From NCBI GenBank assembly GCA_015852425.1, contig JAAAIG010000018.1, positions 1 through 64,000 on the forward strand: 64,000 nt of DNA, given 5' to 3'. The translations under genes were made by a program, and so were the position numbers. The DNA is from Gryganskiella cystojenkinii. Taxonomy: Eukaryota > Mortierellomycota > Mortierellomycetes > Mortierellales > Mortierellaceae. Positions within the stretch are counted from its first letter, which is position 1. Every line of letters begins with the position of its first letter. Shown piece by piece: positions 1-64,000 of this stretch. The notes under the pieces were generated by a model, which saw only the letters and a program-made list of their open reading frames with translations, ran no database searches and had not been told where the DNA came from.

Positions 1-10
1 ATAAGGAAAA

Positions 11-44
11 TCTGCAGTGACTGAAAAATTTCAGTCACTGCAGA
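11..44. repeat. Perfect 16-bp inverted repeat with 2-nt loop
   Basis: The 16 bases at 11-26 are the exact reverse complement of 29-44, with AA between them, so this can form a hairpin or cruciform. It lies at the very edge of the window in non-coding DNA, about 1.2 kb upstream of the first gene. It could be a terminator-like hairpin or the end of a mobile element that continues to the left; the window does not show which. Confidence 0.8.
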
Positions 45-1251
45 CACGGACTGTATTTGGGCCTGCGCAGGCAATGGCCCGAAGCTATCATCCGTTGGAT
101 TATGGCTGAACGCCTTTAATTCAGAATCCGTGTTAGAACGCGACGATTACCGACTTTCGAATTTTAGTTGAATACGACTAAGAACTGACTTCGGTCTCTT
201 AGAATCATACTATGTGGGTTGGTTTTTGCCAAACGGAAAGGTTTGGTAAAGTCCCCCCACGAATGCTAATTTAAATATTTGAAAGACATAAATCCATTGG
301 CGACGACTTTAATAGTGTAACGGTGTCCTGTAAGCAGACGAGTGTCCTCGTTGACACGACCTGCTTAGGTTAAGCACTCTGTTACACAGTTGTTTTTACG
401 AACAACATCTTTCTCTTTTTTTCTCCATTTGGGTGCGATTAAAGGGTACCATAATAATGAGCAGAATGTTGTTTCCTTGGAGCATTGTCACCAATTCTCC
501 CCCGACATCAGAAGCCTTCGCGGTGTTGCCTCACCCAACCTTGCACTCGGCAGCAGCATCGCAATGAAACCGCCTTTGCCACCAATTAGTTGTTCGTAGT
601 CATGTGATCTCTCCCAGTCATGGAACCAGCGCGCGAGCGTGAACGCACGCGTTTCCGTGTGTATTGATTGTGATGTGAGTGGACTGCGTCGTGCAAGGTA
701 GAGTCCTCCGCCTCTTTTTTTTTTGAAAAGTCTAAATATAAATGTGGGCCGCGGTGCTTTGGACTTGGTTTACGCCACGAACTCTGATGGTGAAGACAAG
801 AAGTAGAGTCTGGTCGACTCCTGAGCTAGGAAAAGGCGACCACTGACTCTATTAGACTTTTATCTTCGGATGAGGTTCCTTAAATATCGCGATTGACTGC
901 CCTGTTCCTGTCTGCTGTTATCGTGGTGGAGTACTATTTATTTGTTGCCTGTGCAAGTGAAAAAACTTCCCTGGATCCTTCATGCCAGAAAACTGTCTCC
1001 GACAAGGTCCCGCCCAGTTTGGGTTTATCCAGTCCTTCGACTGTTGTAGTTATCTCTCCCAAGCAAGGAACATAAATGAGAGCAAAAAAAACTGAATCCT
1101 TTTCGTTCGCCCTCAAGAAAACATTTCCAGGGCTCTCACTCTTTTGGTAAAGACCTCTCTTTATGTCCCTTTCCCCTTTCCAATCCTTTTCCCCCCCTTC
1201 CCTTACACTTTACACCCGGTGCCCACCCGTACCTGTCGTCTTCCAATAAAT
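45..1251. other. Non-coding stretch upstream of the first gene
   Basis: No convincing coding region. The only open frames are short, without recognisable domains, and partly antisense to one another. The last 150 bases before the ATG at 1252 become strongly C/T-rich (1150-1215), as is common in promoters or 5' leaders of this window's genes. No tRNA or other RNA gene was recognised. Confidence 0.6.
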
Positions 1252-1950
1252 ATGACCTGGAGTGATTCAGCCATGCCCTTGGTTCATGGATTCCGGTGGT
1301 TCGTTGTCCTAACTGCCTTCACCACCACGAGCTTAGGAGTAGCGTCCGCAATCGTATCATACATCAATGGTATCCTGGGTTGGGCCAGTCTGGTCTGTGT
1401 GATCCTCCTCAAGGCCATTTACATCTACTCGGCCCAGGCTCGTACCCGTCAATGGGCCCACAGGTTTTTTATCCGACCAGTTCTAATCCTGGCCCTAGCC
1501 GCCGTCCTGGTCGTGTATGGCAGACAAGAGATCGTATTGGAGATCAATTTCTATCAGTACCTATATCAATATGACCCCGCAGTGGAACCGCGCTGGAAAT
1601 GTGGACCTCATATCACCTCATGTTATGCCAGGTGGGGCTTTAATTTCTTATCCTTGGTCTTGGCCGGAGTCGTCGTCTTGGAGGTGTTGTTGACGCTTTC
1701 GACAGGTGGGAAGGCTATACCGTATACGAATCCGAACCAACGATATGGCCGATATGGTTATGAAGATCCGACCGAGATAGACATTGTGAGACCCGAGTCC
1801 GCCCTCCTGCAGCCTCCTTCGCAGCAGCCGTACGGCCATGATACACTTGCAACTGCACAGCCAATGATGCAAAGTACCACCCCAGAAATGATGGGACTGC
1901 CACCAATGACCCCTGGAGGCACCACACCCCCCTTCCAAGCTCAGTCGTAG
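1252..1950 (+). CDS. Predicted four-TM membrane protein (tetraspan, MARVEL-like topology)
   Basis: Single-exon gene for 232 residues. The reading frame is open upstream, but the first ATG is at 1252 (MTWSDSAMP...). Four hydrophobic stretches are visible: about residues 11-35 (FRWFVVLTAFTTTSLGVASA), 38-60 (WASLVCVILLKAIYIY), 72-90 (PVLILALAAVLVVYG) and 132-150 (FLSLVLAGVVVLEVLL). Two cysteines lie in the loop between TM3 and TM4 (KCGPHITSCYARWG). The C-terminal 80 residues form a Pro/Gln/Tyr/Met-rich cytoplasmic-type tail. This layout resembles fungal MARVEL-like membrane organisers, but I do not recognise the family by sequence, so function is unassigned. Confidence 0.75.
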   Translation: MTWSDSAMPLVHGFRWFVVLTAFTTTSLGVASAIVSYINGILGWASLVCVILLKAIYIYSAQARTRQWAHRFFIRPVLILALAAVLVVYGRQEIVLEINFYQYLYQYDPAVEPRWKCGPHITSCYARWGFNFLSLVLAGVVVLEVLLTLSTGGKAIPYTNPNQRYGRYGYEDPTEIDIVRPESALLQPPSQQPYGHDTLATAQPMMQSTTPEMMGLPPMTPGGTTPPFQAQS

Positions 1951-2555
1951 TTGTCTTCACCATCAACAATCCCAATATCAACTTTGCCATAGTAACAGCA
2001 GCATCTCTGGGAAGTGCAGCAACAAACCCACTTATTGTAGCAACGGGAACAACGACTTTGTGGCAACAACCTGTCCAGCAACAACAGTAATAATTCTGAG
2101 AACGGACTATCTCTATCCTGACAACACGTTTGTAACGATTCCTTGTGTCCTTGTTCCTGGAGAAACTGCATGGCCTGAAACAACTCAACCCTTAAGTACT
2201 TTCTTTTATTTTATCCATGACTGCTAAAGGCATGGGTTGCTGCAGAGAGGGCTGAGTCGAGCCTAGGAGAGAAGTGTGCGCGCGACATAGTCAAGCAGAC
2301 GTCAAGGTTGGGGAAGAATTTCGAATCTAGGATAATGATAGTATTGTGCCATTGTTTTTAAAAACTTTGTGTGTATTGATCATCAAGCAAGTCTAATAAT
2401 AGCGAAGTTACAACGCGAAATCCACAATGTTAATTGACAGCTGCCACGATAGGACAGACGCAGTCAGTCTACAATATTAGGCTACTGGTACGTGGTTGGC
2501 TCTTGTGCTTGGATCATTGCTCTGGATCATTGCTCAGGTGACCTGAATCATTTTC
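1951..2555. other. Intergenic, 3' region between convergent genes
   Basis: Holds the 3' flank of the membrane-protein gene and of the small secreted peptide gene. Minus-strand open frames at 1715-2188 and 1941-2183 are mostly shadow of the gene at 1252-1950 and have low-complexity Cys/Tyr composition. No feature supported. Confidence 0.5.
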
Positions 2556-2876
2556 CTAGGCGGTTTCCTTGGTAGGTGGTAGGTGGTTGTCATGGTGCTG
2601 TGGATGACTCCACCAAGCGTTGACCTTGGTAGGTACATGGAGAACTTCTGGGTGGGGTTTCTCATACCAGCCGTTTCGCTTGATTGGATGAGCTGGACGG
2701 TTGTCGCCAATCGAAGCGGCGTCATGTTCGCGAGGTTTATCGAACCGGCCATCTACCTTGACTGGATAAGATGGATGGTTGTCGTTGTGGAGCGCGATGG
2801 CGGCACCGTCGGATGAGTTGAGAGACAAAACGAGAAAGGCACTCATGGCCAGCAACAAGGTGGTGACTTTGAACAT
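2556..2876 (-). CDS. Small secreted peptide precursor with three degenerate 16-residue repeats
   Basis: Intronless 106-residue ORF with a clear N-terminal signal peptide (positively charged start, hydrophobic core LLLAMSAFLVLSL, likely cleavage near residue 25). The mature part carries three related blocks at residues 33-48, 59-74 and 77-92: NHPSYPVKVDGRFDKP, NRPAHPIKRNGWYEKP and EVLHVPTKVNAWWSHP. Shared positions are P6, K8, N/D10, G/A11, an aromatic at 13 and P16. It is His/Pro/Asp/Asn-rich and has no cysteines in the mature part. A Lys-Arg pair lies inside block 2, but clean KEX2 sites do not separate the blocks. Possible roles (repeat peptide, metal-binding secreted peptide, effector-like protein) are guesses; no family is recognised. 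The upstream promoter contains its own tandem repeat (2969-3249). Confidence 0.65.
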   Translation of the reverse strand: MFKVTTLLLAMSAFLVLSLNSSDGAAIALHNDNHPSYPVKVDGRFDKPREHDAASIGDNRPAHPIKRNGWYEKPHPEVLHVPTKVNAWWSHPQHHDNHLPPTKETA

Positions 2877-2968
2877 GGAGGGGAAAGAGAAGAAGCTGCA
2901 CAGGTAGGTAAAGGAGAGTGAGAGAACGGGTCAGAGTGTGTTGTGGGTACCTCTTATACATATCTGAG

Positions 2969-3249
2969 TTGGGCTTGGCAATTTTTGTTGCCTTTGGAGG
3001 AGAAGACAACCTTTCGTTCTTTGGAGCAGACTCTCACTTCTTTGTTAGTCTCTAACTCAAGCAGGGCTAGTTCAGTAATATACATTGACATTACCTTAAG
3101 CTTGTGTTGGGCTTAGTAATTTTTGTTGATCCTCTGAACTACGGTTGAGCCTTTGGGGGAGAAGACAACCGTTCGTTCTTTGGAGCAGGCTCTCACCTCT
3201 TTATTTGTCTCCGACTTGGGCAGGGCTACTTCAGTCATATACATTGACT
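2969..3249. repeat. Diverged tandem direct repeat (two copies of about 122 and 143 bp)
   Basis: Copy A at 2969-3090 and copy B at 3107-3249 both run from TTGGGCTT through GAGAAGACAACC, GTTCTTTGGAGCA, CTCTCAC and GCAGGGCTA to ATACATTGAC. Copy B has about 20 extra bases near its start. The repeat lies in the promoter-side region of the small secreted peptide gene, which is read leftwards from 2876, and downstream of the threonyl-tRNA synthetase stop at 3407. Confidence 0.75.
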
Positions 3250-3406
3250 AAGCCTGTGTTGCGCCATGCAGAGGCCAATCATCCTAAATCTCTATAATCC
3301 TAATAATGCAGCAGATAGATAGATAAGGGACAAACTACAAAAAAATGAGAGACTGGGTTTTATTCTGTCAACGGAGAACTCCAAAGCAAAGGACACCACT
3401 GCGCTT

Positions 3407-6233
3407 TTAGATGCGACTGAGTCGAGACTTGCTATCCCTCAAGTTTTTCAGTTTCTCCATGACCTCGACCACCGATTGAACTTGTCCCTTGACCTTATTT
3501 TCCTTCTCTTCATCTCTCGATCGAACGTTCACAGATCCGGAAGCAACCTCCTCGGCTCCGACCACAAAGATGAAATTGTACTGGGCCAATTCCGCGTTTC
3601 GAATCTTTTTGTTCAACGTCGCGTCCGATTTATCCAAGTCCACAAAGAACTCGCCCTCGAGATCAAACTCTTTGCGGATCTTTTCCGCATAGTCGAGAAT
3701 CTCGGGTTTGTTCGCCACAGGAATGATCTGGATCTGTCGGGGCGAGAGCCAGAAATCCCATTTGCCGGCACAGTTCTCCGTCAGGATGGCAATCATGCGC
3801 TCAAGGGAACCCAACATGGCGCGATGAATGATGATCGGACGAGAGAAGTCAGAGTCCTCTTCTACACCACCCTGGTTACGGTAGTGCAAGTTGAAGCGCA
3901 CGGGGAGTTGGAAATCCAGTTGGAGCGTGGCACACTGATGGTTCCGTCGCAAGGAATCTCGAATCAAGATGTCAATCTTGGGACCGTAAAAGGCACCATC
4001 GCCGGGGTTGATGTTCCAGGGACGACCGAATCTATTCAACGCGTCTTTGAGATGCTAGTGGAAGAGACAAGGCAATGCATCAGGAATGGTTAGTAACTGA
4101 TAGAACTTATGTGCTACACGTGACCGAATCAATGACTATCACTGTCAAATTTAAACTTACGTTCTCAGCAACATCCCATTCCTCCAGTTTTCCAAGGTAC
4201 TTTTCTGGCCGCGTCGACAACGCCAACGAAAACTCGAAGCCAAAGATGCCATAGACATGTTGCAAGAAATCTAGCGTCGCATCAATCTCCTGACCGATTT
4301 GATCCAACCGACAAAACAAATGCGCGTCATCCTGTTGCATTCTCCGGACTCTCGTTAACCCTCCAAGGGATCCCGTGGCTTCATTTCGGTGAAGGACCCC
4401 AAAGTCGGCGAATCTCAACGGTAACTCACGATAAGACCGTTCACGGACATCAAACATCAAACAATGACCGGGGCAATTCATTGGTTTCAATCCAAACGTC
4501 TCCTTTTCGATGTCAAACATGAACATGTCCTCCTTGTAGTTGTCGTAATGGCCGGATTGTTTCCAAAGCTTGACATTGTACATGTTGGGCGACATGACCT
4601 CCGTGTAACCCCGACGACGGTACTCTTGTTTGATAAACGACATTAGCGTGTTGTAGATTCTTGCGCCATGGGGCAAGAAGAAGCAGGATCCTGGAGAGAG
4701 TTCATGGAAAAAGAACAGTTCTTGCTCTCGACCAATCTTGCGATGGTCCCGCTTCGCAGCTTCCTCGAGGTATTTCTTGTGCTCGACCATTTGTTTCGTA
4801 TCTGGAAATGAGACACCGTACACACGCTGCAAAGAATCGTTGTTGGCATCGCCTAGGAAGTACGAGGCAGAGTTCTTGAGAACTGCAAAAGATTTGATTC
4901 GACCCGTGTGGGGGATATGGGGACCTCGACAAAGATCGATCAACGGTCCACATCGGTAGACCGTCGAGGACGTACCATCCGGGATCTTGGATTCAATGAG
5001 TTGGACCTTGTATTGGTTATGCTATTCAGAGGACATGATAGTGTTTGGATCGCGTTAGACGTTTTGTTACTCGTTGAGCAAGGAATAGTTTGCCAACTTA
5101 TCCAGTTGATCTCTACCTTGAACATCTCCAAAAGTTCCTCTTTCGACATCTCGAGACGCTGGAAGGGTTGCTTCTCTTTGATAGCGTTCTTAGCACACGT
5201 CTCAAGGTTTTCGTAATCAGATTGAGAGACCACTCTAGATAGGGTCGATAAGGTCGAAATTGATATGATGGTCAGTTCGCAGCTTTTTTATGAAATTTCC
5301 GCGATTGCGAAACATCACAACCATGTAAGTCCTCCTTTTTAGTCTTTCTTACCTCTCATCTTTCATTCCCATCTCATAGTAGAATCCGTCCTCGATAGGC
5401 GGTCCAACACAAAGATGGCACCCGTAATGCTTCTCGCAAGCCTCTCCGAGGACATGGGCTGAGGAATGCCAAAAGACTGCCTTGCCCTCTTCGTCCTCAA
5501 AATCAAGGAATTCTAGTTGACAGGAGTTCACCAAGGGTCTTTCCAGATCCCAAAGGACCTTGTTGACCTGAAGGTTGATCAAAGAATAAAGCAACAGGTA
5601 TTAGTATCACAGAATTTTTCCACATTTTATTTTTTATTTTTTTTTGTTCTTTGTTGGTTTTCTTGGAAGGGGTTTTTTTTACCTTTGCAATTACAACACG
5701 CTCAGAGAGACTCTTCGAGATGGACTTTGCAATCTCCATCGGAGACGTTTCCCATGCGACACCCTCACGAACTGAGCCATCCGGCATTGAGATTGAGATT
5801 GGGACTCTTGGTTGAGCTAAAATATATATATGGAAAGGGACAAAGAAAGCATCAGGACACTGTTGAATAGGCAAAGACTTAAAAATAATTGTTTGTTATT
5901 ACCTGCATCGGCCTCGTCTGCCTTCTTCTTGAGTGAATCAAAGAGCGCAATGCGATGAGCAACATACTCAGGCGTCGGCGATACCTGCAAAAAAAAAGTA
6001 AAGAGAAGAAAAGTGTTAGAATAGTCACAAAATTAATGTGCAACTTCGCGTCGCACAGGTTATGAAAGGGTGGTACCAACCTCGAGAGGGTAAGGACTCT
6101 CGGCCGCTGCAGCGGCCTTCTTTTTAGGCTTTTTGTCTTTGGCAACCGGCATAGCAGCAGCGGCTGCAAGGGCAAGATCTTGTGCCGTGGCAAGATTTTG
6201 CGTGAGAGGAACTTGAGATGGGATTTCACACAT
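3407..6233 (-). CDS. THS1: Threonyl-tRNA synthetase, cytosolic (7 exons)
   Basis: Charges tRNA-Thr with threonine. Exons: 6233-6081, 5984-5903, 5816-5683, 5567-5353, 5234-5117, 5021-4161, 4054-3407; all junctions are GT-AG and in frame, giving 736 residues (yeast Ths1 is about 734). In order: a Lys/Ala-rich N-terminal extension (about 1-75); a TGS domain (about 80-145); the second additional/editing domain with HxxxH at 157-161 (HSSAH); the class II catalytic core with motif 2 [20 protein letters not shown] and motif 3 around [10 protein letters not shown]; and a C-terminal anticodon-binding domain (about 630-736). The start at 6233 (MCEIPSQVP) is the first ATG in frame. No mitochondrial presequence is evident, although fungal ThrRS genes can serve two compartments. 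Confidence 0.95.
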
Positions 6234-6945
6234 GATTATAGGATATGGAGGAAGAGTAGAGGGCTTTTTATGCTTTGTTTTTCTAATGAAGGGTTCACTT
6301 TTTCTTGTAACGTGTGTTGTGTTTTATACTAGCGGGGGATTGATGTGGATGATGTTAATGATGTACAGTATATTCAGGAGGAAAGTAAAAGAAAAGGCTT
6401 TCTTTATATATTGGGACTATCGCAAGGGCTCTTTGGCAGTGCAGACGCCGCTTTTCACTTTTTTTTTTTTTTGTTGGTGTGTCACTCTGATCCACAACCA
6501 ATTATGCTGCACGAAAGCCGACTCGAATGTGAAATAGAATTTTATGATTTTAATCAAAGTAAATAATCCCTGACCAAAAAGTCAGTGAAGCACGTCGACT
6601 CACCAAGTTTACCGACAGCTCTCAAAAAAAAAAAAAAAAAAAAAAAGGATACGGAACTGTAACCAGTTTTTTTGGGCTCTGCATTTTCCCTGGAACTCAA
6701 TTTTAGGGACGCAGCACATTTTTTTTTACTTTGTTCCTCATTTACTCAACAATGGACAGAGATAGAATGATGATGTCCGGTATTGCTGGTGTAAGAGTGT
6801 ACGGTTATTATTATGCTCTGAGTTTAACATGACGTATCTATGGTTCTATCCCGCTCTCTGCTCTTCCTCCTCTATCATTGTTCTCTTGATGCCGAGACTT
6901 TTCCTTCTCGTCTACTTCCCCTATCCTCCGACAAATAAAAGATCC
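6234..6945. other. Intergenic stretch between THS1 and the acidic secreted protein gene
   Basis: Contains the THS1 promoter and the 3' flank of the next minus-strand gene. A 22-base A tract lies at about 6624-6646, with further T/A homopolymers. Short plus-strand open frames at 6232-6566 are low-complexity and overlap each other in different frames. No gene supported. Confidence 0.5.
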
Positions 6946-8545
6946 TTAGACGAGCCCTGCAGCCTGAGCTCTATCATAGGCACCGGAGTCATCCAGCATC
7001 TTAGGCGTGAGTTTCCACTTTTTTTTTGGAATCACAGGCAAGAAAATATCAAGAAACCGACAAAAATTAGTAGAGAGAAAGATTAGTCCGATATCTCTCG
7101 TAGAAGGACATAGAAAACTAAAAAAAAACATAAATAAAAGAACTTACGTTCGCAAACTGTGCAGCTTTCAGGATATAGGAATTAAACGTCTTCTTGTTCA
7201 TAGGCATCACTGCATCAGACTCTTGTTCTTCATCTTCATCTCTTTGGGCCTTGACTTGGCCTGCTCCTTCAACATCCGCGGCGCCTTCCATAGTAAATGA
7301 TCCCGGTGGCGTCACAGGCGACGTCGCTGCCTCGTTCATCTCCTTCTCTGCCGCAGCCTTTTTGTTAGTCGCATCGACCAGCTTGACCACACCGGCCCCG
7401 ATATCCAACCAATCCTGAATATCTGTCGCATTCACCTTCACCAGGTTTCCAATTACAGATCCGATATCAATCGACGGCAGACCACTATCTGCTGGGTGAA
7501 CCCCCGCAATCTCCTCCCTTGGAGACGAGGACGAACTGGAGGACTCGTCTCCAATCACTGACTGATCCGAGTCCATGAGCGCCTTGCCACTAACCGCTGT
7601 CGGTAATGCAGGCGCTATCGACGTTGTAGGAGGTATGACTTTAACCGGCGAGGAAAACAGTCCGATACAGTCAACCCCCAAAGCATAGAACCCAGCCACC
7701 AAAAAGTTTGAACACCCAAAACAATCCAAGAGCCCCAAGACATTGGGATTGACAAAGATATGGGTCATGGTCTTCAAACAACTGATCGTGCACCGATCGC
7801 GGAATCGGAGTGCAAAGTTGACAAATGAATCGATACAGGCCCCACCGGGTTCTGCAGTCGCTTGCGCGGACAAGTAACCTTCTTCACCTTCTTGACCGGC
7901 CATGATGGATGAATCAGCGGCTTCTCTGCGTTTTCGGAGGCGGATATTGTTGAGCTTGGCGTCGTCCTTCTTCTCTGTCGATGAGGGGTTCACGACAGAG
8001 ATAGCATGGTTATCAGTGCTGGTCGGTTCGTCATCAATGGAGCAGGTCGGTGCGATTGAAGCGCAGGCACCCTCGGCATCTTCACTGGCGAAGTCTTGAT
8101 CTTGATCCTCGTCACCTTCCTCGTCATATTGGCCGTCGTCATCCTCGTCATCGTAGTCCTCATCCTCGTCCTCGTAGTCCTCATCCTCGTCCTCGTAGTC
8201 TTCATCCTCGTCATCGTAGTCTTCATCCTCGTCATCGTAGTCTTCGTCCTCGTCATCCTCATCTTCATCTTCACCCTCTTCATCATCGTCCTCGTCGGCG
8301 ATATTCTCGGCCTCCACCAACTCATCACCCATCATCATTGTCGTGGACGCGACGGCTTCGAGCTGGGCTTCTTGAGCGACCGTGCCAACATATTTCTTAT
8401 TTGTCGTGTCTGCAGATTGCTGCAGGCCCGAGTTGGTGCTGGCGACTGTGCTGGCAGTGTCGACGGCTGCTGCACTGACTTGGCTGCTGCTGGTGATCGC
8501 CAAAAGGAGGATCGGACCCACCGTCGAAATTAAATGGAATCTCAT
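6946..8545 (-). CDS. Secreted acidic repeat protein with a small cysteine-rich domain
   Basis: Proposed exons 8545-7148 and 6999-6946, about 483 residues. The donor at 7147 is a strong GTAAGT. The short terminal exon (M-L-D-D-S-G-A-Y...) is uncertain because its acceptor ends in AAG; reading through the donor would give 475 residues. Signal peptide at 1-25. Residues about 85-140 are almost pure Asp/Glu with Tyr, built from five 7-residue units of the type EDYDDED. A Ser/Thr linker follows, then a compact domain with about eight cysteines (CIDSF, DRCTISC, DCFGCSNF, DCIG) and an acidic tail. Acidic Tyr-spaced tracts can buffer Ca2+ or bind basic surfaces, but no named family is recognised and function is unknown. 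Confidence 0.7.
8125..8275 (-). repeat. 21-bp coding minisatellite (five units) encoding Asp/Glu/Tyr heptads
   Basis: On the plus strand the units read as variations of TCGTAGTCCTCATCCTCGTC, differing by single bases (GTCCTC versus GTCATC, CCTC versus CTTC). The unit length is a multiple of three, so copy-number change would lengthen or shorten the acidic tract without breaking the frame. Confidence 0.8.
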
Positions 8546-9145
8546 GGGAATGTAGCTGGATAAGGGTGGAGAGGGGATGAAGAGTGGTGATAAGTAGAAA
8601 GTGGAGAGTGGAGGATAAAAGCAAATTATGAGAGAGATCAGGAAAGGAGAGTAATCTTGGAAGACAGCGCTGTTTATCGACCAACAGAATAAGAAAGCTA
8701 GACAAAGAGAGTAGTAAAGAAAGAAATAAAAGAAGTTCTAAAATAAAGGGTACGATTGCAGAAGGAGAAGGAATACAGGGCGGTGTGTACCCGGAAAGGG
8801 AGATTCCCGTTCCTCCCAGCCAAAGAGAAAGGAAGAGAAGGAGCGCCAGAAAATGGAATCACCTCCGTGTTGTGGACCCTAATTTACAGGCGCACAGCGC
8901 AACGCAAGGACCTTTGTCACTTCCTTGAATCTTGGACCCTTAAATCTTCCTAGTCAAGTCCCCATGCAGCCTGTGTGACATTAGAAAAATCAGAAGGCGA
9001 TGGATGGATTACATTTTTTCTTTCCCCTTTTATTCTTTTTTTCGATGGTTGATTTGGTGATGATACAAGGTACCACAGGTGGGTCTTCCTTTCTTTTTCT
9101 TCTATTTTTTTTCTTTTTCATCCCTCTTTTCGTTTGATCAGTATG
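8546..9145. other. Intergenic: promoter of the acidic secreted protein and 3' flank of MTR4
   Basis: Between the start codon at 8545 and the MTR4 stop at 9146. A/G-rich, with many AGAG tracts at 8580-8740 and T-rich homopolymers near 9015-9120 that probably belong to the MTR4 3' end. No gene or RNA recognised. Confidence 0.5.
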
Positions 9146-12100
9146 TTACAGGTACAGGGACGATGCAAAGACAATGCCACGTTTGATACTTGTGCAGCCT
9201 GCCTTGAACTTGTCCTCGAGTTCAGTGTTGCCCATGATCCGAGATGCATTGCATAATTGCAGCATAAGCTCGTACATTGACCGCAACACCCGAACGATCT
9301 CTCCCTCAAAGGCCTCGGTCATCCCTAGAAGCGTCTCGAATGACGCGCCCTAAAAAATGCAACAACACATTCATGTTGACAACAAGAAAGGGAAAAAAAG
9401 GAATAGCATCAAACGGCACCCCACGTCAATCTCCAACACCAAAAAAAAAAGGCAAAAAGCAAAACAACCAGGCCAATCAAGAAACCATGCCACATGCTTT
9501 TGTGCATGGTGATGCCATAAACAGCCCTCTTAGACAGTCTTCGTTACCTTGGCCCAGGCAAACGCAACTTCCATCAGATCATGCTTGAACTTTTCCACGT
9601 ACTCCTTCTCATCCACATTCAACTTGCTCTCCTTCTCGACCCTCACAATACTCCGTGCCATCTCTTGCATCATCCTCAACGGTGCCGCAAGTTCCTCAGG
9701 TAAGATTGGGGGCATCATCGAGACCTTGGCCGAGAGGCAGAAACAACTCATTAACGCCACCATCTGCTCTACTGAGAGTGCGTTGAACGCATTACTGAAC
9801 AGCAGCTCTGTCAACAATAGCTCATCTCCACCCGTGTTCAGTTCACACGCGACTCTACCCTTTGCCTCGATGACGTCTGCATTCGTCGTAAATCCCAATC
9901 GACGTAGGACGCGTTTTCGATGCCTGAGTTCGTCCAACTGAGCGATAGCCTTGGCATCCGCGATCCGTCTCTTGAGATCCTTGATCTTTTGGCTCATTTT
10001 TGCCTTCTCGAGATACTGCCCGTAAACGACCCTTAGAATCTCTGGTGACGCTTGCGACAGTGCATGCTCCGTCATAGCTTGCTCTAGTACCTCTATCCGG
10101 CGTACAATCTGTTGGAACGACACATCCCTGATCCCCATATCCTCGATCGGATCCACAGCTGGCAGTCCATCCGGAAATTTTTTCTTGAGCTCCTGCAGAG
10201 ACCTGAACACGGACTGTCGAGACTCTGGTTGTCGAAGGTCCTTGGGTAGCATGATCCTGAGAGAGCCAATGCACTCAATACTCGAGAGAGGGACCGGGAT
10301 CATAGTGAAGTCTCCAACCTCACCTGGTGCAGCTGCCCTGGCATCTATGGCAAGCCCCTCAGCATCCTTGGTAAATGTTGAGCCCTTGGCGCAGTTGAGA
10401 AGGACATCTAGGACATACGTCGGTTCCAGATCACGAGTCGCCGCGGAGCCGAAACGAGACCTGACAATCTTACAGCTCAAGAGGACCCCCCATCCAAAAT
10501 CTTGATCGCCAATCTTAACCCAAACAGACCTTCCATGTTCCAGAAACGGTTTTGAGTACTTGATCTGGTGTGTGAAGGCGCGAAGCTCTTTTGACAACAA
10601 CGCCAACTGGACGCGGATATCGTGATATTTGGAGATATAGCCCTCGTTCTCGACGGCTATCCGGGCATACTCACCATTGAGCTGGGCGAGTTCCCTTTGC
10701 ATGACTGGGATGTTGATATTGTTTTGGAACTGGAAAAAACACCGCTCCAGCATATAGTCTGGACCCAGACCCTCGATGCGCATTAGGTTCAAGATCATCG
10801 AGTACGAGAGATGAAACGCCGAGTTGAGTGGATCTGTTGTGCCAAGGACCATCTCCTTGGCAATGGGAGGCTCCATCTTTTCGTCGAGCATCATGATCAC
10901 AATGCCTCGCTCGTCCAGACCACGTCGACCTGCACGCCCTGACATTTGGATATATTCGCCACCAGAGAGCCACCGCATGTTGTCTCCATCAAACTTCCGT
11001 ACACTCGTAAAGACTACCGTTTTGGCCGGCATGTTAACTCCAATCGAGAAAGTTTCCGTTGCAAACAAGACTTTGATCAATCCTTCCTGGAATAAGAGTT
11101 CGACGACTTCTTTGAGAATCGGTAACAGTCCCGCGTGATGGATCCCGACCCCGCGACGTAATAAGGGGCTGAGCCTTGCGATTTGTGGGAGGGCAAGATC
11201 CTCTTCCGAGAGTGAGCTGACCGCGTTCGTAAAGACTTCGTCAACCAATTTACTCTCGCTCTCGCTGTTGAACTTCATCTTTGTCGTCTCCAGTGCCAAC
11301 GCTTCACATTCGCGCTTGCTAAAACTGAAGACAATGACTGGATAGTAGTTCTTGACTTGAATCATCTTGATGATCTTGTAGATATCGGCTGGACCATCTA
11401 ATCGCATGATCCAGAAGGAGAGATTTAGTAAATAATGAGGAGGATCTCAGTCCAAGAGCTCGCTGTAAAGAAGACAATAGGAGTTAGTTACCGGTCGAAT
11501 TATCTTTGACGCCAGCGCCTTTCCCTTTGCCTCCTCCCCGGTCGGTTAAAATGTTATTGTTATTCTTCTTTTTAGACTTCTTTCCTTTGCCATCCTTCGA
11601 GTCATCAATAGTTCCAATAGCCTTTTGAAAGTTTTCCTCACGGAATTGACCCTTTTCATCAACGACCAGGTGAATACCCTCTGCGCCAGCTGGAAAAAGG
11701 TAGTGTTGAAGTGGTGTTGGTCGGAAGTTTGTGTAGACGATGTGGCAGGGTTGCTCCTTGATCTTGCAGATCCACTCGGCGAATTCCATAGCATTGGGGA
11801 TTGTTGCCGACAAGAAGACGTAGTGGCAAGAGGCCGGGAGTAAGATAATAGTCTCCTCCCAAACAACTCCTCGGGCTAATAGCAGATTTCAGACAATTCG
11901 AGTTAGTGTACGATTTTCCGTGATTATAAGTACTTGGGTTCCAAGAGGTCATTTTTTTGGGATTGCATACCAGTGTCGCGCATGTAGTGGATCTCGTCAA
12001 AGATGACCCAAGAGACCTCACGCATGATTTGCGAGCCATTGTAGAGCATCCCTCTCAAGATTTCGGTTGTCATAACAAGACAGGACGCACTCGGGTTGAT

Positions 12101-12975
12101 CACGACATCGCCTGTCATCAGCCCCACGTCGCCAAACTCGCTCAAGAGTTCTCGGTATTTTTGATTACTCAGCGCCTTAATCGGACTGGTATAAACGACT
12201 CGCTGCTTGTCCCTCAGGGCCGTTGCGATTGCAAACTCGGCCACGACGGTCTTTCCTGCAGAGGTGTGCGCCGACACGAGTACAGACTCACCACGTTCAA
12301 TAGAGTAAGTTGCCAGCTTCTGGAAAGGATCGAGGGTAAAAGGGTAAGACTTTGCTGGTGGATCCTGTGGTATATGCTGTGAAAGCGGCGTGTATTTCCA
12401 GTTTGGCGGGAGTGCAACTTGATGGCGAACCTATTTTTTTAACGAAAGTAAAAATGTCAGTCAACTTTGCAAGGCAGTGACATGTTACTTAAGAATGTGA
12501 TGCAGGATGTATTATGTCTGCGTCTACCCGTCTGTCTGCTTACCTGATGATTGAGGATAACGTTGGAGGCATCGACCGAATTCATCAATCCTGCAGAGGC
12601 TGCAACCTCGCGAGTCAGATCTTGCTCAAAGCTATCGGTGACTGTGGGCATCGGCGAGGTCAATCGCGGCCTTTTCTCGAGTTGAAAGCCCGGTAGTGAC
12701 GAGTCTCCGTCTTCTTGGTCGACGGCCATGTCCTGATCCATGTCCTGGGTATTTGAGGTTGTAATAGAGAGACTAGTAGGTGTCTGTGGATTGGACGAGG
12801 AAGAAGAACCCGTCTTACGAGCTGGCCCTTGCAGGGCATGGGTACGTTTTTTGCTTGGTGGCGACGGTCTTGATGGCGCGGATGTAGCAGATTTGTCGTT
12901 TCCTTCGTAGGTCGAAAAGTCGTCAGCATTGGTCTCGTCAAAGACGTCGAATGCTTCGGGGTCGTCAAAGAACAT
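9146..12975 (-). CDS. MTR4: Exosome/TRAMP RNA helicase Mtr4 (5 exons)
   Basis: Nuclear Ski2-like DExH 3'-5' RNA helicase that feeds structured RNA to the exosome. Exons 12975-12544, 12430-11971, 11875-11492, 11397-9548 and 9349-9146 give 1109 residues (yeast Mtr4 is 1073). An acidic/Ser-rich N-terminus holds a LFDVF-like start ([14 protein letters not shown]), the short motif that contacts exosome cofactors in this family. Motif I AHTSAGKT has its Lys at 204; DEIH is at 289-292; SATIPN is motif [13 protein letters not shown] at 576-585 is motif VI. The arch/KOW insertion follows (about 640-860), and the family-typical ending is [10 protein letters not shown] Lys/Asn/Gly-rich insert ([13 protein letters not shown]) sits between the two RecA domains. 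The start at 12975 was chosen because the yeast and animal proteins begin with the same FDVF motif. Confidence 0.95.
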
Positions 12976-13180
12976 GGGTCGATCCTGAAGGTAAGGGTGA
13001 CGGAAGGGGGAAATGGATGTAATGGGGGGGATGGAAAGGAGGAGAGAAAAAGTAAAGGAAAACGCACAACACAAAGGTCAACATAATCGCAGTCACCCTT
13101 TTCTTTTTTTCTTCCCTCTTTGCTCTTTCCTCAATCACCTCTCAAACAGGATCAGCATCACTCTCCAGGAGTACCCTTCA
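12976..13180. promoter_or_regulatory. Divergent promoter between MTR4 and the zinc-finger gene
   Basis: Only about 205 bp separate the two start codons, so the genes must share or overlap control sequences. A T/C-rich stretch (CCTTTTCTTTTTTTC, 13097-13111) precedes the plus-strand gene. No specific factor site is claimed. Confidence 0.4.
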
Positions 13181-14563
13181 ATGAGTCTGGACCAATGCAT
13201 AGCCTCCCTGCCCAGGGTAGAGAAGGGTGCCATTCGTGACAGTAATGTTGGACTGTGCATCCACTCAACTCGATCACGTCTCAACCTACACCCAAGGGCA
13301 CTACCCACCGAGTCTAACAACAATATCCTTTTCTACTTGTTCTGAAATAGTCTTTAGTCCGATCCCCACGCGACCAGAACCGTTTTCACTCAACCTCACC
13401 CAGGAATACTCTCGCTTCAGTCATTCTGCTTCAGATACAAAAGGGTCAGGATCAACAACAACAACAACAACAAGTACAACTGGATCATCGTCAAGGACAC
13501 CGTCACGATCAACGCCACCTCCTCAACAACCACAGCAGTCCTCTAGCGATGGTCGATTCAACTGTGGACCTTGTAAAAAATCTTTTGGTTCAGAGGCGAC
13601 TTTTCACAGCCATCAGATGAGTGCCAAACATATCGCCACTGTCAAGGATGCCGAAAAGAAGAACAAGGGCAAGGGTCAACAATCCAAATCCGGCGGATCA
13701 AATAACAACAAGAACAGTAATAACAAACAACAACGCGCTCAAGAAGAAGAAGAACAACAGGATTCACCCGAGGTCACAGAAGCCCTCACGTCCTTCCGAA
13801 AGGTTGAAAAGATTGTCAAAGAGAACCCAAACATGGCCGCGTCTGTCCTCTGGAAGATTGCTAAAGGTACTGTTATGATTCAATCTGCTCACCCGATGTT
13901 GTAAACAGGTCATATTCGGATCAAATATATTGAACCCTTCCTCTCTCTTTTATCCTCTCACTTCTCGTCACCTGTAGTTCTCTGGATACATCGGCAAAGC
14001 CAAGAAACAGCCCGAGTCCTCTCACTCTTGATCACTATCCTTCTCAATCTTCATTCCAACAGCGCCCCAACAGCCTCGCCTCCACAGGCAGGGGCACTTA
14101 CTCCAACCCAGATCAGCATGACCTTATATCTCTCACGGCTATCCATGGCCAGACTCGTCGTATACCATTCACCGTCACTTGCTGCACAATACTATCTGGA
14201 CGCGATTCAGGGTCGATGGCAAATCCCCCCTGAAGAGATTCAGCATATTTGTGAGGTAGGAAGCGGGATCAACATTCAATCTTTGTCCGCGCATCGTTTT
14301 GATATGCTGTCTAATGGTCTCTTTTTTTCTTTTTTTCTTTTGTCTTCTATTTGTCATAGATGATCAACACCTCATCTCAGGCACAGATTCTCGCCCACGC
14401 CAAAGCTTTCCTTTCCACGCATTCTAAAACTGAAAAACTGATGCAACCGCCCACACCAGCAGGATCAGAACTTCCTGCCAAGAAACCAGCAGACCCAAAT
14501 TTGAAGTTGTTGACCATTCTTCTCGAGGCGGCAAGCTTGATTGCTCAACCAGGATCAATGATC

Positions 14564-14595
<32 letters not shown>

Positions 14596-15175
14596 GGGCG
14601 AGGATCGAGTGCTTGCAGAGACAGCTTTAGGTCTCCTGGCTCTGGCACTCAATCTAGCAGAGGCAAGCGAGGATCGTCAAGGTGTCATAGATATTTTCAG
14701 GACAATAGCCGTCATTTACAAGTCTTCCTCTATAAAAGTGCCTTCCGGGGCTGCCTCAAGTCTGATCCGAGCTGGCGAGTTGGGTCTGGACCAAGCCGTC
14801 ATGGGAGCAGGAACAATCGTCGTGGACCAGGAGAGGCATCAACTTTGTGTCGTCTGGGACGTCTTCCAGGCTTTACTGCTGTCGATCGAAACAGGGGATT
14901 TTGTGCGGATACAACAATCGATTCGACTGCTGAGGCGTGTTCACGAGATCGTTGCGCCATCCTTTCAAGATGTGGAAGCGGTTATCGAGATTGCACAAGC
15001 GGTCCTTGCCCAGGACAATGATTTCCTACACTGCGACGCCGCATTCTCAATAGAACATCTGTTGCTCCTGGTAGGCGAAACAGAGAACCAGGACAAGGAA
15101 TTGTTGCTGTGTCGCTATAGTACTCCGACCCTTTCTACGATCATGTTAGAAAGGTTACAGCAGCTCATCAAATAG
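13181..15175 (+). CDS. JAZ/U1-type C2H2 zinc-finger protein with helical C-terminal region
   Basis: Proposed exons 13181-13241, 13351-13866, 13978-14255 and 14360-15175, 556 residues. One C-x2-C-x12-H-x5-H finger begins at residue 92 (FNCGPCKKSFGSEATF...HQMSAKH), the JAZ/U1 form that usually binds double-stranded RNA or RNP. It follows a Thr/Ser/Pro/Gln-rich linker and precedes a Lys/Asn/Gln-rich basic stretch. The C-terminal 330 residues look all-helical (TPR-like character), with a poly-Asn insert. Exon 1 is an inference: donor GTAATG at 13242, branch-like TCTAAC and acceptor AAATAG at 13350 keep the frame, whereas an unspliced alternative start lies at 13245. I do not recognise an orthologue with known function. 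Transcribed divergently from MTR4. Confidence 0.7.
14562..14595 (+). repeat. (AAC)n microsatellite encoding poly-Asn
   Basis: About eleven AAC/CAA units inside exon 4 of the zinc-finger gene encode a run of ten asparagines. In-frame trinucleotide repeat, so it can vary in length without frameshift. Confidence 0.9.
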
Positions 15176-15371
15176 ACACCATTGTAATATATGACCAACT
15201 ATTGTTGAATTGTAATGTTTTTGTTTGTTTTAATTGTGAGCGAAGAAAGGAACCAGAAGAATGCAAAAGATATGGTACATAGGTGGAGTTGAAGGTGCTA
15301 ATGGTGATGCATGCAAAAAGAATGAAAGTGCAAAGTAAAGAAAAAGAGGTATTATATGCTAATGTAGTCCT

Positions 15372-17575
15372 TTAACGACGACCACCACGGAATCCACCAC
15401 GTCCACCTCCACGACCACCACGGAATCCTCCGCCACCGCGTCCACCACCACCATAGCCACCACGGCCACCACCGTTACCGCCACGACGATCATCCTGACG
15501 CTGCTCAAGCTCGGGCAAGGTCTTGCAAACCTCCAACTTGATGTTATCGAGATCGACCCACTTGTTACCGGCCAGAGTGATCTGGTTCTTGTCATCGACA
15601 GCGAGCTTCTCCGAGACGACATCAAAGACAACACCGGTCATATCCTTGGTCATACGCATACCCTTGACCTCCTCATAACCCAACTTGGGGAAGTTACGGG
15701 TCAAGATGTTACGGACATAACCAGGGTGCTGGATCTCGTGGGACAAAGTGAAGACCATAGTCGTGAAACCCTCGGTCGCAGACATGAGCGAACGGGCCTG
15801 GACACCGGCACCGTATCCGGAAATCTGAGCCAAAGCGGCAGCAAGAGCCTCGGTCGCATCCCCGTTAAAGCTCTCGGCAATCATCGACTCGGCAATGGGA
15901 CGGAACATGGGGACAACGTTCTTGACGACCTTGGCAACAATATCAGCAGCATCCTGAGCGGTGGCGGCAATAATATCCTGAGGTTGAGGAGGACCGGCCT
16001 TGACCATCTCCATACCGGCGCGGCGTTGAATGTTCTGGATCATGTACTCCTCCTGGGCCTTGAAGAAGGTAACGCAAACACCCTTACGACCAGCACGACC
16101 GGTACGACCGGATCTGTGGACATAGGTCTCGACATCCTTGGGGGGTTGGCAGTTAATAACCAAATCGACCATGGGAATATCAATACCACGGGCCAAGACG
16201 TCCGTGCAAATAATGCACTTGACCTTGGCCTCACGGAAACCCTGAAGAGTGAGCTCACGCTGGGCCTGAGGGATATCTCCGTGAAGGACCTTGGCATCGG
16301 CTCTGAGCTTGTCAGTAAGAGCCAACTCATCAGCCTCAGCCTTGGTGTTGGCGAAAATAACAGTCAGACCACGGTTACCACCATAGACCGCCACGACATC
16401 TCCGATAACATCCTTGCGCGATTGCCAGGTTGAGGGGATAGCATAATGACGAATGTTCTCGTTGGTCTTGATACGCGAGTTACCGACGAGATCGACATTG
16501 ATGTACTTGGGGTCGAGGTACTTCTCAACAGTGCGCTTGATCCATTCAGGAGCAGTGGCGGAGAAGAGCAAAGTCTGGTGCTTGGGTGCGCTGGGTCCAC
16601 GGCTGGTCTTTTGGGTCTGGACGTGTTGAAGGACCTGTTCCATATCCTCAGCGAAACCGATATCCAACATCTGATCAGCCTCATCCAAACAGACAAAACG
16701 GATCGAATCCAGACGCAAGTTGCCACGGTTGATGTGATCCAAGCAACGACCAGGAGTTCCAATGACGACATCGACACCGGCACGGAGGGCTGAAGTCTGC
16801 TCGTGCATGGGAGTACCACCGTAGACGCAGATCGACTTCAGGTTGGGACCGATGCTGGTGAACTCGTTCGAGACCTGGATAGCCAAATCACGGGTGGGGG
16901 CTAAGAGACAGAGAAAAAACGGGAAGAAAACGTTGGTTAGCATCAGATGTTATTATTATTTTTGGTTCCTGAGCCCATTTTTAAGAAACACAAACAACAA
17001 ACAAAAAAAAACAAAAAAAATCAATCCAGCGCAAACTCACCAAGGACAAGAACACGGGGGGCACGGCCGCGCTCGGAAGAAGCGTTCTCCTTCAAGAGAA
17101 TCTCAACCATGGGCAAGGCAAAAGCCAAGGTCTTTCCGGTACCGGTTCTAGCACGTCCGAGGACATCGTTTCCGTTATAGATATAGTTGAAGGTCTCGGC
17201 CTGAATGGGGAAAAGAGCCTTGATACCACGGGTCGCCAAGGCGGCGACAGTGGGGGGAGAGATCTTGTAAGAGCTCAAACGCAAGTTCTCGGGGACCTCC
17301 TCCTCAGCCTCGGCACCGGCCTCGGGGGTCGTGTCGCGGGGGGTGGCGGCAGGAGTGACTTCCTCTTCGATGCGAGCCTTCTTGAAACCGGGCTTGACCT
17401 CGTCGTCAGAGTCGTCAGAGGAAGAAGACTTGCGAGACTTCTTTTCCTTCTTCTCCTTCTTTTCTTTCTTTTCCTTCTTTTCCTTCTTCTCCTTCTTTTC
17501 CTTCTTCTCCTTGACGTCCTTGACGACCTTGATGTCAGCGGTCTCGGCTGTTACTTTTGTCTCGAGGGAAGGCAT
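15372..17575 (-). CDS. DDX21: DDX21/Gu-type nucleolar DEAD-box RNA helicase with GUCT and RGG regions
   Basis: ATP-dependent RNA helicase of the nucleolar Gu family (rRNA processing in animals). Exons 17575-17041 and 16900-15372, 687 residues. A basic N-terminal Lys-Glu repeat (KEKKEKKEKK, about 22-48) and an acidic Ser/Asp stretch come first. The Q-motif region follows, then motif I ARTGTGKT (Lys 148), PTRDLA, GTPGR, DEAD in LDEADQML, SAT, and HRSGRTGRAG (motif VI). The linker and a GUCT domain lie at about 470-570 (MVFTLSHEIQHPGYVRN to GVVFDVV). The tail is about 45 residues of RGG/GGYGGGGRGG repeats. The GUCT-plus-RGG layout separates it from other DEAD-box proteins. The family is absent from budding yeast as far as I recall, which fits an early-diverging fungus. 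Confidence 0.92.
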
Positions 17576-17871
17576 GATATTGTGAGTGTTGGTGAGTGAG
17601 GGAATGGGTATTAAGGGTGAGAGATAGAGTGGAGAGTAATTATGGAGGACGGGGAGAGGAGGGGGGGAGGATTGATGGGATGGGCGGTATGGGTGTGTAA
17701 AAGGGTAAGGAACGAAAAATATTTCGAGGCACAGTCAAAGGCTCAAGGCACCAAAAAAAAAAAAAAAAAAATAAAATCAACAACCAAGCCACTGGCCACG
17801 AGAGTGTGACGGTATTAAATTCGTTAGGTATCGAAACCTATTTTAATCGAAATACGCCACCATTTTTGTAT

Positions 17872-18887
17872 TTACAGAGCCACGGGTCTAGTCTCGTCTT
17901 CGAACATATCCTCGAGAAGGGCATTATCCCCGGCTTGTTCACCTTCCCGAATCTTTTGTTCCGCCTCTTTCAAGATCAATTCATGCATAGCTTCAACCGA
18001 GTTCATGGCATCAATCATGACCCACTCCTTGGATTTCAGTTGCAAAAAGATTTCGCGGACCTTTTCTTGAAGTTCCCGCTTCTCATATCGTTCCTCGCCG
18101 AATCCACCACGGCGCTCGGCTTCTTCCGTGGGGAGATCCAAGAAAAAGGTCAAATCAGGTCGAACGAGCCCACGATCGGGATTTTTGCACCATTGAAGGT
18201 CCAGTCCCTAAGATGGTAGATAGAAACATACAAAGTAGTGATGAGAGTTCACATTCCTGGATCGTAGCAGAGTCGATTGTGTAGAATATCCTTGTGTGTG
18301 ATTTTTTGTACCTTGGCTGTTGAGAAAGCAACTCCTGAGTAGGCATATCTATCCACGACCAAGTGTGTTCCCTGCTCCAACTTGCGTTTCATCGCTTGCC
18401 TAGAAAGAATTAAGCGAGGATTGCATATAGAGATTAGTAGTGCAGGACTCGTTGTCGGTTGATCCCCTTGGTCGTTGTGACCTTTTCCTCAAGCGATAGC
18501 AGCGGCGTCGTTGCTTACATGGCCTCCCAACGGTTGGCAGAAAAGAGCAAGTGAATAGCCTTATCGTCGAGCTCCTTGGCGTTTGTGAGATATGCGTTGA
18601 TCATCTGACCGATGGTCGTTGTCCTCTCTAAATGTCGATAACGGGGAACAAAATGTCAAGGAAGCGAGTACCGAAGGCGATGAGGGCTGGTGAGAACAGA
18701 AACGATGGATCTGGTAGAGAACTCGTAGGTGAACGATTGTCTACGTTGAAAAGGGGTCTGTACCTGGGAACTTGCAGAGTTCTACGGCATGACCACGTTC
18801 CTTCAATGCATCGACGAGCATGGCGCATTGGGTCGACTTTCCCGCACGGTCACAGCCCTCGAGTAAGATGAAGCGTCCTCTGGTCAT
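17872..18887 (-). CDS. CDC8: Thymidylate (dTMP) kinase (4 exons)
   Basis: Phosphorylates dTMP to dTDP for DNA synthesis. Exons 18887-18764, 18627-18519, 18399-18312 and 18207-17872, 218 residues (family about 210-216). Visible motifs: P-loop GCDRAGKST (Lys 17), [18 protein letters not shown], the DR(Y) motif in [13 protein letters not shown], and the LTFFLDLP strand before the lid region. The C-terminal helix is acidic. The start at 18887 matches where other TMP kinases begin ([11 protein letters not shown]). The same frame stays open to an upstream ATG at 18965 and would add 26 basic residues (MKKQTNKMMNRRSLFPIIQQ...), which could be a mitochondrial leader. It is divergent from PYM across about 260 bp. 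Confidence 0.93.
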
Positions 18888-19148
18888 CCTGGTATGAATG
18901 AGTCGTTGTTGAATGATGGGGAATAATGAACGACGGTTCATCATTTTGTTTGTTTGCTTCTTCAAAAGAGGGAGAAAAGAGCGCGATTTCGTGACTGTCG
19001 GAGACGGTGAAGAAGGAAAAGGAGCTGCACAAAAGACACTTTTCTCCCATTCTTTTTTTTCAAGCTCTCCTTTCTTTTAATTCATTCATTCCTTTCACTC
19101 CACTCATTCATCCACAGAGCTCTTTCGAACCACAATAAGGACAAAACA
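18888..19148. promoter_or_regulatory. Divergent promoter between CDC8 and PYM
   Basis: About 260 bp separates the CDC8 start at 18887 from the PYM start at 19149. The PYM side has a CTTTC/CATTC-rich leader (19075-19110). The upstream in-frame ATG of CDC8 at 18965 lies inside this interval. No individual element is claimed. Confidence 0.4.
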
Positions 19149-19715
19149 ATGTCGACACCGCCCGCGAAAACAATTGCTGGCATCCAACAAAAGGAAGATG
19201 ACGTCCGCGTGATCCCCATGACCCGGAGACCCGACGGCACCTACCGCAAGGAACGCAAAATCAGACCAGGTTACACCCCTCCCGAGGACGTTGCCAAGTA
19301 CACAAACACGATCCTTAGTGCCAACCGCCCTGCTCCCGCTCCCGTGGCTTCCTCTACTACTCCCTCTACACCCAAGACCAAGACTCAACTCAAGAATGAG
19401 AAACGGAAAGCCAAGCGCAAGGAGGAGACCACTGGATCAGAGCCAGGCCAAGAGGAGAGCAACGGCATAGAGGCCTCATCCACAGACGCTACCGCCACCA
19501 CTGAAACCACTACAAGCCCTAAGGATGCTGACACTCCTGCTTCTACTACACCAGTCGATATGGAAAAGAAGCTGCGTGCCCTGAACAAGAAGCTTAGACA
19601 AGTCGAGCAACTGAAGGAAAAACAGGACAAAGGGGAGACGCTCTTGCCCGAGCAACAAGAAAAGGTCTCGAAACTAGACGAACTCTTGGCTCAAATAGCA
19701 GAACTGAGCATCTAA
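19149..19715 (+). CDS. PYM1: PYM, Mago-Y14 (exon junction complex) recycling factor
   Basis: Binds the Mago-Y14 core and strips exon junction complexes from mRNA in the cytoplasm, coupling this to translation. Single exon, 188 residues. The N-terminal Mago-binding domain is nearly diagnostic: GIQQKEDDVRVIPMTRRPDG followed by TYRKERKIRPGYTPPEDV (residues about 11-48). The middle is Thr/Ser/Pro-rich with a Lys-rich stretch (KNEKRKAKRKEE). The C-terminal 60 residues are a charged coiled coil (MEKKLRALNKKLRQVEQL...) matching the ribosome/40S-contact end of PYM. Presence of PYM implies a working exon junction complex, consistent with the intron density here; budding yeast lacks it. Confidence 0.93.
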   Translation: MSTPPAKTIAGIQQKEDDVRVIPMTRRPDGTYRKERKIRPGYTPPEDVAKYTNTILSANRPAPAPVASSTTPSTPKTKTQLKNEKRKAKRKEETTGSEPGQEESNGIEASSTDATATTETTTSPKDADTPASTTPVDMEKKLRALNKKLRQVEQLKEKQDKGETLLPEQQEKVSKLDELLAQIAELSI

Positions 19716-20036
19716 AATAAACAACTCGCATAAACTCCATCAAACACGCAACAAGTACCAAATAACAACCCAAGAAAACGGTCAAAGAAGCAATCTTGAA
19801 AATAATAATGGTCGTAAACGTTTTATCCGCCGGATCTAGTTCTAAGTGCGCCGGTATATTGTATGAAAAAAGGAGTGCAAATGACTTTTAGGGGCATGGG
19901 TAAAGGTCTATGGTAAGTGGTATGATATGAAAAAATGATGAATGCACTAATATTAGGAAGCGGAATAAATAAACAGAGGAAAAAAACATGCAAAAATACA
20001 AACGAAGAGGTAACGTATCGATGATCGACTGACGGC
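19716..20036. other. Short convergent intergenic stretch
   Basis: 3' flanks of PYM and MCP2/ADCK1, about 320 bp, A-rich with several AATAA-type motifs (for example AATAAATAA near 19964). No gene seen. Confidence 0.5.
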
Positions 20037-22142
20037 CTAGATGATCAATCTGCCGATACGCTCCAGGATCAAATAAAGCAACGACTGCGACTGCTCCGAA
20101 TCAATCCACCAAACAAACAGATCCAGCGACACGGTCGTCTTCAGGTAGGTCCAGTAGGCCTTGAACCAAGTTTTCATTGTCCTTGTCAAGAACGAGACCG
20201 TTTTCTTCTCTGCCATCTCCAAATTGGACCGGATCACAGCCCTGTCGGCCTCGTAAATCGCTTGGGCACAGTACTGACCCATGACCGCAAATGTCCTCAT
20301 CTGCGATCCATCGTCCGCTCCAAGATCCTCATCTAACGCACGCAAGAGATCGTTTGTCTTGAACAACAACAACAAATCTCTTGGAACCTTGGCCAAAATA
20401 CCCGCAATCTCGGCGATCCTGTTCCCAGCACCATCTGCAATCTTGACCATTTCATCCTTGCTTCTGGCTTTCTTGGTCAACTGCGCATCCTGGACCACAG
20501 ACCAATCACGGCCTGTCAGGATGCAAGAAAAGAGTTGGTACGCATCCGTGCCTCCGAGCTTCAGGGCTCGGTACTTGATCTCGTCTTCATCCGAGGCAAT
20601 GATCGCGGTCCAGAGATGAGCGTAATCGAGACAGAACTCGGGTGTCAATTCGCGGTACAGTCCATGGTCGAGCAAGATGATCTCAAAGTTGCGGGGAGAT
20701 TTAGATCCTGCGGGTGTAGGACGGATCATAAGATTTCCTGGGTGCGGGTCACAATGCACGAATCCATCCTGGTAGATCATCTGGGCAAAAGTGCGGGCCA
20801 TCTCGTTCGAGACCTCCGAGACCTTGATGTTGTGCTCTTTAAGATAGTCGAGGTCGTCGATCCTGGCGCCTACCATGACTATAGAACAAAAAAGCAATCC
20901 AAGTTAAACAAGGAAAACATGTTAGTCATAAAAAGACGATATATCAGATCATTACCCCTTTAGCATTTCTTCCGGCAAAATAACTTACACTCCATAACAA
21001 GAACACGGTTCTTGGACCAGATGACGTCAGGAACCTTGATGGTCGAGGGGCTGCCTCCCGCCCGTGCCTTGTCAAAGTTAGCCGCGACCCGAACCGAGTT
21101 GGCGGCCTCATAGCTGAAATTCAGCTCCTTGGGTAAACTTGTCTGCATCTCCTCGCTCAACCAAAAGAACTCGAATTCCGGGAAGACGTAAGCGACGAAT
21201 TTTGTCAATGCTGCAACAGTCTTGATATCGATGGTCGAGAATTCCTTCAGCGCCGGGTGTTGGATCTTGACTGCGACTTCTCGACCATCTAAGAGTCTTG
21301 CCCTGTGAACTTGCGCCAGGGAAGCGACACCGATCGGTTCCAGATCAAAAGAGGAAAAAAACGCCGAGATGGGTTTGCCGATATCAGAGAGGAAAAGTGC
21401 TTGGATCGATTCGATCGAGGAGGGCGTGCAACGATCCTGCAAGGGTTCCATGGCTGATGTCCACTCGTCTGGAAGTAGGTATTTCAAACTGGCAAGATGT
21501 TGTCCCTATAACGGTTTCAGCAACAACAAAAAATAAGTAAGTATCCTACAAATAAAAATCGCATACTGCTGCCTATGGTCTTCGATCAGCACTGAATATG
21601 ACGACAGATCAAGGTCATGTACACAACATTGCACTTACCAATTTGATATAGATTCCACCGTTCTTGCGCAACATTTCCCTTATACGTTCAGCACTACGTT
21701 TGTGCAATTGACTCTTGCGTTGGAGACGAATATCTTCATCTGCAGGATCGCCTTTCTTGAGATCCCGGTTGGCGAAATCCAAGGAATATTTGTAATCGAC
21801 GCCTACCACCACAACGGCCTCGGCTGCGATCATGACTCGTTGAAGAGCCAAGGTGCTGTGACGGAAGGAATCACTGACATTAAAGAGAAAGACACCAGTG
21901 GCGAGGGAGAGGACTGGGACAGCGACCTTTAGTGGGATCCGCCGGGGAAGCGCAATTGAGGGGGACCAGTTGGCATAGGAGGAGGCAGGTGAAGGTTTTG
22001 AGGAGGAAGAGGTTGACTGCAATCGTAATGAGGTCGATCGCGGGAATGAAGAAGGCGAGAAGAATAGAGTTTTACGAAACATGGGTCCTCTGCATGCACC
22101 GATGAGGGCTATTGAGGACGAGGACGGCCTCAGCGGGAGCAT
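20037..22142 (-). CDS. MCP2: Mitochondrial ABC1/UbiB-family atypical kinase, ADCK1/MCP2 type
   Basis: Mitochondrial UbiB-type kinase; yeast Mcp2/Cqd2 and animal ADCK1 affect lipid balance and coenzyme Q distribution. Exons 22142-21639, 21505-20989 and 20878-20037, 620 residues. The N-terminus is Ser/Arg-rich and free of acidic residues (MLPLRPSSSSIALIGACRGP), a mitochondrial presequence, followed by a TM-like segment (LKVAVPVLSLATGVFLF). The UbiB signature KLGQ lies at 167-170 across the exon 1/2 junction. Also visible are VAVKIQHPAL (nucleotide-binding Lys), PKELNFSYEA, FVHCDPHPGN (catalytic loop) and LLDHGLYREL (DFG equivalent). The C-terminus ends in a hydrophobic helix. Assignment to the ADCK1 rather than COQ8 branch rests on the KLGQ form and overall sequence; no COQ8 features are evident. 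Divergent from DHODH. Confidence 0.9.
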
Positions 22143-22507
22143 GTTGAGATGAATGAGGATGATGTGGAGGGTGAAGAAATGAATGAATGAAGAATAAGAC
22201 GAAGGAAAAAAAAACCCTGTTGAGCGACTTTATGTATTTGCCCTGACTGAGAGATCAAAATCTGCAGCGAATCACATTTTTCACTCTTATTCCAAAAGGG
22301 GACAGTCACGGCAACTGTTGGGATTCCCTTCACACGTCCGGCTTTGCCCACAGTGCGCAGTCCATGCGATGAATCAGTCTTCCGACCAAACAGTCTCGGT
22401 CCTGAATGGACAGAAGCGAGCAGGAAAAAGAACGATGCATGCATTTGAAGGCCGAGATTTCTTTTTTCTTTTTTGATCATCACTCTTTTTCTAATAGTCG
22501 ATCAACA
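22143..22507. promoter_or_regulatory. Divergent promoter between MCP2/ADCK1 and DHODH
   Basis: 365 bp separates two start codons of mitochondrial inner-membrane-associated proteins. A T/C tract (22460-22475) precedes the DHODH start and A-rich tracts lie on the MCP2 side. No specific binding site is asserted. Confidence 0.4.
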
Positions 22508-24133
22508 ATGAACTCTCTCAGGGTCGCCGCTCTCCGTCACCAACAACAACCTGCTGCCTTGGCCAGGCACATGGTTCGTCCCTCGACTGCTGTTCGTCAC
22601 TATGCCACCGTTCGTAAAGAACACACGACCGCGTCCAGGACTGTCAACTTTGTCCTCGGTACCGGTATCGTCGTTGGAGGTCTCGTCGGTCTCTCTTATG
22701 GATTCGACTCGCGTGCCTCGATCCACAAGTACGCTCTTCTCCCCCTGATGCACTGGACCATGGATCCCGAGACCGCTCACAAGGTCGGCATCAAGTTCTT
22801 GAAGATGGGTCTTTCCCCCTGGGACACTCAATCAGACGATCCCAGTCTCGAGGTCAAGGTATGCAGGGAGATGAATTGACCGGATGATCATCAGTATTCG
22901 TAAGTGGCCTCAAAGGAGCATAACTGACAACGCTGGGGGTTTTTTGTGTGATTATTGTCGTGTTAGCTCTGGAACAAGACCTTCTCAAACCCCGTGGGTA
23001 TGGCTGCTGGATTCGACAAGCACGCCGAGGCCATTGATGGATTGTTTGATCTTGGATTCGGTTACGTCGAGATTGGAAGTGTCACCCCCGAGCCCCAGGT
23101 AAAGGAAATAATCAGGGACTGTAACACGTCGAGCAATCAGGAATTGTTCGTGTCTCAACCATAACCAGCGAATTGACACCCTTGTGCCTTATACTTTACT
23201 ATATTTATATTTTCCTTTTCCCATTAGCCCGGCAACCCTCAACCTCGCATGTTCCGTCTCCCCGAGGACAAGTGTGTAATCAACCGTTATGGATTCAACT
23301 CGGAGGGTCACAAGGTCGTCGAGTCCCGTCTCCGTCAGCGCATCAAGCGGTTCCTCTTCAAGCACGCCCGTGAGGATCAGGAACAGACTCTGGAGAAATT
23401 GAAGAACGGTACCGCTACCACAGAATCTCTGGTCGATCACTTGTCCACCAACCGTTCTTTGAGAGATGACAAGCTCTTGGCAGTCAACTTGGGCAAGAAC
23501 AAGGCCTCAACCCCCGAATCTGTGGATGATTATGTCATTGGTGTTGAACGTTTGGGACCCTATGCCGATGTTCTTGTTGTCAATGTCTCTTCGCCCAACA
23601 CTCCTGGATTGAGATCATTGCAGCGCAAGGGTATGTTGGAGGATCTTTTGAGACAGGTCATTCAGGCCCGCGACAAGTTGAAGACGTCGTACAAGCCCCC
23701 ATTGTTGGTCAAGATTGCGCCCGATCTGTCGGATGAGGAATTGGAGGATGTCTCGGAGGCAGCTTTGGCGACCAAGGTGGATGGAATCATCATCTCCAAC
23801 ACCACCATTTCCCGCCCAAGCTCGTTGATCAACAAGGAGAACGCCAAGGAGGTCGGAGGACTCTCAGGACCCGTCGTCAAGCCTTTGGCGTTGAGAGCTT
23901 TGCGTCAGGTTTACAAGCATACCGAAGGCAAGATCCCCTTGGTTGGATGCGGTGGTATCACTACTGGTGAGGATGCGCTCGAGTTTGGTCGTGCAGGTGC
24001 AAGCATGGTTCAGCTTTACAGCAGCATGGCCTATGAGGGACCCGGTATCGCACGTGCAGTCAAGGATGGTATCGTCAAGGGACTTAACGGTCGCAAGTGG
24101 ATGGATATCGTTGGCGAGGACGCCAGAAAGTAA
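22508..24133 (+). CDS. DHODH: Dihydroorotate dehydrogenase, class 2, mitochondrial
   Basis: Oxidises dihydroorotate to orotate in pyrimidine synthesis, passing electrons to ubiquinone. Exons 22508-22858, 22967-23098 and 23228-24133, 462 residues. An Arg/Gln-rich presequence ([20 protein letters not shown]) is followed by one TM anchor (about 45-63, [21 protein letters not shown]) and the helical quinone-tunnel segment. The FMN barrel shows [35 protein letters not shown], the class 2 catalytic serine region [38 protein letters not shown] and [11 protein letters not shown]. An extra segment of about 30 residues with Thr/Asn/Lys ([17 protein letters not shown]) lies in the barrel, as in several fungal enzymes. 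The N-terminal anchor and catalytic Ser exclude the cytosolic class 1A enzyme of budding yeast. Confidence 0.96.
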
Positions 24134-24466
24134 AGAGGATGAAGCCACAAACGACGCCAAGGAAGGAAAGCCTTTTTGCATTTTAATTAACAGACCAGAA
24201 TCAACATTACAACATAAATACCAAAAATACCATGCAGACACTCGAAAGTACTGTTGCGTCGTGGTCATTGCTTTGATGAACGATGAATAACGAATAAGAT
24301 GATGGTAATGTAGTCTTACGTTTTTTTTAAAAAAAAGAGGATCTTTAGCACACTGGCTCATCTTTTTAATGCGATAAATACAAGTTTGGGTGTTTGGGGA
24401 CGGGTTTGATACAAATACAAGGATAAATAGAAAAAGGAACTAAAGAAATGCCAAAGGAGCAAGGAC
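24134..24466. other. Convergent intergenic stretch
   Basis: 3' flanks of DHODH and the phosphate transporter gene. A/T-rich with a T8 and A6 run near 24320. The open frames here are tails of shadow frames. Nothing else seen. Confidence 0.5.
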
Positions 24467-27400
24467 TTAGAATCCCAAGGCAGACATGATACCATAACCG
24501 ATCGTGACCACACAGATCGTAGCCAAGATTGAGAGAGGGACACCAGTCTTGAGGAAATCGATTGTGCGGAGGAAAGGCTGACCCATCTCGTCCTCTTGAG
24601 CGATCGCGTTCATGTTAGGGAAACCTGAAACTGGCAAACCCATGGCGGCCGAGCAGATGAGACCAGTGCCCATGACCAAGATACGAGGGTGAGGATCCGC
24701 AAACGACATACCGACTTGCTGAACAATGGGCAAGATAATGACCGCAGCGACAGTATGCGAAACAAACGTGGCAAAGACCAAGGTCAAGGCACTAAAGATG
24801 ATCAAGACCACCCACTGAGAAAGACCAGCGACCGCATCCTGGATATGATGCGCGATCGTGTCCAACAGACCTGAGGAATCGACGGCTTTACCGAGAGCGA
24901 TACCACCCATGGCCAACACGATGACAGTCCACAAAAAGTTGTTGAAATCCTCCTTGTTCAAGAGACCGGTACCAAAGAAGGCAATCAAGGGAATGATGGC
25001 AATCACGCCCATATCACCGAGCTGGGCTTGGAAAGAGTTTTCGATGCACCAAAGGATAATGGTCGCGACGGTGACACCGCAGATAAAGACCTGTTGGTAC
25101 GTGATAGGCTCCTTGGTCGCACGGATCGAGGGGATAGTGGGCGTCTCACGGTGGGGCTTCCAGAGAAGCATCAACCAAGCCCAGATGATCAAGTCAATGA
25201 CGATACACAGGGGGATCGCGACAGCGAACCAGTTACCCCAGGAGGGAGCAGGGGACATGTTCTGGATCGTGATAATGTTCTGGGGTGAGGAGATGGGCGA
25301 GGCCATACCACCAACGTTCGAGGCCAGGGCGATACCCATGATCAAGCAAGGACCGAAACTGGACTTGTGAGGAAGGGTACGAAGGATGGACTATTGAAAT
25401 GAAAATGTGATTGTGAGTTAAAATATTCTATTTGATCAAGCGAAACATCAGAGAATAAAATTCAAAAAACACATGCGCAGAGTCGACTTGTTTTCTTACC
25501 TGAATCAAAGAGAAGCAGAGGACGGGAGCGGCAACGTTACTGATAAACATGGAGGCAATGGTAGCGACAAACATGTTGGCAAGCAAGACCCACTTGGGGT
25601 CAGTACCGGCCTTGCTCAGAACAGTACTGGCAATGGCTTTGGCGATACCATACTTGGAAAGAGCCGATGCAATAGTAAAACCACCAAGCAACAACATGAT
25701 AGTAGGCGAGAACATGGCCGAGAAGACCAATTTGGTGGCAGCACTGGTTGTCAAGGTTTGTTTGGTCGTAGGATCACGCATGACCTGGCACCAGACACAC
25801 AACATGGGGACCAAAAGAGCCGTCGCGTACAAAGGGAAAACCTCGGTCGCCCACATAAAAGCGACCGTGATCAGGATGGCAAAGCAACGGTTCTGTTCCC
25901 GAGTATCAAAGATAGAGGCCGACATCAAGATGCCAAAGATCACACAGGCGACCAAACCGAGAAGGATATGACGGAACTGCGTCTTGGTGATTGCCGTAAC
26001 GGGATGACCAAACAACATCCAGGGCTCGCTCTCCTTGGGATCAACAGCACGAGCACCCTCAGCCTTGCGCTCCTGACCAACCATGTCTCTCCAGACAGTG
26101 TTACGCTCCCAGACAATGTACTCGCGCAGGTGGGAACGGAGCTCCTTGGCAGCGAGGGCCATGCTGCCGTTGGTGCAGGTCCTAGCATAAATTGCCTGCA
26201 ATCTCAAGATCTGAGCATTCAACTGTTGACGGGACTCGGCCTGGAAGGGGGCCGAAAGGTCCACGACCGTGGTCATGTAACGTTGCAAAGTCGTGCAACG
26301 GGCCAACTTGTCGTGCTTCTTGACAATCTTCTGGAAGCCGAGGTAGTTGAGAGCCACATACGACTTCAACTCGGACAAGAGCATGTAGGTATCGATGAGA
26401 CGACGACGCAAAAGGGCCTCGGTGGTAAGAGGTGCATAGACCGAGGGCTTTTGGTTAGGGTTCTCGGAACGACCGATGGTACCGTGACCGCTACTAGAGA
26501 CGATCTCTCGCATGGCGTTGAAGGAACGTCTGAGGTCAATTGAAGACTTGCGAGGGATCTGGTGGGATTGACCAGCAGCACCCTTGGCGTCAGCAGAGGA
26601 GGAGGCCCCTTGATGATCGTGCTCGGAAAAGTAAGGACCATCATCCATGGGGTGGATGGATCCAGCTTTCTTGGCCTTCATCTTCTTGTCTTTCCTCTCT
26701 TTCTTTTCCTCTTCGTCATCAGACTCGATCAGGCACTCACGTCTCCAGACAATCTCGGTCAAGTCACCGACCGAGCTCTGACGACCATGGGACTTAGGGT
26801 TGTACTCGCTACCATCGACATCCGAAAAGGCCACGGCGGTGCCGGGGACGGAGGCGGTTTCGTGCTTGTTGTGGCCCTGAACACTACCATCGCCGACGGT
26901 AGAACCGTTGACAGTCAGGGGACCGCCAGCGGCCGACTTCATGTCAATGATTGTGTCCTGATCGACCAAGCCATCTTGTGCCCAACCCATCTTCTCTTTC
27001 AACTGAGCCTGTTCAAGCTGCTTCATCTTTTTCTCGTCATCTAGGTTCATGGACATACGACGCTCCATCTCAATACCATCAGTTTGACCTTCCTTCCTCG
27101 TCTTGAGCTCTTCCAGTTGCCATTGACGATCGACGGCCTCCAACTCGGATGAGAGTTCACGCTCCTTGCGGATGTAGAAGGAAGTTATCTTGGCCAACTC
27201 CTTGGCGAGACCGTGCTCGAACGCAGCGCTCTCGGGTGGGAAGATATCGGAACCGTTGTGGAGCTGAGCTGCCTTCTTGGCCGCGGCGGCGACTTCGGCA
27301 TCGTTGGTATGACGGCCCTTCAATCCGAGGAAGCGACCGATTCTTGAGGGCTTCTCATCTGAGGAGGAGGACCCTTGTTCGAGATCGGTGGGACGGCCAT

Positions 27401-28285
27401 TGCCTTCGATGGTGGACTGGACCTGGTACTTTTCGATCGCATAGAGGGTCTTCTTAAGATTGGAGTAGGCAATGTACTCGCTGGCCCAGTCGGGAACTAT
27501 GAGACGAGGTTGAGAGGCAGGAGGAGAGGTAGAAATGTCAGCTACGCGTCTTGATTGCCGTGGGCTTCGGGAGGTAGGCGGAGAAAGAGAGTCACATTTA
27601 TGAATAGAATGGATGGTGTGAAGAGAAGATATAGAACAATGAGGCGCCATGGTTCAAGTACGAAAGGAATGAACAAAAAAGAAAAGAAAGATCACCACCA
27701 ATAGCATGGATTCACCAAAATGTACCTCCGCTGCTGGCCGTGACCAACAATGGCACCAACCGTCCCCAAGCGGAGGGCAATTATCGATCTGAACGAAAGG
27801 ACAAAGAGGGGAGAAAAGAAAGGGCGGGAGCGAAAAAAGCGGAATGAAGAAAAGAGGAGATATAAAAAAAAAAGCGGAGTTGTTTTGAATGAAGTGAGGA
27901 GGACGCCGGTTGGAGGAAGGGGTCTGATTGCGGCGGTGGTTTCCTTTTTCGGTGGTCGTGTGATGGTTACACAGACCGGACCATTTTTTTTTTTTTTTTT
28001 TTGTTATCGATGTGGAGCAGTGGAGTAAAGGTAGGTAGGCAGAGAAAGAGTGCTAAGAAAGGATGTAATGTGCTGAATGTCATTTTGCCGTCAGTATGGG
28101 GCAATTGTGCAATTGCCCCTTGAATACTAACGAATAGTGACATTTTGAAAGCGAAGGAGGAGAAACACAACAAGAGATCAATCGTGGATCGAGGGGAATA
28201 AAAAAAAATTACGGAGACCGAGATATGATGAAGGGGATCTTCACGTACCAGTGTTGAACTGCAGACTGTGGCTGAACTTGACCAT
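24467..28285 (-). CDS. PHO91: SPX-domain low-affinity phosphate transporter (PHO87/PHO90/PHO91 type)
   Basis: Predicted phosphate permease with an inositol-pyrophosphate-sensing SPX domain. Exons 28285-28249, 27496-25500 and 25390-24467, 985 residues. The first exon is only 37 nt and encodes MVKFSHSLQFNT; spliced across a 752-nt intron it joins VPDWASEYIAYSNLKK, restoring the canonical SPX start. An in-frame ATG at 27650 would give a false longer exon lacking it. Long Ser/Asp/Gly-rich inserts separate the SPX helices; the SPX core resumes at LLRRRLIDTYMLLSELKSYV and NYLGFQKIVKKHDK (Lys-rich phosphate-binding helix). From about residue 520 there are roughly 10-12 TM segments of the DASS/SLC13 anion transporter fold (LLLGGFTIASALSKYG, VLAMGGIALGKA, FVSHTVAAVIILPI). 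Which yeast paralogue it matches (plasma membrane Pho87/90 or vacuolar Pho91) cannot be settled here. Confidence 0.92.
27497..28248 (-). other. Long first intron of the SPX transporter gene
   Basis: 752 nt, far longer than most introns in this window (50-150 nt). Donor GTACGT, acceptor CTCATAG. It holds G/A-rich low-complexity sequence and a T-run at about 27985-28001. No nested gene or C/D snoRNA boxes were recognised. Confidence 0.75.
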
Positions 28286-30218
28286 TGTTGTGTGTTAGAT
28301 TATGCGCTCAGGGGGAAAGAAGCAGGGGTCGAATAGTGGTAAGTGAGAGTGAGAGACGATTAATGCAAAAATGGGGGTATATGCGGTCTTCTGCTTTTTT
28401 TCCTGTCCTCGGTGATCAATAGAAAAGTATGGGAAGGATGCTCGGTGACAAAATAGAAGGTGCCAGAGGAGATGATCAAAGAAGAAATAAAAAGAGGAAG
28501 GTGGGAGAGAGAGGGGTAAAAGAAGAAAAAAGAGAGGGAAGAGAGGAGAAACAATCCATCGGCTTTTATGAGAAAAAAAGAATCCGTGGTTCCGTTCGCT
28601 ATAATTGTCCCGGCTCAAGGTTCATCTTGGCCCATGGCGGACTCTTGAAATGTTTTCAAAATGTAAAGTAAAAATCTACTCAGCCGCGGGCCCACACTTA
28701 CTCTAGCTTTCCCAAACCATTTTTTTTTTCTTGTCGCGGCTGATCGACTTAGATTCGACCTACTGCCGCTGACCAAGCAACGACTAAGGGATTATCTCAA
28801 TTCCTGACCGATCACATCGTTGACACGCAATCCTAGCTGTTTGTCCATGTGGATACTCTAGTTGACCTCCTCTGAAAGGAGGAGAGAGAGTGAGTGAATA
28901 AATACGTCAAGGGAAAAAATATCTCACTTTCTCAAAATATACTATGCACGATGAAAGACAAGCGGAAGAGGCCGTTCGACAAAACGACAAAAAGAAAAAT
29001 TCAGGGACCAGCCCTAGGGAGCAAATTGATTTTCATTTTCTACTGCTTTTTTTTTTTTTTTCGNNNNNNNNNNTCAGATGAGTGACCTTTATTTTCACGA
29101 TCTTGTTCTCATGTCCATCCGACCTCATCTTCACAATTCAGGAACATCTTCGAGTCCAACTCGCTGCCCTGAACTGGTGATTGGGGCACTGACTCGAAAA
29201 CAGATATCTCGTCGATCCTGTTTCGTCTCTTTTCTTTTTGATCCGGAAGAATGTTGACCAGATGGATCAAACATAACAAATTTTTTTTTTGTATCATTAT
29301 TATTGTGAGAACGACATTTTTTTTTTTTGGTCCTTCCAGAAAAAACAATAATCCCCAGCCAACCGAGGCAGCACGTTCTGAGGGTAAGAGATTCTATTGG
29401 CTCGTTAATGAAAGCCATTCAAGCCATTTCATTGGTTACTTATTTCAGGCCTGTACCCCAGCCGATGTAAACACCACGCGAGTTGCCAATTTGGGTTCTT
29501 CTGTGCACCCTCATTCTCCGCTCTGTCCCTGTTGAAGTTTCTTTTTTTTTTTGGTCGTGTGAGGTGAGCACTTTTTTTTTTTTGGGCCTTGTGGGTTGTC
29601 ACTTTTTTTTTTTTTTTTTTTGTGCGTTGTGATTGATTGCCCCTAACACACAGCACCCTCGTCATCAGCTCGTTCCGTTCAAACAAACTGGGGGGCCGGA
29701 TCTTGGCGTGGGTTCACTTTGACTGACTTAGAAAAAACGAAGAAAAGATCCTTCCTTGACTTCTTCAAACTTCAATCTTTTTATTGCGATTTCTGCATTT
29801 CCGGTTGTAGATCCGCTACCCCTGCAAGAGGGGAGACCTCATACAACACCTCATCTTCCAATAGAAGCAATGAAAGAAAAAAGGAACGCGTACTTGTGTT
29901 AGGAGTTCCTTATAATAGTGGCAGTCCTCTAGAATGTGACCCTTTTGCTGTCGATCCCGCTTGTGATCTCTTTGATTGCCCCTGTTGCTCCTTTGACCCG
30001 TCTGCCGCGTTCTTCATTCCTTGCTCCTTTTTCAAGACACAATCATTTTAATTCGTCTTGGACAACCCGCTTCCTCTTTGCTGCAGGTTGTCGGTATAGA
30101 AGCTTCCCGTATAACCTGTTCTCTTATCCACCCTGGTAACTTCTCAATCTCTCTGACACTGAGTCACAGGCACTTAAGAAACGGTAGTGACGTCTTCATA
30201 ATCGTCATCATCATCAAG

Positions 30219-30286
<68 letters not shown>
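28286..30286. other. Gene-poor stretch with an assembly gap (10 N at 29064-29073)
   Basis: Upstream of the SPX transporter. A/G-rich up to about 28560, then low-complexity T runs and, at 29064-29073, ten undetermined bases beside a T16 run. Several poly-T tracts (29283-29625) follow. Open frames are short and cross homopolymers. No gene supported. At 30218-30286 it ends in an (AAC)n-(AAT)n microsatellite. Confidence 0.6.
30218..30286 (+). repeat. (AAC)n followed by (AAT)n microsatellite
   Basis: About eleven AAC units run directly into about twelve AAT/TAA units. The array abuts the left end of the 1-kb TIR element. A shorter (TAA)n array (31287-31308) abuts its right end, so the element appears to sit inside a single trinucleotide array or to have been flanked by slippage-prone target sequence. 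Confidence 0.9.
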
Positions 30287-31286
30287 GGGATAATCTATTT
30301 TACGGGCATGCCCGTCATTCTTATTTGACGGGCCATGCAGATAAACGCAGTCACTCTTTCGAGCCAAAACTTGGACTTATTTGACAGGTAACCCGTCAAA
30401 TAAGTAAAAAATCTAACCAACGGGTAAGGCCCGTCGCGTAATACAACCATCTTCAGACGCCTTGGTTGGTCTGTCTATAGTCAATTCACCTCGCATATCC
30501 TCCAACAGAGGAGCGTCTGGGAGAAAAAGAGCGAGATAGGGAAAAAAAACAATGCACGAGCGATTTGAAATTGGGTGCCGCCCAAAAAAGGACCATGTTC
30601 GCGACGTATCATCAGCTGAGAGCAAAGAAACAAGCGAATGTAAAATGAAGCAGAAAGGATAGATAGTATAGGTCACAGAGACGTGGTACGATTACAGGAC
30701 TTACAAAGAAAATTGTCGAGGTTGTAGAGAAGAACGTTGAAAAGTTCACAAGAATAGTCGACGCAATTTTTAGTATTACCGGAAGAAGAAACTGACACCG
30801 AGCTCAGGGACCTGACCCCATAGCAGGCAAATGACGATCTCCAAATCGACGGATCAAAAGCTTCACGGAGTTAAAAAAAAAGACCAATACCTGCGGCCGC
30901 TGCGGTCAGAAAGGTCGCAATGCCAGATCACGCAAAGACTAGAACATAGCCAAGAGTCAAAAATAAAATAAAAAAGATCAGTTAAAACAGAAAGGGTATT
31001 GATCATGGAGGACGAAGGATTATGCGGTGCAAGAGCAGAGGCGACCACACTGCTGAATCTCAGTGAACAAGTAGTCTATTCTGTGGTAGATACTTGAGGC
31101 GTACCACCGTTATCTGGGCATTAGCACGCAGAAAATACATTTCAAACTTCAAAATACTCGTTATTTGACGGGTGTCCCGTCAAATAACAAAAAGAAAAAA
31201 CGAAACTTATTTGACGGGGCACCCGTCAAATAAGTCGATACCCGTCACATAGGAGTGACGGGTATACCCGTTGAATAGATTGTCCC
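30287..31286. mobile_element. Non-autonomous TIR DNA element (1000 bp, PIF/Harbinger-like ends)
   Basis: The left end (GGGATAATCTATTTTACGGG) and the reverse complement of the right end (GGGACAATCTATTCAACGGG) form terminal inverted repeats of about 47 bp with eight mismatches, continuing through CCCGTCA and TGACGGG. TAA flanks both sides (30284-30286 and 31287-31289), although the surrounding (TAA)n makes target duplication ambiguous. Subterminal palindromes occur at 30376-30404, 31161-31189 and 31206-31234 (TTATTTGACGGG ... CCCGTCAAATAA). GG-starting TIRs with a three-base TWA target duplication are typical of PIF/Harbinger and Tourist-like MITEs; that class call is inference. No transposase ORF is recognisable inside, so the element would need one in trans. 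Confidence 0.8.
31161..31234. repeat. Paired 29-bp palindromes inside the right end of the TIR element
   Basis: 31161-31189 and 31206-31234 are each near-perfect hairpins with 12-13 bp arms (TTATTTGACGGG paired with CCCGTCAAATAA). A third, less perfect copy lies at 30376-30404 near the left end. They share the TGACGGG core with the TIRs and may be transposase-binding repeats. Confidence 0.8.
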
Positions 31287-31329
31287 TAATAATAATAATA
31301 ATAATAAGAAAAAAGGAAGGAACAGATCA

Positions 31330-32770
31330 AAGGCAAGGGTAAAGACAAGAGGAAACGTCATTCATCTTCTTCCTGAACAACGACGACCTCGGAAAATGGC
31401 GACCATGACTGCTGCTGTGGCTGTTGGAGGATACCCTTGGTGGACCCAAGGCGGTAAGTAGTGGTAGTGGTCTTTGGTCAGTGCTAGGACCATGAACGCG
31501 AGAGATGTAATCGCGGTGTGCTGGCACTGAGCACCTGGCCTTATCAGAGTAACTACATGTAGTGATGAACTTGATGAACCCTCAGCGGTCCACGACGTTC
31601 TTTTGGTAAGACAACGCATAAAGTCAAGCGATCCTGATCATCGATGGTGCATCGAGTGACGTCAGCACAGGCGAGATCATCTGGACGCATGAAACCACAG
31701 ATGGCAAGGAGCCAAGCCGTCTTCCGAGTCAACAAAGGGATGTTCGCAGTGTTATTGTCGATTCCAACGACGTATTTCACAGCGAGCTGGAGGTCAAACT
31801 GAACGTTCTTGGCATCCAGTGGTGTGAGCTTCTTTCCGGCAGTCATGAAGGCAATGTAGACTGCGTCTTTCTTGATAGCTTTAGACTTCGGAGGGAGGCA
31901 GAATAGCGGATTTCTTGTTGCACAGGGTCGTCCAAGCAATCTTGGTAGAAACAAAAAGCAAAGCGTGATAGTTGACAATGGCGATGGCAGGGCTACTGCC
32001 ATCGCGAAATTCTCTTTCCAAGATCCAGTTCAGAAATTGTTGCTGGTCGAATTTTGCTTCTTGGCCGTTTCCGACATCTCTTGTTGTTGAAAATGAAATT
32101 CGTGGCAAGGTCGGATAGACCAGCGTTGCTTAGCTTCGCCCGCTTACTCTCCATGCCGACAGATGCCAGAATGGATTCTTCGCTAAGATCGAAACGTCGC
32201 TTCCTGAAGCGGGAAGTACGCGGGATCGGGAAAGGAGGTTCCAGTACCATCTCCTGATTGGTCCGGAACCAGGACGCGGTCGGCCAAAATGGAGTGATCA
32301 CTGTGGCCGTGAGCTTGTCCTGTTTGATGCGATCCACAATTGTGGGGAGGAGGTTCCATGGAAGACAAACGTAAAGGTGACTGTGGTTTCGCCATGACTG
32401 GTTCAGTGTGTCCGAGGCTAGTGCCTGAGGATGTGGTTTCCGACTGAAGAGCCGCGGCAGTTGGTGATTCTGAGCGGAAGCGAATTGGTCGAGGTCATGA
32501 GGGCCCCACCAACGGTCCAGGTACTGGAAGCGTCGATCGATCGTCCACACCAGTTGGTTGTTTCAAGCACTGCCCGTCGTTAGGCAGTGTTGTCAGATCT
32601 TGTCCAGGATGGCCATGAGAGTTGGTTATCGAATCCCGCCGAACTTGTTCACGTAGGCGATCGTAACTGTGTTGTCGCACACAAGGTTCAATACTCGACC
32701 TTGTGTCTCAGGTATCGTCTATGCCAGGTAGACCGCTTGTAGCTCCTTCGTGTTGATATATCGATGGTAA
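31330..32770 (-). pseudogene. Decayed tyrosine-recombinase (DIRS-type) retroelement: RNase H end plus YR
   Basis: Read leftwards, three frames carry consecutive fragments. From about 32770 to 32550 come an INTKELQAVYLA segment and a DNTVTIAYVNKFGG segment typical of the RNase H domain of DIRS/Ngaro-like elements, broken by stops. From 32550 to 31993 the RNase H/connection end (GPHDLDQFASAQN, PRLFSRKPHPQA, LYVCLPWNLLPTIVDRI) runs into a YR core-binding linker. From 32002 to 31553 a tyrosine-recombinase catalytic part appears (LLTRKTAWLLAICGFMRPDDL, whose Arg fits the first catalytic Arg). After a further frame change, CSVPAHRDYISRV fits the next YR block, and similarity stops near 31330 beside the (TAA)n tract. 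No complete ORF remains, so it is inactive. Assignment is by motif recognition only. Confidence 0.7.
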
Positions 32771-32965
32771 AGCTTATGAAAATAACACTAAAAGGGGTAC
32801 TGATTGATCACAACACCACATCGGGACATGATAGTTTGGCCTGCTGCCACCGTGTGTGACTGACGGTGACAACATGGGGTCGTTGGATGCGATCCTCTTC
32901 CTTCTCATTAACAATTCCCCCCCTTCCTTCTCATTAACAATTCTCCCTCTTCCTTCTCACTAACA
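32771..32965. other. Flank with three 26-bp tandem repeats ending at an ATG
   Basis: Copies start at 32898, 32924 and 32950 (TTCCTTCTCATTAACAATTC...). The third copy has changed to ...CACTAACAATG, producing the ATG at 32966. C/T-rich repeated sequence of this kind resembles the leaders of nearby genes. Confidence 0.7.
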
Positions 32966-33471
32966 ATGTCGACCAAGGTCAAAACTAATGTCAGTTCTAG
33001 CTCTAGCCCTAAGGTCATCGCACACACTTGCTCTGTGTTCGGAAAGGAGTCGATGACAGCAGCAGCTTCGAGAAGTCACAAGATAGATACTCACGACGGA
33101 AAACGGGGTCGAGAATTCATCCACTCAGGTGCAAGTGGTGCGACAAGACGGTCGGAATGACTCGCCCAGGTCTATCAAAGCATCTGAAAGCCTGTCAAGA
33201 TGTCTCCAAGGCCCAGTTCCCACTACCCTGCCCGTGCTGCGCTCAAGTATGTCAGACAGCAGCAGATCTCGGCAAGCATGGCGATGTTTGCCAATCATGG
33301 GAGACAGACACATCGAAACATGAAGAGCTGTTGGAAGAGTTCGAGAAGAAATTGATCCGAGTCACAGATGTATGGGTTAAGACGCTTACTTGGGACGATA
33401 GAACGATTATTTTCTTTCAGGTATCATACTCCTTGATCTTCTTTTCAACAGCAACCAAAACTTCTGTGTAG
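32966..33471 (+). pseudogene. Possible broken zinc-finger-like gene fragment
   Basis: A first ATG at 32966 opens a 64-residue frame. From about 33028 another frame runs to 33471 and carries two paired Cys/His clusters: CKWCDKTVGMTRPGLSKH followed by LKAC, then CPCCAQVCQTAADLGKH followed by DVC. They resemble consecutive C2H2-type fingers. Joining the two halves would need a frameshift, so the copy is probably broken, or a short intron is missed. A possible donor (CAG|GTATCA) ends the second part at 33420. An antisense ORF (33417-33740) overlaps its end. No function can be assigned. Confidence 0.35.
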
Positions 33472-33740
33472 TAGCGGTGGGTAATCTCAGCACTGAGTTT
33501 CCCTGCAAGACCCGTTAGGCTGTTGTTCATGACCTTGGACAGAGGGAGCGCCTCCTCCTTCATCTCTTGCGTCATCTGCTGAACGATGTCAAGAAACTCG
33601 CACGCAGACATCCCGCGACTCTCCTTCTTGTTGAACGCTTGTTCGAGACAGCAGAGGTGAGACTCCCGGACGGCAAGACAGAGATGGCACTCATCGTATC
33701 CTGCGGGTCCGAACGGCTTTGAGACGACTCCAAAGCCCAC
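33417..33740 (-). CDS. Hypothetical helical protein fragment
   Basis: 107-residue frame from an ATG-less or uncertain start. It has a CxxC-type cluster (YDECHLCLAVRESHLCCL) followed by charged amphipathic helices (IVQQMTQEMKEEALPLSKV, YYTEVLVAVEKKIKEYDT). Composition is protein-like, unlike the surrounding shadow frames, but I recognise no family and no introns restore a longer product. It may be the 3' part of a decayed gene in this transposon-rich island. Confidence 0.3.
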   Translation of the reverse strand: MGFGVVSKPFGPAGYDECHLCLAVRESHLCCLEQAFNKKESRGMSACEFLDIVQQMTQEMKEEALPLSKVMNNSLTGLAGKLSAEITHRYYTEVLVAVEKKIKEYDT

Positions 33741-33849
33741 GTGCGGGTCCTCAAACGGCGCTTACCGGTGGTGGATCAAGCTATGGTGGCTGTAGACACC
33801 AAGCTGGGCATTATCCTCAGGTCTCATAGCTAAGGGCGCCTGGTTCGCC

Positions 33850-34401
33850 TTGAAGGTTAGGCCCCTTGACAACGGGGAGCTTCTTGCAAGGATGCTTGAA
33901 AGGCTGCTGCTTCACTCTGGTGATAACCTTCTTCTCGCGCTCACGGTGGAGGTGTATGGGGCAGCCGTGTATGAGGATCCACATGCTCAAGAGGTAGCTA
34001 AGTCAGAGGGCACCAATGCTTTCGCCGTCGTCAACATGTATCACGACCAGACACACAAGATCATGGTTGGCACTATCAAGTGATGTGCACTAGTCACACT
34101 GGCTGTGATGCTCACACTCACATATGGCACGGTCATTGTCGGCCCCGACAATAAGATCCTTCGCCCCAAAGCGAACTCCAGAATTAGGATCAAGAAAGAC
34201 CCAGGACCATTCGTCTATAATACGGTGCCACGTCAGCTGCGGTCAAAGTTTACGGGTTCAGCAACATTAGCCTGCTATGCGGCCGTGCATTCGGGTGTGC
34301 AATCATCACTGCTCTATGCCGGTGACCCTAAAGACGCTCTATGGGTTCAAGAGCAGCCCACCGACCCATTCCAACGACCGGGCGAGTCGAGGACTGTATA
34401 A
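33850..34401 (+). pseudogene. Unassigned open frames, possibly a broken gene
   Basis: Two consecutive plus-strand frames (33850-34083 and 34105-34401) have ordinary protein composition: LARMLERLLLHSGDNLLLAL...AVVNMYHDQTHKIMV and GTVIVGPDNKILRPKANSRI...ATLACYAAVHSGVQSS. They are separated by a stop at 34081-34083 and are not obviously spliced. Possibly remnants of one gene in the accessory island. No family recognised. Confidence 0.3.
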
Positions 34402-35533
34402 ATGTTAGCCGTGACAGCATAGAGAATAAGATCTCGTCAGCTCTGGAATCGATACGGTCAAGTATCCGAGGAAATGACAGTACAAAGACAGTAGTCGGTA
34501 AGAATAAAAACTACAGAGTCTTATTTACTTCCTTTCTGTCAAGAGTTCGTCTTAGAAAAAAGAAGTTCAAGTCATTAAAGTGGTTTTAAAACAGTTCGTT
34601 CGTCAAGAGAGTTCTTGCAACCAAGTTCCACACTTTCTGCAGTTAATTACCACTTGACATGAAGTGAAGGATAAGAAGGAAGAGAGAGAAGAAAAAAAGT
34701 AAAGAACCACAAAGTCGAACAGAAAAGGCGAGAGAAAGAATCGCAAACACAAAATCATTTCTGGCAACCGCAAGGAAAGCAAAAGTCCATAGAGAGGAGA
34801 GAGCATGGCGAAGCAACAGAAGCACAGAGGAATCTTCTTTGTGATCAAGCCAGGGATGTCGATTTTTCGTCTCTTGGCTCATCGACCCTCCATCTCATTC
34901 GCACCACCATTCACCATCCAAAGGGTTTTCATTCTCAATTTCTTTCCTCAATCGATTGCATCCCAGCCGTTCATTTGTCCTTTTTTTATTGTTTCTCGGT
35001 AAAACTTGTTCTTCGTCGCTGTCAGATCAGGTTCCTGTCAACGTCGTCATTATTTATTGGTCCCAGAGCACGACAGTCGTAAGTGAAGGAGGCAACAACA
35101 TATGCTTACGCCTTCTATGACCTATCTAGGATCCTTACTGTGACATCTCTTTTTCTCTCGAGAACTCGGCAAATTCGACCAGCACCCACCAGTCGTTATT
35201 TCTGCCCATGTGAGTCGCTTTCTATGTCCTATGAAACTCAACGTAGAGGAGATATATTTTTATTCAGGTTCTTACGAAATATTCCCGTTCTCCTCAGAAA
35301 ATCAAATTACCTATCCTCCAGGTCCCATCCTCAGCAGCAACAACGAAGCACAGTCCTGGTAGTATCCAACTGGACAACCCGTCATAATAAGCCCGTCTCA
35401 GTATCTGCAGGTGAGCTAAGAGCGATTTTACTTGGCTGGATCCTTGCCCTGATTCATTTAGTTTAGACTTCGACGCAGGCCATACTCACACGATTTCTTT
35501 ACGCCAATGTAAGGGGGAAAAAGGGATCCAGCC
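34402..35533. other. Intergenic region upstream of the NLR-like gene
   Basis: About 1.1 kb. A/G-rich at 34660-34800, then T-rich. An open frame at 35083-35466 has low-complexity content and no domain. No introns linking it to the NLR-like gene are evident, so it is treated as promoter/leader DNA. Confidence 0.5.
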
Positions 35534-38500
35534 ATGACGAATCCGAAGACGAGCTTGCTTCTGTCACCTCAAACCGGAGGGTCGCATTCCAGGACCCCCA
35601 GCACTGACTCGAGCGAGAGGAGGAAATCAATTTTCCGCAACATATTCCGATCTAAGTCTCCCGCGACTCTTGGTTATAACTCAGTTCAGGGAAACATCAA
35701 CGCGTCCAGATCATCGCCCAACATGTCCATCGCGTCTGCAAGCTCGGGCGTGTCAACTGGACAGGTAGCTCTCTCATCAGGAATTGCGTCCAATCTTGCC
35801 ACAGTCGCATCCACGACCAAGTTAAGAACCCCGTCGGTCGGTTCCACTTCCATTGGCATACCGGTCACGTCTACATCTACAGGACGCGGTCAGATCTCGC
35901 CCAGTCTGCCTATCAGTGCTCCAAAGAGAACGAGAACCACCATTTTGACCTCAAGATCCGATATTTTTCCAAAGAACGGCGTCACTAGAGTCAATGTCAA
36001 CATCCCTGCACCCAAGGTCGGGCACGACTTTGAAAGTACAGCCCAACTCACCATATGTATTGGTATTCTCAACAATGTCTTTCAGACGGCACCCGATTCC
36101 TCCTCTTCGTCGTCCTCTCGGTCGGCAGTATCCGCCGACGACCATCCTACTTTTGGTTCGCTCAGTGTATCACAGAAAGAATGGATCTTGGAGATGGAAA
36201 AAAATCAAATCGAAAGGCAGTACGTCCATCATATTATGGATCGAATGGTGAACCAGTTTGTCTCCAACGACTTGAAAGACTCTGAGTCCATGCGCGAGAT
36301 TGTCCTTCTGGGATCCGTTCTGAACGCTAAACCTTACAAGAAGCTTCTCGACTGCTTTCGTCATCGTTTGGACGGATCTACTCTCCTCGATGTTGATGAT
36401 CTTCTGGGCCTGGTGCAGTTGATCCAGGTAGCGCCAAAGGGCTACTTGGTGGCTGATGATTTAAACCTGATCCTTCTCCGCCTCAGGGATCGCGTCGAGC
36501 TTTCTTCGCAGCTCGAGAAGAATGTTCTGGCTCATTTTGTCCTTGTGATCGCCATTGTCCTCATCCTTCTAGTCGCCTGCCGTACCACTGGTCTCCGTCG
36601 TGAGAAGGAATACCAGCCGTTGCTCGAACTTCTCCTGGAACTGAGAGAAGACGACGACCCCTTTGTGAAATATCAAGCCGACTACGCCTGTCAGAGTTTA
36701 CTCCTGATCCCTGACGACGAGACCACTCGCCAAGAGTTCTTTCGCCACCTTTTTGGTCTGTCCAGCGGTCTCTTGAAAATGTCAGGTATTGCTCGTCTCG
36801 AGTTTAATGGGATTGCCGAAGGTTTACCTGACACAATCGACGGTGCGCGAGGAATTTTTGGTTTCTTAAAAAACAAGCTCGGACCAGGAGGTAGGGAGTC
36901 GTGGTTCTCAGCGATCCGAGAGGCAGAAGATCATGTCCGAAATGGCGATTTTTCCAGCCTGAAAGACTTGGTCTGTGATCCGCATCACTGTCAGGATTCC
37001 AGGTTTTTGTGGGGCATCACACAGCTGCTAGGCGAGATTGCAGCCGATCCATCTTGGGAGGTGGCCAGTCGAGAGCAGGCTGTCGAGTTCCTGGCTGAGC
37101 TCTTCCGGAGCAGCTTCAACTCCAAGCAAGACGACGACCAGGACATTTCGCGTTGGATCTTGACGGTACTTGACCATCTCTCCGACCTGTCAACCTCGAA
37201 CTCTTCTGATGGCGCCAACTCTGTGCTGACGAATCTCCAATCACCAATCAAAGCGAAGGCACAGTCGTTGTTTGACAGCTTGTCGCAGAGTAATGTCAAA
37301 GGTTTCAAGTACATCCATCCGTTGCGCATTAGTCTACCCCTCGCAGAATCATCCCTGCTACTGAAAAACATCAACGAGCACCCGAATCTGGACCACGCTA
37401 TCTACAAATTCCAGCATGAGAGACAGAGCGAATACAAAGCCCGGCCATCGATATTTATTCCGCCGTTGTCAAAAACGAGTCTGGTGGCTTCTAATGAAAA
37501 CTCTGTCGAGCTGCATACGCGTATCCAGGAATTTTTGAGAGGAGCGACCCTGGTAATGTTGATCTTGGGTGATTCTGGAGCAGGAAAATCGACGTCAAAC
37601 AGACACCTGGAGAACAAGCTTTGGGATGAGTACAAGCCAGAAGAGAGTCGCATCCCTTTGTTCATCAACTTGCCCGAGATCGATCGTCCTCAACATGATA
37701 TGATTGACAAGCAATTACGGATCTACAAGTTTTCCGCATCTCACATCAAAGAGCTGAACACCCACCGTCGGTTCCTGTTAATATGTGATGGTTACGACGA
37801 GGCTCAACTCAACGACAACCTCCACCGCACCAATTTTTTCGACAAGACAGGACGACAGGATGTCAAGATGATTGTCAGTTGCAGAAGTACGTTCATTGGT
37901 CAGAACCATAGCGACCTCTTCAGTCCTCAAACGCATGATCAATATCAAGCAAGCAAATCCGACCTGTACACTGAAGCCGTCATCATTCCGTTCTCTGAAG
38001 GCCAGATCGAGGACTACGTCTGTCAGTTTGTGCGAGACACAGAGGTACACAAACCGGCGGACGAAAGGCCTATCTGGAGTGCTGGAGACTACATGGACAA
38101 GCTACGGTCGATCCCCAAGTTCTTGGAACTAGTCAAGAACCCATTTCTTCTCTCGCTCTCACTCAGAACATTGCCCTGCGTTGTAAAGGGAGAAGCCAAT
38201 CTGACCAAAGTCAAGGTGACACGCCTGACTCTGTATGATTCCTTCATTGACCAATGGGCAGAGACGAACCGACTTCGATTGAGGCGGACTACTCTATCAG
38301 GCGAAATGAATACAGCCTTTGAGCTCCTTTTGAAATACGGCTTTGATGAGAGCGTCATTGATTTTTCTAAAAATCTTGCTGCCGCCATCTATCATCAGCA
38401 GAATGGAAACCCGGTGGTGGAGTACAGGCCAAGACGCAATCAAACAACATGGAAGTGCGATTTTTTTTATCCTGTTCCCGAGAAAACACTCCTCTTGGCG

Positions 38501-41044
38501 TCAAGTCCGATATCTCGTGTCCAAGATCAATATCGGTTCATACACCAGTCTTTATTAGAGTATTTTTACTCGCGATATGTGTTTGAGACAGGCACAGGCA
38601 ACGGCGCTGCATCTCAAGACCTCGAGGATATCTCCAGTCACCCACTGAGCAAGAGACACCTTGCCAAGGAGTCATCGATCCTTCAGTTCTTAGCCGAATA
38701 TGTTGAAACTCATCCTGTTTTCAAAGAACAATTGGGTCAGATCATTGAGCGATCCAAAACGGATGCTCAAGCTAGTCAAGCTGCTGCAAACGCCATCACG
38801 ATTTTGGTCCGCGCTGGGATTCAATTTCATGGAGCAGATCTGAAAGGCATCCGAATTCCAGGCGCCGATTTGAGTCATGGCCAGTTTGATTCTGTTCTGC
38901 TGCAAGGAGCAGACTTAAAAAACACCCTTCTTCGCAGTATTTGGATGCGCCAGGCTGATTTAAGCGATGCACAAATGGAAGGAGTTGAGTTTGGCGAGTG
39001 GCCTTATCTATGTGAGGACGATGAGATCTCTTGTAGTGGGTATTCTCCAGACGGGAAAGCTTATACTGTCGGCCTCTTTGATGGTACAATAAGTGTATAC
39101 AATACCTCAAATTGGTCAAAAACTTGTTCCTTGGAAGGACACAATAGCTCTGTTTCAAGTGTAATGCATTCGCCCAATGGACATCAGATCGCGTCAGGCA
39201 GTGAAGACAAGACTGTGCGACTCTGGGATGCACACACAGGTGCAGCCGGTCCTGTCCTGACTGGCCACACTAACCCTGTTACAAGTGTGGTGTATTCACC
39301 CAATGGCCATCAGATTGCGTCAGGCAGCTTGGACAGTACTGTGCGACTGTGGGATACACGGACGGGTGCATCTGGACCTGTCTTCACCGGCCACACCGGT
39401 TTTGTCACAAGTGTGGTGTATTCACCCAATGGACATCAGATTGCGTCAGGCAGCTTGGACAACACTCTGCGATTGTGGAATGCACAAACAGGCGCAGCTG
39501 GTCCTGTCTTAACTGGCCACACTGAGCCAATTGAAACTGTGGCTTATTCGCCCAGTGGACAACAGATCGCATCAGGCAGTAGAGACCACACTGTGCGACT
39601 GTGGAATGCACAAACAGGCGCAGCTGGTCCTGTTTTAACTGGCCACACCAGGTTTGTTACACGCGTGGTGTATTCACCCAATGGTCATCGGATCGCATCA
39701 GGCAGTAGGGACAACACTGTGCGACTATGGGATGCACAAACAGGCGCAGCTGGTCCTGTCTTAATTGGCCACACCGAGTCAGTTGAAACTGTGGCGTATT
39801 CGCCCGGTGGACAACAGATCGCGTCAGGCAGTATGGACAACACTGTGCGACTATGGAATGCACAAACAGGCGCAGCTGGTCCTGTCTTGACTGGCCACAA
39901 TGGCTATGTTGTAAGTGTTATGTATTCACCCTGTGGCCATCAGATCGCATCAGGCAGTAGGGACTACACTGTGCGACTGTGGAAGACGGAGACTGGCGCA
40001 GCTAGTGCTGTCTCAATTGGCCACACCGAGCCAGTTGAAGCTGTGGCGTATTCGCCCTGTGGACAACAGATCGCGTCAGGCAGTAGGGACAACACTGTGC
40101 GACTGTGGAATGCTCAAACAGGTGCAGCTGGTCCTGTATTGACTGGCCACACCGAGCCAGTTGAAACAGTGGCGTATTCGCCCGGCGGACAACAGATCGC
40201 GTCAGGCAGTAGAGACCACACTGTGCGACTCTGGAATTCACGGACAGGTGCAGCTGGTCCTATCTTGACTGGCCACACTAGCCCTGTTACAAGTGTGGTG
40301 TATTCACCCAATGACCATCAGATCGCGTCAGGCAGCTTGGACAACACTCTGCGACTATGGAATGCACATACAGGCGCCGGTCTTGTCTTAACTGGCCACA
40401 CCAGTTTAGTTACAAGTGTGGTGTATTCACCCAATGGACGTCAGATTGCGTCAGGCAGCTGGGACAGTACTGTGCGACTGTGGGATACACGGACGGGTGC
40501 AGCTGGTCCTGTCTTCACCGGCCACACCGGTTTTGTCACAAGTGTGGTGTATTCACCCAGTGGACATCATATCGCTACGACAGGCAGTAGTGATTTCACT
40601 GTGCGACTTTGGGATGCACAAACAGGCGCAGCTGGTCCTGTTTTAACTGGTCACACCAGGTTTGTGGTATGCGTGGTGTATTCACCCATTGGTCATCATA
40701 TCGCGTCAGGCGGCTGGGACAACACCGTGCGACTGTGGAATGCACATTCAGGTCAATGCGTAGCAATTATCAACAGTTTCAAGAGCGCCGTCGCTTGCAT
40801 TGCTTGGCAAGCAGACTCCAATGGCGCCTATTTTGTTACCGGATCTAGAGACAATTCTGTTCGTGTGTGGAACTTTAATGAAGACGACGATCAGCATCAA
40901 GTGCGCCTGCATTGGAGTACAACGCGAGATGGCCTCTTTCTATCAAACGCATCAATCCGGAACGTCCAAGGGTTGAGCAGAACAAATGCGCGGCTATTAC
41001 GGCAGCGCGGGACTGTGAGTGGCCAAGAATCGTCGATGAGCTAG
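35534..41044 (+). CDS. NLR-like STAND protein: helical N-terminus, NACHT-like NTPase, pentapeptide repeats, WD40 array
   Basis: Single exon, 1836 residues. Order: Ser/Thr-rich tail (1-150); helical ARM-like region (about 165-590) with a hydrophobic stretch at 335-350 (FVLVIAIVLILLVAC) and the segment DDDPFVKYQADYACQSLL, which resembles N-terminal domains common in Mortierella NLR-like proteins (recall, not search). The NTPase has P-loop GDSGAGKST (679-687), Walker B RFLLICDGYDEA (Asp 752) and sensor-like MIVSCRS, then a winged-helix-like region (FIHQSLLEYFYSRYVF). A short pentapeptide stretch (about 1096-1156; GADLKG, GADLSH, GADLKN, QADLSD) precedes about 15 WD40 blades (1162-1782). Domain logic matches fungal NWD proteins, which sense ligands through the propeller and oligomerise; some act in heterokaryon incompatibility. 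The ligand and output here are unknown; the N-terminal effector type is not identified. Confidence 0.92.
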   Translation: MTNPKTSLLLSPQTGGSHSRTPSTDSSERRKSIFRNIFRSKSPATLGYNSVQGNINASRSSPNMSIASASSGVSTGQVALSSGIASNLATVASTTKLRTPSVGSTSIGIPVTSTSTGRGQISPSLPISAPKRTRTTILTSRSDIFPKNGVTRVNVNIPAPKVGHDFESTAQLTICIGILNNVFQTAPDSSSSSSSRSAVSADDHPTFGSLSVSQKEWILEMEKNQIERQYVHHIMDRMVNQFVSNDLKDSESMREIVLLGSVLNAKPYKKLLDCFRHRLDGSTLLDVDDLLGLVQLIQVAPKGYLVADDLNLILLRLRDRVELSSQLEKNVLAHFVLVIAIVLILLVACRTTGLRREKEYQPLLELLLELREDDDPFVKYQADYACQSLLLIPDDETTRQEFFRHLFGLSSGLLKMSGIARLEFNGIAEGLPDTIDGARGIFGFLKNKLGPGGRESWFSAIREAEDHVRNGDFSSLKDLVCDPHHCQDSRFLWGITQLLGEIAADPSWEVASREQAVEFLAELFRSSFNSKQDDDQDISRWILTVLDHLSDLSTSNSSDGANSVLTNLQSPIKAKAQSLFDSLSQSNVKGFKYIHPLRISLPLAESSLLLKNINEHPNLDHAIYKFQHERQSEYKARPSIFIPPLSKTSLVASNENSVELHTRIQEFLRGATLVMLILGDSGAGKSTSNRHLENKLWDEYKPEESRIPLFINLPEIDRPQHDMIDKQLRIYKFSASHIKELNTHRRFLLICDGYDEAQLNDNLHRTNFFDKTGRQDVKMIVSCRSTFIGQNHSDLFSPQTHDQYQASKSDLYTEAVIIPFSEGQIEDYVCQFVRDTEVHKPADERPIWSAGDYMDKLRSIPKFLELVKNPFLLSLSLRTLPCVVKGEANLTKVKVTRLTLYDSFIDQWAETNRLRLRRTTLSGEMNTAFELLLKYGFDESVIDFSKNLAAAIYHQQNGNPVVEYRPRRNQTTWKCDFFYPVPEKTLLLASSPISRVQDQYRFIHQSLLEYFYSRYVFETGTGNGAASQDLEDISSHPLSKRHLAKESSILQFLAEYVETHPVFKEQLGQIIERSKTDAQASQAAANAITILVRAGIQFHGADLKGIRIPGADLSHGQFDSVLLQGADLKNTLLRSIWMRQADLSDAQMEGVEFGEWPYLCEDDEISCSGYSPDGKAYTVGLFDGTISVYNTSNWSKTCSLEGHNSSVSSVMHSPNGHQIASGSEDKTVRLWDAHTGAAGPVLTGHTNPVTSVVYSPNGHQIASGSLDSTVRLWDTRTGASGPVFTGHTGFVTSVVYSPNGHQIASGSLDNTLRLWNAQTGAAGPVLTGHTEPIETVAYSPSGQQIASGSRDHTVRLWNAQTGAAGPVLTGHTRFVTRVVYSPNGHRIASGSRDNTVRLWDAQTGAAGPVLIGHTESVETVAYSPGGQQIASGSMDNTVRLWNAQTGAAGPVLTGHNGYVVSVMYSPCGHQIASGSRDYTVRLWKTETGAASAVSIGHTEPVEAVAYSPCGQQIASGSRDNTVRLWNAQTGAAGPVLTGHTEPVETVAYSPGGQQIASGSRDHTVRLWNSRTGAAGPILTGHTSPVTSVVYSPNDHQIASGSLDNTLRLWNAHTGAGLVLTGHTSLVTSVVYSPNGRQIASGSWDSTVRLWDTRTGAAGPVFTGHTGFVTSVVYSPSGHHIATTGSSDFTVRLWDAQTGAAGPVLTGHTRFVVCVVYSPIGHHIASGGWDNTVRLWNAHSGQCVAIINSFKSAVACIAWQADSNGAYFVTGSRDNSVRVWNFNEDDDQHQVRLHWSTTRDGLFLSNASIRNVQGLSRTNARLLRQRGTVSGQESSMS
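39143..40780 (+). repeat. Thirteen near-identical 126-bp WD40-coding repeats
   Basis: Each unit encodes 42 residues ending in TGH, with core SPNGHQIASGS and TVRLWDAQTGAAGPVL. One unit (R10) is one codon short and one (R12) one codon long. A degenerate blade precedes the array and another follows it. DNA identity between units is high enough that whole stretches match exactly (for instance R2-R3 against R11-R12), indicating recent homogenisation. Differences concentrate at the residues just after TGH and around SGSxDxT. Confidence 0.93.
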
Positions 41045-42161
41045 GCTGTAGGCAGGGTAGTGAATCTGTGACGGCAATGGTCGAATGAAAGAGCGACCAG
41101 AGTAGTCAAATTTTATTGTAGCTTTCTTAGCAAATAGTAATACGCTGCTACTGGAAAGGAGGGCTGGTCAGAGACTGTCACTGAAAATAAAACACTGACG
41201 CTCGAAAAAAGGCCTTTTTATACATTAATGAATGCCAGTATCTATTGTAAATCCAGTATCAAGTGTGCTACACGTGCATAATGAAATTGAAGGTCTCCGG
41301 GTCGAAAAATAAAGCACGAGACGATTCTGATCAAAGTCGGTCCAGGAGGGACACTCCGAGGGCACGCGCATCTACGCGAGAGGACTGAAAATCCACCGGC
41401 CGCACCAGGATCAACAACAGGGATATCAGGAGGAGCACAGATAATCAAGGATACCATCCAGGCCTTAGAATGACTGGAGCGTGCAGTGATCGCAGGATGA
41501 CAGATTCTTGTTGAGTCTTGATAACGCACATCAGCCCGGGAGGTACGGCAAGGCGTTAGCTTTGGGGGCAGCCGTTCTACCTTTACTAGAAGACTGGTGA
41601 GAATTTGATACTCTCTCAAATTGAATTGAAGTAAAAGTGGGCGAAAGTGGGAAATTACAAAAGGGAGGGTCATCCAAGGCAATTGATTGAGATACTGGCT
41701 AAAATATTTGTTTTCTTATATTTTTGATAACGAAATAGTCAAGAAATGGCACGGAGATATCAGGAGCGTGCCTTCTCCTAAGTCTGCAAAGAGGTCCGAT
41801 GAACGAAAAAAGCTCAACGACGTTTTGAAGGAAGAAGCTGTTTTTTGGTGGCAAAAAAATGTCACCTGACACATTCCCTGCGGGTGGCTCAGCTGGGAAA
41901 CGCAGACCAAAAATTGATTGGATTGGATTGGTCCAAAAACGCAAAAGAAAATGCGCGCACTTGCCCTCTCGTCTTTTTGAGGTGTACACCCAATCTCCTT
42001 TTTCTTTTTTCCTTTTCTTATTTCTCTCCAATCTGTCTTCTCCACTCCTTTGTTCCTCTTCCCTCCTTCCTTCTAGTACCGCCTACTTCTAGCAAACACA
42101 CACTCAGCGAACACAAAATAGTTATACCGAAAGCAAGCTTTTTTTTTTATCCTTATCATTT
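41045..42161. other. Intergenic region between the NLR-like gene and BZW
   Basis: Contains the 3' end of the NLR-like gene, a minus-strand 146-residue frame (41242-41682), and the T/C-rich BZW promoter (41985-42075). The minus-strand frame ends with RIVSCFIFRPGDLQFHYAR, which vaguely resembles the terminal Tyr block of a tyrosine recombinase, but upstream catalytic blocks are absent. It is too weak to call as a gene. Confidence 0.4.
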
Positions 42162-44283
42162 ATGAGTACTCAGGCTAATGCAAAGGTAAAAAAAGATAAA
42201 ACACTAACACAGGTGCAAGGGTAAAGAAGACAAGGACTACTTTTACTTTTTCGAGAGACAGTTCAGGAAGGCTAACTGGATCTTATTTCTTCTCATCCCT
42301 GTTGCTGGGTCATATCGCGAATTAGCCCTCCCTTCAAGGTGTCAAGATCAGAACTCGCAAGGTAAGGAGACAGACGGCGAAACAGAGTCGTATGAACATG
42401 CTAGCAGAAGCCTCAAACAGGAGGACCTTTCATGCTGCAAAATCATGGCGAACTCACATTTGTTTGTTCTCGTCGTGTTGTTCTGCAACTCTACAATTCG
42501 AATCATCTTCATCATCATAGGGCGTCCAAAAAGCCACAGCCAAGTTCGAACCCACTGGTAAGTTTGTAAAACACCAACAAAAAAGCCCTGTTTTCGCTGG
42601 CAAAAGCAACAACACCCATTCGTGCAAACACCGAAAAAGGGGGGTGCATGTTATTCTTCTCGGCAACTAACATCAGCTTTGTGATCCGTTGTCTTACTCT
42701 TGCTCTCTCTCTCCCGCTTTACTATTTCATTAGTTTTCCGTGACGCTTTCATAGCTGTCCTTTCTTCAGCCACTCCTGGCAACCTTGACGAAATCTCTGC
42801 AAAGCTGGATGCCGCTGGCAACACTCTGGAATATAGACGCTACGCCGAAACCCTTTTCGAAATCTTAATCGTTGGCCGCCTTCTTGGTAAGTAATTGGCA
42901 AAGGAAAGAAAATAAAGTCGACCGTAGCACTGTGTGGCTCTGTCCAAAAGGAGACCATGGATCAGTGATTTTTTTTTTGTCGGCGTTTCAGGAGCATTAT
43001 TGGTCCATGCATATCTCGAAGGCACGAAATCTAATCTTAAATTTTGCTGTCACTTTTTGGTTATCTGAAGCTCCCGGCGGTACTTTTCTCGAGGACGGAA
43101 CTCCAGCCAGTCCCTTCAGCATCTTTGAAGCCCAGGATAATCTTGCCAGTATCAAAAAGCATGTCGAGGTTTTCAACAAGCTCATGCGTCGCTACAAGTA
43201 CTTGCAGCGCGGATTCGAAGATACCCTGATGAACCTGTTGCAACACATCAACAAATTCTCGACTGAAGATACCAACAAATTGGCTCTTGCTACGGGTCTG
43301 TTTTGCTCCGCGGGTCTTGCGACCCTGAGTGTTCTCTCAGTCCTCTTCAAGGAACATTTGGTTAAGGAGGGTATGTTGAACTCATAATCTAAATCTGCCT
43401 TGATCAGGAAAAAGAAATATCATTAATCTTTCTGCTCTTTCTAATCTGCATCTTTTTTTTGTTGGGTCTTTCAGGGTTGTCCCTTCAATTTGTCACGACC
43501 GTATTCAAGACTTGTCTCTTGGACCAGACTGTGGACCAGTTTGGATTGAATCTCAGCAAGGCCGGCATGAGCGAGCGTCTCCTGGATTTCTTCCCACCCA
43601 ACAAGCGCGACGAGGAGAGTTTTGCCCGCCACTTCGAGGCCGAGGATATGAAGCAACTGGTTGCCTTCCAGAGCAAGAAACAGCTCTATATGCGCAAGGA
43701 GAATGTGGTCGAGCAGGTCAAGTCTCTTTTGGAAGAGGGCAAGGTCACTGAGGTACCGATCAGGAGAGATTTTTTATGTTATGAGGTCCTTCACCATTGG
43801 GTGCGCCATATTAATTTGTCGACCTACCCTCTTTTGCAATCTTAGTGCATCACCTACCTCAAGACAGAGAGCAAGGACATTGGTCTGACCGAGGCTGAGT
43901 TTATCCCCTTGGTCTGGACGGGCATGATGGCTTCGGTGGATTGGGGTACACGCGTGGACCAGATCGATAACCAGATCTTGAAGCAGGTTCAACAATACAG
44001 CAAGCTGTTGGCGGCGTTCTGTACTAACCCCAAGACAGAGATCGCGTTGATGCAGACAATGCAGGTCAACTTTTACGAAGACGCTCGGTTCCTCAAACAA
44101 TTCCGAGCCGTGACCCAGTTGTTGTACAAGAACGATGTGTTGTCGGAGAGCGCGATCCTGTACTGGGCCGAGAAGGGAGCCAAGACTCAGGGCCGAACAG
44201 TGCTCATGAAGCAGATGGAGCCTTTTATTCATTGGCTCAAGAACGCGAGTGACGAGGAAGACTCTGAGGAGGATGAGGAGTAA
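42162..44283 (+). CDS. BZW1: BZW/5MP (eIF5-mimic protein, W2 domain), 7 exons
   Basis: Translation regulator that mimics the eIF5 C-terminal domain, binding eIF2/eIF3 and raising start-codon stringency. Exons 42162-42185, 42326-42361, 42521-42557, 42734-42886, 43071-43370, 43475-43752 and 43846-44283, 421 residues (human BZW1 419). The first three exons are only 24, 36 and 37 nt and encode MSTQANAK, PSLQGVKIRTRK and GVQKATAKFEPT; joined, they mirror the animal N-terminus (KPTLSGQRFKTRKR...RFDP). The body matches KLDAAGNTLEYRRYAETLFE, VFNKLMRRYKYLQRGFED and KLALATGLF. The C-terminal W2 domain ends ILYWAEKGAKTQGRTVL...EPFIHWLKNA plus an acidic tail. The family is missing from budding yeast as far as I recall. 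Confidence 0.93.
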
Positions 44284-44995
44284 AAACAGAGGGTGATTCA
44301 TAGCGACGAACGCAAAGAAAAAAAGAGAGAGCGGGAGGTCGCGAAAAAAAAAATCAGCTGTGATCATGATCTGTACAGGTAGCGCATGGCTTGCATTTTT
44401 CTCAGTCAAAGGCAAATATTCCAGTTGCAATAAATTTCAGCATCCGTGTGGGGATGAACAAAAAAAAATGAGTGTACTGAGCAATTGGGAACAGAGCAAG
44501 GTGGCGATCGTGCCCGCGTCTTGTGGAGATATAAAGAAAAGAACGAGCGCATGCAGGGAGTATGGCAGGGTCGGTTGTTCTCGGAGTGAGCTTTAGAAGG
44601 CATATAAAGCGGCTGTCTCCGAAGTGAGGGCTCGATTTCTTGGGGAGGAAGGAAAGTCAAAAAAAAAAAAAATAAATAATTTGAGTTCCGCACCCACAAA
44701 AAACCCTCTCGTCCAACCCACAATCAGAATCACTATCTTTGATCTACGGCTGTTTGCATCAATTTCCTGCGCTCTGTTCACCCACCCACCGCGACATTTT
44801 TTTTTTCTGTTGAAGAGCAAACAAAACACACTTCCGACCCTGTCTTTGTGGTTGCCCGCGCATTACATTCAATCGACTCTTTCCCTTTCAATTTGATTCC
44901 CTTTCTTTTCGTCTCTGTCCCTCCCTCGCTCACACCCGTCATTCATCCTTCTTGAGTTCTCCCTTCGCAACCCACACTCTTTCATACATATCGTC
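44284..44995. other. Intergenic: BZW 3' flank and PDX1 promoter
   Basis: About 710 bp. Low-complexity A and T runs (44344-44355, 44658-44675), then C/T-rich sequence from 44890 to the PDX1 start. Short open frames in both strands are shadows. No gene or RNA recognised. Confidence 0.5.
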
Positions 44996-47607
44996 ATGCT
45001 CAGCCTCTCAAAGACTTTGGCCATGCGCTCTGTCGCTGGCGCAAAATGTAACTGATAAACTTTTTACAATGAAGATATCATACTGGATGCATTCAGAAAG
45101 GAGCTTGCCAATCAAGCAATCGGCAAATGCTACCTTAGGATTGAGGATCACCTCGCGATCAGCTCCTACAAAAACGAATTCGTAGGACTAAACAAGGTCG
45201 TTTTTTGTCTCCAATCCATTTTATAGACTTTCATGCCGCCGCTATTCAACACGCCACCACAACCTTGACCATGCCCGCATTGTCGCCTACCATGACCGAG
45301 GGAACCATCACAGCCTGGAAGAAGAAGGAAGGTAACGTAGACACCATTCAGCACTGCTCGCTTTTGCTTGACTGGATGCTCTCTACTTGTTGCTTCTCAG
45401 TGCACAGAAAGAGGCTCTTATCTTATCGTGTTTTTTTTGTTGACAGGCCGCTGATATCATTATTTTCATATCTTTTCTTCTTTCCATTCTTGTCCACCCT
45501 TTGGGCAATGTCTGATAGGTGATGTCGTTGCTGTTGGAGATGTCCTCTTGGAGATTGAGACTGACAAGGCTGGCATGGATGTTGAGGCCGTCGAGGATGG
45601 TGTCCTTGCAAAGATTTTGGCAAGTCAACTTGGTCATTTTTGTTGTTTTTTGAGCAGATCTTGTCAACATTTGCGTTATGAGCCTCCTCATTCCCCCAAC
45701 ATCTTATTTCCCACGCGTTTGCGGATCTGTTCTCTCTGAAAGAATTTCTCCAAATGCGCGTTGCATGTCATAGACAAACTGTCGTGTTAACATCATATTC
45801 GACTTCGTTTGATCAATTAGCACCCTGATGGATCCAAGGTCGCTGTCAACGATATCATTGCCTTGTTGGCCGAGGAAGGTGATGATTTGTCAAAGGTTGA
45901 GGTCCCCAAGGGTGCTGCCGCACCCAAGGCCGAGCCCAAGGAGGAGAAGAAGGAAGCTGAGGGTGAGTTGTTCTGAAATTGTCAATACGATTGATTATCC
46001 GCGGTCTGTCTCCACCCAGGATCTCCAACATCAAGGGAAAGAAAGCATAGGCCAATTGAAGCACCTGGCTTTTCAAGCCAACAAGTTCGCCAATCTGCGA
46101 GAGATGGAAGCACGACGACAAGATGACATATTCGTTTCTAGTGGCACGCTGGAAATTGTTGCTGGGTATACGAGGGAACTAACGGCATAGTCCCTATTAC
46201 AATCACTCTTGACTCCTGAATAATTTCTAGTCCCCAAGCAGCAGGAGACTCAACACTCTCAGAAGACTGCCTCAACTCCCTCATCAAAACTTCTTTCTCC
46301 TGCTGTCGCTCACTTGCTCCTCCAGAACCATATCAAGGATGTTACCCAGATCCCTGCCACTGGCCCCAAAGGTCGTGTCTTGAAGGGTGATGTCCTTGCT
46401 TTCTTGGGCAAGATCAAGGCTCGCCCCGCTCCTGAGCCTACTATTCCTCAACCAAAGACTCTTCCTCCTGCTTCCAAGGTTGCTGCTCCCGCCAAGGGTG
46501 CTCCTGCCCCTGTTGATGGATCTGCCTTCACTGACTCTCCTACCTCCAATATGCGCAAGGTCATTGCTTCTCGCTTGAGCGAATCCAAGAAGACAGTTCC
46601 TCACTCTTATATCACTCGTGATATCGTTATCGACAACCTGATGAAGCTCCGTCGTGCTTTGGCTGGTAAGCATCCAGGCTTTTGTTTTATTGTCGATGAG
46701 ATTGCTCCGATGGCAGGTTGCTCACCTTTACTCATATTCCGAAATAGACGAATTCGAGGTGAGGGTCTCTGTCAACGATTTTATTATCAAGGCCGCTTCT
46801 TTGGCTTTGCGAGATGTTCCCGAGTCGAATGTCCAGTTTGCGTCGGGCGATAGCACCAAGCAGTTGAAGAACATTGATATCTCGGTCGCCGTTGCCACCC
46901 CTACAGGATTGATCACGCCCATTGTCAAGGGTGCCGATACTCGTGGTATTCAGTCCGTTTCCTTGGCTGTCAAGGAGTTGGCTGACAGAGCCAAGAAGAA
47001 CAAGCTCAAGCCCGAGGAATACCAGGGTGGATCTTTCAGGTAATATACGTTATATTATATCAGGACGTCTTGTATTTATCCCTGTGAGCATCTTCGTTTA
47101 TGGACAGACTGGCTGACAGGTGTATTTTCCTTGCCATTACTGTCTTTTAGTGTTTCCAACTTGGGTATGTTTGGTGTTTCCAACTTTACAGCCGTCATCA
47201 ACCTTCCTCAATCTTCCATCTTGGCTGTCGGTGGAGCTCGTACAATCTTCAAGCCCTCAGCAGTAGAGGCGACTGATTTCATTGCCGATTCTGAAATCTT
47301 TGATTACTTGGGAGGACAGAGCAAGAAGAGCGTATCATCATCAACAAGCAAGAAGGCAGCAAGCGAGGATCTGGACTTGATCGACTTCTTGGGTGGTAAC
47401 GCTCCGTTGAAGAAGAAGTCTAGCTCGACCTCTGAGTCAGCCTTGGGTGATGAGGTCTTGCGTCGTCTCCGCCCCTCGCTCGAGCAATCTCAGATCGTGA
47501 GCGTGACCTTGAGTGTGGATGAGCGTGTGCATGATACCGACGTTGCCGGACGATTCTTGGGACGCCTCTCTCACTACATGGAGAACCCCGAGACCATGAT
47601 TCTTTAA
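44996..47607 (+). CDS. PDX1: Pyruvate dehydrogenase complex E3-binding protein (PDX1/PDHX-like), 7 exons
   Basis: Predicted to dock E3 (lipoamide dehydrogenase) on the pyruvate dehydrogenase core. Exons 44996-45047, 45227-45331, 45519-45619, 45821-45962, 46231-46665, 46748-47039 and 47151-47607, 527 residues. Mitochondrial presequence ([17 protein letters not shown]). Lipoyl domain with [20 protein letters not shown] (lipoyl Lys 69). Peripheral subunit-binding domain ([20 protein letters not shown] to [17 protein letters not shown]). Then a full-length acyltransferase-type core. At its active site the E2 motif DHRxxDG reads DERVHDTD: catalytic His is Glu (500) and Gly is Thr (505), so it should not acetylate. 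The DVEAxxDG lipoyl form also fits Pdx1 better than E2. An insert of about 50 residues interrupts the core ([12 protein letters not shown]...[10 protein letters not shown]). Intron 3 uses a GC donor. Confidence 0.88.
45620..45820 (+). other. GC-AG intron of PDX1
   Basis: Exon 3 ends ATTTTG and is followed by GCAAGT at 45620, the usual form of a GC donor (G|GCAAGT). The acceptor is CAATTAG at 45820. Only this junction keeps the frame (...AKIL then [11 protein letters not shown]). Nearby GT donors lead to a stop or the wrong frame. Confidence 0.8.
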
Positions 47608-48504
47608 AAAGCATTATTTTCATGAAAGAGCGAGAATGGCGGAAGCATATACATAGAGATGCACCTCAGTAGACGAGGTGGTTGAAGTAAGAGGGAGGGA
47701 ATGAAGAGTTGAAAAAGCATAATGGCCCTTCGCATAAAAATAAAATTGCCCCCCGATATCTTATCTTTGCTGGATTGTTTGGCGTGAGCCAATTTTAAGT
47801 CTTTCAAACGTGCTGGAGCGTGCACAACCGTGAATCTTCATGTGTTCCTTCAAGAAAATGAACTGGAAAAGGAAAAAGGAAAAAAAAAAAAGAAATAATC
47901 CAGGCCCCGCTTCTAGGACGATCTTGACATGTGGTGTGATCGAAGGTGAAAAGATGGCAGTGGTGCAGACGGACCACTGGGTGTTGCTGACATAGGGCGA
48001 TAAAAGCACAACGAAATCTTCACATGGCTGCACAAAGACGGAACAGCAGAAACAAAGGAAAAATGGATTGCCGTTTGATTTCATTTTGACAGTCCGATCG
48101 GGTCTGAGAAATATGAAAGGGCTTTTTTTTAATGGCGTTTTGAGCCTTGACCTCTCTCCGCACCGCAATCGTAATCCAATTTTTTATTCAGTTTGACACA
48201 AGGTACGGCAAGAAAACTCCGTTTGACGACACACACATTACACGAGCCAGCGGGATAAGAGGACATGCCAGTATATAAATGAACTTACAGTCCATTCTAA
48301 TTTCCCCCTCTTTCATTCTTTCTCTCATTGATTCCTTCTTTACTGCAACCACCATTACATTGGACTTTTCCTCATTCTCGCCAACGAAACCAGGATAGGA
48401 CCGACGACGAGATTCAACCTTTTTTCTTTATATATACCTCTATACCCCAGTGGACAACCAACAGTTACACAGACACACACACACACACACGCACACAAAG
48501 CGCC
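47608..48504. other. Intergenic: PDX1 3' flank and DGAT2 promoter
   Basis: About 900 bp. TATATAAAT-like sequence near 48273-48281 and a C/T-rich leader (48300-48345) precede the DGAT2 start; a (CA)n microsatellite lies at 48472-48496. No coding region recognised. Confidence 0.5.
48472..48496 (+). repeat. (CA)n microsatellite in the DGAT2 leader
   Basis: About twelve CA dinucleotides with two interruptions end nine bases before the DGAT2 ATG at 48505, so length variation would alter the 5' leader. Confidence 0.85.
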
Positions 48505-49937
48505 ATGACAGACGAGAAACCCACAGTAGCATCAGCAGCTACTGCCACTGCAGCGACCTCCGGAAAAACTGCTGATACCGCGACCATTCCAGTCCATACC
48601 CCACATATGCCCCTGTTCGCGCCGATTCGGCTGCCGATCCGTCGTCGACTCCAGACCGGCGCGGTCTTGATCTGGATCTCAGCCTTGGCGGTCTTGTCCA
48701 TGACTTTTTTCTATCTCTGCACGATCAAGTACCTGTGGCCCTTGATTATTATCTACCTGCTCTGGATCTTAATGTTTGATCAAGCACCGGAAAAAGGTGG
48801 ACGGAGGTTCCATTGGTGGCGAAACTGGGTCGGTTGGCCCTATTTCGCCCAGTACTTCCCCATGACTCTCATCAAGGTAAGAAAAGAGAGAGCGAGAGAG
48901 AAATGTCAAGTCCAACGATCATCATACCTCAGAGAAACTACGTACTAATGCCTGTCATTTTTTATCTTTTTCAGGAAGGAGATTTGGACCCGTCAAAGAA
49001 CTACATTTTCGGTTACCACCCTCACGGAATCATCTCTTTGGGGGCGTTTTGTACTTTTGCTACCGAGGGCTTAAACTTTTCGAAACGGTTCCCTGGAATC
49101 GTTCCTCGACTTTTGACCTTGCAGTCAAACTTTCAGATTCCTTTTTACCGCGATTATATTATGGCCCATGGATGTGCCTCGGTCTCGAAAGAATCTTGTG
49201 AATATATTTTGAAATCCGGTCCAGGCAACTCGATTGTTATTGTGGTCGGAGGCGCCCAGGAGAGTTTGGCGGCCAAGCCTGGTACCTTGGACTTGACGCT
49301 CAAGAAGCGACTGGGATTCATCAAACTGGCATTGGTCAATGGGTAAGAGCACGAGTTAGACAGCATCAGAGGATGAACATTGTACGAAAGATCAATCTAT
49401 TGCTCGACACTAAATGCTAACTGTTTCCCATGTTCACACTCGTTATTCTTTTCATCTTTATCCCTGTAGAGCGAGCTTGGTTCCCACTTTGGCTTTTGGA
49501 GAGAACGACTTGTACGAGTTGTACAGCGCTACACATACCAGCAAGTTGTACCAAGTTCAACAGTTCATGAAGAAGATGCTCGGTTTTACCATGCCCATGT
49601 TCAATGGACGCGGTATCTTCAACTGTAAGCTTGCACACCTGTTCTCTGTTTGGTCTAGTTATAGCGTGGTGGAGGAGGTGATTATCATTGAAAACTGACG
49701 TTAACGTTCTTTATTGTCTCGTTACAAATAGATGAGTTTGGTCTCATGCCAAGAAGAAGGCCCGTGTTCATCGTGATTGGAAAGCCTATTCATGTCGAGA
49801 AGGTCGAAGGTGCGCCCACGACGGAACAACTTCAGGACCTTCAAAAGAAGTATATTGACGAGGTGCTTGCTATCTGGGAGCGCTACAAGGATAAGTACGC
49901 TGTCGGTCGCACTCAGGAACTCCAGATTATTGAGTAA
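48505..49937 (+). CDS. DGAT2: Diacylglycerol O-acyltransferase 2 (4 exons)
   Basis: Makes triacylglycerol from diacylglycerol and acyl-CoA at the ER/lipid droplet; central to oil storage in Mortierella-type fungi. Exons 48505-48876, 48975-49342, 49470-49624 and 49732-49937, 366 residues (characterised fungal DGAT2 about 350). A Thr/Ala-rich N-terminus is followed by two TM segments (about 54-95; LIWISALAVLSMTFFYL and WPLIIIYLLWILMF). Family motifs: YFP in AQYFPM, HPHG at 139-142 (active site), GGAQESL, KKRLGFIKLAL (RxGFxxxA type) and LAFGENDLYE. The end shows PVFIVIGKPIHVEK. An oleaginous paralogue may exist elsewhere; only one is in this window. Confidence 0.95.
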
Positions 49938-50319
49938 ACACTCAGTTTTTTGATCAAACAGCATACTTTTCAGAAAAAAAAAAAGAACAAAAAAAAAATA
50001 AAAACCATAGATTCCACATTACATACAACTGCGATAATGGCCAAGGTTACGATTGTTTTCGTCCGCGTGCCTACTACGGTCCTTTGAACAGCGTGGTGAA
50101 AGGTGGAGGAGACTTTCGATCTAAGACTATTGTAAGTTTGTAGCTTTTCTTTTTGGCCACCAAAAATGGGGTAATATCTGCAGAAATATATACGGTGACG
50201 TATCATTTTTTTTTCGGAAATCCGTCCGACCCTCTCTGGAACTCTCGCAAACTGTCCATGAAAAGTAGCCTCCATCTTGCATTATCCATCCTCAACTCTT
50301 CTCCATATATATATCAACC
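49938..50319. other. Intergenic: DGAT2 3' flank and complex I subunit promoter
   Basis: About 380 bp, A runs at 49974-49999. The last part is C/T-rich and has a TATATATA-like tract (50304-50313) just before the ATG at 50320. Nothing else seen. Confidence 0.5.
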
Positions 50320-51122
50320 ATGGCCGGATACTTGCAACCTGATCCTGCTGTCGAAAAGTGGGTCCGCATGCGCGAGTCCACCGCGAAGCATTTCCGCTGG
50401 AACGCCCGCAACGTTCGCACAGTCGCTGGCCTCGGACTCGTGATCCCCGCCGGCATCTTGTACCTTGCCGTCGCCTACGATGTAAGGAAGACTCGAACAC
50501 ACTGCAGGAATCGGGAGGAATACTTTTCTCTCCAGGCAAGCTGATGTTCAGGACGCGGAGATGGAGCTCAAGGGACGGAAATGCTGCACAGGCAGTCAGA
50601 GTGAAGTTCATTGATGGAGATCGGATTTCATAACTGTGATGGCAACAGTGTCGATCCTCAGACGAGTGTTATACTCTTATATTTCCGGTCACTGAAACAA
50701 CACAAAGATTCAAAGGTTGCGATTGACATGGAGCGAGGAACACAAATTTAGTACTGCAGGATTGATATGACCGAATGCTCGGAAAATTCGCCATCTTTTT
50801 GGAGCGGCACCTCTTCGTGTTTTTAGAACATACGATCGCGCCTCTACATTGAAAGCAGGACCGGATGGGTACTGAAATGAAGCTTTCTCATTGACGAGGC
50901 TGGACATCTGCAGATCAACAGCGTCACAGGAACGGGATCTTTTTCTTCTTTTCCCTGTCGCATCTGTGTGAATTCAGAGACGAGCAAATTGATGATATAT
51001 CGGTTATTAACATGTCTACTCGTGTCTGCCCTTCGTTTTATTCTTTTTTTTAGCGCAAGTTCGACTGGGTTGCCAAGGGTCCTTCGCCCAAGGCCGCCCC
51101 TGTTGAGGAGGAGGACGCTTAA
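50320..51122 (+). CDS. NDUFB4: Small inner-membrane protein, probable complex I subunit NDUFB4/B15-like
   Basis: Exons 50320-50481 and 51054-51122, 76 residues, separated by a 572-nt intron. The N-terminus has GYLQPDPAVEKWVRMRESTAKHFRWNAR (first 20: GYLQPDPAVEKWVRMRESTA), the DPAxExWxxMRExTxKxFR pattern of fungal and animal B15/NDUFB4 subunits of NADH:ubiquinone oxidoreductase. One TM segment follows (VAGLGLVIPAGILYLAV), then a short matrix/IMS tail RKFDWVAKGPSPKAAP ending in acidic residues. Membrane-arm accessory subunits of this size and one-TM layout are typical. The spliced junction YD|RKFDW matches the family ending. Confidence is limited by length. Confidence 0.65.
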
Positions 51123-53767
<2,645 letters not shown>

Positions 53768-54860
53768 AAAATGAACGAAAGCCAGCAAGGAAGGAAAGGT
53801 AGCATTAGTCGTTAGGTGAATCAATTTCGTAATAAATAAAATACTCATACACAACTCGATACTCTCAATGGTGTCCTTGGTGGAGTCCAAGGTAGCCCTC
53901 TATGGACACATTGCATGTGACGTCACGTTTTTTTTTCTTTTTCAGATGCACATAAAGCCAGTTCTTGCATTTCTTTTTCTCTTCACAGCAAACACATTTC
54001 CAAGGTACGAGCGCCAACACACAGGGAAAAAGAATATGGAACCGCCCCACAGGAAACTTAGAAAAGAATGACACCGAGTGATGACACATTGGAGTAGAGC
54101 ATTCAACGTTTATGGCCTCAGGGATTCGTCGTGTTTACTCTCTTGAGCTTATCTTGTCGTCTGCGCAACCGTTGCTTTCGAGCTTCTTTCTTTTTCAATT
54201 TCAATTTATCCACTCCTTCCACCTGGATAAACAGGATAAGGGTTCTTTCTTGTCCTGGGGTACATTTTTCTTGGGCTTTTATTCCTTCATCATGCCTGTT
54301 GAGGTTCTTCTCGAGATCAAACTCTTGAGGAAGTAAAGGTGTTTGATGTGACCCATATTTCCTATGGGAGAGGCTAATGAGATCGTGTTAGTAAGGATCG
54401 GAAAGGTTTCCTTGTTTTGTTCCAAGGTTGGTTTTGTGAGTGCGATAATGGCGACTGAATATGCAAAAAGAAAGGTTAACCTGGATGCGCAGCGATAAGA
54501 GCAGAGGAGTTGTTCACGACGTTTTGTTCCCTGAAGTTGTACCTCCCAAGGAGGGCGTGCTTGCAATGAAGTTTTTAAACTTGATCTTATCTGACGGTTA
54601 TTTCACTTTCTAAGAATCCTCTGAACTGGTTCCTGAGCGAGTGACATGCTGGATATGCCACACTTTTCGCGACAATTACTGACTCGTCTCCCAGCCATTC
54701 TTTTTTTTTGTGTCACAGAACTTTGATTAGTCGTAAGGACTACAGATATTAAGGCACCGCTTTTAGCTCAGAAATCAATAAAGCCAACAGAAAATTTTTC
54801 TATTTGCTCCTCCTCTTTCCCTTTCTCTTTCTCCAACCCCACCCTCTTTCCCTTTTCACG
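53768..54860. other. Intergenic: ARF1 3' flank and RPL7 promoter
   Basis: About 1.1 kb. The last 80 bases before the RPL7 ATG are an almost pure C/T tract (54800-54858), typical of ribosomal-protein gene promoters and leaders. The open frame at 54112-54336 has no domain and is not supported. Confidence 0.5.
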
Positions 54861-57006
54861 ATGACTACGTAAGTTTGTGTTGCTTCTTTCTCAAGAACTT
54901 CACTTTCCACCCCTCCCCAAGAAGAATATTTGTCTGTTTGAAATCAATAAGACGCATTACGGATAACAGGAAGGAAATACGAGATTTAAAGAGTTTTGTT
55001 TGATGGGGTCCATTTTATCTCTCTCGGTGAGAGGTATGATGCCCATTGACAACTACTTAGGTCCTCGGTGAACTGCTGTTTCTCAAGGTTATGACGAAGT
55101 TTGTTTGGTTTGAAGCAACGTTTCTATCTCGGTGATAGTAATTTATTTGCTCGCCTTTGCTTCTACTTGGGGTCTTGAGCTTTAGGGAACTTGGCTTTAG
55201 TGACAATCCCTTGGCTTTAAAAGCATTCTGTGACTCTGGTCATTGACTACTCTTCTCATGGAAGGCAATCTGGATCTCTGATGTAAAGTTCTTTTACAGT
55301 CTTTGATCTTTCTAAAGATTGTAGTCGAGTCAATGAATTCAGATGTCGTATTCCAAACCGTTTTTTCTCATCAGTGAGAAACAAACGTGTATGGGTTCGT
55401 TGTTGTGTGATGGTCGCCATGTTCAGATCGAACTCGTTTTTCTCGGTGCAAAATGATTCAATCTAAATCTCCCCTTTTCTGCATCTCGAGCTTTTTTGAT
55501 CAAGATCATGAAAAAGAGGGAGAAAGAACTAGCGCCAACTCCAATTAAAACAATTCGTCGGATGTCAAACGCATATCCTTGCCATAATTTTGACTGTTGC
55601 CAATTTTGCCAGTGTTTTGCTTGCCTCCCCCTGATACTGTCACTGTTAAACTCTTTGAGGTCTTGAGGACAACACCGAACAAAAGTCGAACCGTACAAGC
55701 TGCTGAGTGTTTGTCGAGTAGGATGATTGAAGTCTCCTCTCTGATATCACTTTTCACCTTGTCGACATTGTCGTTGTTGGCATCATTTCCTCAGAGTGTT
55801 TTAGTAGTGGCGGACAGGTGGGGATTCAGTGCCGCTGAAAGAAAAAGGGAGCCAGAAAAAATTTATCACAAGTTTTTATATGTGACAGTCCGACGAGACC
55901 AAACTTTTTTCCTAATGTTTCCAACTTCTTTTTACTTCAGTACCACCCCTACCCTTTCGCACGTTCTCGTCCCCGAGACTTTGTTGAAGAAGAGAAAGGC
56001 CCAGGACAAGGCTACCGCTGAGAAGCGTGTTGCTGATGTTGCTGCTCGCAAGGTAATTATTTTCATTTTCTTTTATTTATGTCATGTTTGAATAACAAAA
56101 CAACTATTTTCGAGTCGAGTCGAGTCCAAGTTGTCGAGAACCATTGTTTGCATTATGATGAAAAGCTATACCGCATTTCGTGGCTAGCCTTCTGGCGATG
56201 TTGCTAACGTCAACCATCTTTCGGGACTGATTCACAATCAATGTTTCCTCGACAACTCGAACTCTTGACTCGTCTTTGTTTGGTTGTTTTGTTGCTCAGC
56301 CTCGCAATTGTTCAGATTTGGTATTGAAATAACGAAAAACTAATTCCTCCATTGTCTTGTTATCTTCAATCCCAACCAGGCTCGCAAGGCTTCTCGCAAG
56401 GTCATCTTCAAGAAGGCCGAGAAGTACGCCCGCGAGTACCACGCCAAGGAGCGCGATGAGATCCGTCTCCGTCGCCAGGCCAAGGCCTCCGGAAACTTCT
56501 ACGTTCCCGCCCAGCCCAAGCTTGCCTTCGTGATCCGTATCAAGGGTATCAACCACATCGCCCCCAAGCCCCGCAAGGTCATGCAGTTGTTGCGTCTTTT
56601 GCAGATCAACAACGGTGTCTTTGTCAAGTTGACCCGTGCCACTACCCAGATGTTGCAGTTGATCAACCCCTATGTCGCCTATGGTGAGCCCAACCTCAAG
56701 TCTGTTCGCGAGTTGATCTACAAGCGCGGCTATGGTAAGGTCAACAAGCAGCGTATCCCCTTGTCCGACAACTCGATCATCGAGAAGTCTCTTGGCAAGT
56801 TCGGCATTGTCTGCATTGAGGATTTGATCCACGAGATCTACACCGTTGGCCCCAACTTCAAGCAGGCCTCCAACTTCCTCTGGCCCTTCAAGCTGTCCAA
56901 CGCCACCGGTGGTTTCTCCGCCAAGAAGGCCTTGCACTTTATCGAGGGTGGTGACTCTGGCGATCGCGAGAACAAGATCAACAACTTGATCCGCCAGATG
57001 AACTAG
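54861..57006 (+). CDS. RPL7: 60S ribosomal protein L7 (uL30), 3 exons
   Basis: Large-subunit protein uL30. Exons 54861-54868, 55941-56052 and 56380-57006, 248 residues (yeast Rpl7 244). Exon 1 is only 8 nt (ATG ACT AC), with a long intron (1072 nt) that probably carries regulatory sequence. Typical sequence: [20 protein letters not shown], a basic N-terminal extension, the uL30 fold [55 protein letters not shown], and the ending [13 protein letters not shown]. Codon usage is strongly biased to C/G third positions, as for a highly expressed gene. Intron 2 holds a C/D snoRNA. Confidence 0.97.
56142..56243 (+). ncRNA. C/D box snoRNA in RPL7 intron 2 (snR39-family-like)
   Basis: Perfect C box ATGATGA at 56155-56161 and D box CTGA at 56227-56230, 76 nt apart overall. 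Flanks CATTGTTTG (56142-56150) and CAATCAATG (56235-56243) pair in 8 of 9 positions as a terminal stem. Upstream of D, ACCATCTTTCGGG (56213-56225) is the exact complement of CCCGAAAGATGGT, a conserved large-subunit rRNA segment. The fifth base before D pairs with the G of CCCG, predicting 2'-O-methylation of that G. In yeast the same segment is methylated at Gm805 (snR39b) and Am807 (snR39/snR59), and snR39 and snR59 lie in RPL7 introns (recalled, not searched). No clear C'/D' pair. Confidence 0.85.
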
Positions 57007-57704
57007 GTTGTTTTGGATTGTTTCCTCTATCGACTGACCTTCACACCCCCATAACTTGTATATCCTCCCTTGCTGTAATTTTATTAAAGTCTTTAAAAAA
57101 GAACTCTTATGTTACAGCGCAATATCGTTTCTGGTTATCTTTGAACGTGGTTTTGAGGTGGTGGTTGTCTCTTGCACATGATTTTATTTTATGGGAGAGA
57201 GAGGTGTATTAATAAAAACGAGCACAAGGGCCTAAGTGTGAGGCTGGAGAGAGAAGGGTGGTGGGCGGAGGAAGAAGATAGGGTGTGGCGTTTGGCTGTC
57301 TGTGTGGTGCTGTGTCTCTGTGGGGAAGAGAGACTGAACGGAAGAAAGAAAGTGAGGGCTGGTTCATCCCGCTCACTCCATCCCTCTCATCTCGGCTCAG
57401 TGCTAGTAGTCAAAAAAAAAAGAAGATGACTTTTTATTTTGCAGGCACGTCCTCTATCCTTTGGTCCACGTCCCACTTCATTCTTTTCATCCTTTGTCCC
57501 TTTTTTTTGTCATCACTGATCGATTCCCTTTTTGGAACCTCCTTCATCTACGGGACATCGTCTCTATCGCTCTCCTCTCTCCTCTCTTATCCACCCTTCT
57601 TCTTTTTTCATCTTGAAGGCACAGGAACATCATCACAACTAGGAGAATCATCCGGAATCCCACATCACTCTTTCAGTCCCTCTTCTCATTCGACATAGCT
57701 GAGC
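57007..57704. other. Intergenic: RPL7 3' flank and PIK1 promoter
   Basis: About 700 bp. A/G-rich with GAGA tracts (57190-57360), then C/T-rich to the PIK1 start. Open frames at 57172-57698 are low-complexity. No gene supported. Confidence 0.5.
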
Positions 57705-60700
57705 ATGATGAACTCGGTCAACTCGGGCAACTCGTTGCTTCTCCGGCTGTTCAAGTCTGAATTCTTCAATGCCTGGATCGCAGTCTCGTACCTGTTTAAA
57801 TACCCTGATGCGGTCGGGATCCAGCATTACCTCTGCAACGAGCTCAAAAAGTTTCCTCTGGATGAGATTGAATTCTTTTTGCCCCAACTTTGGTAACAAA
57901 CCACTCCTCACCCCTGCTGATTCTTTAGACACGTAGGCGGCTCAAGGAGAGCGATGTCGACTTGGACAACCACCCTAACCACATTCGCTTTTGTAATTCA
58001 CTTTTTTTTTTTTCTTCCCTGTTCCAATTGTTGATAGTCATCTGTTGATCAGCAGGCCCTCGGAATCAGTTGCCCTGGAGAACTTTATCCTGGATAGATG
58101 CCAGATCTCATCGCATATGGCCATCCTTGTAAGATTCACGACACACTGTTCGCAATGGATTTTGGTTGGGACACGTCAGGAGATGACAAGGAGCGCAGTG
58201 AAAGGGAGAGTATCGACAACAGAATCGTACATCTGATTATATGACCTACAGAGATGCGGCACCACCAGCCCAACAAAACACTCGTGTGTCATGGACTCAA
58301 GCAACAAGCAACAAAAACACAAAGATATAACAAACCAAAGAGACGAGAGCCTGAACCGTTGGCGCTTTTTAGCAGGATTCTTGTGCAACCGAAAGAAAAG
58401 ACGAAGCGGGCATCTTATCGTGGACGGGGTTGACAGGAATGCATGGGACACTTGGATTAAAACCACTGGCCGTGGACTATACTTTTTCCCGTTCGCGCGA
58501 CGATTGAGATCACGACCGAAAAAAAGGTAGTCCGCACAAGTCCATTGACTCCTTTTCATTCATCGGTGCTGTTTCTTGTATCTAGACTCTTTGGTATCTG
58601 CAAGCATATACTTCGGATCTGGCCGCCACTCCAAACTCACCATCCTTCAAACTCTGCAAACGAGTTTTCAACAAATGTCAGGCGATCGTTTTTGCAACAG
58701 AGGCACCCGGAGAATACGAGGAGATCTTTGGCAAGAATGGCGTTCCCAAAGTCAAAGAAAACGCACTCTCGGCCATGGTCGGTATGGGTGTCATGTTGGC
58801 CGCGTTTGGACAGCCCTTGATGACAAAATCTCCTGGACAGCTCGCCTTGGCGCAGGGTCGTCGTCCTCGTGCCTACAGTACCAGTCTCGAGAATGCCGAT
58901 GACACAGCCGGAGAGACAGGGTCGCAATCAACACAACAACAGCAGCAGCATCAACATCAACATCAACATAACGGAAACAACAACCATGCAACCCCTGACG
59001 AGAGTGGCCGGTCCACACCCGGAGCAGGACATACCAAGCAGGAATCTGAGAGCGCGACTTCGCCTCGATCTGCCACTGGGGAGCCTGGATCACCTCACGC
59101 GACTATCTCAGGCATCAACGTGAACACTGTCAACTCAATCCACCGCAACCATGTTGTCACTTCACCATCACTGGAAGATCTTCGTGGAGGTCAGGCTTTC
59201 AAGTTGAAGCGCGATCGATTCGCAAGCCCACGGTACAGCAATGATACAACTCCTTCCTCACCAATCAGCTTAAAGTTCTCGGATCGGGATTCCATGGACG
59301 GCCGATCATCTGCAGCCTCTCTAGAACTCGCCAGACGTTCTTATTTTCACTCAGAGATGCAGTTCCTATTGGCACTGGTGGACATTGCGACGAGGTTGGT
59401 CATTGTGCCCAAGCCTGCGCGTCTGAGCGCCTTGCGAGCTGAGCTTACACTTCTGAACCACAACCTGCCAGCCGAGATTTGCGTACCCCTGTGGTGTCAT
59501 GCTACCCTGGAGAACCCTTCGCACCATCGTGTTGTCCGTATACCACCACAAGATGCCGTTGTCCTGAACTCTGCTGATCGTGTAAGTCACAGGATGTTTC
59601 TCGAAGAATTCTCGGAATATGCAAAGAAAACAATTATTGATCTTGTCTTTTTTTGCTTGTTTCTCTCTATAGGTTCCCTACTTGTTGCAAGTCGAGGTAC
59701 TGGAGACTGATATGAGCGTAGAAGAGATTCGCGCCCAACGTAGAGATCTTGTTGAGCCAGAGGAAGGCGATCAGGAGGAAGCTGTTTCCGAAGTTCAGAC
59801 GGCAGAGGTCTTGGTGAACGAGGATGGGTCGATTCAAGTGGAAGCAGCAGTGGTCGAGGATGACACCGAGACTATCAAGGGTGTACCAACAGAATCGACG
59901 CCTGATGCCGCCTCTACGACGTCTACGGAGAAGATTCAGGCTGCGGAAATTGCTGTCCACCCACCAGTAGGATCTCTTGCCGATCTCACTATTTCACCTC
60001 CTGGATCACCTGTGCCCACAAGTCCTGTCATCTCTACGGAACACAACATTCGCATCAAGAGCCCCGCACCTTCAACATCTTCTGGTACAGGATCTAACAA
60101 GCCCCAGACACAATCACGATCGAACGAGGCTTACTTGCAGACAGTGTTGAGACGCCGTGCCTCCAACAGCGCGGACGACTTTGCTGAAAAGATGAGGACA
60201 GCTGCCGTCATGTTGGCTCAATTGAACCAGCAACAGGCGAATCAACTGGCTCCTGGACCCAACAACAACGCTCGGACGAGTGCTCAGTCAAGATCTGCCA
60301 TCAAGGCGAAGGCCAACTCTGTAGAAGATATCCGGGCCAAAATTATCAAGGAGATGATGGCGTTGGAGGAGCAGAGGATGCAGCGCATGAAGATCGAGGG
60401 CGTCAGCAGCGGTGTTGGAGGGGGTGGCGGTGAAGGCGCAGGTAGTGAGATGTTGGAGGATGAACGCAAGGTCATGGCCAATGTTGCCACCGATGATCCC
60501 AGTGGTAAAGTTTATGCCAGAGTGCAGTGCGGTTCAGATATCGTTTTTCTCCTGCGGATTTTTTTAACATTCCGGACATACTTGCTTGCACCGTTGAAAT
60601 ACTAGCTGCCGTCTTTTCGGAAGGATGGGACTCCAAGATGAACCGCATTCGCGCGTCGTCGCCATATGGACACTTGCCCTCCTGGCAACTTTTGTCCGTT

Positions 60701-61686
60701 ATTGTCAAGCAAGGTGCAGATCTGCGTCAGGAGCAGCTGGCTTGTCAATTGATCCGCGAAATGGGCTGGATCTGGGAGCGTGCCAAGATTGATGTTTGGA
60801 TCACATAGTAAGCCCTGGGCTAAATTGAGAGTGATTAGCCTCCGATCCGTAATATTTTGATACTAATAGCAGCTCTCTCCATCTGCACTTTAGCATGCGC
60901 ATTTTGGTCACGTCAGACAACTCTGGATTGATAGAGACTGTTCGCAATACTATTTCTATCCACTCGATCAAGAAGGATGCCTATGCTCGTCGCCTGAATG
61001 AGGTTGGCGTTGTATTCACCCTCTATGACTACTTCCAACAGGTACATTTTCGAACATGATTTTGATATCTGCTACACTTATATACCTATATTGACTCGCT
61101 AACATGTCATCTTTTGTGGTTATTCCCTGAACAGAAATTCGGCGACCCTGCCAGTGAAAAGTTCATCAAAGCTCAGGATAACTTTATGCGATCTTTGGCG
61201 GCGTACTCTGTGATCACCTATGTTCTCCAAATCCGTGATCGTCACAACGGCAACATTCTGTTGGATACGGAAGGCCACATTGTCCATATTGATTTCGGTT
61301 TCATGTTGTCCAACTCTCCTGGATCCGTCGGATTTGAGCTGGCTCCGTTCAAGTTACCTCAGGAATATATTGATGTCCTCGGTGGAGTTAACAGTGAAAA
61401 GTTCATGGAGTTCAAGGCCTTGTTGAAGAAGGCGTTTATGGCGATCCGGAAACATACCGAGAACATTGTGTTGTTGATTGACATGATGTCCAAGGACTCC
61501 AAGTTGCCCTGTTTCCAGAACGTGGCCGAGAACGCGGCGGCCCAAGCGGTTCGGGATCGTTTGGCGCTTAACTTGACGGAACCCCAGGCGGAGGAATTTG
61601 TGGAAAAGTTGATTATGAGTAGTTGTTGCAACGTGTTTACGAGGTTGTATGATACCTTCCAGTACTACTCGAACGGTATTCTGTAG
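57705..61686 (+). CDS. PIK1: Phosphatidylinositol 4-kinase, PIK1/PI4KB type (7 exons)
   Basis: Makes PI4P at the Golgi, working with ARF. Exons 57705-57892, 58038-58128, 58586-59581, 59673-60504, 60606-60807, 60894-61041 and 61135-61686, 1002 residues (yeast Pik1 1066). The N-terminal lipid-kinase-unique domain is clear (LLRLFKSEFFNAWIAVSYLF, DAVGIQHYLCNELKKF). The Frequenin/14-3-3-type linker is Ser/Gln/His-rich with long low-complexity inserts. The catalytic domain contains KMNRIRASSPYGHLPSWQLL, GADLRQEQLACQLI, VTSDNSGLIETV, the catalytic loop RDRHNGN (853-859) and DFGF (Asp 872). It ends TRLYDTFQYYSNGIL. Two adjacent ATGs (57705, 57708) start the protein. All seven junctions are in frame. 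Confidence 0.95.
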
Positions 61687-61946
61687 AAGAAATCGTCGAG
61701 CAAGTAGGAGAGGAGGGAATCTTAGATGGTTGAAATGGAAAATCATCCAAAAAAAAGTTCGCATAAAAATAACTTAATGGCCATTCTCTGCTTCATGTGA
61801 CTGCTATTGACTTTATTTTCGTTATTTTTGTTGCCCATTTTTTCTTTTTCCTTTTTGGGGACACACATTGCCTGTTCCTTCGTTGGTTCTCTTCATTCAC
61901 TCCTACCATTGACTTCTTTGTTCATTCACATTCACATACGCCTCAA
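61687..61946. promoter_or_regulatory. Short interval between PIK1 and SUV3
   Basis: 260 bp between the PIK1 stop and the SUV3 start, same strand. C/T-rich in its second half. Must contain the PIK1 polyadenylation signal and the SUV3 promoter. Confidence 0.4.
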
Positions 61947-64000
61947 ATGTTGACTTTTGCGGCTTCTGCCAGGGTATCACCCTCGTCGACCGCGCGGAGG
62001 TCCCTCATTCTTGCCGTTTCAAAACCTACAGTGACACCAACTACAACAATAACGACTACGAGAATACAACAACCTTGTTGGACGTTTTGTCGTTTCCGTC
62101 ATACACCTTCAGGAAAGGTTCCCCGCGAGCCTTTTGTGAATAGACCAGCAAGAGGAGAAAGAGGGGGTTATGATCGATCCAGTAGTTACTCGAGACCTGG
62201 CGATTACTCGAGACCTGGCGAATTTGCGCCGACCAAGAGATTTGGAGGCGAAGAATTTAATGCCATCCGTCATACACCTTCGGGAAAGGCTCTCCGTGAG
62301 CCTTTTGTGAATGGACCAGCAAGAGGAGAAAGAGGGGGTTATGATCGATCCAGTAGTTACTCGGGACCTCGCGACTACTCGAGACCTGGCGAATTTGCGC
62401 CAACCAAGAGATCGTTTGGAGGCGAAGAATTTAATGCCATTTGGGAAACCACAGGTACAGAGCTAAGAAGGTTTATTATTATTATTTTTTGCCGCCATCC
62501 AACAGTCTTTTACCAATTGACTGTTTTTTTCCTGCTAATAACGCCTTACTTCTTTGCATTTATTTCGACTGAGATAGCCCTTCAAAGTGCGATCGAGCGG
62601 TTTAGGTTTCCGGATGCAATGCAAGTCCACTTGGAATCCTTGGGTGCCACGCGAGATGAGGCCGTATCCATGATTCAAAAGTTTTGCCAACGTGCGCTCA
62701 AAGGCGAGGTCCCCGAAGTGAGCAAGAAAGCCATCCGGGTGATGGCGGATCAATCCCTGGAGGTTGGCATGACGTTTAAATCCATGGGTGTCACAAGAGA
62801 GGAGGCCGTGGCGTCCAAGGTCGATAAGGCTCTTTGGGATGCGTTCTTCACGCATTGTCAGGACCAGTTCCCACCAGAGGCTCTGTTCAGGATGACTAGA
62901 CTTCGAGAGATCTCGGACATGCGGTTCCCGGCTGAGTGGAATCCTGCTGCACGTATGATGAAGAGGTAAGAGGACCGAGACCACATTGCAGGGAGTCATC
63001 GAGGAGCAGCCGACTTTTGGGTCCAACATGCGTAGAGTTTCGTTCTTTTTGCCTAACATTTCGTGTTCTCGGCACTTGCCCGATAGAAAAATCATCATGC
63101 ACGTTGGACCAACAAACTCGGGAAAGACGCATAACGCGTTGGTGCGATTACAAAGCGCAGATTCAGGAGCTTATCTCTCACCACTGAGATTGTTGGCACA
63201 CGAGATTTTTGAGCGTCTGAACAAGGCTGGAACACCCTGTAATTTGGTCACGGGCGAGGAGCGGCGTTATGGCACCTTTGACAAGAACGGTCAACCGATG
63301 CCCGAGGCCTCGCAGATGACGTCCTGTACGATTGAGATGGCGGACATGTCGAAAAGAATAGAGGTTGCGGTCATTGATGAGATTCAGATGTTGGCGGATC
63401 GGGAGCGTGGCTGGGCTTGGACCCAGGCTTTGATGTGTCTTCCCGCCAGAGAGTTGCATCTCTGTGGTGAACCGACGGTCGTGGAATTGGTCAAAAAGAT
63501 CTGTGCGCTGACGAATGAGGAGGTCGAGGTTCATACGTACGATCGGTTGAGCAAGTTGGAAATGCAGGAAGAGAGTTTGCATGGAAGGCTGGACAAGATC
63601 CAGAAAGGCGATTGTGTGGTGACGTTTTCGAGAAAGAATATCTTTATGCTCAAGAAGGCGATCGAGGCCGAGACCGGGTTGCGATGTGCGGTCGCGTATG
63701 GTGGTTTGCCACCCGAGAGTCGATCGTTGCAGGCCAAGTTGTTTAACGACCCCAACAGTGGATACGATGTCTTGGTCGCCAGTGATGCCATTGGCATGGG
63801 TCTGAACCTGTGAGTAGCATAAAAAAAAAGATGGATCCAAGGTCTTCTAGACACTGGGATTTTGTAAGGTCACAATTTGCTGATATATCTTTGTCCTTTA
63901 CCTCTCCCTTCTATTGAAATAGGAACATCCGGCGTGTGATCTTTGAGGCGGTCGAAAAGTTTGACGGAAATGTGGTCCGAGACCTGAGTCTGACGCAGCT
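61947..64000 (+). CDS. SUV3: SUV3-like mitochondrial RNA helicase (3' truncated by window end)
   Basis: Mitochondrial DExH-type RNA helicase of the RNA degradosome. Exons 61947-62454, 62578-62965, 63087-63809 and 63923 onwards, running off the window. Presequence MLTFAASARVSPSSTARRSL. An Arg/Gly/Ser/Tyr-rich N-terminal segment is present as a tandem duplication (62097-62441). Next comes the SUV3 helical N-terminal domain (ALQSAIERFRFPDAM, MRFPAEWNPAARMMKR) and the helicase core: motif I VGPTNSGKT (Lys 312), SPLRLLAHE, VTGEERR, DEIQ in VAVIDEIQML, LHLCGEP, DCVVTFSRKN, VAYGGLPPESR and VASDAIGMGLNLNIRRVIFE. The splice that yields KRKIIMHVGPTN matches other SUV3 proteins. The C-terminal half lies outside the window. 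Confidence 0.93.
62097..62441 (+). repeat. 171/174-bp tandem coding duplication in SUV3 exon 1
   Basis: Copy 1 is 62097-62267 and copy 2 is 62268-62441, with very few differences (for example KVPREPFVNR versus KALREPFVNG) and one extra codon in copy 2. Each unit encodes RHTPSGK...REPFVN...RGERGGYDRSSSYS...GDYSRPGEFAPTKR and GGEEFNAI. A short internal repeat (TACTCGAGACCTGGCGA) occurs twice within each unit. Confidence 0.9.

Follow-up and report, generated by a model that had tools for sequence, protein, structure and literature searches.

The 64,000-nucleotide stretch of Gryganskiella cystojenkinii DNA that was analysed here (the window) contains a long gene that raises the question whether this early-diverging fungus possesses an innate-recognition receptor and, if so, how its sensor varies and through which domain it signals. 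The initial annotation had read the gene as an NLR-like NACHT-WD40 protein with an ARM-like helical N-terminus, a homogenised propeller and an output domain not described for this lineage. In our analysis the gene belongs to a large set of paralogues and most likely encodes a diversified STAND/NLR receptor. The gene sits inside a contig of 115,942 bases with ordinary genes around it; 5 of the 10 other frames of the window that were scanned gave a Pfam match:

9533-11407, minus strand: Mtr4-like helicase
15375-16943, minus strand: DEAD-box helicase with GUCT
23249-24130, plus strand: dihydroorotate dehydrogenase
25431-27650, minus strand: SPX-domain transporter, left of the receptor gene
42872-43384, plus strand: 5MP1-like HEAT protein, right of the receptor gene

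The following features were assigned to the receptor gene:

35534..41044, plus strand: whole gene, a single open frame of 1836 amino acids, with similar starts in paralogues
35618..35662, plus strand: N-terminal basic-hydrophobic motif RRKSIFRNIFRSKSP, residues 29-43 (paralogue comparison)
35951..37528, plus strand: all-helical ARM_5 solenoid domain, residues 140-665, with Pfam stretches at 36200-36841 and 36881-37207 (Pfam, model)
36524..36574, plus strand: subclade-specific, very hydrophobic helix in the ARM domain, residues 331-347 (hydropathy)
37553..38038, plus strand: NACHT NTPase core, residues 674-835 (Pfam profile)
37568..37594, plus strand: Walker A, GDSGAGKST (sequence reading)
37784..37801, plus strand: Walker B, CDGYDE (sequence reading)
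38534..38572, plus strand: helical third domain motif RFIHQSLLEYFYS, near the NAIP-like consensus
38822..38971, plus strand: pentapeptide hinge (Pfam); array-exchange junctions were mapped in or near the matching stretch of paralogues C213 and C390
38996..39994, plus strand: predicted first propeller, 8 blades, residues 1155-1487 (structure model)
39137..40774, plus strand: 13 semi-homogenised WD40 blades (repeat and sequence reading)
40016..40882, plus strand: predicted second propeller, 7 blades, residues 1495-1783 (structure model)
40775..41041, plus strand: divergent last blade and C-terminal tail

The frame (35534-41044) runs from an ATG through 1836 codons without a stop, and the choice of ATG is supported because the nearest paralogues start alike (MTNSNT in C754, MTNPKT in C760). 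Pfam places the domains in the order ARM_5, NACHT, pentapeptide and WD40: ARM_5 with an E-value of 1.7e-35 (residues 223-436 and beyond), NACHT (PF05729) with 35.6 bits against a cut-off of 26.7 and the pentapeptide domain (PF00805) with 25.6 bits against a cut-off of 20.2. The protein thus combines a P-loop NTPase, its Walker A and B motifs intact, with C-terminal superstructure repeats, two of the properties by which STAND/NLR proteins are recognised. The helical N-terminus, the Walker motifs, the pentapeptide stretch and the roughly 15 blades of the initial annotation were all recovered, and with them its NLR architecture for an early-diverging fungus. A sequence search of the PDB with the NACHT part gave zero matches at E up to 1. 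The gene is real and intact, and outside the array it is under purifying selection (pN/pS relative to C754 0.33, uncorrected).

The gene belongs to a large family. A profile search of the genome (35 Mb, 1050 contigs) recovered NACHT in 60 places and ARM_5 in 77, the latter representing about 64 loci after second stretches of single genes had been merged by hand. None of 14 control genomes contained ARM_5; NACHT matches occurred in 11 of the 14, above the cut-off in 3. The closest paralogues over residues 222-1156 are C754 (79% identity), C760 (78%), C25 (75%), C953 (74%), C690 (68%), C352 (63%) and C693 (61%), shorter matches were obtained for C393, C213 and C658 (79-80%), C497 (65%) and C218 (61%), and after this closest set the identity drops stepwise to 43%. 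A protein search with residues 160-660 returned 3 proteins and one with residues 655-1156 returned 1564; the organisms named among the best 120 of these 1564 were all Mortierella, Linnemannia, Podila, Dissophora, Entomortierella, Modicella, Haplosporangium or Gryganskiella, all of them genera of the Mortierellaceae. Among the matches listed, the NACHT part reached 61% identity with a protein of Mortierella alpina. By their Pfam accessions, ARM_5 protein P0002 ends in LRRs and P0035 in ankyrin repeats, and the type of sensor therefore varies.

The literature already contains such receptors. Wojciechowski et al. 2022 report that Pezizomycotina and Mortierellomycetes have a long helical N-terminal domain in common (PMC9815663), and Ciach et al. 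2024 describe NACHT-PPR-WD40 NLRs in Mortierellomycota (PMC11291939), so that, with Pfam ARM_5 covering the domain, the claim that the output domain was not described for the lineage does not hold. A study of Mucoromycotina reports no NLRs in the 6 genomes and 14 proteomes that it covered (PMC7928374). The kind of receptor is thus known; signs of sensor diversification in Mortierellomycetes, and WD40 hypervariability in Mortierella in particular, were not found in the open-access literature among the matches listed. The same two papers report homologous helical domains (PMC9815663) and homologues at about 45-50% identity (PMC11291939) in Mycoavidus, which would fit a family with a function in that symbiosis, either as a sensor of these endobacteria or as genes obtained from, or in common with, them. 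This reading seems unlikely to us: the many diverged loci in the genome suggest a long residence in fungi, and scans of GTDB genomes with the ARM and NACHT alignments, each on two short patterns, gave no relative, although this empty result does not contradict the published homologues.

The sensor of the putative receptor was analysed blade by blade. The array contains 15 blades, 13 'GH' blades and a divergent one at each end; the EWP..VRLHW distance equals 15.2 units of 42, and the tandem array at 39149-40746 has a 126-bp unit in 12.7 copies. In the structure model the sensor is predicted to form two propellers, of 8 and 7 blades. Across paralogues, the five complete arrays have 14-16 blades each. 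The repeat numbers of several other paralogues are unreadable in the assembly, because unread bases interrupt the WD40 array of C690 (L052) and the arrays of C754 and C760 stop at contig ends. Identity between those 11 of the 13 blades that are exactly 42 amino acids long averages 69% (range 50-90% in 55 pairs), which falls under the 80-85% identity criterion for HNWD proteins and under the 85% that Dyrka et al. term 'high internal conservation' (PMC4986451). Of the 'homogenised propeller' the repeat array therefore stands, while the single propeller gives way to two in the model and the high identity is not borne out.

Variation between the blades is concentrated in a few columns. Numbering from the G of GH as column 1, the identity of the 11 full blades is 20% inside columns 4, 5, 7, 23 and 25 and 76% outside. 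Ranked by non-synonymous differences per site, the leading columns are 5, 23, 7, 4, 25 and then 36 (215 blades of 20 arrays of the same genome), and ranked by entropy in other species they are 5, 23, 7, 4, 25 and then 42 (514 distinct blades of 60 proteins). The 20 arrays represent 20 loci out of 49 matches (C25 was read from L039, not L045), the blades of other species were taken from 60 of 123 proteins, and blades that contained X or a stop, or whose length was unusual, were excluded. In Podospora the four strongest variable positions lie on either side of the conserved V and of the conserved D in the blade; in the register of the window gene these are columns 5, 7, 23 and 25, and the wider set of seven for HET-D/HET-E corresponds to columns 3, 4, 5, 7, 23, 25 and 32. 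The top five columns all lie within these seven in the own genome and again in the other species (blades of the receptor family only), in agreement with the HET-family-like array signature proposed initially. As the regular expression used to find blades sets the residue class in 13 of the 42 columns, only 29 were free to rank and the probability of this coincidence is about 1.8e-4 (21/118755, calculated by hand) rather than the 2.5e-5 obtained with all 42 columns. In the window gene alone the top four columns are among the seven. Counting against the pattern, column 25 ranks 11th in this gene, and the number of the four positions found in the top four was 0 for C133, 1 for C690 and 2 each for C683, C25 and C213. 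The pN/pS ratio at the four positions was 1.08 in 39 close disjoint pairs (bootstrap 0.82-1.38), compatible with neutrality, versus 0.27 outside the seven columns in these pairs; the within-gene ratio at those positions was 1.04-1.48, uncorrected. Constraint is lifted at the variable columns, with pN/pS about 1 against 0.27. The close-pair count led us to abandon a claim of positive selection at these columns. Variability of the top-face columns may be a property that many WD40 proteins share.

The arrays also show signs of turnover. The nearest neighbour was found in the own array for 109 of the 215 blades, and the blades of the window gene are little or no closer to the same-numbered blades of paralogues than to other-numbered ones: with the arrays set at offset 0, the identity to C25 is 0.737 both on and off the diagonal, and the two values are 0.015-0.06 apart for C127b, C754, C658 and C760, the difference being largest for C760, with only 6 blades. 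Positionally orthologous arrays thus receive little support from this comparison. For C352 (0.51 in the blades and 0.70 in the NACHT part), C693 (0.53 and 0.71) and C497 (0.49 and 0.64) the blades show the lower mean synonymous distance, as expected under repeat exchange; for C754, C760 and C213 theirs is the larger one and for C25 and C658 the two are about equal, which counts against exchange (C690 was left out because only 21 codons aligned).

Exchange of whole arrays is suggested by two paralogues among the 12 that had usable sequence on both sides of the hinge (15 were tried). Up to codon 480, C213 (L054 / L007) is 76-92% identical to C198, C754, C25 and C658 and 61-74% to C497, C352 and C693; beyond it the values are 53-77% for the former and 66-86% for the latter group, and C213 clearly reads as a mosaic of one clade's NACHT and another's WD40 array, with the junction inside the pentapeptide stretch. 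On its NACHT side C390 (L062) shares 67-82% identity with C683 and 48-70% with C437; from the pentapeptide start onward it shares 79 and 75% with C437 and 69 and 68% with C683, which makes it an apparent second mosaic with its junction at or just before the hinge. It is conceivable that these are assembly chimeras, above all C213, of which the frame starts at a contig end. Repeat exchange between paralogues is thus seen at the level of the family (C213, C390); for the window gene itself no mosaic was seen. The region that follows about residue 1033, hinge included, matches separately in 16 more distant paralogues, presumably as a result of an intron, and is 53-63% conserved in them versus 39-46% for the preceding NACHT part.

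The same data bear on a narrower reading after HET-D/HET-E, namely that of an allorecognition receptor that would recognise a polymorphic self protein once hyphae have fused and would kill the fused cell. By analogy this is possible in view of the variability pattern and the resemblance of the sensors: the hypervariable columns are the same, the array turnover is similar and a double-propeller sensor was proposed for HET-E (PMC12222747). However, the window gene is without a HET domain, its blades are on average 69% and not more than 80% identical, a repertoire of dozens of genes fits xenorecognition equally well and incompatibility in Mortierella was not found in the literature among the matches listed, and we consider the narrow reading improbable.

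The remaining alternatives concern the N-terminal domain. A Pfam search with the N-terminal 658 amino acids at E up to 1 retrieved only ARM_5 and a sub-threshold HEAT match (0.1), and neither HET nor patatin, as had been stated initially. The AlphaFold2 model of residues 140-665 (526 amino acids, pLDDT 73, pTM 0.74, 25 sequences) is all helical, and the domain has the characteristics of the ARM_5 family, being helical over more than 500 amino acids with two alpha-solenoid stretches. Foldseek gave 0 matches to this model at E ≤ 0.001, the best (about 3e-3) being the engineered protein 4rv1 and the ARM domain of SARM1; a second structural look (VIA) gave many unrelated HEAT/ARM proteins, the structural matches mostly span about 13-325 or 316-455, and a PDB sequence search with the ARM part gave one chance match only. 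Because only generic ARM/HEAT scaffolds resemble the domain, an effector role was not seen in it, and Foldseek and VIA found no known effector fold for it. The initial annotation had named a plain N-terminal fold, together with an array invariant across isolates, as speaking against its receptor, and the N-terminal half of this pair is what we found.

Residues 331-347 have a mean hydropathy of 3.34, the level of a transmembrane segment. At the same place the values are 2.1-3.5 in 11 genes of the subclade (10 placed by paralogue identity and C782 through this stretch itself), three intermediate paralogues score 2.10-2.31 and four others 1.0-1.6, with a median of 1.19 (maximum 1.91) in 27 distant paralogues and of 1.03 (maximum 2.12) in 83 proteins of other species; 5 of 23 paralogue rows gave no anchor for this scoring. 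A retained intron was rejected as its source, the odd hydrophobic stretch being common to the paralogues in frame. The segment could be membrane-active or a helix buried in the core. An output in which oligomerisation frees the helix so that it enters membranes would agree with the excess over the two medians, yet AlphaFold2 places the segment as a helix within the solenoid, where it may simply be buried core, and the lowest subclade value (C352, 2.14) overlaps the intermediate paralogues and lies near the other-species maximum, so that we think this output very unlikely. A reading of the ARM domain as scaffold or autoinhibitory platform, within a large STAND scaffold without immune role, is just as hard to credit, since a housekeeping role explains the hypervariability and exchange of the sensor poorly.

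A motif like RRKSIFRNIFRSKSP was present in all 6 paralogue starts read. Among 27 N-termini from other species, a strict regular expression for it matched 5; a looser pattern, chosen post hoc once these 27 starts had been read, matched 20 (2 probably false; shuffles gave a mean of 1.5 and a maximum of 5). The motif could be a membrane or partner anchor. A Ser/Thr-rich linker comes after it.

Jointly, we consider it probable that the protein is an ARM_5-NACHT-pentapeptide-WD40 STAND/NLR receptor with a diversified, exchangeable double-propeller sensor that signals through a NACHT switch. From the observed anatomy, family size, variability pattern and two mosaics we infer that the two propellers would form the sensor of an intracellular receptor, of which the blades stay alike while about five columns in each, which in HET-E lie on the partner-binding face, may vary freely. 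Sensor arrays would turn over within genes and, as the two mosaic paralogues suggest, array exchange at or beside the conserved pentapeptide hinge could put a new sensor onto a NACHT switch that already works. As in NLRs and Apaf-1, the double propeller would keep the NACHT shut for as long as no partner is bound across its variable top faces; binding would then release the switch, ATP exchange would lead to oligomerisation, and the oligomers would cluster the ARM domains into a defence or cell-death signal. A bolder version, in which Mortierellomycetes independently run an HNWD-like diversification on another chassis by swapping double propellers, five surface columns of each blade being free, between NACHT switches via the pentapeptide joint and a subclade of ARM_5 gained a membrane-active output helix, is tentative and rather doubtful. 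If the pattern holds at the population level, distant fungi would diversify their sensors at the same blade positions with unrelated output domains, and it would become directly testable what the dozens of receptors detect: mycoviruses, endobacteria or other hyphae. A further prediction, from the exchange at the hinge, is that a switch should still function with the propellers of another. The window gene is, as far as its sequence tells, a reasonable candidate innate-recognition receptor, and as such a good but already recognised one.

One of the systems with which the window gene was compared is Apaf-1 (3sfz, 3shf), in which a STAND NTPase is followed by two WD40 propellers (7 + 8 = 15 blades), with NB-ARC and CARD and with blades that are not homogenised. 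The window gene likewise has a STAND NTPase, two predicted propellers and 15 blades in total, but NACHT instead of NB-ARC, ARM_5 instead of CARD and the reverse order of ring sizes. The N-NACHT NLRs, of which 26 are reported in Entomortierella parvispora (PMC12258605), have the consensus FhHxxhQE[YF]hxA, to which FIHQSLLEYFYS of the window gene is close, L replacing Q and S replacing A; fungal N-NACHT is tied there to HEAT repeats, whereas the window gene has WD40. The HNWD proteins of Podospora anserina (HET-D, HET-E, HET-R) have NACHT and WD40 in common with it, their hypervariable blade columns coincide and their repeats are exchanged between paralogues, as in the family of the window gene (C213, C390). 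They differ in carrying a HET domain, where the window gene has ARM_5 (Pfam, E up to 1), and in blades that are more than 80% identical against 69%, in 10-12 like blades in active HET-E alleles against 13, and in the helical third motif, which is near the NAIP-like type in the window gene and TLP1-like in most Sordariales NLRs with a HET domain. The closest system is that of the Mortierellaceae ARM_5 (PF23948)-NACHT-pentapeptide-WD40 NLRs (helical domain of PMC9815663, NACHT-PPR-WD40 of PMC11291939), which have all four domains in the identical order, and from which the window gene is set apart by its subclade-specific hydrophobic ARM helix and a sensor array of its own.
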